NCBI GenBank assembly: GCA_030148915.1
Contig: JASBSN010000095.1
Coordinates: 1 to 45,298, forward strand
Origin: Thiogranum sp.
Lineage (GTDB): Bacteria; Pseudomonadota; Gammaproteobacteria; DSM-19610
DNA length: 45,298 nucleotides
Reading direction: 5' to 3'
How positions within the stretch are numbered: the stretch's first letter is position 1; every line of letters begins with the position of its first letter. The notes below the pieces were generated by a model. That model searched no databases, had not been told where the DNA came from, and saw nothing but the letters and a program-made list of their open reading frames with translations. Positions 1-45,298 of this stretch are shown here, in pieces. The position numbers and the translations under genes were made by a program.

Positions 1-812
1 CTGAGCAGTTCGTTGATGCCGACTTTAGCACGGGTTTTTTCGTCGACCTTTTTCACAATGACGGCGCAGTACAGGCTGTACTTACCGTCCTTTGAAGGCA
101 GATTGCCCGACACCACCACCGAGCCGGCCGGCACCCTGCCGTACAAAATCTCGTCTTTTTCCCGGTCATAGATACGCGTACTCTGGCCGATGTAGACGCC
201 CATGGAAATGACCGAACCCTGCTCGACGATCACCCCCTCGACAACCTCCGAACGCGCGCCAATGAAACAGTTGTCCTCGATGATAGTCGGTGCCGCCTGC
301 ACGGGTTCCAGCACGCCGCCAATACCCACTCCGCCTGACAAATGCACGTGCTTGCCGATTTGCGCGCACGAGCCCACCGTTGCCCAGGTGTCCACCATGG
401 TGCCGCTGTCGACGTAGGCGCCGATGTTCACATAAGAGGGCATCAACACCACCCCGGAAGCAATATACGATCCGTAGCGCGCCGTGGCCGGCGGTACCAC
501 GCGCACGCCGCCGGCGCGGAATTCACGGGCGTTATAGTCCGAATACTTGGAACTGACTTTGTCGTAATAGTTGGTAAAGCCGCCTTTCATGAACTCGTTG
601 TCCTGAATGCGAAATGACAGCAGCACGGCTTTTTTCAGCCAGTCGTTAACGACCCAGACGCCGTCTTTTTTTTCCGCCACGCGTGCCTCGCCGCTGTCGA
701 GCAGGCGCACGGCCTCGAGGGTGGCTTCCTTGACGTGGGTTTCGACGCTGCGCGGCGTGATGTCCGCGCGTCGTTCAAAGGCTTCGTCGATGGTGGCCTG
801 TAAGTCGCTCAT
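1..812 (-). CDS. dapD: 2,3,4,5-tetrahydropyridine-2,6-dicarboxylate N-succinyltransferase (3' end cut by window)
   Basis: DapD transfers succinyl from succinyl-CoA to tetrahydrodipicolinate, in the cytoplasmic succinylase branch that makes meso-diaminopimelate and lysine. Reading the minus strand from the ATG at 812 gives [15 protein letters not shown], then a hexapeptide-repeat (left-handed beta-helix) region with [35 protein letters not shown] and a C-terminal domain with [18 protein letters not shown]. About 270 codons are present; the family is about 273-275 residues, so only the last few are missing. A GGAGAATCCT segment just before the ATG serves as ribosome binding site. It lies 14 bp downstream of dapC on the same strand, so the two consecutive pathway steps are very probably co-transcribed. 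The assignment is secure. Confidence 0.97.
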
Positions 813-826
813 AGGATTCTCCGGTT

Positions 827-2029
827 TTATAAAGTTTCGACGAAGGCGCGAATGCGTCGCGCGGCTTCGCTGCATTCGTCAATGGGTGCCACCAACGCCA
901 TACGCACGTGGTTGCGCCCGGGATTCCCGGCGCCCGTGTCACGCGACAAATAGGTGCCGGGCAGGACAATAACATTCTGCTGCTGCAGCAGCTCGCGCGA
1001 AAACCGCTCGTCATCGGTTGTCGCCGGGGTGCGCGGCCACAGGTAGAAACTGGCCGGGGGCGTGCTGAGCTCGAGTACCGGCGCCAGTATATCGGTAACG
1101 ACGGCGAATTTTTCCCGGTACAGGCGACGGTTTTCCCGCACGTGCTCCTCGTCGCGCCAGGCGCGCTCGCTGAGCGCCTGGGTCGGCGGCGACATGGCGC
1201 AGCCGTGATAGGTGCGGTAGCGGAAAAAGGCCTCGATCAGCTCGGCGTCGCCGGCGACGAAACCGGAACGCAGGCCGGGCAGACTGGAACGTTTCGACAG
1301 ACTGTGAAACACCAGGCAACGCCGATAAGCCTCGTTGCCCATGGCCGCGGCGGCCTGCAGCAGCCCCGGCGGCGGTTGCTCTTCATCGCTGTAGATTTCC
1401 GCGTAGCATTCGTCCGAGACGATGACAAAGTCGTAGCGCTCGGCGCGTTCGATCAATGCCTGCAGCGCAGCCAAATCGCTGACCTGCCCGGTGGGATTAC
1501 CCGGTGAGCACAGGTAAACCAGCTGACAGCGCTCCCAGGTGGGCGTATCGATGGCGGCAAAATCCGGCAGATAATCATTATCAGCGTTCAGGTTAAAAAA
1601 CGCCGGTTCGGCACCGGCGAGTAATGCAGCGCCCTCGTAGATCTGATAAAAGGGGTTCGGCATCAGCACCAGCGGCCGCGCGCGACGATCGACCAGGCAC
1701 TGCGCCACGGCAAACAGCGCTTCGCGGGTGCCGTTTACCGGCAACACATGGCGCGCCGGGTCGAGACTGCCTGTGGGCAACGCGTAGCGTTGCAGTAACC
1801 ACTCGGCGATAGCCTGACGCAGCGTCCCGCTGCCGCGGGTTGAGGGATATTGCGACAAGCCGTGCAAATGCTCGATCAGCGTCTCGCCAACAAAATCCGG
1901 CACCGCGTGTTGCGGTTCGCCGATAGACAGGCGGATGGCCGGCAAATCAGCCGGCGGCGTCGCGCCGGCGTGCAGCCTCGCCAGGCGCTCGAACGGATAG
2001 GGTTGCAGGCGGGCGAGGTCGGGATTCAT
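827..2029 (-). CDS. dapC: succinyldiaminopimelate transaminase
   Basis: A PLP-dependent fold-type I aminotransferase that converts N-succinyl-2-amino-6-ketopimelate to N-succinyl-L,L-diaminopimelate with glutamate as donor. The N-terminus [16 protein letters not shown] is characteristic of the DapC family. Further landmarks are [23 protein letters not shown] and the PLP-lysine segment [17 protein letters not shown] chose the ATG at 2029 because it begins the family N-terminus; a TTG at 2041 would add four residues. The gene is 400 codons plus stop, the usual length. It precedes dapD, whose substrate arises one step earlier in the same pathway. It diverges from the EamA gene with under 50 bp between start codons, so the two promoters must overlap or lie inside coding sequence. 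Confidence 0.95.
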
Positions 2030-2076
2030 GGAAAACAACAAGGTGTGAGAGAAAAAATGAGAGTATACGGAAACTG

Positions 2077-2958
2077 ATGCTGGGCTCCAATCACCGATTG
2101 CTGCCGATTATCAGCCTGCTGCTGGCCGCCACGCTATGGGGCCTGGTGTGGTATCCGTTGCGGTTGCTCGACGAGCAGGGCATCGGCGGACTGTGGGCCT
2201 CTCTGGTCAGCTACACCGCCGCGCTGATGCTGGGCAGTGTCTGGCTATGGCGCAGCGGCCGCGCCTGGCGTAACAACGGCGCGCTGATGGCCCTGATGGC
2301 CATCGCTGTGGGCTGGTGCAACGTCTCGTTCGTGCTGGCGGTCATCGATGGCAATGTGGTGCGGGTGTTGCTGCTGTTTTACCTGTCGCCATTGTGGGCG
2401 CTCATCCTCGGCTGGCTATTGCTCGGCGAGCACCCGGGGCGACAGGGGCTGGCGGTGTTCGCACTGGCGGTGGGCGGCGGCGTGACCATGCTCTGGGATC
2501 CGCAGATCGGACTGCCCTGGCCGCGTGATCAGGCCGACTGGCTGGCGGTGTCCTCGGGTCTGAGCTTCGCTTTTTCCAATGTGCTGGTGCGTAAGCTGCA
2601 CGCTGTCACGGTACGCGACAAAGCCGCCGCCGACTGGCTGGGCGTGGCAATGGTGGCTGCGGTCTGGATTGTGCTCTCCGGTGAGCCTCTGCCGCAGGCA
2701 CAGGGGACGGTGTGGCTGGGCGCGGTGATGTTGGGTTGGCTGGGTTTCAGCATTATGACCGTCAGCGTGATCTATGGCGTGACGCACATGCCGGTGCACC
2801 GCTCGGCGGTGATTCTACTGTTCGAACTGGTGGTCGGGAGCGTTTCGGCCTTGCTGCTGACCGATGAACAGGTTATGGCGCGTGAATGGCTCGGCGGGGC
2901 ACTGATCGTGTTGGCCGGCTATCTGGCCGCGCATGCCCAGGTGAGAAACACGTCATGA
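2077..2958 (+). CDS. EamA/DMT-superfamily inner-membrane permease
   Basis: A 293-residue very hydrophobic protein with about ten transmembrane segments arranged as two EamA repeats (roughly residues 9-137 and 150-286). Conserved-looking pieces are TLWGLVWYPLRLLDEQG in TM1 and FYLSPLWALILGWLLLGEHP at the end of the first repeat, both typical of drug/metabolite exporters. The substrate cannot be told from sequence; relatives export amino acids or metabolites, and the adjacent dap genes make an amino-acid-related substrate possible but unproven. The ATG at 2077 has only a weak GGAAA upstream. Its stop overlaps the start of the next gene (ATGA at 2955-2958), so the two are translationally coupled. 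Confidence 0.85.
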   Translation: MLGSNHRLLPIISLLLAATLWGLVWYPLRLLDEQGIGGLWASLVSYTAALMLGSVWLWRSGRAWRNNGALMALMAIAVGWCNVSFVLAVIDGNVVRVLLLFYLSPLWALILGWLLLGEHPGRQGLAVFALAVGGGVTMLWDPQIGLPWPRDQADWLAVSSGLSFAFSNVLVRKLHAVTVRDKAAADWLGVAMVAAVWIVLSGEPLPQAQGTVWLGAVMLGWLGFSIMTVSVIYGVTHMPVHRSAVILLFELVVGSVSALLLTDEQVMAREWLGGALIVLAGYLAAHAQVRNTS

Positions 2959-3341
2959 CCGAGGCGCGGATTCACCATGTCAGCGTGGTGGTCGCCGATC
3001 TCCGCGCCGCCCTGCGCTTTTATGTCGACCTGCTTGGCTTGGAGGTTGACGAGGCGCGCCCGTCGATGGGTTTTGATGGCGCCTGGCTGAAGGTGGGCGG
3101 ACAGCAGGTGCACTTGTTGCAGGTGGACAACCCGGATCCTGTCAGCGGGCGTCCGGCGCACGCCGGGCGTGACCGACACCTGGCCCTGCTGGTGCCGAGG
3201 CTGGAGGGCTGGGTGGCGCGCTTGGAGCAGGCGGGCGTGGCGATCACCCGCAGCCGTTCGGGCCGCAAGGCAGTCTTTGCCCGGGATCCGGACGGCAACG
3301 CGGTGGAACTGATCGAGGCGACCGCGCAGCCGGAGGAGTGA
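2955..3341 (+). CDS. VOC (glyoxalase/bleomycin-resistance fold) protein
   Basis: A 128-residue single-domain vicinal-oxygen-chelate protein. The two beta-alpha-beta-beta-beta modules are visible: IHHVSVVVADLRAALRFYVD at the N-terminus and RHLALLVPRLEGWVARLEQA from about residue 74, ending with FARDPDGNAVELIEA. Candidate metal ligands are His8, His75 and Glu118, which match the usual H/H/E pattern. The family includes lactoylglutathione lyases, dioxygenases and resistance proteins that sequester or modify small molecules; the actual substrate is unknown. The ATG at 2955 overlaps the stop of the EamA gene by four bases, which suggests the permease and this enzyme act together. It is the last plus-strand gene before the hairpin-rich gap. 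Confidence 0.88.
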   Translation: MTEARIHHVSVVVADLRAALRFYVDLLGLEVDEARPSMGFDGAWLKVGGQQVHLLQVDNPDPVSGRPAHAGRDRHLALLVPRLEGWVARLEQAGVAITRSRSGRKAVFARDPDGNAVELIEATAQPEE

Positions 3342-3390
3342 GTCAGACGCTTAGTTCGGCAACCTGTGATTTCGTCATCACCAGGCCCAG

Positions 3391-3471
3391 AGGTTGCGTC
3401 GGGTAGCCCCTCGATGGGGCATGCACCGCTTGCGGTGCCCTAAGCCATCGAGGGGCTACCCGATGCAACCT
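3391..3471 (+). repeat. nested palindromic element A
   Basis: The outer arms 3391-3417 and 3445-3471 are 27-nt inverted complements with one non-Watson-Crick pair (3398 with 3464), which is a G-U wobble on the plus strand. Inside lies an asymmetric internal loop, GGCAT (3418-3422) against CCTAAG (3439-3444). An inner perfect 7-bp stem, GCACCGC (3423-3429) with GCGGTGC (3432-3438), is closed by TT. The core 3415-3446 recurs, in inverted orientation, in element B. It could be a REP-like or MITE-like element, or an RNA structure in the 3' region of the VOC transcript. Confidence 0.85.
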
Positions 3472-3525
3472 CGAATCGGCGCGCCGGAAGTTTCGGCGTT
3501 GCAGCACGATCCGGCCTCGGCGCAA

Positions 3526-3610
3526 GCGTGCTCCGAGCGGTGGCAGGATTTTGGCTTAGGGTGCCGCGAGCGGCACATGCACCAAAAACCTGCCACCGCT
3601 CGGAACACGC
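3526..3610 (-). repeat. nested palindromic element B (same core, inverted)
   Basis: The outer arms 3526-3554 and 3582-3610 are 29-nt inverted complements with two mismatches (3548/3588 and 3531/3605; the latter is a G-U wobble if read on the minus strand). Read on the minus strand the core is TGCAT, stem GTGCCGC, loop TC, stem GCGGCAC, then CCTAAG. This is the architecture of element A, but two neighbouring base pairs of the inner stem are exchanged on both sides. The outer arms have no similarity to those of A. Confidence 0.85.
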
Positions 3611-3651
3611 TTAATATAACACCGCGATTTGATTCGGCACGCTTAGTGATT

Positions 3652-3780
3652 CGTCATGCCGGACTTGTTCAGGCATCCACGCCTCTGATCGCTATCGATG
3701 ACTCGCTTCGCTCGCCCTTTGGGCCGCCCTGCGGGCGTTCAACGCGCCAGCGCTTTTGTCTGGCGTACGCCAGAATGGCG
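3652..3780. repeat. imperfect inverted-repeat block with a 16-bp palindrome
   Basis: It begins CGTCATGCCGG and ends CCAGAATGGCG; the ends are inverted complements at 8 of 11 positions. Inside are a small hairpin ATGCCGGA/TCAGGCAT (one mismatch), the stems GCCC-TTT-GGGC (3714-3724) and CGCCC-TGC-GGGCG (3725-3737), and a perfect 16-bp palindrome TCTGGCGTACGCCAGA (3759-3774). The composition resembles mosaic intergenic repeats scattered through proteobacterial genomes; no transposase is present. Confidence 0.6.
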
Positions 3781-3864
3781 GTTAATGAATTAATCAGATG
3801 TTTCCTGAATATTCACCGGGCCCACCGCCACTGGTTGTTGCCTGGCGGGCTAGGGCGGTGGAGC

Positions 3865-5682
3865 TCAGGGCACAATTTCCACCAAGGTTTCGTCGGGGTT
3901 GACGCTGTCGCCCTTGTCGACGTGGATGGCCTGCACGCGGCCGCTGATGGGCGCCTGGATTTCGGTCTCCATTTTCATCGCTTCGGTCACCAGTACCGGG
4001 TCGCCGGCTTTGACTTCGGCGCCGATTTCCACCAGCACCTCGATCACCGTGCCGGGCATGGAGGTGCTGACATCGCCCGGCGCGGTGGCCTTTGGCCGTT
4101 TGCTGCCGCTGACTTTGACGGCCACTGAGCCGTCGTGGCTGTCATCGAGCTCGGCCAGGGTTTCGATCAGGATCTCCTCCGGTACGCCGTCCACGGTCAT
4201 ATAAAAGGGTCGTTCCTGCTGTGTGTGGTGACCGGTGCCGGTGATCTGGATATGGTGCGTTTCGCCATGCAGGGTGACATTGAACTCGGTGGGTTTGAGC
4301 GTATCGGCGCCGGCGGTGCCGGCCTTTTCCAGCGGCTCGGGCGTGAGCGTACCGGCCGCACGATGACTAAGAAAGTCGCGGCCGAGTTCCGGGAACATGG
4401 CGTAGGTGAGGACATCTTCCTCGCTCTGCGCCAGCTCGCCGATGCTCTCACGCAGTTCTTGCATTTCGTTGCTCAGCAGATCAGCCGGGCGTACATCGAT
4501 GATCTGTTCATTACCGATGGCCTGTTGGCGCACCAGGCTGTTGATTTCGCCCGGCGCCCGACCGTAGCGCCCTTGCAGATACAGCTTCACTTCGTTGCTG
4601 ATGGTTTTGTAGCGCTCCCCGGTCAACACATTCAGGACCGCCTGGGTGCCGACGATCTGCGAGGTCGGCGTGACCAGCGGCGGATAACCGAGGTCCTCGC
4701 GCACGCGCGGAATTTCCAGCAATACGTCTTCGATGCGATTCAGCGCCGCTTGTTCGCGCAACTGCGTGTAGAGGTTGGATATCATGCCGCCCGGTACCTG
4801 ATAGACCTGTACGCGAGTGTCCAGGCCGGTCATGTCGCTCTCGAACTGGTGATATTTTTTGCGTACCTCGCGGAAGTAAAAGCCGATCGCCTGCAGTTTC
4901 TTCAGATCCAGCCCGGTGTCGTATTCAGTGCCGGCCAGTGCGGCGACCATGCTTTCAGTGGGGGGATGGGAGGCTCCGCCGGCAAAGGCGGATATGGCCG
5001 TGTCGATGTGTACGCAACCGTTTTCGATCGCTTTAAGTTGGCACATTTCCGCGGTGCCGGCAGTGGCGTGACTGTGCAGGTGGACGGGAATGTCGACGGC
5101 TTTGACCAGTTTTGCCATCAGCTCGGCGGTGACCGCCGGAGTGAGCAGACCGGCCATGTCTTTCAGCGCGATGCTGTTGCACCCCATGCCGGCGAGCTGA
5201 CGTGCCATGGCAACGAACTGGTCGATGCTGTGTACCGGACTGGTGGTGTAGCAGATGGTGCCCTGGGCGTGCTTGCCGGTCTCAAGGACCGCGGCGATGG
5301 CGGTCTCGAGATTACGTGTGTCATTGAGCGCATCGAAAATGCGAAACACGTCGATGCCGTTGTCGGCGGCTTTGCTCACGAAGGCGCGCACCACCTCGTC
5401 GGAGTAATGGCGGTAGCCGAGCAGGTTCTGCCCGCGTAATAACATTTGCAGGCGGGTGTTCGGTAATGCCTGACGCAACTGCCGCAGACGCTCCCAGGGG
5501 TCTTCCTTAAGGTAGCGCAGACAGGCGTCGAAAGTGGCGCCACCCCAGACTTCCAACGACCAGTAGCCTATTTCGTCAAGTTGTGCGCAAGCCGGCAGCA
5601 TATCCGCGGTGCGCAGCCGGGTGGCGATCAGCGACTGGTGTGCATCGCGCAGTATGACGTCTGTTATGTGAACCCTGGACAT
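3865..5682 (-). CDS. pycB: pyruvate carboxylase subunit B (carboxyltransferase + biotin carrier)
   Basis: A 605-residue protein: the carboxyltransferase TIM barrel begins with ITDVILRDAHQSLIATR, with metal and substrate motifs IALKDMAGLL and HLHSHATAGTAEM; a conserved PYC_OADA domain follows; the biotinyl domain ends the protein with the biotin-lysine motif VTEAMKMETEI. The same architecture is used by the oxaloacetate decarboxylase alpha subunit. A biotin carboxylase gene lies immediately upstream and there is no oadB or oadG sodium-pump gene, so anaplerotic ATP-dependent carboxylation of pyruvate to oxaloacetate is the better reading, as in the Pseudomonas two-subunit enzyme. The ATG at 5682 has AGGA nine bases upstream. 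It follows pycA after 23 bp. A Pro-rich linker is not evident between the domains. Confidence 0.9.
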   Translation of the reverse strand: MSRVHITDVILRDAHQSLIATRLRTADMLPACAQLDEIGYWSLEVWGGATFDACLRYLKEDPWERLRQLRQALPNTRLQMLLRGQNLLGYRHYSDEVVRAFVSKAADNGIDVFRIFDALNDTRNLETAIAAVLETGKHAQGTICYTTSPVHSIDQFVAMARQLAGMGCNSIALKDMAGLLTPAVTAELMAKLVKAVDIPVHLHSHATAGTAEMCQLKAIENGCVHIDTAISAFAGGASHPPTESMVAALAGTEYDTGLDLKKLQAIGFYFREVRKKYHQFESDMTGLDTRVQVYQVPGGMISNLYTQLREQAALNRIEDVLLEIPRVREDLGYPPLVTPTSQIVGTQAVLNVLTGERYKTISNEVKLYLQGRYGRAPGEINSLVRQQAIGNEQIIDVRPADLLSNEMQELRESIGELAQSEEDVLTYAMFPELGRDFLSHRAAGTLTPEPLEKAGTAGADTLKPTEFNVTLHGETHHIQITGTGHHTQQERPFYMTVDGVPEEILIETLAELDDSHDGSVAVKVSGSKRPKATAPGDVSTSMPGTVIEVLVEIGAEVKAGDPVLVTEAMKMETEIQAPISGRVQAIHVDKGDSVNPDETLVEIVP

Positions 5683-5705
5683 GGCAGTCCTGCCTTTTCG
5701 TTGAC

Positions 5706-7124
5706 TCAGTGGCCGGCGTGCGCGGCCACGGCGGCGGCGATAACGGCGGCCAGTTCGCGTGCCGGCCGGCTGGTTTTATAGTTGACCAGTTGCGGATGAT
5801 CTTCAACAAACCCGGTATCAAAGTGCCGGGATCTGAACGATTCCACCTGGAGCACTTCGAGGTAGTAGGGGATGGTGGTCTTCACCCCGTAGACACCGGT
5901 GTCGTGCAGTGCGCGCGTGGCGCGGCGTAGCAGTTCGTCCCAGTGCAGCGCCCAGACGGTGATCTTGGCGCACATGGAGTCGTAGTACGGCGGTATGGTA
6001 TAGCCGGTGTAAATGGCGGCATCGGTGCGCACGCCCGGCCCGCCGGGTGCGAAATAACGGGTAATGCGCCCGAAGCTCGGCAGAAAATCGTTCTTCGGGT
6101 CCTCGGCGTTGATGCGAAACTCCATGGCGTAGCCGCGGCGCTGTATGTCCGCCTGGGTGAAGGCCAGCGGCAGGCCCTCGGCGATGCGTATCTGTTCGCC
6201 GACGATGTCGATGCCGGTGATGCTTTCCGTGACGGTGTGCTCGACCTGCAAGCGGGTGTTCATTTCCATAAAGTGAAAGTTATCGTCGCTGTCCATGAGA
6301 AATTCGACCGTGCCGGCATTCTGGTAACCGACAGCGCGCGCGGCGCGAACCGCATAGTCGCCGATCCGGGCGCGTTGTTCGTCGTTCAATTGGGGGGAGG
6401 GTGCAATCTCGATGAGTTTCTGATGACGGCGCTGGATAGAGCAGTCGCGCTCGAACAGATGCACCACGTTGCCGTGTTCGTCGGCGAGGATCTGCACTTC
6501 GATGTGCCGCGGTCGGTCAATGCATTTTTCGACGAAGATCTCCGCGCTGCCGAAGGCCTTGGTGGCTTCGGAGAGCACGCGGTCGTAGTTGCGCTCCAGT
6601 TCCGCGCGATCGTTGCAACGGCGAATGCCGCGCCCACCGCCGCCGGAGGTGGCTTTGAGCATCACCGGGTAGCCGATCGTGTCCGCCAGTCGCAGCGCCT
6701 CGGCGAGGCTGGCGAGATTGGCATCGCTACCGGGCACCACCGGCACGCCGGCTTTCTGCATGCAGATACGGGCTTCGATTTTATTGCCCATGCTACGGAT
6801 CACGCGCGCATCGGGGCCGATGAATTTAATGCCGCGCCGCGCGCAGATATGCGCCAGTTCAGGATTTTCAGACAGAAAGCCGTAGCCGGGGTGCAGGGCG
6901 TCGCAGCCGGTGGCGACCGCCAGATTGACAATGCGGTGGGCGTTGAGATAACCGGCCACCGGGTCCGGCCCTATGTTGTAGGCTTCGCCGGCCTTCTTCA
7001 CGTGCAGGGCGTGACGGTCGGCGTCGCTGTAAATGGCGACCGCTTCGATATCGGCTTCCTGGCAGGCGCGTACGATGCGCACCGCGATCTCTCCGCGGTT
7101 GGCGATCAGAATTCTCTTGAACAC
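5706..7124 (-). CDS. pycA: pyruvate carboxylase subunit A (biotin carboxylase)
   Basis: A 472-residue ATP-grasp biotin carboxylase that carboxylates the biotin on PycB with bicarbonate and ATP. The N-terminal Rossmann-like domain starts MFKRILIANRGEIAVRIVRA; the glycine-rich ATP loop is KATSGGGGRGIRR; the catalytic segment is FHFMEMNTRLQVEHTVTE; FRINAEDP lies in the C-terminal domain. It is about 20 residues longer than AccC of acetyl-CoA carboxylase and sits with pycB rather than accB, which argues for pyruvate carboxylase. The start is a GTG at 7124, preceded by AGGGGG. A minus-strand sigma70-like promoter is visible at 7191-7219. The gene diverges from yceD. Confidence 0.92.
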   Translation of the reverse strand: MFKRILIANRGEIAVRIVRACQEADIEAVAIYSDADRHALHVKKAGEAYNIGPDPVAGYLNAHRIVNLAVATGCDALHPGYGFLSENPELAHICARRGIKFIGPDARVIRSMGNKIEARICMQKAGVPVVPGSDANLASLAEALRLADTIGYPVMLKATSGGGGRGIRRCNDRAELERNYDRVLSEATKAFGSAEIFVEKCIDRPRHIEVQILADEHGNVVHLFERDCSIQRRHQKLIEIAPSPQLNDEQRARIGDYAVRAARAVGYQNAGTVEFLMDSDDNFHFMEMNTRLQVEHTVTESITGIDIVGEQIRIAEGLPLAFTQADIQRRGYAMEFRINAEDPKNDFLPSFGRITRYFAPGGPGVRTDAAIYTGYTIPPYYDSMCAKITVWALHWDELLRRATRALHDTGVYGVKTTIPYYLEVLQVESFRSRHFDTGFVEDHPQLVNYKTSRPARELAAVIAAAVAAHAGH

Positions 7125-7190
7125 TCGCTGGCGCCCCCTGCGACCGGCGGTTTCCGGCGCTGGTACCGGTTTTCACCCAAAGAGCTTGTT

Positions 7191-7219
7191 TTTCTACGCA
7201 AATCGTCCCTCCCTGTCAA
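7191..7219 (-). promoter_or_regulatory. candidate sigma70 promoter for pycAB
   Basis: On the minus strand TTGACA (7219-7214) is followed by a 17-bp spacer and TAGAAA (7196-7191). The -35 is perfect, the -10 matches four of six, and the spacing is ideal. Transcription would start about 60 bases before the pycA GTG. It is predicted from sequence only. Confidence 0.6.
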
Positions 7220-7275
7220 CACTTTCCGGCCCCGGTGGTGGGCCCTTAACCTGTCCATTTTTCAGCATGTTAGCT

Positions 7276-7305
7276 TTGACAGCGTCACTCGTTTGCGGGT
7301 ACTAT
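7276..7305 (+). promoter_or_regulatory. candidate sigma70 promoter for the yceD-rpmF-fab run
   Basis: A perfect -35 TTGACA (7276-7281), an 18-bp spacer and TACTAT (7300-7305, four of six). A start point six or seven bases downstream would lie at about 7311-7312, only three or four bases before the yceD ATG at 7315, giving an almost leaderless message. Confidence 0.55.
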
Positions 7306-7314
7306 CCCGCGCTT

Positions 7315-7812
7315 ATGCTGGATTGTCTCCCGCAGACCATTGAGCCGATCGGGCTCGCCGACGCCGGACGTTCCTTCCGCGGCGAAATCGCCGTGAGTGA
7401 ATTCGAGCGTCTGCGTCCGCTGTTGGCCGACACCGACGGGGTGTTGCAGGTCAGCCTCAGCTTGCGTCGCGATGAGCGGGGTATGCGCGTCGCGGAAGGC
7501 AGTATAGCCGGAGAGATCCGTTTGGTGTGCCAGCGTTGTCTCCAGGCTATGGAGTTTCCCCTGCAGGTGGAATTCCGCCTCGCTATTGTTACCAGCGAGG
7601 CCGAGATCGAACCGTTGCCCCCGGGCTACGAGCCGCTGCTGGCGACAGGTGAGTTGCTGCGCACCGCAGAGGTGATCGAGGACGAGGTGCTGCTCAGGAT
7701 CCCGGCGGTAGCGATGCACAGTGGGGTCGGACGGTGCGATTCGGGTTACCGGAATCGGCCAGTCGCGGAGAAAGACAATCCGTTTTCCATTTTGGAAAAA
7801 CTGAAAACGTAG
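7315..7812 (+). CDS. yceD: YceD / DUF177 family protein
   Basis: A 165-residue member of the DUF177 family, almost always encoded directly before rpmF in proteobacteria; it has been linked to 23S rRNA accumulation or ribosome assembly, though its biochemical role is not settled. The sequence aligns along its length with E. coli Yce[20 protein letters not shown] at the start, the central [17 protein letters not shown] with the conserved CxxC, the acidic [16 protein letters not shown], and the terminal [12 protein letters not shown] chose ATG 7315 because it begins the family N-terminus; an in-frame ATG at 7267 would lie upstream of the promoter. The second conserved Cys-containing segment is present but diverged (SGVGRCDSG). 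It precedes rpmF by 31 bp. Confidence 0.9.
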
Positions 7813-7843
7813 TCAGACAGCTACATACGCAGGAGATTTTGTC

Positions 7844-8023
7844 ATGGCGGTGCAGAAAAGCCGTAAGACCCCCTCTACACGGGGCATGCGTCGTTCACAC
7901 GATGCACTCAAGACGACCGCGCTGTCGGTCGAGCAGACCACGGGGGAGAAACACCTTCGCCACCACATCAGTCCGGACGGGTATTACCGTGGCCGCAAGG
8001 TCATCAGCAAGGACCTTGACTAA
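7844..8023 (+). CDS. rpmF: 50S ribosomal protein L32
   Basis: A 59-residue basic ribosomal protein of the large subunit. It starts [20 protein letters not shown], the L32 signature, and ends [13 protein letters not shown]. It is of the form without the zinc-binding Cys pair. A strong AGGAGA lies seven bases before the ATG. It sits between yceD and plsX, the conserved arrangement that couples an r-protein to the first phospholipid/fatty-acid gene. A terminator-like hairpin follows 35 bp after the stop, so a large share of transcripts may end after rpmF. Confidence 0.97.
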
Positions 8024-8058
8024 TCCGCCTCGCGGCCTGTCCGCTTTCGCTCCCCTCG

Positions 8059-8100
8059 CACGCTGCTTCGCAACTCCTGTGAAGCAGCGTGTGTTTTTAT
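8059..8100 (+). terminator. intrinsic terminator/attenuator between rpmF and plsX
   Basis: A perfect 11-bp stem, CACGCTGCTTC (8059-8069) with GAAGCAGCGTG (8081-8091), an 11-nt loop and then TGTTTTTAT. The hairpin ends 12 bases before the plsX ATG at 8104, so it would also bury the plsX ribosome-binding region. It can therefore reduce plsX output by stopping transcription, by blocking initiation, or both. Confidence 0.75.
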
Positions 8101-8103
8101 TGC

Positions 8104-9132
8104 ATGACTGAAGTGCGGACAATCGCCCTGGATGTTATGGGGGGTGACCATGGTCCGGAGGTGGTGTTGCCGGCGGCCTTGCGTTTTTTGCGCCAGCGCG
8201 GCGGTTTCCGCCTGCTGCTGGTCGGTGACCGCGACATCATCGAGGCCGGGCTGAGAAAACTCGGCGCGGCCGACGAACCGCGCCTGGAAATTCAGCACGC
8301 CTCGCAAAGAGTCGAAATGGACGAGCAGCCCGCGCGTGCGCTGCGCTTCAAAAAAGATTCCTCCATGCGCGTCGCCATCGATATGGTCAAAGAGGGGCGG
8401 GCACAGGCCTGCGTCAGCGCCGGCAATACCGGCGCCCTGATGGCCACCGCCCGCTTTGTGCTAAAAACCCTGCCGGGTATCGATAGGCCGGCGATCTGCA
8501 CGTCGCTGCCGAGCATCACCGGCCACACCTGGATGCTCGATCTCGGCGCCAACATCGATAGCTCGCCCGAACATCTGTTCCAGTTCGGTCTGATGGGTTC
8601 GGTGCTGGCGCACGCGGTCGATGGCAATGCGCGGCCGCGTGTCGGGCTGCTCAATATCGGCCAGGAGGAGATGAAAGGCAGCGATACGCTGCGTGAGGCC
8701 GCCGCGCTGCTGGCGGCCAGTCCGCTGAACTACATTGGCTTCGTCGAAGGCGATGACGTCTACTGTGGCAAGGTCGATGTGGTGGCCTGCGACGGCTTTG
8801 CCGGCAACATCGCCCTGAAGAGCACCGAGGGCGCGGCAAAACTGATTTATCATTTTATCAGACGTGAGTTCACGCGTAACATTCTTACCCGCATAGCGGC
8901 CCTGGTAGCGATGCCGGTACTTAAAGCTTTCAAGAAACAAATTGATCCGCGTCGTTATAACGGCGCAAGTTTGCTCGGTCTGCGCGGCTCGGTGATCAAG
9001 AGTCACGGCGGCGCTGACTCCCTGGCGTTCAGCCACGCCATCGAAGTGGCGGCAGTGGTGGTCGAAGGCAATGTGCCGCAACTTATCAGTACGCAGTTGC
9101 ACGCGGCGATAGCGGAAAAACAGGCGGTTTGA
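8104..9132 (+). CDS. plsX: phosphate acyltransferase PlsX
   Basis: PlsX makes acyl-phosphate from acyl-ACP and phosphate, the donor that PlsY uses for glycerol-3-phosphate acylation. This 342-residue protein has [20 protein letters not shown] at the start, [43 protein letters not shown] and [19 protein letters not shown], all PlsX landmarks. ATG 8104 is preferred to an upstream GTG at 8089, because the latter lies inside the terminator hairpin and adds non-family residues. No strong Shine-Dalgarno precedes the ATG; the terminator stem occupies that position. Its stop overlaps the fabH start by one base (TGATG). Confidence 0.95.
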
Positions 9133-10097
9133 TGTATTCACGTATAACTGGCACCGGCGGCTATCTCCCGGACAAAGTGCTGACCAATCATGATCTGGAA
9201 AAAATCGTCGATACCAGCGATCAGTGGATCCGCGAGCGTACCGGAATCAGCAAGCGACACATTGCGGCCGACGGCCAGAACACGGTTGACTTGGCAGAAC
9301 AGGCCGCGCGCCGCGCGCTGCAGGCCGCCGGGCGCGACGCCCAGGATATAGATCTGATCATTGTCGCCACGACCACGGCCGATCGCGTCTTTCCCAGCAC
9401 CGCCTGCCTGTTGCAGAAGCGGCTCGATCGTCATGGCTGCGCCGCCTTCGATATCCAGGCGGTATGCACCGGCTTTGTCTACGCGCTCGGCGTGGCCGAC
9501 AAGTTTGTGCGCACCGGCAGTGCCAGGTGCGCGCTGGTGGTGGGTGCGGAGACGCTCTCGCGGGTGCTCGACTGGAAAGACCGCAGCACCTGTGTCCTGT
9601 TCGGTGACGGCGCCGGCGCGGTGATCCTGGAGGCCAGCGACGAGACGGGTATTCTCTCCTCGCACCTGCACGCCGATGGCGCCTACGAGCACCTGCTGTC
9701 GGTACCCGGCGGCGTGGGGCAGGGTTATGACAGCCTCAAGGATGGTCACGGCTATGTAACCATGAAAGGCAATGAGGTCTTCAAGGTCGCCGTGAACACG
9801 CTCGGTCGGATTGTCGATGAGACACTGGAAGCCAATTCGCTCGATAAAAGCGACATCGATTGGCTGATTCCTCACCAGGCCAATATTCGTATCATCCAGG
9901 CCACGGCGAAAAAACTGAAAATGTCGATGGAGCAGGTGGTGGTCACGGTCGCCGAGCACGGCAACACCTCCAGTGCCTCGGTACCCCTGGCGCTGGATGT
10001 CGCGGTGCGCGACGGGCGCATCCAGCGCGGCGAAATGCTGTTGATGGAAGCGTTCGGCGGCGGGTTTACCTGGGGCTCCGTGTTGCTGAAATTTTAA
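9132..10097 (+). CDS. fabH: 3-oxoacyl-ACP synthase III (KAS III)
   Basis: FabH condenses acetyl-CoA with malonyl-ACP to start type II fatty-acid synthesis. The 321-residue protein shows the catalytic triad at standard places: Cys112 in [10 protein letters not shown], His248 in [11 protein letters not shown] and Asn278 in [14 protein letters not shown]. The N-terminus [20 protein letters not shown] and the end WGSVLLKF are family features. The ATG at 9132 overlaps the plsX stop; a TTG three bases upstream is also possible. It lies in the conserved plsX-fabH-fabD-fabG-acpP-fabF order. Confidence 0.97.
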
Positions 10098-10108
10098 TGG
10101 AGAGCCAC

Positions 10109-11050
10109 ATGCGTTGTAAGCACCTCGCCATGGTCTTTCCCGGTCAGGGTTCGCAGTCGGTGGGTATGCTGGGGGAACTGGCCAAGCAGTTTCCGGCGGT
10201 GGGCGAAACCTTTGCCCAGGCCTCGGCGGTACTCGGTTACGATCTGTGGGCGCGTGTCCAACAGGGTCCGCCCGATCTGTTAAACCAGACTGTCTGCACG
10301 CAGCCGGCAATGCTGGCCGCGGGTGTGGCCGTATGGCGTTGCTGGCAGACCAGGAGCGCGGCGCAGCCCGCGCTGATGGCCGGTCACAGTCTCGGGGAAT
10401 ACACCGCGTTGGTGTGCGCGGGGGGCGTGGATTTTGCCGCAGCGGTCGGCCTGGTGGAAAAACGCGCGCAAGCCATGCAGAACGCCGTGCCGGAAGGCAG
10501 CGGCGCCATGGCGGCGATATTGGGCCTGGATGACCGGCAAGTGATCGAACTGTGCGCGCAGGCGGCCGGTGAGGAGGTGGTCAGCGCGGTGAATTTCAAT
10601 TCTCCCGGACAAGTGGTCATCGCCGGGCACGCCAGTGCGGTGGAGCGGGCCATGGAACGCGCCGGCCAAGCCGGCGCCAAGCGCGCCCTGCGCCTGCCGG
10701 TCTCTGTGCCCTCACACTGTTCCCTGATGCAGCCGGCGGCGGAGGTATTTGCCGAGGAACTGGCGGCGACGGTTTTCCGCATGCCGCAAATTCCCGTCAT
10801 GCACAATGTCGATGCCGGTATCAAGGATAATGTCGAGGCCATACGCGCAGCGCTGGCCGCACAATTATATCAGCCCGTGCGCTGGGTCGAATCGATTCGC
10901 GCAATGCACGCCATGGGCGTCACCCGGGTGCTGGAAATGGGCCCCGGCAAAGTGCTTGCAGGACTGAATAAACGTATTGAAAAATCGCTCCAGAGCGCCG
11001 CGTTGCAGACACCCGCGGATCTGGACTCGGCGCTGGAGGACGTGACGTGA
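10109..11050 (+). CDS. fabD: malonyl-CoA:ACP transacylase
   Basis: FabD loads malonyl groups from malonyl-CoA onto ACP. The 313-residue protein has AMVFPGQGSQSVGML, the nucleophile Ser94 in MAGHSLGEYTAL, the active-site His203 in VPSHCSLM and the C-terminal VLEMGPGKVLAGLNKRI. The start at 10109 is chosen because GGAG (10100-10103) lies at good spacing before it; an in-frame ATG at 10097 adds four residues and overlaps the fabH stop codon. Its stop lies within the fabG leader region, where a GTG overlap at 11047 also exists. Confidence 0.96.
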   Translation: MRCKHLAMVFPGQGSQSVGMLGELAKQFPAVGETFAQASAVLGYDLWARVQQGPPDLLNQTVCTQPAMLAAGVAVWRCWQTRSAAQPALMAGHSLGEYTALVCAGGVDFAAAVGLVEKRAQAMQNAVPEGSGAMAAILGLDDRQVIELCAQAAGEEVVSAVNFNSPGQVVIAGHASAVERAMERAGQAGAKRALRLPVSVPSHCSLMQPAAEVFAEELAATVFRMPQIPVMHNVDAGIKDNVEAIRAALAAQLYQPVRWVESIRAMHAMGVTRVLEMGPGKVLAGLNKRIEKSLQSAALQTPADLDSALEDVT

Positions 11051-11067
11051 GTGGGGAGGCGGAGACG

Positions 11068-11811
11068 ATGGTACTGTCCGGAGAAGTGGCTCTGATTACC
11101 GGCGCCAGCCGGGGTATCGGTCAGGCGATTGCGCGCCGGCTGGGCGCGCTCGGCGCACAGATAATCGGTACGGCCACAACGGACGAGGGCGCAGCCGCTA
11201 TACAGGCGGATTTGGCGGCCAGCGCCTGCGCCGGGCTCGGCCTGCGTCTGGATGTCACCGACCCGGCATCCATTGATGCTGCGATGGATGCCATCAAAGA
11301 GCGCTTTGCGCCACCCACCGTGCTGGTCAATAACGCCGGTATCACGCGTGACAATCTGCTCATGCGTATGAAAGACGACGAGTGGCAGGCCGTCATGGAC
11401 ACCAATCTGACTTCCGTATTCCGTCTCAGTCGCGCCTGTCTGCGCGGCATGATGAAAGCCAAACGCGGACGCATTATCAATATCGCCTCGGTGGTCGGCG
11501 CTACCGGTAACCCCGGCCAGGCCAACTATTCGGCCGCTAAGGCAGGTATGCTGGGCTTTACAAAATCGCTGGCTCGCGAGGTCGGTTCACGTGGCATAAC
11601 CGTGAATGCCGTGGCGCCGGGTTTCATCGATACCGATATGACCCGTGAGTTGGCACAGGCGCAGCGGGACGCCCTGATCAATCAGATTCCCCTCGGCCGC
11701 CTGGGCGGGGTAGAGGATATTGCTCAGGCGGTGGCGTTTTTGGCCTCGAATCAGGCCGCTTATATTACTGGTGAAACCTTGCACGTAAATGGCGGCATGT
11801 TTATGAGTTGA
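11068..11811 (+). CDS. fabG: 3-oxoacyl-ACP reductase
   Basis: An NADPH-dependent short-chain dehydrogenase that reduces beta-ketoacyl-ACP in fatty-acid elongation. The 247-residue protein has the cofactor loop LITGASRGIGQAIA, NNAGITRDNLLMRMKDDEW, and the catalytic Ser141, Tyr154 and Lys158 in NIASVVGATGNPGQANYSAA and the residues after it. The end is HVNGGMFMS. ATG 11068 matches the family N-terminus and has GGAGG and GGAG just before it. A GTG at 11047, overlapping the fabD stop, would add seven unlikely residues. Confidence 0.96.
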   Translation: MVLSGEVALITGASRGIGQAIARRLGALGAQIIGTATTDEGAAAIQADLAASACAGLGLRLDVTDPASIDAAMDAIKERFAPPTVLVNNAGITRDNLLMRMKDDEWQAVMDTNLTSVFRLSRACLRGMMKAKRGRIINIASVVGATGNPGQANYSAAKAGMLGFTKSLAREVGSRGITVNAVAPGFIDTDMTRELAQAQRDALINQIPLGRLGGVEDIAQAVAFLASNQAAYITGETLHVNGGMFMS

Positions 11812-11998
11812 CAAGGTGTTTTCTAAAAATTGATTGGTAGTACTTTGTTTACACAAGAAATATTATCTGCTACCTTGCGCGACTCGGCGAATTGCCGGGT
11901 TAAACATTCGGATTTTGTTGACTGGCATGGTTATCGGCTTTTCACTAAAATACGCGCGCAGCCCGCACTGATTACATATAACTGAGGATTTTTCAGCG

Positions 11999-12235
11999 AT
12001 GAGCAATGTCGAAGAACGCGTCAAGAAGATTGTTGTGGAACAGCTGGACGTCGGCGAAGATGCTGTGACTAACGAAGCATCTTTTGTGGACGATCTGGGC
12101 GCGGACTCCCTGGATACCGTCGAACTGGTTATGGCGCTTGAAGAGGAATTCGAGTGCGAGATTCCGGACGAAGAAGCTGAGAAAATCACCACTGTTCAGC
12201 AAGCGATTGACTACGTCCAGGCGCATCTCGGTTAA
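11999..12235 (+). CDS. acpP: acyl carrier protein
   Basis: A 78-residue acidic carrier protein that tethers growing acyl chains by 4'-phosphopantetheine. The attachment serine is Ser37 in [18 protein letters not shown]; the start [16 protein letters not shown] and the end IDYVQAHLG are typical. The ATG follows a GAGGA (11983-11987). A 187-bp gap precedes it, long for this run, which suggests its own promoter in keeping with the very high ACP demand. The gap contains an imperfect hairpin (11882-11888 with 11894-11900) and AT-rich tracts at 11820-11870, but I cannot point to one clear -35/-10 pair. Confidence 0.98.
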
Positions 12236-12256
12236 TCGCCGTCCCCACCTGCGTCG

Positions 12257-12277
12257 GGCCGCCGCTCACTGGCGGCC
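12257..12277 (+). other. hairpin between acpP and fabF
   Basis: A perfect 7-bp stem GGCCGCC (12257-12263) / GGCGGCC (12271-12277) with a 7-nt loop, 21 bp after the acpP stop. It is not followed by a T-run, so it is more likely a 3'-end stabiliser of the abundant acpP message or a weak attenuator than a full intrinsic terminator. Confidence 0.55.
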
Positions 12278-12317
12278 GATCTCAGTTTCCCACCCTGTGA
12301 ATACCTAAGGATCGGAA

Positions 12318-13568
12318 GTGCTTTCTGTTGCACAGCGTCGCGTAGTGGTCACCGGACTGGGTATTATCTGTCCGGTGGGGCTGTCCGTCGAGCCGGCATG
12401 GGCGGCCATCATCGCTGGAAGGAGCGGTATCCGCCCCATTACCAGTTTTGACGTTGCCGATTTTCCGGTGCGCTTCGGCGGCAGTATCGAAGATTTCGAT
12501 GTCACCGAGTACGTGTCGAAAAAAGACGCGAGGAAAATGGACACTTTCATTCACTACGGCGTAGCGGCGGGCACACAGGCCTTGCGCGATTCCGGTCTGG
12601 AAGTGACTGAACGCAACGCCGAGCGCATCGGCGTCTCGGTGGGCGCCGGCATCGGCGGCCTGCCCGGTATCGAAAAAAACTACGCCGCGTATCTGCACGG
12701 TGGCCCGCGCAAAATCTCGCCGTTCTTCGTCCCCGCCAATATCATCAACATGATTTCCGGTAATCTGTCGATCATGTACGGCCTCAAGGGCCCGAACATT
12801 GCCATGGTCACCGCCTGCACCACCGGGACCCACAGTATCGGTGAGGCGGCGCGTATCATCGCTTACGGAGACGCCGACGTGATGCTCGCCGGCGGCGCCG
12901 AGATGGCCACCACGCACACCGGCCTCGGCGGCTTCGCCGCGGCCAAGGCGCTGTCCACGCGCAACGATGACCCGCAGAGCGCGAGTCGTCCATGGGACCG
13001 GGATCGGGACGGTTTTGTACTCGGGGACGGTGCCGGGGTGATGGTGCTGGAAGAGTACCGGCGCGCGCGCGCGCGGGGGGCGAAAATCTATGCCGAGGTG
13101 GCCGGCTATGGTATGAGTGGCGACGCTTATCACATGACGCAGCCATCCCTGAACGGCGAGGGTGCCGCGCGCTGCATGCGCAATGCGCTGCGCGATGCCG
13201 GTGTGCAAGCCGATACGGTGGATTATGTCAACGCCCACGGGACTTCGACGCCGGCCGGCGATACCGCCGAGGTCAAGGCGATCAAGAGCGCGCTCGGCGA
13301 ACACGCTTATCGCACCGCGGTGAGTTCCACCAAGTCGATGACCGGCCACCTGTTGGGCGCCGCCGGCGGCATTGAGGCCATTTTCACCGTCCTGGCGATC
13401 CGCGATCAGGTGGCGCCGCCGACCATCAACCAGTTTACGCCGGACCCCGAGTGTGATCTGGACTTTGTGCCCAACCAGGCGCGCGAGATGAAAATCCGCG
13501 TCGCCATGTCGAATTCCTTCGGCTTCGGCGGCACTAACGGCTGCCTTGTCTTTACCCAGCCCGACTAG
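12318..13568 (+). CDS. fabF: 3-oxoacyl-ACP synthase II (KAS II)
   Basis: FabF elongates acyl-ACP with malonyl-ACP. The 416-residue protein carries the Cys-His-His triad: Cys167 in [15 protein letters not shown], His307 in [11 protein letters not shown] and His344 in [14 protein letters not shown], with the supporting Lys339. [14 protein letters not shown] ends the protein. The start is GTG 12318, with AAGGA (12307-12311) at proper distance and [15 protein letters not shown] immediately following. It lies 82 bp after acpP. Confidence 0.97.
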
Positions 13569-13610
13569 CCGCGTCGATTGCAGGCCACGGCCGCGCCTGG
13601 CTAGATCCTG

Positions 13611-14933
13611 ATGTATCAATCAGCCATCGACACGGTCTTCGACCTGCTCACACTGCACTGCCACAACCCGCAACGTTACCCGCACCTTCTACAAAGCGGT
13701 GCTGTCGGCACCCAGGGGCGTTTCGACATTCTGTTCGCCTTCCCCGGCGAGACGCTGGTGCTGAACGACCCCCGAGAGGGCGATTTCCTGCAGCGCCTCG
13801 ATGCGCGCTGGGCGCAGGTGGCGGCCACGCAGACACCGGCCGAAGGTCTGCCCTTTCAAGGCGGCTGGTTTGTTTATTTGGGCTACGAGCTGGCGGCACA
13901 GATCGAGCCGCAACTGGAGCTGTGCGCTGACACATCGGGTCTGCCGGTGGCCAGCGCCACGCGTATCCCCGCCGCCGTTATCCGCGACCACCTGCAGCAA
14001 CGTTGTTGGGTAGTGTCGGAAAACCAGACCTGCCTGCGCGCCATCGTAGCGGATATCGCTGCGCTCGATGAGGACAACGCCGAGCGCGGTGGATTGTCGC
14101 TTGCCGCGCCCTCGCAAGACGATCCGCAGCTCTACCTCGCCGCAGTCGACAGAGTGCTGCGCTACATCCGTGACGGCGATGTGTTCCAGGTCAATCTATC
14201 CCGGCAATGGTGTACCGATTGGCCGCGAGCACTGTCCTCGGCTGCGCTTTACCGCCGCCTGCGTGCGGCTAACCCGGGGCCCTTCAACGGTCTGGCCACC
14301 TGGGGGGACACCGCGGTGATCTCCTCTTCACCCGAGCGGCTGGTCGAAGTGCGCGGCGATCGCGTGCAGACGCGTCCGATCGCCGGTACCCGGGCGCGTG
14401 CGGCGACGGCGGCAGCCGATCGCGCCGAAGCCGACGAACTGTTGCGTCACCCGAAAGAGCAGGCCGAACACATCATGCTGATCGATCTGGAGCGCAACGA
14501 TCTGGGGCGTATCGCTCTACCCGGCTCGGTGCGGGTGAGCGAACTGATGGCGCTCGAGTCCTATGCGACGGTGCATCATATCGTCTCTAATGTCGAAGCG
14601 AGATTGCGCGACGGAGTGACGCCAGGGCAGGTGATTCGCGCACTGTTTCCCGGCGGTACCATCACCGGCTGCCCCAAGGTGCGCTGCATGCAAATTATCG
14701 CCGAGTTGGAACAGCAACCGCGTGGCGCTTATACCGGCTCCATCGGCTATCTGAATCATGACGGCAGTATGGATCTGAATATACTCATTCGTACCATGGT
14801 GCGCGGCCGCGGACAGCTGCGGTTCCGCGCCGGCGCGGGGATTGTCTACGACTCGGATCCGCAGCGCGAGTTGGGCGAAACACGCGATAAGGCGGCGGGG
14901 CTGTTGCGGGCGCTCCAGGGTGGTCTTGGATGA
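13611..14933 (+). CDS. pabB: aminodeoxychorismate synthase component I
   Basis: PabB converts chorismate and ammonia (from the glutaminase PabA) to 4-amino-4-deoxychorismate for folate. The 440-residue protein has the chorismate-binding fold: PFNGLATWGDTAVISSSPER, LIDLERNDLGRI, FPGGTITGCPKVRCMQII and AYTGSIGYLNHDGSMDLNI. One feature is unusual for a PabB of the E. coli type: the PIKGT motif reads PIAGT (residues 256-260), alanine replacing the active-site lysine and matching anthranilate synthase TrpE. The neighbours pabC-mltG-tmk-holB are the standard PabB setting, so I keep pabB. PabA is not in the window. The stop overlaps pabC by four bases. Confidence 0.88.
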   Translation: MYQSAIDTVFDLLTLHCHNPQRYPHLLQSGAVGTQGRFDILFAFPGETLVLNDPREGDFLQRLDARWAQVAATQTPAEGLPFQGGWFVYLGYELAAQIEPQLELCADTSGLPVASATRIPAAVIRDHLQQRCWVVSENQTCLRAIVADIAALDEDNAERGGLSLAAPSQDDPQLYLAAVDRVLRYIRDGDVFQVNLSRQWCTDWPRALSSAALYRRLRAANPGPFNGLATWGDTAVISSSPERLVEVRGDRVQTRPIAGTRARAATAAADRAEADELLRHPKEQAEHIMLIDLERNDLGRIALPGSVRVSELMALESYATVHHIVSNVEARLRDGVTPGQVIRALFPGGTITGCPKVRCMQIIAELEQQPRGAYTGSIGYLNHDGSMDLNILIRTMVRGRGQLRFRAGAGIVYDSDPQRELGETRDKAAGLLRALQGGLG

Positions 14934-15778
14934 GCGATGCTAATTACTGGATAGACGGCGAACCGGCCACCGGCCTGGATCCGGGCGAACGCATCGTTCA
15001 GTACGGCGACGGTCTGTTCGAGACCCTGTGTGTACGCCAGGCAGTGCCCGAATACCTGGCGCGTCATCTGTGCCGTCTGCGCGTCGGCTGCGAGCGTCTG
15101 CAGCTGTCGTTCCACGACTGGCCGGAGCTGGCGGCGCAAATCGGGCAACTGGCCGGCCAAATCAACGACGGTGTGATCAAAGTCATCCTCGGACGCCGCT
15201 GCGCCGGACGCGGTTACCGGTTTGGCGCAAGCGCCACGACGTGCATCGTCAGCAGCCACCCGTTGCCGGATTGGCCGGCGCACAATGCCACGGCCGGGGT
15301 ACGCACGCGCTGGTGTGCGCTGCGCCTGGGTGTGCAGCCGGCGCTGGCGGGGATCAAGCACCTCAACCGTCTGGAGCAGGTGTTGGCGCGCGCCGAGTGG
15401 CGGCAGGAATATGCCGAAGGACTGCTGCTTGACTGTAACGAGCGGCTGATCGAGGGTACGATGAGTAACCTGTTCGTCGTGCGCGAGGGGGTCTTGCTGA
15501 CGCCGCGACTGGAGTCCTGCGGGGTGGCCGGTGTCATGCGCTCCGTGCTGATTGATCTGGCCGCGCAACTGGGGATCGAAGTCCGGCGCCAGACGTTGCG
15601 CGTCACGGATCTGCAGTGCGCCCAGGAGGTATTTGTCTGTAACAGTCTGATCGGCATCTGGCCGGTCATAGAGATCGGCTCGCAGCATCGGTTCGCCGCC
15701 GGTAAACTGACCCGGAGGTTGCAGCAGGCGCTGCGCCACGACGACAAGAGCGGCCGCGGCGACTGGTACCATGAATAA
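14930..15778 (+). CDS. pabC: aminodeoxychorismate lyase
   Basis: A PLP-dependent fold-type IV enzyme that eliminates pyruvate from aminodeoxychorismate to give p-aminobenzoate. The 282-residue protein has VQYGDGLFETLCVRQ near the N-terminus, the PLP lysine Lys143 in LAGIKHLNRLEQVLA, LLLDCNERLIEGTMSNLFVV and EVFVCNSLIGIWPV. The ATG overlaps the pabB stop (ATGA), and its own end overlaps the mltG start by eight bases. This is tight translational coupling of the two PABA-forming steps. Confidence 0.94.
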   Translation: MSDANYWIDGEPATGLDPGERIVQYGDGLFETLCVRQAVPEYLARHLCRLRVGCERLQLSFHDWPELAAQIGQLAGQINDGVIKVILGRRCAGRGYRFGASATTCIVSSHPLPDWPAHNATAGVRTRWCALRLGVQPALAGIKHLNRLEQVLARAEWRQEYAEGLLLDCNERLIEGTMSNLFVVREGVLLTPRLESCGVAGVMRSVLIDLAAQLGIEVRRQTLRVTDLQCAQEVFVCNSLIGIWPVIEIGSQHRFAAGKLTRRLQQALRHDDKSGRGDWYHE

Positions 15779-16811
15779 ATCGACAGGGGGCAACGTGCCT
15801 AAGGGCAGAGATCTTGGGTTTCGAATCGTTGGGCTATTGGTGCTCGGCCTAAGCTTTGTCGGCGCCTGGCTGATTATGGATTTCCAGTCCTTCCGCGAGG
15901 ATCCGTTACGGCTACCGTCCGCCGGCAGCACCCTGATCGTCCAGCCCGGCGATCACCTCAGACGCATCGCCGTGGAATTGCAGCAACAGGGCGTTATTGA
16001 CAAGCCGCTCTACCTGGTGCTGCTCGGTCGTTATCTCGGACTGGACGCGCGCATCAAGGCCGGCGAGTTTCAGCTGCGGCGCGGCACTAACGCCGAGGGC
16101 CTGCTCGAGCAACTGAGCCGCGGCCAGGTGGTGCAGCACCGGCTGGCGCTCATAGAAGGCGAAACGTTCAAAGAGATGATGCGGCGGGTGGCGGCTAACG
16201 AGGTGCTGGAGCACACCCTCGCCGATTCCAGTGCAGCCAGCGTCATGGCCGCGCTGGGGCACCCCGAGGAGCATCCGGAAGGGCGCTTTCTCCCGGAGAC
16301 TTACGCCTTTCCGCGCGGCACCACGGACGTTGAGTTTCTGCGCCGCTCCTACGAGCAGATGCAAGCCTTCCTGCAACAGGCCTGGCCGGCGCGCGCTGCC
16401 GATTTGCCGTTGCGCACGCCCTACGAAGCGCTGATTCTGGCCTCGATTGTGGAGAAAGAAACCGCGGTCGCCGCCGAGCGCGCCCAGATCGCCGGAGTAT
16501 TTGTCCGCCGCTTGCAAAAGGGCATGAAACTGCAGACCGATCCGACCGTCATATACGGTCTGGGCGAGCGCTACGACGGCGATATCCGTTTTCGCGATTT
16601 GCGCGACGATACGCCCTATAATACTTACACGCGTTTCGGCCTGCCGCCGACCCCTATTGCCATGCCCGGTAGAGAGGCGATACTCGCGGTGCTGCACCCC
16701 GGCAGCGGTAACAGTCTCTATTTCGTCTCGCGCGGGGACGGTAGCCATCATTTTTCCACTACGCTCGCTGAACATAACCGGGCGGTCGATCAGTATCAAA
16801 GAAAGCGTTGA
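15771..16811 (+). CDS. mltG: endolytic murein transglycosylase
   Basis: MltG (YceG) cleaves nascent peptidoglycan strands at the inner membrane and so sets glycan chain length. The 346-residue protein has one N-terminal transmembrane segment (about residues 19-38), a LysM-like region (STLIVQPGDHLRRIAVELQQ) and the catalytic YceG domain with LILASIVEKETAVAAER (catalytic Glu), KLQTDPTVIYGLG and TPYNTYTRFGLPPTPIAMP. The ATG at 15771 overlaps pabC; a GTG at 15795 is an alternative that would still keep the membrane anchor. Only three bases separate it from tmk. Confidence 0.94.
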   Translation: MNKSTGGNVPKGRDLGFRIVGLLVLGLSFVGAWLIMDFQSFREDPLRLPSAGSTLIVQPGDHLRRIAVELQQQGVIDKPLYLVLLGRYLGLDARIKAGEFQLRRGTNAEGLLEQLSRGQVVQHRLALIEGETFKEMMRRVAANEVLEHTLADSSAASVMAALGHPEEHPEGRFLPETYAFPRGTTDVEFLRRSYEQMQAFLQQAWPARAADLPLRTPYEALILASIVEKETAVAAERAQIAGVFVRRLQKGMKLQTDPTVIYGLGERYDGDIRFRDLRDDTPYNTYTRFGLPPTPIAMPGREAILAVLHPGSGNSLYFVSRGDGSHHFSTTLAEHNRAVDQYQRKR

Positions 16812-18451
<1,640 letters not shown>

Positions 18452-18471
18452 TGGGCAGCTAAGAAGACACT

Positions 18472-18831
18472 ATGACAACAAAATCGGCGGGCGGTGCGCG
18501 ACAGGGGATATTGTCGCTGACCATCAAGGACAAAAGCGCGTTATACGCGGCGTACATGCCATTCATTAAACACGGCGGTCTGTTTATCCCTACCAATAAA
18601 ACCTATCAGCTCGGCGACGAAGTGTTCATGTTGCTGACCCTGATGGACGAGCCGGAAAAAATACCCGTGGCGGGCAAGATCATCTGGATTACACCCAAGG
18701 GCGCGCAGGGCGCGCGCGCTGCGGGCATCGGTGTGCAGTTCAGCGACCAGGACGGCGGTACCGCGCAGAAAAAAATCGAGACCTATCTGGCCGGTGCGTT
18801 GACCGCCGATCGTCCGACCCATACCATGTAA
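18472..18831 (+). CDS. pilZ: type IV pilus assembly protein PilZ
   Basis: A 119-residue PilZ-domain protein of the founding PilZ type needed for type IV pilus biogenesis; in Pseudomonas and Xanthomonas it also lies between holB and tatD. Sequence landmarks are ILSLTIKDKSALYAAYMPFI, KHGGLFIPTNKTYQLGDEV and VAGKIIWITPKGAQG. It lacks the RxxxR and DxSxxG motifs, so it should not bind c-di-GMP but act by contacting the PilB ATPase and FimX-like proteins, as known for the family. No pil structural genes are in the window. Confidence 0.92.
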   Translation: MTTKSAGGARQGILSLTIKDKSALYAAYMPFIKHGGLFIPTNKTYQLGDEVFMLLTLMDEPEKIPVAGKIIWITPKGAQGARAAGIGVQFSDQDGGTAQKKIETYLAGALTADRPTHTM

Positions 18832-18875
18832 AACCTGCCGGCGGGCCACCGGCTTGCCGCCGCACTCAATACACC

Positions 18876-19667
18876 ATGTTAGTCGATTCCCACTGTCATC
18901 TGGATTTACTCTGCAAAGACGCCACGGCGTTACCGGAGCTGCTCGATGCGGCCGGCGGGCAGGGCGTTGAGCATCTGCTGTGCGTGTCGGTCAGCCTGGA
19001 ACGCTTTGCGGCGATGATGCAGCTGATCATGCCCTACCCGCAGATATCGGCCTCGGTGGGCGTGCATCCGGATGGCACCGATGTGGAAGAACCCACGGTC
19101 GCTCAATTGTGCGCGCTGGCCGATCAGGAACGGATTGTCGCGGTGGGCGAGACCGGCCTTGATTATTTTCGCAGCGAGGGTGATGTTGAATGGCAGCGCG
19201 AGCGGTTCCGGCGTCATATACGCGCCGCGCGTGAGATAAAAAAGCCGCTGATCGTGCACACGCGCGCCGCCCGGGAAGACACGCTGAAAATTCTGGCCGA
19301 GGAAAATGCCGCCGAGACCGGTGGCGTATTACATTGTTTCACCGAAGACTGGGAGATGGCCAAAGCAGCCATGGAAATGAATTTTTATATTTCGTTTTCG
19401 GGCATCGTGACGTTCAAAAACGCCCGCGAGCTACAGACCGTCGCGCGCCAGCTGCCGCTGGAGAGAATGCTGGTGGAGACCGATTCGCCGTATCTTGCGC
19501 CCGTGCCAAAACGCGGTAAAACCAATCAACCGGCCTACGTCCGTTATGTTGCCGAGTTTATTGCCGAGCTGCGCGATACGAGCCTGGCCGGCGTGGCGGC
19601 GGCCACCACGGACAATTTTTATTCGCTGTTTCGTAGCGTGCCAAGGACAACAGCCGGCCAGGTTTGA
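18876..19667 (+). CDS. TatD-family metal-dependent hydrolase
   Basis: A 263-residue TIM-barrel amidohydrolase-superfamily protein (YcfH/YjjV/TatD type); relatives have metal-dependent DNase or D-aminoacyl-tRNA deacylase activity. Metal-site motifs in order: VDSHCHLDLL, VGETGLDYF, VHTRAARED, LHCFTEDWEM and VETDSPYLAPVPKRGKTNQ. It follows pilZ after 44 bp and is the last gene of the long plus-strand run, with an intrinsic terminator four bases after its stop. The exact member of the family cannot be decided here. Confidence 0.9.
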   Translation: MLVDSHCHLDLLCKDATALPELLDAAGGQGVEHLLCVSVSLERFAAMMQLIMPYPQISASVGVHPDGTDVEEPTVAQLCALADQERIVAVGETGLDYFRSEGDVEWQRERFRRHIRAAREIKKPLIVHTRAAREDTLKILAEENAAETGGVLHCFTEDWEMAKAAMEMNFYISFSGIVTFKNARELQTVARQLPLERMLVETDSPYLAPVPKRGKTNQPAYVRYVAEFIAELRDTSLAGVAAATTDNFYSLFRSVPRTTAGQV

Positions 19668-19670
19668 ACG

Positions 19671-19705
19671 CCGCGGCGCTATTCCATTGTGTGCCGCGGG
19701 TTTTT
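19671..19705 (+). terminator. intrinsic terminator after tatD
   Basis: Stem CCGCGGCGC (19671-19679) / GTGCCGCGG (19691-19699), nine pairs with one G-U, an 11-nt loop, then G and five T. This is a classic rho-independent terminator and marks the end of the long plus-strand run. Confidence 0.85.
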
Positions 19706-19714
19706 CCCCGCTGA

Positions 19715-19746
19715 GGTATAAAGGCTTACCTCTGAGTGGTATAAAG
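19715..19746 (+). promoter_or_regulatory. direct repeat GGTATAAAG upstream of mlaC
   Basis: GGTATAAAG occurs at 19715-19723 and 19738-19746, each beginning 23 bp apart, with similar flanks (GAG before, TTAC after). Each contains TATAAA, a good -10, but neither has a -35 at proper distance, so it may be an activator-dependent promoter. GAGGTA/TACCTC (19713-19730) also forms a 6-bp inverted repeat. Confidence 0.35.
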
Positions 19747-19778
19747 TTACTCGTTATGGGCGCTTAAGGAGACAGAGG

Positions 19779-20423
19779 ATGGTTAAGCTTGAGAGGCGGC
19801 ATACCCTGGGTGCGTTTGCGGTCATCCTTGCGGCCTGGCTGCTGAGCACAACGGCTGGTGTGTTGGCGGCGACCGATTCGCCGCAGGCGCTGATCCGTTC
19901 AGTGACCGGCAATGTTCTGGACACCTTGCGCGCCCAGCGCGGCAACAATGCCATGAGCCAGGCCAAACTGGTGGAACTGATCGAACAGCAGGTGGTGCCG
20001 TATTTCGATTTTAAGTTGATGTCGGCCCAGGTGCTGGGGCGCTACTGGCGCGGGGCCGAGGAAACTCAGCGTGAACAGTTCACCGCCGCGTTCAAACAAC
20101 TGTTGACGAATACTTACGCGTCGGTTTTCGGGCGTTACGAGGGGCAGACGGTGACGGTTCTCGACACGCAAAAATTGCCTGACTCCGAGCGGGTGTTGGT
20201 GACGACGACAGTCAAAAGCCCCGGCAAACCGGATATCCAGGTCGACTACCGTCTCTATCAGGATAATGGGAAATGGAAGATTTACGACGTGGTGGCTGAC
20301 GGTATCAGCCTGCTGATCAACTACCGTTCTGAATACGCCAGCGAGCTGGCGCACGGCAACCTGGAAGGCCTGATCGGTAAGCTCGAGGCTAAGAACGCGG
20401 CCTTTCAGAAAAAGTCACACTGA
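19779..20423 (+). CDS. mlaC: MlaC/Ttg2D-family periplasmic phospholipid-binding protein
   Basis: MlaC shuttles phospholipids between the outer-membrane MlaA complex and the inner-membrane MlaFEDB transporter. The 214-residue protein has a signal peptide (charged start MVKLERRH, hydrophobic core AVILAAWLLSTTAGVLA) and the family core: VVPYFDFKLMSAQVLGRYWR, FKQLLTNTYASVFGRYEGQ and WKIYDVVADGISLLINYRSE. The start has AAGGAG (19767-19772) at ideal distance. It stands alone: no mlaF, mlaE, mlaD or mlaB adjoins it, so it may be a second copy or a single-gene locus. It has its own control region after the tatD terminator. Confidence 0.9.
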   Translation: MVKLERRHTLGAFAVILAAWLLSTTAGVLAATDSPQALIRSVTGNVLDTLRAQRGNNAMSQAKLVELIEQQVVPYFDFKLMSAQVLGRYWRGAEETQREQFTAAFKQLLTNTYASVFGRYEGQTVTVLDTQKLPDSERVLVTTTVKSPGKPDIQVDYRLYQDNGKWKIYDVVADGISLLINYRSEYASELAHGNLEGLIGKLEAKNAAFQKKSH

Positions 20424-20489
20424 ATCAAGTTTATTATCAATAAAAATAATCAGATACATCTAATAGTTAATGTGATTTACTGTGGTAGG

Positions 20490-20504
20490 GCGGGGTTGCC
20501 CCGC
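20490..20504 (+). other. short GC hairpin downstream of mlaC
   Basis: GCGGGG-TTG-CCCCGC, a perfect 6-bp stem about 65 bp after the mlaC stop. It is followed by TGTTAAG rather than a T-run, so termination is possible but weak. Confidence 0.4.
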
Positions 20505-20529
20505 TGTTAAGTCGGTCACATATCTGCCG

Positions 20530-20658
20530 TTATATTTGCACCAGGACACAGAATACGGCTCCGCGAAGCCCTGATGTGCCGGGAACGGACACCCCTTTCG
20601 CAATAGCAACCACACCAGCCACAGACGCCGGGATGGCGCAGATATCGAACACGGACAT
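20530..20658 (-). CDS. possible small hydrophobic protein
   Basis: A 42-codon frame from ATG 20658: MSVFDICAIPASVAGVVAIA followed by KGVSVPGTSGLRGAVFCVLV and QI. It is predicted to hold a short membrane-compatible stretch (about residues 9-20) and a second hydrophobic end. GGAAAAG precedes the ATG at acceptable distance. It diverges from the PilZ-domain gene. I recognise no family; codon third positions are mixed and do not prove coding. It may equally be chance. Confidence 0.25.
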   Translation of the reverse strand: MSVFDICAIPASVAGVVAIAKGVSVPGTSGLRGAVFCVLVQI

Positions 20659-20723
20659 GGCTTTTCCGGCGTGCTTCGTGCGTGCACGAAAACCCGCCGC
20701 CACCTTGCACCAGAGGCTCTGCC

Positions 20724-21131
20724 GTGGAACGACGACAGGTAACACGTAAACAGATCGAAGTGGATGTGGAAATCGCCCAACCGGGAGCCGAGCGTTGTTA
20801 CGGCTTCGCCGCGGATATCAGCCGTCGCGGTGTCTCCGTGCACCTGTGGAAAGGCGCAGTTTGCGCCGAGCAGCGCGCAGTGACTCTCAACTTCAGAATT
20901 TGGACCGGCCGCGAGACCCTGTACCGGAAAATGTATGCCCGGGTGATACACGCCGACGGCCAGGATCTCGGGCTGGCGTTTATCGAGCATGACTTCATCG
21001 CCGAGGCGATCATCAAAGATCTGCTGTACTACCAAAAACACGAAAGGCGCAAACAGATGCCGAGCGTCGACGCCGGGCAGGGCGCGCTCAGCGCGCCGCT
21101 CAAGCCGGATATGGAGCCTTCGGCGCTGTGA
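20724..21131 (+). CDS. PilZ-domain protein with c-di-GMP-binding motifs
   Basis: A 135-residue cytoplasmic PilZ protein. Unlike the pilZ gene at 18472 it carries both c-di-GMP signatures: RQVTR (Arg4 and Arg8, RxxxR) and DISRRG (Asp31-Gly36, DxSxxG), followed by beta strands VTLNFRIW, YARVIHADGQDLGLAFIE. After the domain there is a short helical tail (AEAIIKDLLYYQKHERRKQ) and a disordered end. GTG 20724 places RxxxR near the N-terminus as usual and has AGAGG nine bases upstream; a GTG at 20682 is an alternative. It is probably a c-di-GMP effector; the target is unknown. It converges with the acyl-CoA synthetase gene, only 11 bp away. Confidence 0.82.
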   Translation: MERRQVTRKQIEVDVEIAQPGAERCYGFAADISRRGVSVHLWKGAVCAEQRAVTLNFRIWTGRETLYRKMYARVIHADGQDLGLAFIEHDFIAEAIIKDLLYYQKHERRKQMPSVDAGQGALSAPLKPDMEPSAL

Positions 21132-21142
21132 TCAAGGCGGCC

Positions 21143-22951
<1,809 letters not shown>

Positions 22952-22957
22952 AGGCGT

Positions 22958-25024
22958 TTAGCCGCTCCCCGGTGGGGGTTCGATAAAGCCGGCCATTTTG
23001 TCCCAGCCGGCGTCCGGACTGAAACGGGCGCCGTGGCGCTGCTCCAGAGTCTGCAGTTGCTGATAGAGCGTGTCGGCTCCCACTGTGCGGATATAGTGTG
23101 ACGGTCCGCCGCGAAACGGCGCGAAGCCGGTGCCGTAAATCATGCCGCCGTCCAATAGCTCGGTGTCGGCGACGACGCCTTCGCGCAGACATGCGACCAC
23201 TTCGTTGAGCATGCGCAGAATCAGTCGGTCGATAATCTCGCTGTCGCCCTGAAATCCGCGTGGCACGGGCTTCTTTACCGGTTTGCCGTTTTTGTAATGG
23301 TAAAACCCCTCACCGGTCTTGCGCCCGAGCCGTCGCTGCCCGACCAGTTCGTGCAGGCGTTGCGGCACGCTGGTGCCCAGATGCGAGGAGAGAATTTCGG
23401 CCACGTGCAGGCAGATATCCAGACCCACGGTGTCGGCCAGTTCCACCGGCCCCATCGGCATCCCGAAAGCGAGCGCCTGACGGTCGATTTCGGTCACCGG
23501 GACACCTTCGGTTTCCAGCTCCACGGCTTCGAGCAGATACGGCATCAGGATGCGGTTAATGAGAAACCCCGGGGTGCTGCTGACCGGCAGCGGCAGACGC
23601 TCGATACGGCGGGTGAAACCGATCGCCCGGGCGACACAGTCGCTGTCGGTCAGTTCGTCACGCACGATTTCGACCAACTGCATTTTTGCCACCGGATTGA
23701 AAAAATGCAGGCCCACCAAGCGCTCCGGTCGCGCCAGGACGCTACGCAGTTCCTGCAGCGGCAAGCTGGAGGTATTGGTGGCCAATAAAGCCCCGGCTTT
23801 CATCCGTGGTTCGAGCTGTCGGTACAGCGCGCGTTTCGCCTCGGCGTCTTCGAAGATAGCCTCGATCACCACGTCGGCGCGCTCCACACCCAGGCTCTGG
23901 TGATCGGGCATCAGGCGATCCATGGCCTCTTGCATCGGACGCGGGCGTTTCAGACGCTTCTTGAACAGCCCCGCGGCGCGTTTTATCGCCGGCGCGATAC
24001 GCTCCGGCGACTGATCGGCGAGGGTCACCTGCATGCCACGCAGGGCGCACCAGGCGGCGATGTCGCCGCCCATGATACCGGCGCCGACGACGTGGACATG
24101 CTGTGGACGAAAATCGCTGCCGCGTCCCAGCGCCTTGAGATTGTCCTGCAGAACAAAGGCGCGGATCAGATTCTGCGCAGTCGAGCCGACAACCAGATCG
24201 GCCACCGATTCGGCCTCGGCGTGCATCATCTCGCGCACCCGATCGCCGTGCTCGCGCCACAGCTCGATCAGCGCATAAGGGGCGGGGTAGTGATCGGGAC
24301 GGGCTTTTTTGGCCACCTGGCGGCGCAATACTCCGGCCAGCGCCGGACGGACCCAGGCGTGGTTACTGAGTCGTTGCAAGCGGCTCGCGCGGTGTGCAAA
24401 GGGTGGATCCAGAATCAGTTGACAGGCGGCGCGGTGCAAGTGGCGTTGCGCCACCGCGTGATCGACGAAGCCCATACGCTTTGCCGCGCGCGCATCGACA
24501 CTGCGTCCGCTCAACATTAGGTCCATGGCGTGCATGGCGCCGACCAGCGGACACAGACGCGCCGAGCCACCGAAGCCCGGATGGATACCGAGACGCACCT
24601 CCGGCAGACCCAGACGGGTCGAGGGGTCATCGCGGGCGATACGGTAACGGCAGGCCAGCGCCAGTTCCAGCCCGCCACCGAGACAGAAACCGTGGATCAG
24701 AGCGACACTTGGAAACGGCAGTGCGGCGAGCCGGTCGAAGACTTCCTGGCCGCGCTGAATTGCCGCCAGCGCCTGCTCGCGATTCTCCAGGCGGGCAAAT
24801 TCGCGCACGTCGGCGCCGGCGATAAAACCGTTGGGCTTGTCGGAGAGAATCACCAGGCCGCGCGGCGCGCGCTCGGTCAGCGCCAGAAGCTCCGCGTAAA
24901 AGGCTTCGAGCACCGGCGCCGAGAGTACATTGGTGCTACTGTCGCGCTTGTCGAAGTGCAGCCAGGCGACATTGTCGTCGTCGATGACGGTATACAGATC
25001 GGCGTCTCTGGCGGGGGTGTCCAT
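22958..25024 (-). CDS. fadJ: bifunctional enoyl-CoA hydratase / 3-hydroxyacyl-CoA dehydrogenase
   Basis: Beta-oxidation multifunctional alpha subunit, 688 residues. N-terminal crotonase domain: oxyanion-hole GFIAGADVREFA, and the two catalytic glutamates in FCLGGGLELALACR and LGLPEVRLGIHPGFGGSARL. C-terminal dehydrogenase: NAD loop VHVVGAGIMGGDIAAW, the catalytic histidine in GLHFFNPVAKMQLVEIV, and FLINRILMPYLLEAVE. The length and the partner thiolase of FadI size favour FadJ over FadB. ATG 25024 overlaps the thiolase stop by one base, so an upstream in-frame start within the thiolase is unnecessary. Confidence 0.9.
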   Translation of the reverse strand: MDTPARDADLYTVIDDDNVAWLHFDKRDSSTNVLSAPVLEAFYAELLALTERAPRGLVILSDKPNGFIAGADVREFARLENREQALAAIQRGQEVFDRLAALPFPSVALIHGFCLGGGLELALACRYRIARDDPSTRLGLPEVRLGIHPGFGGSARLCPLVGAMHAMDLMLSGRSVDARAAKRMGFVDHAVAQRHLHRAACQLILDPPFAHRASRLQRLSNHAWVRPALAGVLRRQVAKKARPDHYPAPYALIELWREHGDRVREMMHAEAESVADLVVGSTAQNLIRAFVLQDNLKALGRGSDFRPQHVHVVGAGIMGGDIAAWCALRGMQVTLADQSPERIAPAIKRAAGLFKKRLKRPRPMQEAMDRLMPDHQSLGVERADVVIEAIFEDAEAKRALYRQLEPRMKAGALLATNTSSLPLQELRSVLARPERLVGLHFFNPVAKMQLVEIVRDELTDSDCVARAIGFTRRIERLPLPVSSTPGFLINRILMPYLLEAVELETEGVPVTEIDRQALAFGMPMGPVELADTVGLDICLHVAEILSSHLGTSVPQRLHELVGQRRLGRKTGEGFYHYKNGKPVKKPVPRGFQGDSEIIDRLILRMLNEVVACLREGVVADTELLDGGMIYGTGFAPFRGGPSHYIRTVGADTLYQQLQTLEQRHGARFSPDAGWDKMAGFIEPPPGSG

Positions 25025-26334
25025 CAGGCGACTCCTTCGATCAGCATGGCGCCGCCCTGGCCACCGCCGATACACAGGCTGGCCATGCCGCGTTGCGCCC
25101 CGGTACGTTGCAGCGTTTTGGCCAGATGCAGCACAATGCGCGCACCACTGGCACCGACCGGGTGACCGAGCGAGACGCCGCCGCCATCAACATTCAGGTG
25201 TTCCTCGTCAATCGCTGCGAAGGGTTGTTCCAGCCCGAGTTCGTCGCGGCAATAGTCCCGGTCCTGCCAGGCGTAGAGACAGGCCTGAACCTGGGCGGCG
25301 AACGCTTCGTTGATTTCCCAGTAGTCGATGTCCTCGCTGCCCAATGCATTGCGCGTCATTAGCGGCGCCATGGCGTGCACCGGGCCGAGGCCCATCTGGG
25401 CGGGATCGACCCCCGCCCACTGAGTATCCAGCACCCGTGCCAGTACCGGCAGCCGGTAGCGCTCGACGGCATCCTCTCCTGCCAGTATCAGCCAGGCGGC
25501 GCCATCGGTGACCTGGGCGCTGTTGCCGGCGGTGACCTTGCCGAACGGCCGGTCGAAGACCGGCTTCAGGCGCGCCAGTTGCGCCATGCTGGTATCGGCG
25601 CGAAGACCGTCATCGGCGGCGTAGTAGCGTCCCCGCGAGTCGTAGATGACTTCGATTTCATCGAGGTGTTGCTGCTCCTGGGCCGCGGCCAGGCGCTGGT
25701 GGCTGCGCAGCGCGTAACTGTCCATATGCTCCCGGGTGATGGCGAAACGGTGGGCGAGAATCTCGGCGGTCTGGCCCATATTGAGTCCGACGATCGGATC
25801 GGTGAGACCGCGCAGTAAAGCGATCACCGGTTGCAGTAGCGCCGGTCGAAACGCCAGGGCGCTACGCGCTTTGGCGCCGAGGCCGCGGGCTTTGTTGAAA
25901 TGGCCCAACCAGGCAGCCATGGCTTCGCTGAACAACAACGGTGCGTGACTCATCGCCTCAACCCCGCCGGCCAGAACCAGTTGCGAGCGGCCGCTGGCGA
26001 TGTCCTGGGCGGCACTATCCAAGGCCTGCAGACCCGAGGCACAGTTGCGCTGCACGGTCCAGGCCGGGGTTTTTTCGCCGCAGCCCAGCCGCAGGGCGAC
26101 GACGCGGGCGATATTGGCCTCGTCGGCGCCGGGCATGACACAGCCGAGAATCACCTGATCGAAAGTTTCGGGCGCAAAGGGTTGCCGATAGAGCAGGGCG
26201 CGGGCGGCCTGAAAGGCCAGATCGGCGGCGTGAAAGGGGCCTGGGACACCGCGCGCGCGGAGAAAAGGCGTACGCCTGCCGTCTACGATGTAGACCGGCC
26301 GGCCTGATGCGAGTGGGTTGACGGCTGCTGCCAT
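25024..26334 (-). CDS. fadI: acetyl-CoA C-acyltransferase (3-ketoacyl-CoA thiolase)
   Basis: The 436-residue thiolase, the same length as E. coli FadI, cleaves 3-ketoacyl-CoA to acetyl-CoA and shortened acyl-CoA. The nucleophile Cys is in QRNCASGLQALDSA, the active-site His in SLGHPVGASGARIV, and the second Cys in SLCIGGGQGGAMLIEG; INEAFAAQVQ is also present. The loop region GLGAKARSALAFRPALLQPV is longer than in FadA, again as in FadI. The ATG at 26334 lies 52 bases inside the end of fadE, an unusually long overlap, but VYIVDGRRTPFLRARG shows that the frame is real right up to the overlap. Confidence 0.92.
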   Translation of the reverse strand: MAAAVNPLASGRPVYIVDGRRTPFLRARGVPGPFHAADLAFQAARALLYRQPFAPETFDQVILGCVMPGADEANIARVVALRLGCGEKTPAWTVQRNCASGLQALDSAAQDIASGRSQLVLAGGVEAMSHAPLLFSEAMAAWLGHFNKARGLGAKARSALAFRPALLQPVIALLRGLTDPIVGLNMGQTAEILAHRFAITREHMDSYALRSHQRLAAAQEQQHLDEIEVIYDSRGRYYAADDGLRADTSMAQLARLKPVFDRPFGKVTAGNSAQVTDGAAWLILAGEDAVERYRLPVLARVLDTQWAGVDPAQMGLGPVHAMAPLMTRNALGSEDIDYWEINEAFAAQVQACLYAWQDRDYCRDELGLEQPFAAIDEEHLNVDGGGVSLGHPVGASGARIVLHLAKTLQRTGAQRGMASLCIGGGQGGAMLIEGVA

Positions 26335-28760
26335 GAATGCTGCTCCTCCTTCCAGTAAGTCGCCGGAAAATCATCGACACCGATAACCGCGCGCCGGGCG
26401 GCGACCGCAGCTCTTACCTGGGCCGCGGCGCGTGCGTCGATGATATCGCCGGCAACAGCTTCCACCAGGCTGCTTTCGGGGTCGCCCGACGCCAACTCTC
26501 CACTGCGCATGGCGCGACGCAAGAGCGTCAGCACCGGTTGCGCGGCCGTGGTCCTTTCGAGCGCGACTTCAAGTTGTGCCAGCGCATCGGCCTCGTCCGT
26601 GGAAAGGTACAATCCTTCAGTGAGCCGATCGCGCCCGGCACCCCAGCGCTGGATGACATTGGCCGCACGCTGCACCAGCGCATCGTCGGGCGCCCGGTAA
26701 ACGGCGCCGAACGGGAACAGTATGGTTTTCAACAGAGCTCCCTGCAAGCGTCCCGGGAAATTAGCGTAGACCTCGAACAGTTTGGTCTGCATGTTGTAAA
26801 GACAGTCCTGCATGGCCCATTCCAGCAACGGCCGGTCGACGGCCTGGCGACCCTGATCGGCGAAGCGCTTCAGGGCCGCTGAGGCCAGGTAGAGATGACT
26901 CAGCACATCGCCCAGTCTGGCCGACAAGGACTCGCGGCGCTTCAGGTTGCCACCGAGTGTCAGCAGCGCGGCTTCCGCGGTGACGGCGAACACCGCGCAC
27001 ATGCGCGTCAGCTGACGATAGTGCACGGCTTCCTGGCGCTGTTCCGGAGCGCGGGCAAAGCGCGCTCCGGTGAGGCCATGAAACACCGCGCGGGCGAGGT
27101 TGCTGAGTAACAAACGCAGATGACCGAAGAGCGCGCCATCGAAGCGCTCTACATTAGAGTCCTGTGCACTGCGTATTTCCTCCAGCAAAAAAGGGTGGCA
27201 GCGCAGCGCGCCCTGGCCAAAAATGATCAGGCTGCGGGTGAGTATGTTGGCGCCCTCGACCGTGATACTGATCGGTATCGCCTGGTAGACACGCCCGAGG
27301 TAGTTGCGCGGCCCCATGCAAATACCGCGACCGCCGTGTATATCCATGGCATCGTCGATCACTTTGCGCATGCGTTCGGTCAAATGGTATTTGACAATCG
27401 CCGAGGCGACGGATGGTTTTTCGTGCTTGTCCACGGCCAGCGTGGTAAGGCCGCGGGCGGCATCCATCAGGTAGGCGTTGCCGGCGATTCGCCCGAGCAC
27501 TTCGGCCACCCCTTCGAAGCGGCCGATGGGCGTTTTGAACTGCTTGCGCACCGCCGCGTAAGCGCCACAGGCGCGCGCGGCCAGTTTGCCCGCCCCGGTG
27601 CTGAGCGCCGGTAAGGAAATCGCTCTGCCGTCGGCCAGACACTCCATCAGCATGCGCCAGCCCTGACCGATGCACGCCTGACCGCCGATAATCCACTCCA
27701 GTGGAATGAGAACGTCGTGTCCGCGATTGGGGCCGTTCATGAACGCTTGGTTCAACGGTAAATGGCGCCGGCCTATCTCGACGCCCGCGGTAGTGGTCGG
27801 GATGAGCGCCAGCGTAATCCCGAGCTCCTCGGTCTCGCCGAGCAGATGGTCCGGGTCGTAAAGCTTGAACGCCAGCCCCAGTACGGTGGCCACCGGACCG
27901 AGGGTAATATAGCGCTTTTCCCAGTTGAGGCGGATGCACAGACGCTGTTCGCCGTCGAACAGTTCGCGACAGACGACGCCGCGATCGGGCATGGCGGCGG
28001 CGTCGCTGCCCGCCTCTGGCCCGGTCAAGGCGAAGCAGGGGATTTCCTCGCCACACGCCAGTCGCGGCAGATAGTGTTCCTTCTGCGCCTCGGTGCCGTA
28101 TTGCAGCAGTAGCTGCGCCGGCCCCAGCGAATTGGGCACCATGGCGGTGACCGCCGTGGTGATACTACGACTGGCGATTTTCATGACGACACTGGAATGG
28201 CCGTGGGCACTGAATTCCAGGCCGCCATAAAGCTTGGGTATAATCATGCCGAAGAAACGCTGCTGTTTGAGAAACTCCCACACCGGCGCCGGCAGGTCGT
28301 GCAGTTGCTCGGTGATGCTCCAGTCGTCGATCATCGAGCACAACGTGTTGACCGGTCCGTCGATGAATGCCTGTTCCTCGTCGCTGAGCCGGGGTTGCGG
28401 GTAGCCGAGCAAGTGAGACCAGTCGGGCGCGCCGCTGAACAACTGCGCCTCCCACCAGGTGGTGCCGGCCTCGAGCGCCTCGCGCTCGGTCGCCGACATC
28501 GCCGGCGTCATGCGCTGAAAAAGCTTCATTATGCGGGCGCTGAACAGCGTGCGACGCAATGCCGGAAAGCCCAATGCCACGGCCAGCGGCACAAACACCA
28601 GCCACACCGGTGCCAGCACCCAGGCGCTAAGCTCATGGTAAAACGGCCAGACGAGCAGGTAGAGCGCGGTGGCGGCAGTCCACAGCCATCCCGGCGAGCG
28701 CCTCGCCGCCAGCACCCACGCCAGCGTGAAAACCACAATCAGTTCGATGAACACGCTCAT
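26283..28760 (-). CDS. fadE: membrane-associated acyl-CoA dehydrogenase
   Basis: The 825-residue FadE (YafH-type) enzyme performs the first, FAD-dependent oxidation of acyl-CoA. Two or three hydrophobic segments at the N-terminus (about residues 3-65) anchor it in the inner membrane, as in the E. coli protein of 814 residues. The dehydrogenase core shows FALTGPEAGSDAAAMPD, LNWEKRYITLGPVATV, DAMDIHGGRGICMGPRNYL and ITVEGANILTRSLIIFGQGA; an FadE-specific C-terminal extension of about 270 residues follows. It lies 11 bp after the YiiX-like gene and overlaps fadI by 52 bp. Confidence 0.94.
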   Translation of the reverse strand: MSVFIELIVVFTLAWVLAARRSPGWLWTAATALYLLVWPFYHELSAWVLAPVWLVFVPLAVALGFPALRRTLFSARIMKLFQRMTPAMSATEREALEAGTTWWEAQLFSGAPDWSHLLGYPQPRLSDEEQAFIDGPVNTLCSMIDDWSITEQLHDLPAPVWEFLKQQRFFGMIIPKLYGGLEFSAHGHSSVVMKIASRSITTAVTAMVPNSLGPAQLLLQYGTEAQKEHYLPRLACGEEIPCFALTGPEAGSDAAAMPDRGVVCRELFDGEQRLCIRLNWEKRYITLGPVATVLGLAFKLYDPDHLLGETEELGITLALIPTTTAGVEIGRRHLPLNQAFMNGPNRGHDVLIPLEWIIGGQACIGQGWRMLMECLADGRAISLPALSTGAGKLAARACGAYAAVRKQFKTPIGRFEGVAEVLGRIAGNAYLMDAARGLTTLAVDKHEKPSVASAIVKYHLTERMRKVIDDAMDIHGGRGICMGPRNYLGRVYQAIPISITVEGANILTRSLIIFGQGALRCHPFLLEEIRSAQDSNVERFDGALFGHLRLLLSNLARAVFHGLTGARFARAPEQRQEAVHYRQLTRMCAVFAVTAEAALLTLGGNLKRRESLSARLGDVLSHLYLASAALKRFADQGRQAVDRPLLEWAMQDCLYNMQTKLFEVYANFPGRLQGALLKTILFPFGAVYRAPDDALVQRAANVIQRWGAGRDRLTEGLYLSTDEADALAQLEVALERTTAAQPVLTLLRRAMRSGELASGDPESSLVEAVAGDIIDARAAAQVRAAVAARRAVIGVDDFPATYWKEEQHSWQQPSTHSHQAGRSTS

Positions 28761-28771
28761 GGCTGCCTCCG

Positions 28772-29710
28772 TCAGGAAGTTTCCGCTTCTTTCACGTCGT
28801 CGCTGTCGGCAGCGGTTTGCCGCAACTTGCCCGGCGCTTCCTGGTCGATTATATCGACCGCCAGTCCGGTGGCCGGATCGATCTCCAGGCCGGTCACGTA
28901 GCAGTCACCCTCGGCGTTGCAGATGCGCCCGTCAATCGCCCAGGGTAATTCCCGGTAGGAGGAATATTTGCTGAAATCCAGGAGCGGGCATTTAATAATG
29001 TCGAAATACGGCGAGTAATCAAAATCACGCGGTGTGAACAAACGGGTGTTGCGCGGAACCATCCGCAGCTTACCCAGGCCGTCGCGTTCCAGTACCGGCA
29101 ACAGCGGGAATTTCACCGAGGCAAACGCCGCGGCAATCATCGATGAGCAGACCGAACGGGTCGGTGACCCGGCGTTGTGCTGAAATAAACTGGAGCGCCA
29201 GCGCCGGGGAATGAAGCTGTAGGGAAACAGAAAACGCGCCAGATCGATTAATTGCCGCAGATCGTAATCAAAACCCAGATGCTGCAGCGCGAACTTGAGG
29301 ACTTGTTGCGCATCCTGGCGCGACAGCCCCACCGGGCGGCACACCCGCAACGAGTCGCTACGGTATTTGCTCAACGGACTGACCACAGTGCCTTCACCCA
29401 GCCAGGCTTCGATAATCAGTTGTTCGTTGGGGTCACCGGCGTAGAACGACAGGACTTTTTCGCGCAGTTCCTCATCGTCGATGTCGTGGATACGCCCGAT
29501 GTACAAGGCCGAGTGCGACCAGGTGCTCTGAGTGACGGTACGGATGATATCGGCAATATGACTGCGGCCTTCGACCAGCAGCACGTCGCAGGGACGGATC
29601 TCGTAGCGGAGTCGGTCAAAATCGCACATGGGAGACGCGGCGTGAAAGCGCTCGGTCGTCAGCCAGCGGACGATTTTCTTTCCCAGCCAGGCTGCGGGAT
29701 TCAGCCCCAT
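28772..29710 (-). CDS. YiiX-like permuted NlpC/P60 (papain-fold) protein
   Basis: A 312-residue cytoplasmic-looking protein (no signal peptide) with the order expected of circularly permuted papain-fold enzymes of the YiiX/DUF830 group: RPCDVLLVEGRSHIADIIR, His66 in STWSHSALYIGR, an acid in LIIEAWLGEG (Glu101), and the likely nucleophile Cys188 in RSVCSSMIAAAF. Members are known or suspected amidases, peptidases or lipid acyltransferases; the substrate is unknown. ATG 29710 is chosen because GGAGG lies just upstream; a longer frame to 29782 lacks such a site. It leads the fad operon, 11 bp before fadE, so a lipid or N-acyl substrate is a reasonable but untested inference. Confidence 0.75.
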   Translation of the reverse strand: MGLNPAAWLGKKIVRWLTTERFHAASPMCDFDRLRYEIRPCDVLLVEGRSHIADIIRTVTQSTWSHSALYIGRIHDIDDEELREKVLSFYAGDPNEQLIIEAWLGEGTVVSPLSKYRSDSLRVCRPVGLSRQDAQQVLKFALQHLGFDYDLRQLIDLARFLFPYSFIPRRWRSSLFQHNAGSPTRSVCSSMIAAAFASVKFPLLPVLERDGLGKLRMVPRNTRLFTPRDFDYSPYFDIIKCPLLDFSKYSSYRELPWAIDGRICNAEGDCYVTGLEIDPATGLAVDIIDQEAPGKLRQTAADSDDVKEAETS

Positions 29711-29907
29711 ACAACCTCCGCAAGAGTGAATTTTCTCAGGTGCGGGTCGAAGCCGGACACGCGACGACCCAGCGTTTCGCACCTCTGTAATTAGACCCCC
29801 GCCAAGACATCGAGTTGTGCTGCGCTGAATCGAGGTGCGGCTATAGTAAGGATAGCGGCATTTTCAGGCCGAGGCTGAGAAGGCGGTATAAGCGGTTGAT
29901 AAGCAGC

Positions 29908-31032
29908 CTATTCAAAGGCCAGCACCAGCGACAGCGCCCGTTCCAGGACCGCCTCGGGGGTATAAAAATGCGGTGAAAAGCGGATTCCGCCACCGCGCAG
30001 CGCGCAAATTACCCCCTGCGCCTGCAAGTAGTCGTAGAGGTCCGACGTATTTACGCCCGGACGCTCGAAGGTGATAATTCCCGCACGACGGTCCGGATGC
30101 ACCTCGGAAAGAATATTGAAGCCATTTTTATTTAATTTATCAATTAAATAAGATGCTTTTTCAGAAATTAGTTCATGTATTTTCTGAGACCCGATTTCCA
30201 GCAGCAGACTGACGCTGGCGTGCAGGGCGTGAGTGCCGAGCATATTGGGACTGCCGCACTCGAAACGCCGTGCGCTGTGAGCGGGCTGCCAATCACGGTT
30301 GTCAAAGTCCCCCATGGCTTCGACCATGTGCCAACCGTACTGACGCAACATCAGACGCGACAACCACTCGCGCCGGCAGTAAAACAAGGCTAAACCCTCG
30401 GGGCCGAGCATCCACTTGTGGCCGTCGGCCATGACAAAGTCGGCCTGGCAGGCCTGCACATCGAATGGACGGGCACCGATACTCTGGATGGCATCGACAC
30501 AAAAAGCCACCTCGCGCCGCCGGCAGGCCGCGCCTATGGCCACCAGATCGAGCGCCAGTCCGCTGCTGTATTGAACAGCGCTTACCGACACCAAGCGGGT
30601 GCGCGCGGTGATGGCATCGATAACAGCGCTTTCAGCGCTGTCGCGCCGCTTGCTGATATCGGCCTCGATCACCTCGACGCCGAGGCAGCGCAACGACTCC
30701 CAGACGATACGGTTGGAGGGAAATTCCTGATCCGTTATCACCACCTGGTCGCCCGCTTGCCAGTCGATGCCCCAGGCGACCACCGACAAGGCTTCGGAGG
30801 TGCTTTTGAGCAACGCGATTTCCTCGATATCGGCGGCATTGATCAGTTGCCGCAAGTAGTCGCGCAGCTCCTGCTCGATTTGCTGCCAGCGGACAAAATG
30901 CCGCGAGCCCAGGCGAGCGTTTTCATCGGCAAAGCGCTCAACGGCACGCACGGTGCGCTGCGGCCACGGGGAGACGGCGGCATGATTGAGATAGCACAGC
31001 CCCTCATCCAGCGCGAATTCCGCCTGGCTCAT
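29908..31032 (-). CDS. class V aminotransferase-fold PLP enzyme
   Basis: A 374-residue fold-type I PLP protein of the cysteine desulfurase/isopenicillin N epimerase superfamily. The PLP lysine is Lys206 in MADGHKWMLGPEGLALFY, with VDAIQSIGARPFD upstream. The C-terminus reads LRGGGIRFSPHFYTPEAV. The SufS/IscS active-site cysteine loop is absent, so it is unlikely to be a desulfurase; kynureninase-like or epimerase-like chemistry is possible. ATG 31032 has GAGGAGG at good spacing. It lies 13 bp after gltA, presumably in the same transcript. Codons in the region 30115-30180 are AT-rich (KLNKNGFN), unlike the neighbours. Confidence 0.82.
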   Translation of the reverse strand: MSQAEFALDEGLCYLNHAAVSPWPQRTVRAVERFADENARLGSRHFVRWQQIEQELRDYLRQLINAADIEEIALLKSTSEALSVVAWGIDWQAGDQVVITDQEFPSNRIVWESLRCLGVEVIEADISKRRDSAESAVIDAITARTRLVSVSAVQYSSGLALDLVAIGAACRRREVAFCVDAIQSIGARPFDVQACQADFVMADGHKWMLGPEGLALFYCRREWLSRLMLRQYGWHMVEAMGDFDNRDWQPAHSARRFECGSPNMLGTHALHASVSLLLEIGSQKIHELISEKASYLIDKLNKNGFNILSEVHPDRRAGIITFERPGVNTSDLYDYLQAQGVICALRGGGIRFSPHFYTPEAVLERALSLVLAFE

Positions 31033-31045
31033 GGGTGTTGCCTCC

Positions 31046-32341
31046 TCATCGCTGATCCATCGGCCGGTAGTCGCGTGGTCCGTGGCCCACATACAGTTGT
31101 CGCGGACGACCGATGCGCTGATTGTCTTCGGCGATCATCTCCATCCACTGGGCGACCCAGCCTACGGTACGGGCGATGGCAAACATGACGGTAAACATGT
31201 TCCTCGGAATACCCAATGCCTTATAGATCACGCCGGAGTAAAAATCGACATTGGGGTAAAGTTTGCGTTCGATAAAGTACTCATCCTGCAGGGCGATCTC
31301 CTCCAGTCGCAGCGCCAGCTCGAAGCGCGGGTCGTTGGCGTCCCCCAATTTTTCCAGCACCTCGTGGCACATGCTACGGATGATGCGCGCGCGCGGATCA
31401 TAATTTTTGTAGACGCGGTGACCGAAGCCCATTAAGCGGAAGGGATCGTTTTTATCCTTGGCGCGCGCCAGGAATGTGGGAATATTCTTGACTTCACCGA
31501 TTTCATCCAGCATATCCAGTACCGCTTCGTTGGCGCCGCCGTGGGCGGGGCCCCAGAGCGCGGCGATACCCGAGGCGATACAGGCGAAAGGGTTGGCCCC
31601 GGAGCTGCCCGCCAGTCTGACCGTCGAGGTGCTGGCGTTCTGCTCGTGATCGATGTGCAGAATGAAAATCAGATCCAGCGCTTTCTCCGCGACAGGATCG
31701 ATCGCATAGGCTTCGCAGGGCACGGAGAACATCATATTGAGCAGGTTGCCCGTGTAGCTCAGGGAATTGTCCGGGTAGACTTGCGGTTCGCCGATCGAGT
31801 GTTTGTAACTGGCGGCGGCGATGCTGGGCATTTTCGCGATCATCCGATGAGCGGCTATTTCACGGTGGCGCTCATTGGTGATATCGGTCGAATCATGATA
31901 GAAAGCCGACAGCGATCCAACCACGCCGACCATAATCGCCATCGGATGGGCGTCGTGGTAGAAGCCGTGGAAAAAACTTTTCAACGCCTCATTGAGCATG
32001 CTGTGATGCGTAATAATGGTGTTGAAGTTTTCCTGCTGGCCTCGATTCGGTAGCTCGCCGTACAACATCAGGTAGGCGACTTCGAGAAAATTGCTGTGTT
32101 CGGCCAGCTGCTCAATGGGATAACCTCGATACTGCAGCACGCCCTCGGCGCCGTCGAGGTAGGTCAGGGCGCTGTTGCAGCTGGCGGTGGACAGAAACCC
32201 GGGGTCATAGGTGAAGTAACCGAGCTCGCTGAAAAACCGCCCGATATCGAGCGCGTAGGGTCCCTGCGTTGCCGCCAGCAGCGGCAGTTCGACCTGCCTG
32301 CCGCTGCGGTTGTCGGTGATCGTGACCGTGTCTTTGCCCAT
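31046..32341 (-). CDS. gltA: citrate synthase (type II, hexameric)
   Basis: Condenses acetyl-CoA and oxaloacetate to citrate. The 431-residue protein matches the Gram-negative type: the N-terminal domain begins [20 protein letters not shown], then [20 protein letters not shown]; catalytic histidines lie in [15 protein letters not shown] and [15 protein letters not shown], the second with [15 protein letters not shown]; the catalytic Asp is in [16 protein letters not shown]. This type is usually inhibited by NADH. A short 71-bp gap separates it from the clsB stop and should hold its promoter and Shine-Dalgarno (GGGGAGGAA before the ATG). Confidence 0.97.
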
Positions 32342-32412
32342 ACTGTTCCTCCCCGGTTGGCGCCGCCGTGATTATGTCAGGTAATCGCCCGCCGTGTGTA
32401 GCCGGGCGGTGT

Positions 32413-33549
32413 TCACAGCCAGCGTCGCGTCAGCCAGCCGGCCAACTCCGGCAATTTGGCAAGCCAGGGGCGTCGCGCCCAGCGGTCGGCGTGAATTTCC
32501 TCGCTGTATTCGAGATCGCGCTGAAACTGTTCGACCAGTTCGGTGCACAGGCGGCTGTTGCGGGTGAACAGGTTGAGTTCATAGTTGAGTCGAAAACTGC
32601 GGTAGTCGATATTGGCGGTGCCGATGGTCGCATGGCTGCTGTCAACGACGATGGTTTTGGCGTGCAGCAGGCGCGGCTGATACTCGAACACCCTGACGCC
32701 GCTGGCCAGCAGGCTGTCGTAGACGGCGCGGGCGGCCCACTGGGCCAGGCGCACGTCGCTTTTGCCGGGGACCAGCAGACGCACGTCGACGCCACGAGCG
32801 GCGGCGGCGGTGATCTGGCGGCGCAGGCGCCTTTCCGGGACGAAATAAGGGGTGGTGATGAATATTGTCCGGCGGGCGTGCGAGAGCATACTGGCGAAAG
32901 TGCCATTGAGCTGACGCCGGGCACCGCGCATGTAGTTGGTCAGTAACACATCATCGGCGACCGGCTGCGGCGCGTCACGGCGCTTGCGCCGGATCCAGAA
33001 GCGGTTGAACAGCCGCTGCGCCTGTTCGGCGAGGTCGCCGGTAAAGCGGATGTGAGTGTCGCGCCAGCACTGGTCCTGAGAGAAAGTGCGCGAACTCTCG
33101 CGGTGAATATTAAAACCGCCCACATAGGCACAACAGCCATCGACGACCAGCAGTTTACGGTGATTACGCCGGTTATAGCGCCACGGTCGGCGCCAGTCCC
33201 AGCGGTGAAACCAGCGCAGCTGCACTCGGCTGTGACGCACCCGCCTGGACAGTTCCCGCGATTGCCAGAACATCGAGCCGGCGGCATCGAGGTGCAGACG
33301 CACGCGCACGCCGCTGCCGGCCTTATCGATCAGTGCGTCGATAAAACGCCGGCCGATTTCGTCGTAGGCAAAGATATAACATTCCAGCAGTACTTCTTTC
33401 TCGGCGCCGGCGATGCTGGTCAGCATGTCCTCGTAGAGGCTATCGCCGTCGGTGAACAGCTTATAACCCTCGATGCTCAAGAGGCTTTGCCTGTAATGAC
33501 GGCGGTAAACGCCGCCCGGCGGCTTGGCGGCCGGGCGGGCGATTTGCAC
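32413..33549 (-). CDS. clsB: cardiolipin synthase, ClsB-like (phospholipase D superfamily)
   Basis: A 378-residue protein with two PLD motifs of the HxKxxxxD type: HRKLLVVDG with GGFNIHRESS after it, and HAKTIVVDSSHATIGTANID. It lacks the N-terminal transmembrane pair of ClsA, as does ClsB, and would form cardiolipin from phosphatidylglycerol and another phospholipid at the inner membrane. Highly basic patches (RWDWRRPWRYNRRNHRK) suit membrane association. The start is a GTG at 33549 without a strong ribosome binding site, so the exact start is uncertain. It follows the Host_attach-family gene by 12 bp. Confidence 0.88.
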   Translation of the reverse strand: MQIARPAAKPPGGVYRRHYRQSLLSIEGYKLFTDGDSLYEDMLTSIAGAEKEVLLECYIFAYDEIGRRFIDALIDKAGSGVRVRLHLDAAGSMFWQSRELSRRVRHSRVQLRWFHRWDWRRPWRYNRRNHRKLLVVDGCCAYVGGFNIHRESSRTFSQDQCWRDTHIRFTGDLAEQAQRLFNRFWIRRKRRDAPQPVADDVLLTNYMRGARRQLNGTFASMLSHARRTIFITTPYFVPERRLRRQITAAAARGVDVRLLVPGKSDVRLAQWAARAVYDSLLASGVRVFEYQPRLLHAKTIVVDSSHATIGTANIDYRSFRLNYELNLFTRNSRLCTELVEQFQRDLEYSEEIHADRWARRPWLAKLPELAGWLTRRWL

Positions 33550-33561
33550 CGGGAGCGCCGG

Positions 33562-33987
33562 TTAGAGATAGCCGCGTACCACCTCCGGCGATTTCTGCAC
33601 CAGATTTTTGTCCACCTGTCGCGACACCAGGGACATGACTTCCTTACTGAGGGTGTGACGCAAATTGCCGAGAAAAGCCGGCGGAGCAATCAACACCAAT
33701 CGGTCGAAATCGCTGCTGGTCCTGGCGTTTTCGAGGTAGCTCGCCAATTCACGCGCAAACTCCAACGACTCGTGGTCCTTGGCGCTGATTTTGTTGTCCA
33801 GCAGGTGCCGACCCTGGCCGACACTGCCGCCGTCGCTACCGGCGCTGTCGGTGACCAGGTCGCCTTCGTGCATGCGACACTCCGGGTGCACCATGGCGTC
33901 GATTTCTGTGATGGGAGCACGGTGACCGTTAACTTTGTATATTTTCGCCCGACTGCTTTCTGCGACAAGAACCCACATCTTCGACAT
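33562..33987 (-). CDS. Host_attach-family (PF10116-like) protein
   Basis: A 141-residue soluble protein. The start MSKMWVLVAESSRAKIYKV, the middle HESLEFARELASYLENAR and the segment LVLIAPPAFLGNLRHTLS identify the family first named for an Agrobacterium protein needed for attachment to plants; its general function is unknown and it is widespread in free-living proteobacteria, so the name should not be read as a host association. The fold resembles RNase E-/eRF1-like domains. ATG 33987 is preferred over a GTG at 33996 because AGGAGT (34000-33995) is then at the right distance. It is probably co-transcribed with clsB. Confidence 0.85.
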   Translation of the reverse strand: MSKMWVLVAESSRAKIYKVNGHRAPITEIDAMVHPECRMHEGDLVTDSAGSDGGSVGQGRHLLDNKISAKDHESLEFARELASYLENARTSSDFDRLVLIAPPAFLGNLRHTLSKEVMSLVSRQVDKNLVQKSPEVVRGYL

Positions 33988-34238
33988 AAACTTCACTCCT
34001 GTATTCAGACAATCGGAACAGCGTAAAGAGGGTATAGCTTAGGCTCGATATTCTGGCGAAAGTATAGACACCTCTCAGCGTATGAAATTGCGCCCTGAAA
34101 TACAACTTTGCAGAGCGCCTCGCCAGGCTCTGTAAGACTTTCCTGACGACAAGGGAAACCCTGACACATCAGAGACCTGTTGATGCCGAACGGACTACTG
34201 CTGCCGCGCCACTACGTGTCGATGGCGCCGGGCAGGGC

Positions 34239-37200
34239 TTACTCCTCGCCAGCATGTTTTATTCCCCGTCTGCGCCAGAGAAGAAAAGTCGCGGGAATCA
34301 CCAGCAGAGTCAGCACCGTGGCACTGAGCATGCCGCCGACCATCGGCGAGGCAATCCGGCGCATAACTTCCGACCCGGTGCCGCTGCCCAACATGATCGG
34401 CAGCAGGCCGGCGATAATCGCCGATACGGTCATCATGATCGGGCGCACGCGCAACAGCGCACCTTCGATAATTGCCTCACGAAGATTAGCGGCGTTCATG
34501 ACGCGGTTCTCGGCCTGGGCCCGCTCCTGGTGCCGGCGAAAGGCCTGATTCAAGTACACCAGCATCACCACGCCGATTTCGACCGACACGCCGGCCAGCG
34601 CGATAAAACCGACACCCACGGCCACCGACAGATCGTAGTGCAACCAGAACAGCAGCCAGATCCCGCCGACCAGCGCCAGTGGCAAAGTGGCCAGGATGAT
34701 CAGCACTTCGGCCACGCGCCGGAAATTCAGATACAGGAGCAGTACAATAATCGCCAGGGTAACCGGGACGACGGTGGACAGGCGCTCTTTGGCCCGCTCC
34801 ATGTATTCGTACTGCCCCGACCAGTTGAGTGAATAGCCGGCGGGCAAATCGACCTGCTCGGCCACTACCCGTTTGGCGTCTTTGACGTAAGAGCCCAGGT
34901 CGCGGTCCTGGATATCGATATAGATCCAGCCGTTGAGGCGGGCGTTTTCGCTTTTAATCATACCGGGCCCGCCGACGATCTTGACGTCGGCGACATCGCC
35001 AAGGGCGATCTGTGCACCGATCGGCGTCTGTATCGGCAGCTCTGCAAGTTTGCTTTCGGAGTCGCGTACGTCGCGGGGGTAACGCAAATTCACGGGGTAG
35101 CGTTCCAGGCCTTCGATACTTTCGGTGACATTCATACCGCCGACGGCGGTGCTGACGATTTCCTGTATATCGGCGACGTTCAGGCCGTAGCGCGAAGCCG
35201 CGGCGCGATCGATATCGACCAGCACATAACGCCCGCCGACCACGCGTTCCGAAAACACCGAAACGGTGCCTTTCACCGGGGTCAGCACGCGCTCAATGTC
35301 CTGGCCGATTTTTTGAATCACCGCCAGATCCGGGCCGGCCACTTTGACGCCGACCGGCGTTTTGATTCCGGTCGCCAGCATGTCGATGCGGTTTTTGATC
35401 GGCATCACCCAGGCGTTGCTGATGCCGGGAATCTGCACCAGCGCGTCGAGCTCGCGGCGCAACTTCTCCATGGTCATACCTTCGCGCCATTGATCGCGGG
35501 GTTTGAGCTGAATGGTGGTTTCCACCATCGTCAACGGGGCAGGATCGGTCGCCGACTCCGCGCGTCCCATTTTACCGAAAACCCGTTTCACCTCGGGCAC
35601 CGTTTTGATCAGGCGATCGGTCTGCTGGAGGATCTGTTGGGCTTTGCCGATGGAAACCGCCGGGAAGGCGCTTGGCATATACAACAAATCGCCCTCATCC
35701 AGATCGGGCATGAACTCCGACCCCAGGCTGCTCTGCAACGGCCACCAGCCGGCCAGCGGCCAGAGCGCGGAACTTGCCGCCAGCGCCGAGACCAGTAACA
35801 CGGTTTTGGGTGATCGCAGAATCCAGTGAATGAGGGGCTTATAGACGGCGATCAGCATACGGTTGACCGGATTCTTGTTCTCGGCAAGAATTTTGCCGCG
35901 GATAAAGTAGCCCATCAGCACCGGCACCAGGGTGATTGACAGGCCGGCGGCGCCGGCCATGGCATAGGTCTTGGTGAAGGCCAGGGGAGCGAAAAGACGA
36001 CCTTCCTGTGCTTCGAGCGTGAACACTGGCAGGAAGCTGAGCGTAATAATCAGCAGCGAGAAAAACAATGCCGGCCCTACCTCCGCCGAGGCTTTGGCGA
36101 TGATCTCCCAACGGTTCTCGGCGGTTACCAGCTCGTGCTCCAGGTGCTTGTGCACGTTTTCGATCATCACGATGGCGGCATCCACCATGGCGCCGATGGC
36201 GATAGCAATACCCCCCAACGACATGATGTTGGCGTTAATCCCCTGGCCGTGCATGATAATAAAAGCCACCAGAATACCCACCGGCAGACTGAAAATGACC
36301 ACCAGGGCCGAGCGCAAATGAAACAGAAACACGGCGCATACCAGCACGACCACAATGAATTCCTCGACCAGCTTTTCTTTCAGCGTATCGATGGCGCGCT
36401 CGATCAACCCGGAACGGTCGTAGGCGGGGACGATTTCCACGCCATCCGGAAGACTGCGTGAGAGTTCTTTGAGCTTGGCTTTGACCCCGTCAATCGTGCT
36501 CAGCGCATTTTCACCCCAGCGCATGATCACCACACCGCCGACCACTTCGCCTTCGCCGTCCAGTTCGGCCAGGCCGCGACGCATCTGCGGTCCGATACGC
36601 ACATCGGCGATTTCGCCGAGCAGCACAGGAGTGCCGTTGGCGTTGATGTCGATCGGTATTTGACGTAATTCCTCGACCCCCTTGATGTAACCGGTGGCGC
36701 GCACCATGTACTCGGCTTCGGCCATTTCTATCACCGATCCACCGACCTCCTGATTGCCCCGCTGAATGGCCGTTTTCACTTTCGCCAGCGGAATGCCGTA
36801 GGCGCGCAGGCGATCCGGATCCACCACGACCTGATATTGTTTGACCATCCCGCCGATGGTCGAAACCTCGGAAACCCCCGGTACGGTCTGTAACTCAAAT
36901 TTCAGAAACCAGTCCTGGAGGCTGCGCAGTTCGGAAATATCGTGTTTACCGCTACGATCGACCAGCGCGTATTCGTACACCCAGCCAACGCCGGTAGCGT
37001 CGGGTCCCAGGGCGGTGGAGGCGGCGGCGGGCAGATTACTCTGCACCTGACTGAGGTATTCGAGCACCCGCGAGCGTGCCCAGTAAAGGTCGGTGCCGTC
37101 TTCGAACAGCACATAGACATATGAGTCACCGAAAAACGAATAGCCGCGCACCGTCGTCGCCTTGGGCACCGAGAGCATCGTTGTGGTCAGCGGGTAGGTG

Positions 37201-37394
37201 ACCTGATCCTCCACCACCTGCGGCGCCTGTCCCGGATAGGTGGTTTTTATAATCACCTGGACATCGGATAAATCCGGAATGGCGTCCAAGGGCGTATTTT
37301 TTATTGAATAGATTCCCCATCCGGTGAGAATCAGGGTCAGCAACAGCACCAAAAAGCGGTTGTTCAACGACCAGTGGATAATCCGGGTGATCAT
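34239..37394 (-). CDS. cusA: Cu(I)/Ag(I) efflux RND transporter, inner-membrane pump
   Basis: A 1051-residue heavy-metal RND pump with twelve predicted transmembrane segments and two large periplasmic loops. It starts [19 protein letters not shown]. The three methionines that bind Cu(I)/Ag(I) in E. coli CusA are conserved in context: [26 protein letters not shown] and [14 protein letters not shown]. This favours monovalent copper/silver over Zn/Co/Cd. Proton-relay residues appear in [13 protein letters not shown] and [15 protein letters not shown]. The ATG overlaps the cusB stop by four bases. CusA is the last gene of the operon; no clear intrinsic terminator follows. Confidence 0.95.
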
Positions 37395-38842
37395 GGTGCC
37401 TTCTCCTCGCCGCTGAGCTGAATGCTGTTGATGACATAGCGCCCTTCAGCGTCCTTGAGGAGAGTGAAATGCACCGCGTCGCCGACCTTCAGGCCGCTCA
37501 AATCGACGCTGTCTGCGACCGGAAAGTCCATGCTCATGGCCGGCCAGTTCAGTTCGGCGATGGGTTCATGAGACAGGTTCAATTTCTTATCGGCGGCGAA
37601 TATTTCCTTGACCACGCCCATACCCATAATGGGTTTCTCGCCGCTCGCGCTGTTGTCCGTTTGCGGTTCGCTGTCCATGCGGCTAAAGCTGGCTTTCAGG
37701 CTGGCCTCGGAATCGATCAGAAACTGCGCCGAGGTGACGACCCGGTCGCCTTCGCGCAGGCCGGAGATTATTTCCACGAAGTTGCCGCTTTCCATCCCGG
37801 CGACAACCTCCTGGGCCTTGAACTTGCCCTCACCGAGATCGACAACCACGCGTGGCCCGTCACCGGTCTTGATCAGTGCTTCGCGCGGGATGCTGAGTAC
37901 GTTGGGTTTCGGACCGGCGTAGATGTTGACGTCGGCGTACATATCCGGCTTAAGCGTCTCGTCCGGGTTTTGGAATACCAACCGGGCCTGCAGGGTACGG
38001 GTTTTGGGGTCGATAGTCGGATAGACGAACTCTACCTTACCTTTCCAGACGCGCCCGGGCTCATAGCCCAGCCGGGCCTCGGCCGGTTGACCGGGGGCGA
38101 CCCAGTCAGATTGACGCTCAAAGACATCGACCAGCAACCAGACACTGGACAGATCGGCCAACGCCAGGACTTCGGTGGCCGGTTTCACATACATGCCTTC
38201 ACGCACATTGAGGCTGTCGACAATTCCGTCCTGGCTGGCATGCACGCGGATGCGTTGCGCGGCGCGGCGATCGCGTGCTACCTGGCGTATTTGTTCATTG
38301 CTGACACCGAGGGCTTCGAGCCGATCACGCGAAGCATTTTTTAGATAATTATTGTTGGCACGCAGGGCCTGAATGTATTCCTCCTGGGCGTTCACCAGAT
38401 CCGGCGAATACAGTTCAAACAGCAAGTCGCCTTTTTTCACCCGCTCGCCATTGGACTTGACATACAGTTTTTCAATCCAGCCATCGGTGCGCAAATGCAG
38501 GTGGCTGATGTGGCGTTCGTCGAAGGCCACGTAGCCTACCGCGTTAATGCGCCGCCACAGCGGCCCGCGTTCAACCAGGGCCGAACGTACGCCAAGATTC
38601 TGCACCATGGCGGGATCAATGCTGACAACATCGCCATCGCCGCCCGCCTGATCCGCATAGACCGGTACCAGATCCATGCCCATTGGCGATTTACCCGGTT
38701 TGTCGCTGCGGTAAGTCGGATCCATGGGCGCCACCCAGTAAAGAATTTTCGCCTCGTCACCGGCGGCGTAAAGCGGCGTGGGCGAAAACGCCAAGGTGGC
38801 CTGCAGCAGAATAAAGAGTAGGCTTGCGTGAAAGCTGTTCAT
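37391..38842 (-). CDS. cusB: Cu/Ag efflux periplasmic adaptor with C-terminal CusF-like domain
   Basis: A 483-residue membrane-fusion protein that links CusA to CusC. An N-terminal signal peptide ends near LYAAGD; a short metal-binding segment follows ([20 protein letters not shown], then GMDLVPVY). The HlyD-type core carries the hairpin (about 165-215) and barrel domains. From about residue 400 a complete CusF-like metallochaperone domain is fused: [20 protein letters not shown], then [11 protein letters not shown], containing the His, Trp, Met, Met ligand set of CusF. Thus the adaptor brings its own Cu(I)/Ag(I) chaperone. It overlaps cusC and cusA by four bases each. Confidence 0.95.
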
Positions 38843-40149
38843 TGGTCTTCTCCGGACAGATTCGGGGTTGCGCTCGCAATGGGAGCCGCTAGATAGAGTA
38901 AGCGCGCCTGGGTTTTCTCGCGGTCAACCCGCAGGCGCAAATCCTGTAAGCGCACGTCCAGCTCGACGATACGGGCGCGCATCAAGGTGTTGAATTCGTT
39001 AATACCGCTTTGATAGGCGTTGACGGCGGCCTCGGCGTTGGCGGTAGACTCGCGCAGCAGTTGCTTGCGGTACAAGTCCACCTGCGTGCCGAGGCGCCGC
39101 CAACGCGCATAGTCAGCGGCCAGGCTGCGTTGCAGTTCGCGCAATTTTCGCTCGCGAACCTGCATGGCGGCGTCGGCCTGTTGCTGGCTCGCCGAAAGCC
39201 GCTTGTCCTGGCGCTTGTTGGTAAATATCGGCACATCGAGCGTGACCATGGCGGTGGCCATATCCGGCCGGTCGCGGCCGTCGCTGAGGTTGCCGAAGCG
39301 TTTGTTGTAGTCGAGGCCGACGTCGAAACCGGGTTTGTACTGCTCGCGCGCCACGTTGACGCTCTGTTGCGAGGCCTCCACCTCGGCGCTGGCCGCAGTG
39401 ATCGCCGGATGCTGGGTCAACGAGGCGCGCAACGCCGCCAGCGTGGGCAGTTCCGGCAGACGGGGGAAGCCGGACGCCAGCGGTTGCCAGGCGGCCTGGC
39501 CAATCCAGCGTGACAAGGTGGCCCGCTGGACGTCGGCTTGGGCGAGGATTTGTGTGGCTTTGTCGTCAAGGCGCGAGAGTTCCAGTTGCGCCAGCAGCAC
39601 ATCCTGTTGACTGACACGCCCGGAAGCATAGTGCGCGCGCGTGATCTCGACCAGTTGCTCGAACAGCCCGCGGGTCCGATCGACAATGTCGGCGGCCTGT
39701 TCCTGATAGTAGAGCTCAAGGTAGCTCTGGCGTACATCGCTGCGGATGGTGCGACGGGTATTTTCCATCGCCGCGGTTTCAGCCTTGCTCAGCCACTGGG
39801 TACGTTGCTGCTGGTAATGCAGGCTTCGACCCCGGGGGAAACTCTGGCGAATGCCGGCCACGGCCTGAGACATGCCTTCGCGTTTCATGCTGAAATCATC
39901 CAGCGGCACGTTTCTCAGACTGAAAAACAGTTTCGGGTCGGGCAGCTGGCCGTCGGCGATCGCCTGGTCCTGCAGCGCGCTGGCGCGTGCCTGACTGGCC
40001 AATATGGCGGGGTCGGCGTCCAGCGCCAGTTCCTCTGCGGATTCGAGATTAAGCTCCGCGAGTGCGCTGCGCGGCAGCAGAATCTGCACCGCCAATAACA
40101 ATGCCGTCAGGCACGCAAGGCGCAACAGGGGCGTCGAAATAAAAGTCAT
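38839..40149 (-). CDS. cusC: outer-membrane efflux channel (TolC family)
   Basis: A 436-residue TolC/CzcC-type outer-membrane factor that completes the tripartite Cus pump. It has a signal peptide (ACLTALLLAVQILLPRSALA) and two long helical OEP repeats, e.g. SQARASALQDQAIADGQLPD and a matching coiled-coil half near RKLRELQRSLAADYARWRRL. There is no lipobox cysteine near the cleavage site, unlike E. coli CusC. ATG 40149 has GGAGA upstream. Codirectional with cusB, overlapping by four bases. Confidence 0.9.
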   Translation of the reverse strand: MTFISTPLLRLACLTALLLAVQILLPRSALAELNLESAEELALDADPAILASQARASALQDQAIADGQLPDPKLFFSLRNVPLDDFSMKREGMSQAVAGIRQSFPRGRSLHYQQQRTQWLSKAETAAMENTRRTIRSDVRQSYLELYYQEQAADIVDRTRGLFEQLVEITRAHYASGRVSQQDVLLAQLELSRLDDKATQILAQADVQRATLSRWIGQAAWQPLASGFPRLPELPTLAALRASLTQHPAITAASAEVEASQQSVNVAREQYKPGFDVGLDYNKRFGNLSDGRDRPDMATAMVTLDVPIFTNKRQDKRLSASQQQADAAMQVRERKLRELQRSLAADYARWRRLGTQVDLYRKQLLRESTANAEAAVNAYQSGINEFNTLMRARIVELDVRLQDLRLRVDREKTQARLLYLAAPIASATPNLSGEDQ

Positions 40150-40235
40150 GACCGGTCTCCGGTAGGTAATAGCAACCGCGCAGAAAACTTCTGCGATCAG
40201 TGGTAGGCGGGGCCATCGCGCCCCTGGACAAACTG

Positions 40236-40622
40236 TCAGACCGGAGGTCGGTAGAGGGGGGCAGGCGGGAGTGAAGCAAAAAAGCGGCTATAACCGGTTA
40301 CTGGCAGGGCCGCACTACGATCGGCGAATAATTCCGCAATATGGCTGACGCCGGAGGGGAATTGTAAAGTGGCGCAGGTGGAGCCCGCGCAATGCGTGTT
40401 GTCACATCCCTGATCCTGGCACTGGGCGCAGGAAACCGGCTCCTGATCCTCTAATGCCATGTGCGGTCCGCCAGCGGCATCCTGTGGCGCGGCCTGCTGA
40501 ATCGGGCAACCGGAGCGAGTACCGGTGTCCGGTACCTGCGCTTGCAAGGGCGCGACGACCAACCCCAGGAGCAGCCAGACAAGAAACAGTTTGTGAGCTA
40601 AATTTCGCATAACGCATAACAT
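40236..40622 (-). CDS. small Cys-rich exported protein leading the cus operon
   Basis: A 128-residue protein (124 if translation starts at the second ATG, 40610). A signal peptide is clear: KLFLVWLLLGLVVAPLQAQ. The mature part has six cysteines, in GCP, SCAQC, GCDNTHC and STC, plus His residues, and then a region ending ASLPPAPLYRPPV. I recognise no named family; position and layout resemble CzcI of the Cupriavidus czc operon, a small periplasmic protein of unclear role upstream of czcCBA. It may bind Cu(I)/Ag(I) in the periplasm. Neither start has a good ribosome binding site. It precedes cusC by 86 bp. Confidence 0.7.
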   Translation of the reverse strand: MLCVMRNLAHKLFLVWLLLGLVVAPLQAQVPDTGTRSGCPIQQAAPQDAAGGPHMALEDQEPVSCAQCQDQGCDNTHCAGSTCATLQFPSGVSHIAELFADRSAALPVTGYSRFFASLPPAPLYRPPV

Positions 40623-40680
40623 TTACAAGGATAATAAGGGGCTATCGGCACGAACTCAAGCAAGATTTAGCGCCGCTGTC

Positions 40681-40711
40681 CACTTGCACCGGTGCCGGGC
40701 CGGTGCAAGTG
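40681..40711. promoter_or_regulatory. 12-bp perfect inverted repeat between the cus and SulP genes
   Basis: CACTTGCACCGG (40681-40692) and CCGGTGCAAGTG (40700-40711) flank a 7-nt centre TGCCGGG. The site lies 58 bp before the cus leader gene and 170 bp before the SulP gene, in the divergent control region of 259 bp. No T-run follows on either strand, so a dyad operator is more likely than a terminator. It does not resemble the E. coli CusR box. Confidence 0.5.
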
Positions 40712-40881
40712 ACGGCGCGCGCAGGAAAATCCGCAAGCAACGCTGCCCGGCGATCTTGGTACTGCGCAGGCTCGGCAGTGTATCCTTCTTGTATAGACAG
40801 CGAGATACCCTTAACAGTTTCTTTATCTTTGTGGTGATAGGGTGCGCCACGCCAAACGATCTTCACGGAGAATGCAATTCG

Positions 40882-42654
40882 ATGAGCACTCGCTCAGACC
40901 TTTTGACACGTCTTTTCCCCTTTCTCATCTGGTGGCCCAGACTCGACCGTCCGACGGTGCGCGGTGATTTGATCGCCGGGCTCACCGGGGCCGTGGTGGT
41001 CCTGCCCCAGGGCGTGGCATTCGCGACCATCGCCGGTATGCCGCCGGAATACGGTCTCTACGCTGGGATGGTGCCGGCGATCATTGCCGCCTTGTTCGGT
41101 TCTTCCTGGCACCTGGTGTCCGGACCGACGACCGCCGCTTCGATTGTGCTGTTTTCGTCCTTGAGTGTCTACGCAGAGCCGGGTTCGGCCGATTACGTTG
41201 CGCTGGCGCTCACCATGACCTTGATGGTGGGGGTGATCGAGTTGCTGCTCGGCCTGGCGCGGATGGGCGCGCTGGTTAATTTTATTTCGCATTCGGTCAT
41301 TGTCGGCTTCACCGCCGGTGCGGCGATTCTCATTGCCAGTAAACAGTTGAAAAACTTTTTTGGCGTAGAAATCCCGCGTGGTGGGCATCTGCACGACATC
41401 CTCATCAGTTTCTGGCACCAGATCCCGCATATCAACGGCTATGTCACGCTGGTGGCCGCCGTCACTCTGATCTCGGGGATCGCCGTTAAACGCTGGTGGC
41501 CGAAACTGCCTTATCTGATTGTCGCCATGGTCGCGGGCAGTCTGGTGTCGATCGGCCTCAACGGCATGTTCGGCGCCGAGGTCACCGGTATCGCCACCGT
41601 GGGCGCGTTACCAAGCTCGCTGCCGCCATTGTCGGCACCGAGTTTTTCTCTCGACACGATCAAGAATCTGGCTCCGGCGACGTTGGCGGTGACACTGTTT
41701 GCTCTCACCGAGGCGGTGTCCATCGGACGTTCGCTGGGCGCGCGCAGCGGTCAGCGCATCGACGGTAACCAGGAGTTCATTGGCCAGGGACTGTCCAATA
41801 TCGCCGGCAGCTTTTTCTCCGGCTATGTCGCCACCGGCTCTTTCAACCGCAGTGGCCTGAACTTCCAAGCCGGCGCCAAGACCCCGCTGGCAGCGATGTT
41901 CGCCGGGTTGTTTTTGATTGTCATCGTCTTGTTGGTCGCGCCGCTGGCCGCCTACCTGCCCAACGCCGCCATGGCCGGGATCCTGTTCCTGGTCGCCTGG
42001 GGGCTGATCGACTTTCACGAAATCGCCCACGTGTTGAAATCCAGTCGCCGCGAAACGGCCATCATGGGCGTGACCTTTTTTGGCGCGCTGTTCCTGGAAC
42101 TGGAGTTTGCCATCTTTGCCGGGGTGATTCTCTCCCTGGTGCTGTATCTGATGCGGGTATCGAAGCCGCGCATTATCTCCCGGGTCCCGGACCCACGTCA
42201 GCCGGGGCGCAAGTTCAACACCGACCCGAGTCTGCCGATGTGTCCGCAACTGCACATTTTGCGTATCGACGGATCGCTGTTTTTTGGCTCTATCAATCAC
42301 GTGCAGGAAGCGTTCGCCGACGTGGAAGACCAGCATCCCGAACAGAAGCACCTGGCGATAGTCGCCGACGGTATCAACTTTGCCGATATCACCGGCGGTG
42401 CGACCATGGTCGCGGAATCGCGCAAACGCCGGGCCCGTGGCGGCGGTTTTTATCTGATGAAGGTCAAAAAAGGCCTGTGGGAATCGCTGGAAAGTTGCAG
42501 TTGCCTTGACGCTATCGGCCCGAACAACGTTTTTCAGTCGAAAACCGCGGCGATCACCGGTATATTTCAGAAACTGGACAAAGACATATGCCGACGCTGC
42601 GACAAGCGCATATTCCGCGAATGCGCGTCCGTGCCACGTGAAGACTCCAACTGA
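40882..42654 (+). CDS. SulP-family anion transporter with STAS domain and Cys-rich tail
   Basis: A 590-residue SLC26/SulP transporter. The membrane part begins RGDLIAGLTGAVVVLPQGVA and FATIAGMPPEYGLYAGMVPA and includes EAVSIGRSLGARSGQRIDGN and GYVATGSFNRSGLNFQAGAK, family signatures. A cytoplasmic STAS domain occupies about residues 450-560 (LHILRIDGSLFFGSINHVQE). The last residues carry CRRCDKRIFREC, three cysteines that, with SCSC just before, could bind a metal or respond to redox. Substrate may be sulfate, bicarbonate or another anion. ATG 40882 starts the family N-terminus. The two-component genes follow after 13 bp. Confidence 0.88.
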   Translation: MSTRSDLLTRLFPFLIWWPRLDRPTVRGDLIAGLTGAVVVLPQGVAFATIAGMPPEYGLYAGMVPAIIAALFGSSWHLVSGPTTAASIVLFSSLSVYAEPGSADYVALALTMTLMVGVIELLLGLARMGALVNFISHSVIVGFTAGAAILIASKQLKNFFGVEIPRGGHLHDILISFWHQIPHINGYVTLVAAVTLISGIAVKRWWPKLPYLIVAMVAGSLVSIGLNGMFGAEVTGIATVGALPSSLPPLSAPSFSLDTIKNLAPATLAVTLFALTEAVSIGRSLGARSGQRIDGNQEFIGQGLSNIAGSFFSGYVATGSFNRSGLNFQAGAKTPLAAMFAGLFLIVIVLLVAPLAAYLPNAAMAGILFLVAWGLIDFHEIAHVLKSSRRETAIMGVTFFGALFLELEFAIFAGVILSLVLYLMRVSKPRIISRVPDPRQPGRKFNTDPSLPMCPQLHILRIDGSLFFGSINHVQEAFADVEDQHPEQKHLAIVADGINFADITGGATMVAESRKRRARGGGFYLMKVKKGLWESLESCSCLDAIGPNNVFQSKTAAITGIFQKLDKDICRRCDKRIFRECASVPREDSN

Positions 42655-42667
42655 GCAGGTGACCCAT

Positions 42668-43354
42668 ATGTATGCACTGGTAATCGAGGATAATCCCGAT
42701 CTGGTCGCCAACCTGTACGACTTTCTCGAACCCAAAGGTTATGTGCTCGACGCCGCTTATGACGCCCGCACCGGCTACCAGTACGCGCAGGACAAAGAGT
42801 ACGACATCATCATACTGGATCTCACTCTGCCCGGCATGGACGGACTCGAGTTGTGCCGGCGTCTGCGCGATTCGGGCAATATCACTCCGGTGCTGATCCT
42901 CACCGCGCGCGACACGCTCAACGCCAAACTGGAGGGTTTCGCCGCCGGTTCCGACGACTATCTGGTCAAACCCTTCGCCCTGCAGGAACTGGACGCACGC
43001 ATCCGCGCCTTGGTGCGGCGCGCGCGTTGCGAGCAGCGACGCGAACCGTTGCGCGTATCTGACCTGGTGTTTGACCCAGACACCCTGAAAGTCGAGCGGG
43101 CGGGCAAACACATCACCTTGCCGCCGATTCCGCTGAAGATGCTCGCTCTGCTGATCCGCCAGTCTCCGCGGGTGGTGCCCAAACGGGAACTGGAACGACG
43201 CATCTGGGGTAACGAACGCCCCGACAGCGACGCTTTGCGCACCCACCTGCATGTTCTGCGCAGCGCAATCGACAAGCCGTTCGAGACTCAACTGCTGCGT
43301 ACCGTCCACGGCATGGGGTATCAGCTCGCAGCCCCCGATGAAGTTCAGGACTAG
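42668..43354 (+). CDS. OmpR/PhoB-type response regulator
   Basis: A 228-residue regulator: receiver domain with phospho-acceptor Asp51 in IIILDLTLPGMDGLELC, Thr in LILTARD and Lys101 in DDYLVKPFALQ; winged-helix DNA-binding domain from about 125 with DSDALRTHLHVLRSAIDKPF and LRTVHGMGYQL. ATG 42668 gives the usual N-terminus MYALVIEDNPDLVANL. It lies 13 bp after the SulP gene and overlaps the kinase gene by 17 bp. Three direct repeats with 11-bp period at 44639-44664, the kind of site this family binds, lie beyond the kinase gene. Confidence 0.92.
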   Translation: MYALVIEDNPDLVANLYDFLEPKGYVLDAAYDARTGYQYAQDKEYDIIILDLTLPGMDGLELCRRLRDSGNITPVLILTARDTLNAKLEGFAAGSDDYLVKPFALQELDARIRALVRRARCEQRREPLRVSDLVFDPDTLKVERAGKHITLPPIPLKMLALLIRQSPRVVPKRELERRIWGNERPDSDALRTHLHVLRSAIDKPFETQLLRTVHGMGYQLAAPDEVQD

Positions 43355-44594
43355 CCTCCGCTACCGCGTCACGTTTGCCTTCACCCTGCTCGGGGCCTTT
43401 ATCAGTCTGACCCTGGCGATGCTTCTATATCGGGAAACCGTATCGGCGGAGATGCGTCTGGTCGCGGAAACGCTGGCCATGGAGATCGGCGACTACCTGG
43501 AACGGTATGCCCGAGATCCACAGACCCGACCGCCGGCCAGTACCGTCATGCGCACCTATCTGATCGACGCCGAAGGCGCCGCCGGCGTGCCGCCCAAGGT
43601 ACTACAGCTGCAGCCCGGCCTGCACCGTCTGCTATTGGATGGCGAATCCTATTATGCCGAAGTGGTGCAGGAGGCCACCCGGCGCATTGCGGTGTTATAC
43701 AACGACGTACAGATACGCCACCGCGAGCAGCAGTACCAGGTATTTCTGAGCGTCACCGTGCTGATCATGACCCTGCTCTCGGCGGCCCTCGGTTATTGGC
43801 TGTCCGGGCGGGTGGTCTCGCCGGTAGCCGAACTGGCGCGACTGGTGGGTCTACTGGTGCCGGGTAATACGCAGATCAAACTCGCCAGCCGTTTCTCCGC
43901 CGATGAAGTCGGCACCCTGGCGCAGAGTTTCGACGATTACCAGGAACGCCTGCAGGCTTTCATTCAACGCGAGCAGGCGTTTACCGCCGATGTCAGTCAC
44001 GAGCTGCGCACGCCGCTGGCGGTGGTCGAGGGGGCGGCCGAAGTGCTGCAGGAAGATGTCCGATTGGAAGCCGATCAGCGTACCCGTGTGCTGCGCATTA
44101 TGCGTGCCGCGCAGGAAATGGCCGAAACGACGGCGGCGTTGCTGGAGCTGGCGCGGGAGCAGGCTATCGGCCAGACTTCGAGCGGATGTAATGTGGCCGC
44201 GGTCCTGCAGGAGGTGGTCGACGCCCATCGATCGGTGCTGGACCGAAAACAGGTCGAAGTGCTTATCGACATCCAGGACTGTCCGGAACTGCCGGTGGAC
44301 TGCGCCTTACTGCGAATTGTCGTCGGTAATCTCATCCGCAACGCTTTTTCCTATACCCGGGAAGGGCGCGTCAGTATCGCCCTGGACAGCACCGGGATAC
44401 GCGTCAGTGATACCGGAGTGGGTATCGCCGATCATCACCTGAACGATATTTTTAAGCCATTTTTCAGCGACCAGGGCGGCGAGGGGATCGGCCTGTCACT
44501 GGTGAAACGGATCTGTCTGCGCTATAGCTGGCGCCTGGATGTCAGCAGTGAGCTGGGTGCCGGGACCTGTTTCAGCCTCCTCTTTGAGGCCTGA
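43338..44594 (+). CDS. membrane sensor histidine kinase
   Basis: A 418-residue kinase with TM1 at about 12-31, a periplasmic domain of about 100 residues (32-133), TM2 at about 134-155, a HAMP-like linker, HisKA with phospho-His221 in FTADVSHELRTPLAVVEG and the ATPase domain (N box LIRNAFSYTREG, G1 RVSDTGVGI, G2 GGEGIGLSLVKRIC). The periplasmic domain has no Cys or Met/His-rich metal motif, so it gives no sign of copper sensing. ATG 43338 lies within the end of the regulator gene, 17 bp overlap. Signal unknown. Confidence 0.92.
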   Translation: MKFRTSLRYRVTFAFTLLGAFISLTLAMLLYRETVSAEMRLVAETLAMEIGDYLERYARDPQTRPPASTVMRTYLIDAEGAAGVPPKVLQLQPGLHRLLLDGESYYAEVVQEATRRIAVLYNDVQIRHREQQYQVFLSVTVLIMTLLSAALGYWLSGRVVSPVAELARLVGLLVPGNTQIKLASRFSADEVGTLAQSFDDYQERLQAFIQREQAFTADVSHELRTPLAVVEGAAEVLQEDVRLEADQRTRVLRIMRAAQEMAETTAALLELAREQAIGQTSSGCNVAAVLQEVVDAHRSVLDRKQVEVLIDIQDCPELPVDCALLRIVVGNLIRNAFSYTREGRVSIALDSTGIRVSDTGVGIADHHLNDIFKPFFSDQGGEGIGLSLVKRICLRYSWRLDVSSELGAGTCFSLLFEA

Positions 44595-44638
44595 GACCGC
44601 CGCCGACCGCGCACAAGTCCCCACTACGTCGGCCCGCC

Positions 44639-44681
44639 TAACAAAATACTAACGAAATCTTAACATAGCTCTCAATATCAT
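44639..44681 (+). promoter_or_regulatory. 11-bp-period TAAC boxes and -10 upstream of the SLC13 gene
   Basis: TAAC occurs at 44639, 44650 and 44661, exactly 11 bp apart, within the units TAACAAAATAC, TAACGAAATCT and TAACATAGCTC. A -10 TATCAT (44676-44681, five of six) lies 11 bp after the last box, and no proper -35 is present. This is the geometry of promoters activated by PhoB/OmpR-type regulators, whose boxes replace the -35. Transcription would start near 44688, giving a leader of about 65 bases. Confidence 0.6.
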
Positions 44682-44753
44682 TACGGGCCGTTCCGGATGT
44701 CCTTGATGCCGGATCGCCGGCGGCAGCCGGCGAAGCCCAACCAGGAGTTGTAT

Positions 44754-45298
44754 GTGACCACCAAAGCAAGAACTAAACTCTATAAAAATCTGGTAGTTGC
44801 TTTTATATTCCTGGTCTTTGGACTGATTCTGGCCAGCAACGTGCCGACACTCCCCATCGCCTGGGTATGCGGTTTCCTGTTACTGACCATTTATTTGTTC
44901 GCCTTTGAAATCGTCGGTGTCGACGTCGCCGCGGTATCGATTATGGTGTTACTGGGCCTGACGACGTTGCTGGCGCCGGTGATGGGGCTGGAGGAGGGAC
45001 TGGTCTCCACGCAGAATCTGTTCAACGGATTTTCCAGTAACGCGGTCATGTCGATCATCGCTGTAATGATCATCGGCGCAGGCCTGGACAAGACCGGCCT
45101 GATGGGGCAGGTCGCCACCTTTATCCTGAAAACCGGCGGCAGTACGGAAAAACGCGTCATCCCGATCATTTCCGGAACGGTGGCGATCATTTCCAGTTTT
45201 ATGCAGAACGTCGGTGCCGCCGCGTTGTTTCTGCCGGTGGTCTCGCGTATATCCGCGCGCACCGGCCTGCCGATGTCGCGCCTGCTGATGCCGATGGG
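44754..45298 (+). CDS. SLC13/DASS-type anion permease (3' end cut by window)
   Basis: 181 residues visible of a polytopic membrane protein. Start GTG 44754 with AGGAG (44743-44747) at six bases; the nearby ATG at 44752 is followed at once by a stop and is excluded. Transmembrane segments appear at about 14-28, 33-50, 56-74, 97-112 and 135-155. NGFSSNAVMSIIAVMIIGAG and SSFMQNVGAAALFLPVVSRI match SLC13-type permeases for sulfate or dicarboxylates with the SNT-like motif altered to QNVGAA. The substrate is not determined. It lies after the two-component genes and behind the TAAC-box promoter. Confidence 0.8.
   Translation, partial: MTTKARTKLYKNLVVAFIFLVFGLILASNVPTLPIAWVCGFLLLTIYLFAFEIVGVDVAAVSIMVLLGLTTLLAPVMGLEEGLVSTQNLFNGFSSNAVMSIIAVMIIGAGLDKTGLMGQVATFILKTGGSTEKRVIPIISGTVAIISSFMQNVGAAALFLPVVSRISARTGLPMSRLLMPM

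Follow-up and report, generated by a model that had tools for sequence, protein, structure and literature searches.

Arms that change together: a genus-level family of REP-like intergenic palindromes in Thiogranum, possibly kept matched at the DNA level

Background

What keeps the two arms of a long hairpin complementary when the sequence of those arms differs from one copy to the next? The question is raised by an intergenic space of Thiogranum sp. (assembly GCA_030148915.1, here genome G000) in which two neighbouring hairpins, A and B, carry one common tip. The window analysed is the whole 45,298 nt of contig JASBSN010000095.1 (contig C11 of G000). A first-pass annotation had described A and B as hairpins with a common core, inverted in B, and had offered template switching at the core, or a mobile or protein-recognised module, as possible origins.

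Structure of hairpins A and B

The hairpins lie between two convergent genes, one of the glyoxalase family (positions 2955 to 3341, plus strand), which ends upstream of A and runs in the direction of the core of A, and one for an oxaloacetate decarboxylase or pyruvate carboxylase alpha-like protein (3865 to 5682, minus strand), which runs in the direction of the core of B. Element A, on the plus strand, comprises a left arm (3390 to 3417), a tip or core made of GCATGCACCGC-TT-GCGGTGCCCTAAG plus the preceding base (3418 to 3444; pattern match G000:C11:3419-3444, plus strand) and a right arm (3445 to 3472). Its 28 nt arms form inverted repeat I2, are 96% complementary and belong to the type I arm family; the first base of its tip is G where other copies have T. 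Element B, on the minus strand, comprises the arm lying 3' of the tip in core orientation (3524 to 3554), the tip plus preceding base (3555 to 3581; pattern match G000:C11:3555-3580, minus strand) and the arm lying 5' of the tip (3582 to 3612). Its 31 nt arms form inverted repeat I1, are 94% complementary and belong to the type II family. Between the elements is a weakly conserved linker (3473 to 3523, no strand assigned) that holds inverted remnants of the flank ACCGAAGCC; the consensus hinted at a third stem there, to which co-variation, absent from the linker, gave no support. The outer flank of A (3352 to 3389, plus strand), ending in ccACCAGgCCCA, and that of B (3613 to 3650, minus strand, boundary approximate) are weakly conserved in flank alignments of type I and type II copies, respectively.

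The two cores align in inverted orientation (repeat I3), as first described. Two adjacent core-stem pairs said to be compensated are so, being C-G and A-U in A and U-A and G-C in B, and the outer arms of A and B are unrelated to each other while each is near-perfectly complementary to its own partner. The claim that one imperfect pair in each stem is a wobble in core orientation holds for the G-U of A and for one U-G of B; B also carries a U-U mismatch that had gone unmentioned. In core orientation the minimum free energies are -73.4 (A) and -73.6 kcal/mol (B), with z of -10.7 and -11.8, and 0 of 200 shuffles were as stable as either. Rfam matches in 3000-4200 were all far below gathering scores and fell to hairpin-like microRNA models.

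A second dispersed intergenic repeat, of the kind TCGTCATGCCGGACTTGTTC(C/A)GGCATCCA, is present at 3640-3700 of the window and near units at other loci (L043, L036, L038, L163 and L176); it sometimes forms an inverted repeat of its own.

A dispersed family in the genome

The core was also proposed to be a repeated module, and counting its copies bears this out. The 3.2 Mb of G000 contain 64 places that match the core pattern when up to 2 mismatches are allowed; a third mismatch adds one more place, probably unrelated, and a relaxed signature with a covariance model adds further copies. Since some places are the two ends of one broken contig, the count is put at about 64 distinct hairpins. The same pattern read backwards gave 2 matches, and against this control the copy number excludes chance as the source of the core shared by A and B.

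Each unit carries a tip, GGTGCAT-(short stem)-CCTAAGCC, atop a stem that measures 28 bp in type I and 29 bp in type II, and most copies have arms of 28 or 29. The arms fall into two families: the arm before the tip reads approximately GAGGttCaGCCGGGcagnCCcTCGATGG in type I, to which A belongs, and approximately GCGGGtttcraCCGGtncmaGGTTTTTGG in type II, to which B belongs. The usual layout is one type I unit facing one type II unit, their tips separated by about 130-149 bp, or by more in a few pairs. Chimeric units, which combine a type I arm on one side with a type II arm on the opposite side, occur at L003:1501, L188:1501 and L186:1501, as expected from deletion between two tips. All units are intergenic, none overlapping a called gene. 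Among spaces with both neighbours called by a simple gene finder, 17 of the 30 distinct hairpin spaces are convergent; the background rate, taken over spaces of more than 50 bp, is 12.6%. A perfect 24-bp palindrome, AGCCCGCATTTCTCACCGCCGTTC, lies near a type II unit at L164:2983-3039 (contig C2), with similar letters in L022, and perhaps represents a further hairpin family.

Because many contigs end at hairpins, an assembly or fold-back artefact has to be weighed. One copy near a contig start (L055, contig C37, position 120) has 89-bp arms and is probably an assembly fold-back; it was excluded from the flank and divergence comparisons below and included in the mismatch counts. Most copies, however, lie inside contigs with unique flanks on both sides and arms that differ, and the same architecture is found in other assemblies. 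The internal copies and the other assemblies exclude an artefact as an account of the whole family, and the idea can be given almost no weight.

Relatives and gain of the elements

With the relaxed signature and the covariance model, copies were found in five genomes of the same genus besides G000, namely G001, G004, G005, G011 and G014. The tip stem is 7 bp with a 2-nt loop in G000 and 3-4 bp in relatives; it reads GYGC-TC-GCRC in G001 and GCG-CTCTA-CGC in G004. About ten hairpins were found in G011, most with arms of 28-32 bp and with a different tip, and one in G005. The same layout with other tips and other arms within the genus indicates that the architecture is older than the sequence. 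Consistent with tip stems that differ, a search of other genomes of the genus for the G000 core with up to 2 mismatches returned a single poor match. The exact core pattern gave one match in a collection of 84,980 species (Neoroseomonas alkaliterrae) and none in viral contigs, and a class-wide scan of 274 genomes under stricter filters recovered only G000. The relative G008 (L118-L137), in which no element of the hairpin family was detected, has long palindromes of a different kind, CGTCATTGCGAGCGCAGCG...CAATCT.

Some hairpins of relatives stand at corresponding places. At the clearest such locus G004 and G014 differ by 4 two-sided pair changes and 1 one-sided change, the latter at the arm end; the neighbouring gene there has 90% DNA identity and the flanks about 50-60%. 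Read by eye, the yicC-gmk hairpin of the same two genomes has at least one pair changed on both sides and two changed on a single side, and the copy there accordingly seems to be decaying. Hairpins of unrelated sequence stand downstream of corresponding genes of G000 (L044) and G011 (L234), ahead of sequence resembling a riboswitch leader. The oadA locus had no common synteny in relatives for comparison.

Gain of the I-II pair in the G000 lineage is observed at two operon sites. The hscB-hscA space measures from a few to about 60 nt in most relatives and about 320 nt, with an added I-II pair, in G000. A similar gain is found between hisF and hisI, although in some relatives that space contains unrelated sequence of as much as about 200 nt. 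These comparisons speak to the gain and not to its mechanism.

The same two sites bear on the possibility that the hairpins are long intrinsic transcription terminators. Units follow stop codons, mostly between convergent genes, as terminators would. However, new pairs have appeared inside the hscB-hscA and hisF-hisI spaces, a fixed tip and arm length repeated over 60 loci is not a feature of terminators, and no terminator-like site was found in 3330-3870 of the window, where no T run follows the stem. An intrinsic terminator was rejected for want of that T run, and the terminator explanation is very unlikely for the family.

Relationship to REP elements and the RAYT gene

The closest known kind is the GTAG-tagged REP dimer (REPIN/BIME type; PMC3733652). 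Common to both are a small palindromic tip with a 2-nt loop and alternative complementary residues in its stem, facing dimers that are often made of two different units, and an intergenic, often convergent location in families limited to a species or genus. The high copy number, intergenic placement and facing dimers typical of REPs are all present here (about 64 copies, mostly I-II pairs). The differences are in the tag, the stem, the arms and the transposase. Most tips end in CCTAAG, which is CTTAG and not GTAG on the other strand; a few end in CCTACG, that is, C-GTAG-G. The unpaired GTAG at the end of the stem-loop that marks the superfamily is thus lacking in most copies, and published REP families tolerate some tag degeneration (PMC3733652). 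Published stems are 6-13 bp (PMC3733652), a range that the tip alone fits with its 7 bp in G000; the whole unit, with its extra stem of 28-29 bp, does not. The arms moreover diverge strongly and stay matched, and no RAYT link was found. On the tag, the RAYT link and the stem length, the family is best described as REP-like and not as a member of the superfamily.

A linked RAYT/IS200-type gene had been named as potentially informative by the first-pass annotation, and no such link was found. The sole full-length IS200-like (RAYT-like) gene of G000 (L057) has no core or hairpin nearby. That gene, at L057:1110-1960, has copies of another repeat, (TATTC)GGGGTCAGAGTAAAA, on its flanks. No Y1_Tnp match was obtained in G004, G011 or G014, all of which carry elements (three of these genomes are 86-95% complete, so that a gene could be missed), and several Y1_Tnp-bearing genomes have no elements by covariance model; presence of Y1_Tnp therefore does not track the elements. 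If the units were ordinary REP dimers of the GTAG type, mobilised by a RAYT (REP-associated tyrosine transposase) and unremarkable in their arms, this would account for the size of the tip, its 2-nt loop, the facing dimers, the convergent bias and the few C-GTAG-G tips. Against the CTTAG tag of most copies and this distribution of Y1_Tnp genes, that reading is improbable.

Two hairpins forming one dispersed unit are also seen in the double-hairpin elements of mitochondrial DNA. These are mitochondrial, and we know of no sequence relation between them and the units of G000.

Co-variation of the arms

Arm statistics were drawn from 24 type I and 32 type II units. Within a copy, 3.3% (type I) and 3.2% (type II) of arm pairs are mismatched, whereas the same arm differs by 30-32% between copies. 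Relative to the commonest pair, arm cells show 283 two-sided changes to another Watson-Crick pair and 34 one-sided changes. In a 37-sequence alignment 97.6% of cells are paired, vs 72.5% with shuffled partners and at most 45.8% with slid partners. The check proposed at the outset, whether arms vary from copy to copy yet stay complementary, thus came out in favour. Copies differ from one another by 1-3% in the fixed letters of the tip, GCAT..CCTAAG, with TGCAT/CCTAAG conserved across them; in the arms they differ by about 32% and in the flanks by 38-72% (38-55% in the nearest 14 nt, about 70% further out without gaps). Conservation accordingly falls in the order tip, arm pairing, arm sequence, flanks.

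Two explanations of this pattern carry most of the weight. Selection on pairing alone would fix compensatory mutations one after the other with no copying between arms, acting on RNA at transcript 3' ends (stability, processing) or on DNA, as a single-stranded hairpin or a cruciform that a protein binds. Alternatively, the arms may be homogenised in place at the DNA level and the tip held by selection. The number of one-sided differences stays near one for any two copies, however far their flanks have diverged, and this near-constant count allows both.

G-U makes up 1.2% of arm pairs; in the variable part of the tip stem of these molecules, its first three pairs, the share is 8.5% (Fisher p 2e-7, nominal only as the copies are related), and non-wobble mismatches (25) are about as common as G-U plus A-C (24). 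Both observations favour DNA-level arm copying and tell against selection on pairing. So do the five clear copies in which the tip stands inverted between its own flanks, which also explain most of the odd pair geometries and show that inverted-repeat events do occur at the DNA level. In the other direction, G-U exceeds A-C in core orientation (18:6 in arms, 16:4 in the core, 34:10 in total), which fits selection on a single strand. Fixed arm length, convergent 3' positions and counterparts that stay at the same places in related species though their sequence changes likewise favour selection on pairing. On this evidence selection on pairing alone is a real possibility, if somewhat less than probable.

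DNA-level homogenisation of REP-like intergenic palindromes within the genus, with selection on the tip, is preferred at roughly even odds (about 0.5), judging from sequence comparison. The unit is a conserved tip, in which an asymmetric internal loop, TGCAT / CCTAAG, encloses a small stem, on a long stem of near-fixed length; the two arm types form a facing heterodimer that has spread in the lineage, mainly to the 3' sides of genes. After insertion, the arms of one copy may be held identical by template switching in replication or by mismatch repair inside an extruded hairpin, so that a mutation in one arm would become a matched pair change, and the tip may be held by selection as the part recognised by a protein or by an RNA-level process. 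Arms fixed at 28 or 29 are not what free outward template switching would produce, a difficulty for this reading; mismatch repair within the hairpin would respect that length. A search for RAYT-type genes found no mobilising enzyme; a transposase of some other kind may be involved. From their position, the hairpins may at present protect or mark transcript 3' ends, as proposed for REPs.

Template switching between inverted repeats is described as leading to arm homogenisation and spacer inversion (PMC8604942), and compensatory changes in RNA stems have been proposed to originate from it (PMC8794818). In such quasipalindromes (PMC8604942, PMC8794818, PMC7202029) the arms converge to identity, the spacer can invert and compensatory changes arise jointly, outcomes that the sequences of the present units resemble. 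They differ in being single sites, genes or reporter constructs; here the process would operate on some 60 dispersed units that have a conserved tip and arms of set length, with its outcomes read from sequences. The original suggestion of template switching at the core thus survives in part: core inversion and low-G-U matching of arms fit it, but the idea of arms as unrelated or newly made palindromes found no support, since they fall into families I and II and similar arms occur in related species.

Significance

Some 60 paralogous hairpins and a few counterparts at the same places, with heavy co-variation, few one-sided states, scant arm wobble and flipped tips, offer a bacterial measure of how far compensatory change comes from selection or from arm-to-arm copying. 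REP-like repeats also gain a long-armed form whose tips vary from one species to another within a genus.

Co-variation is standard evidence for functional RNA structure. The furthest-reaching form of the homogenisation reading is that the arms evolve in concert by DNA self-copying, with selection on the tip only; on the comparisons made here this is rather unlikely. If it is true, co-variation close to perfect, the pattern commonly read as demonstrating a selected RNA structure, would arise without selection on arm pairing.
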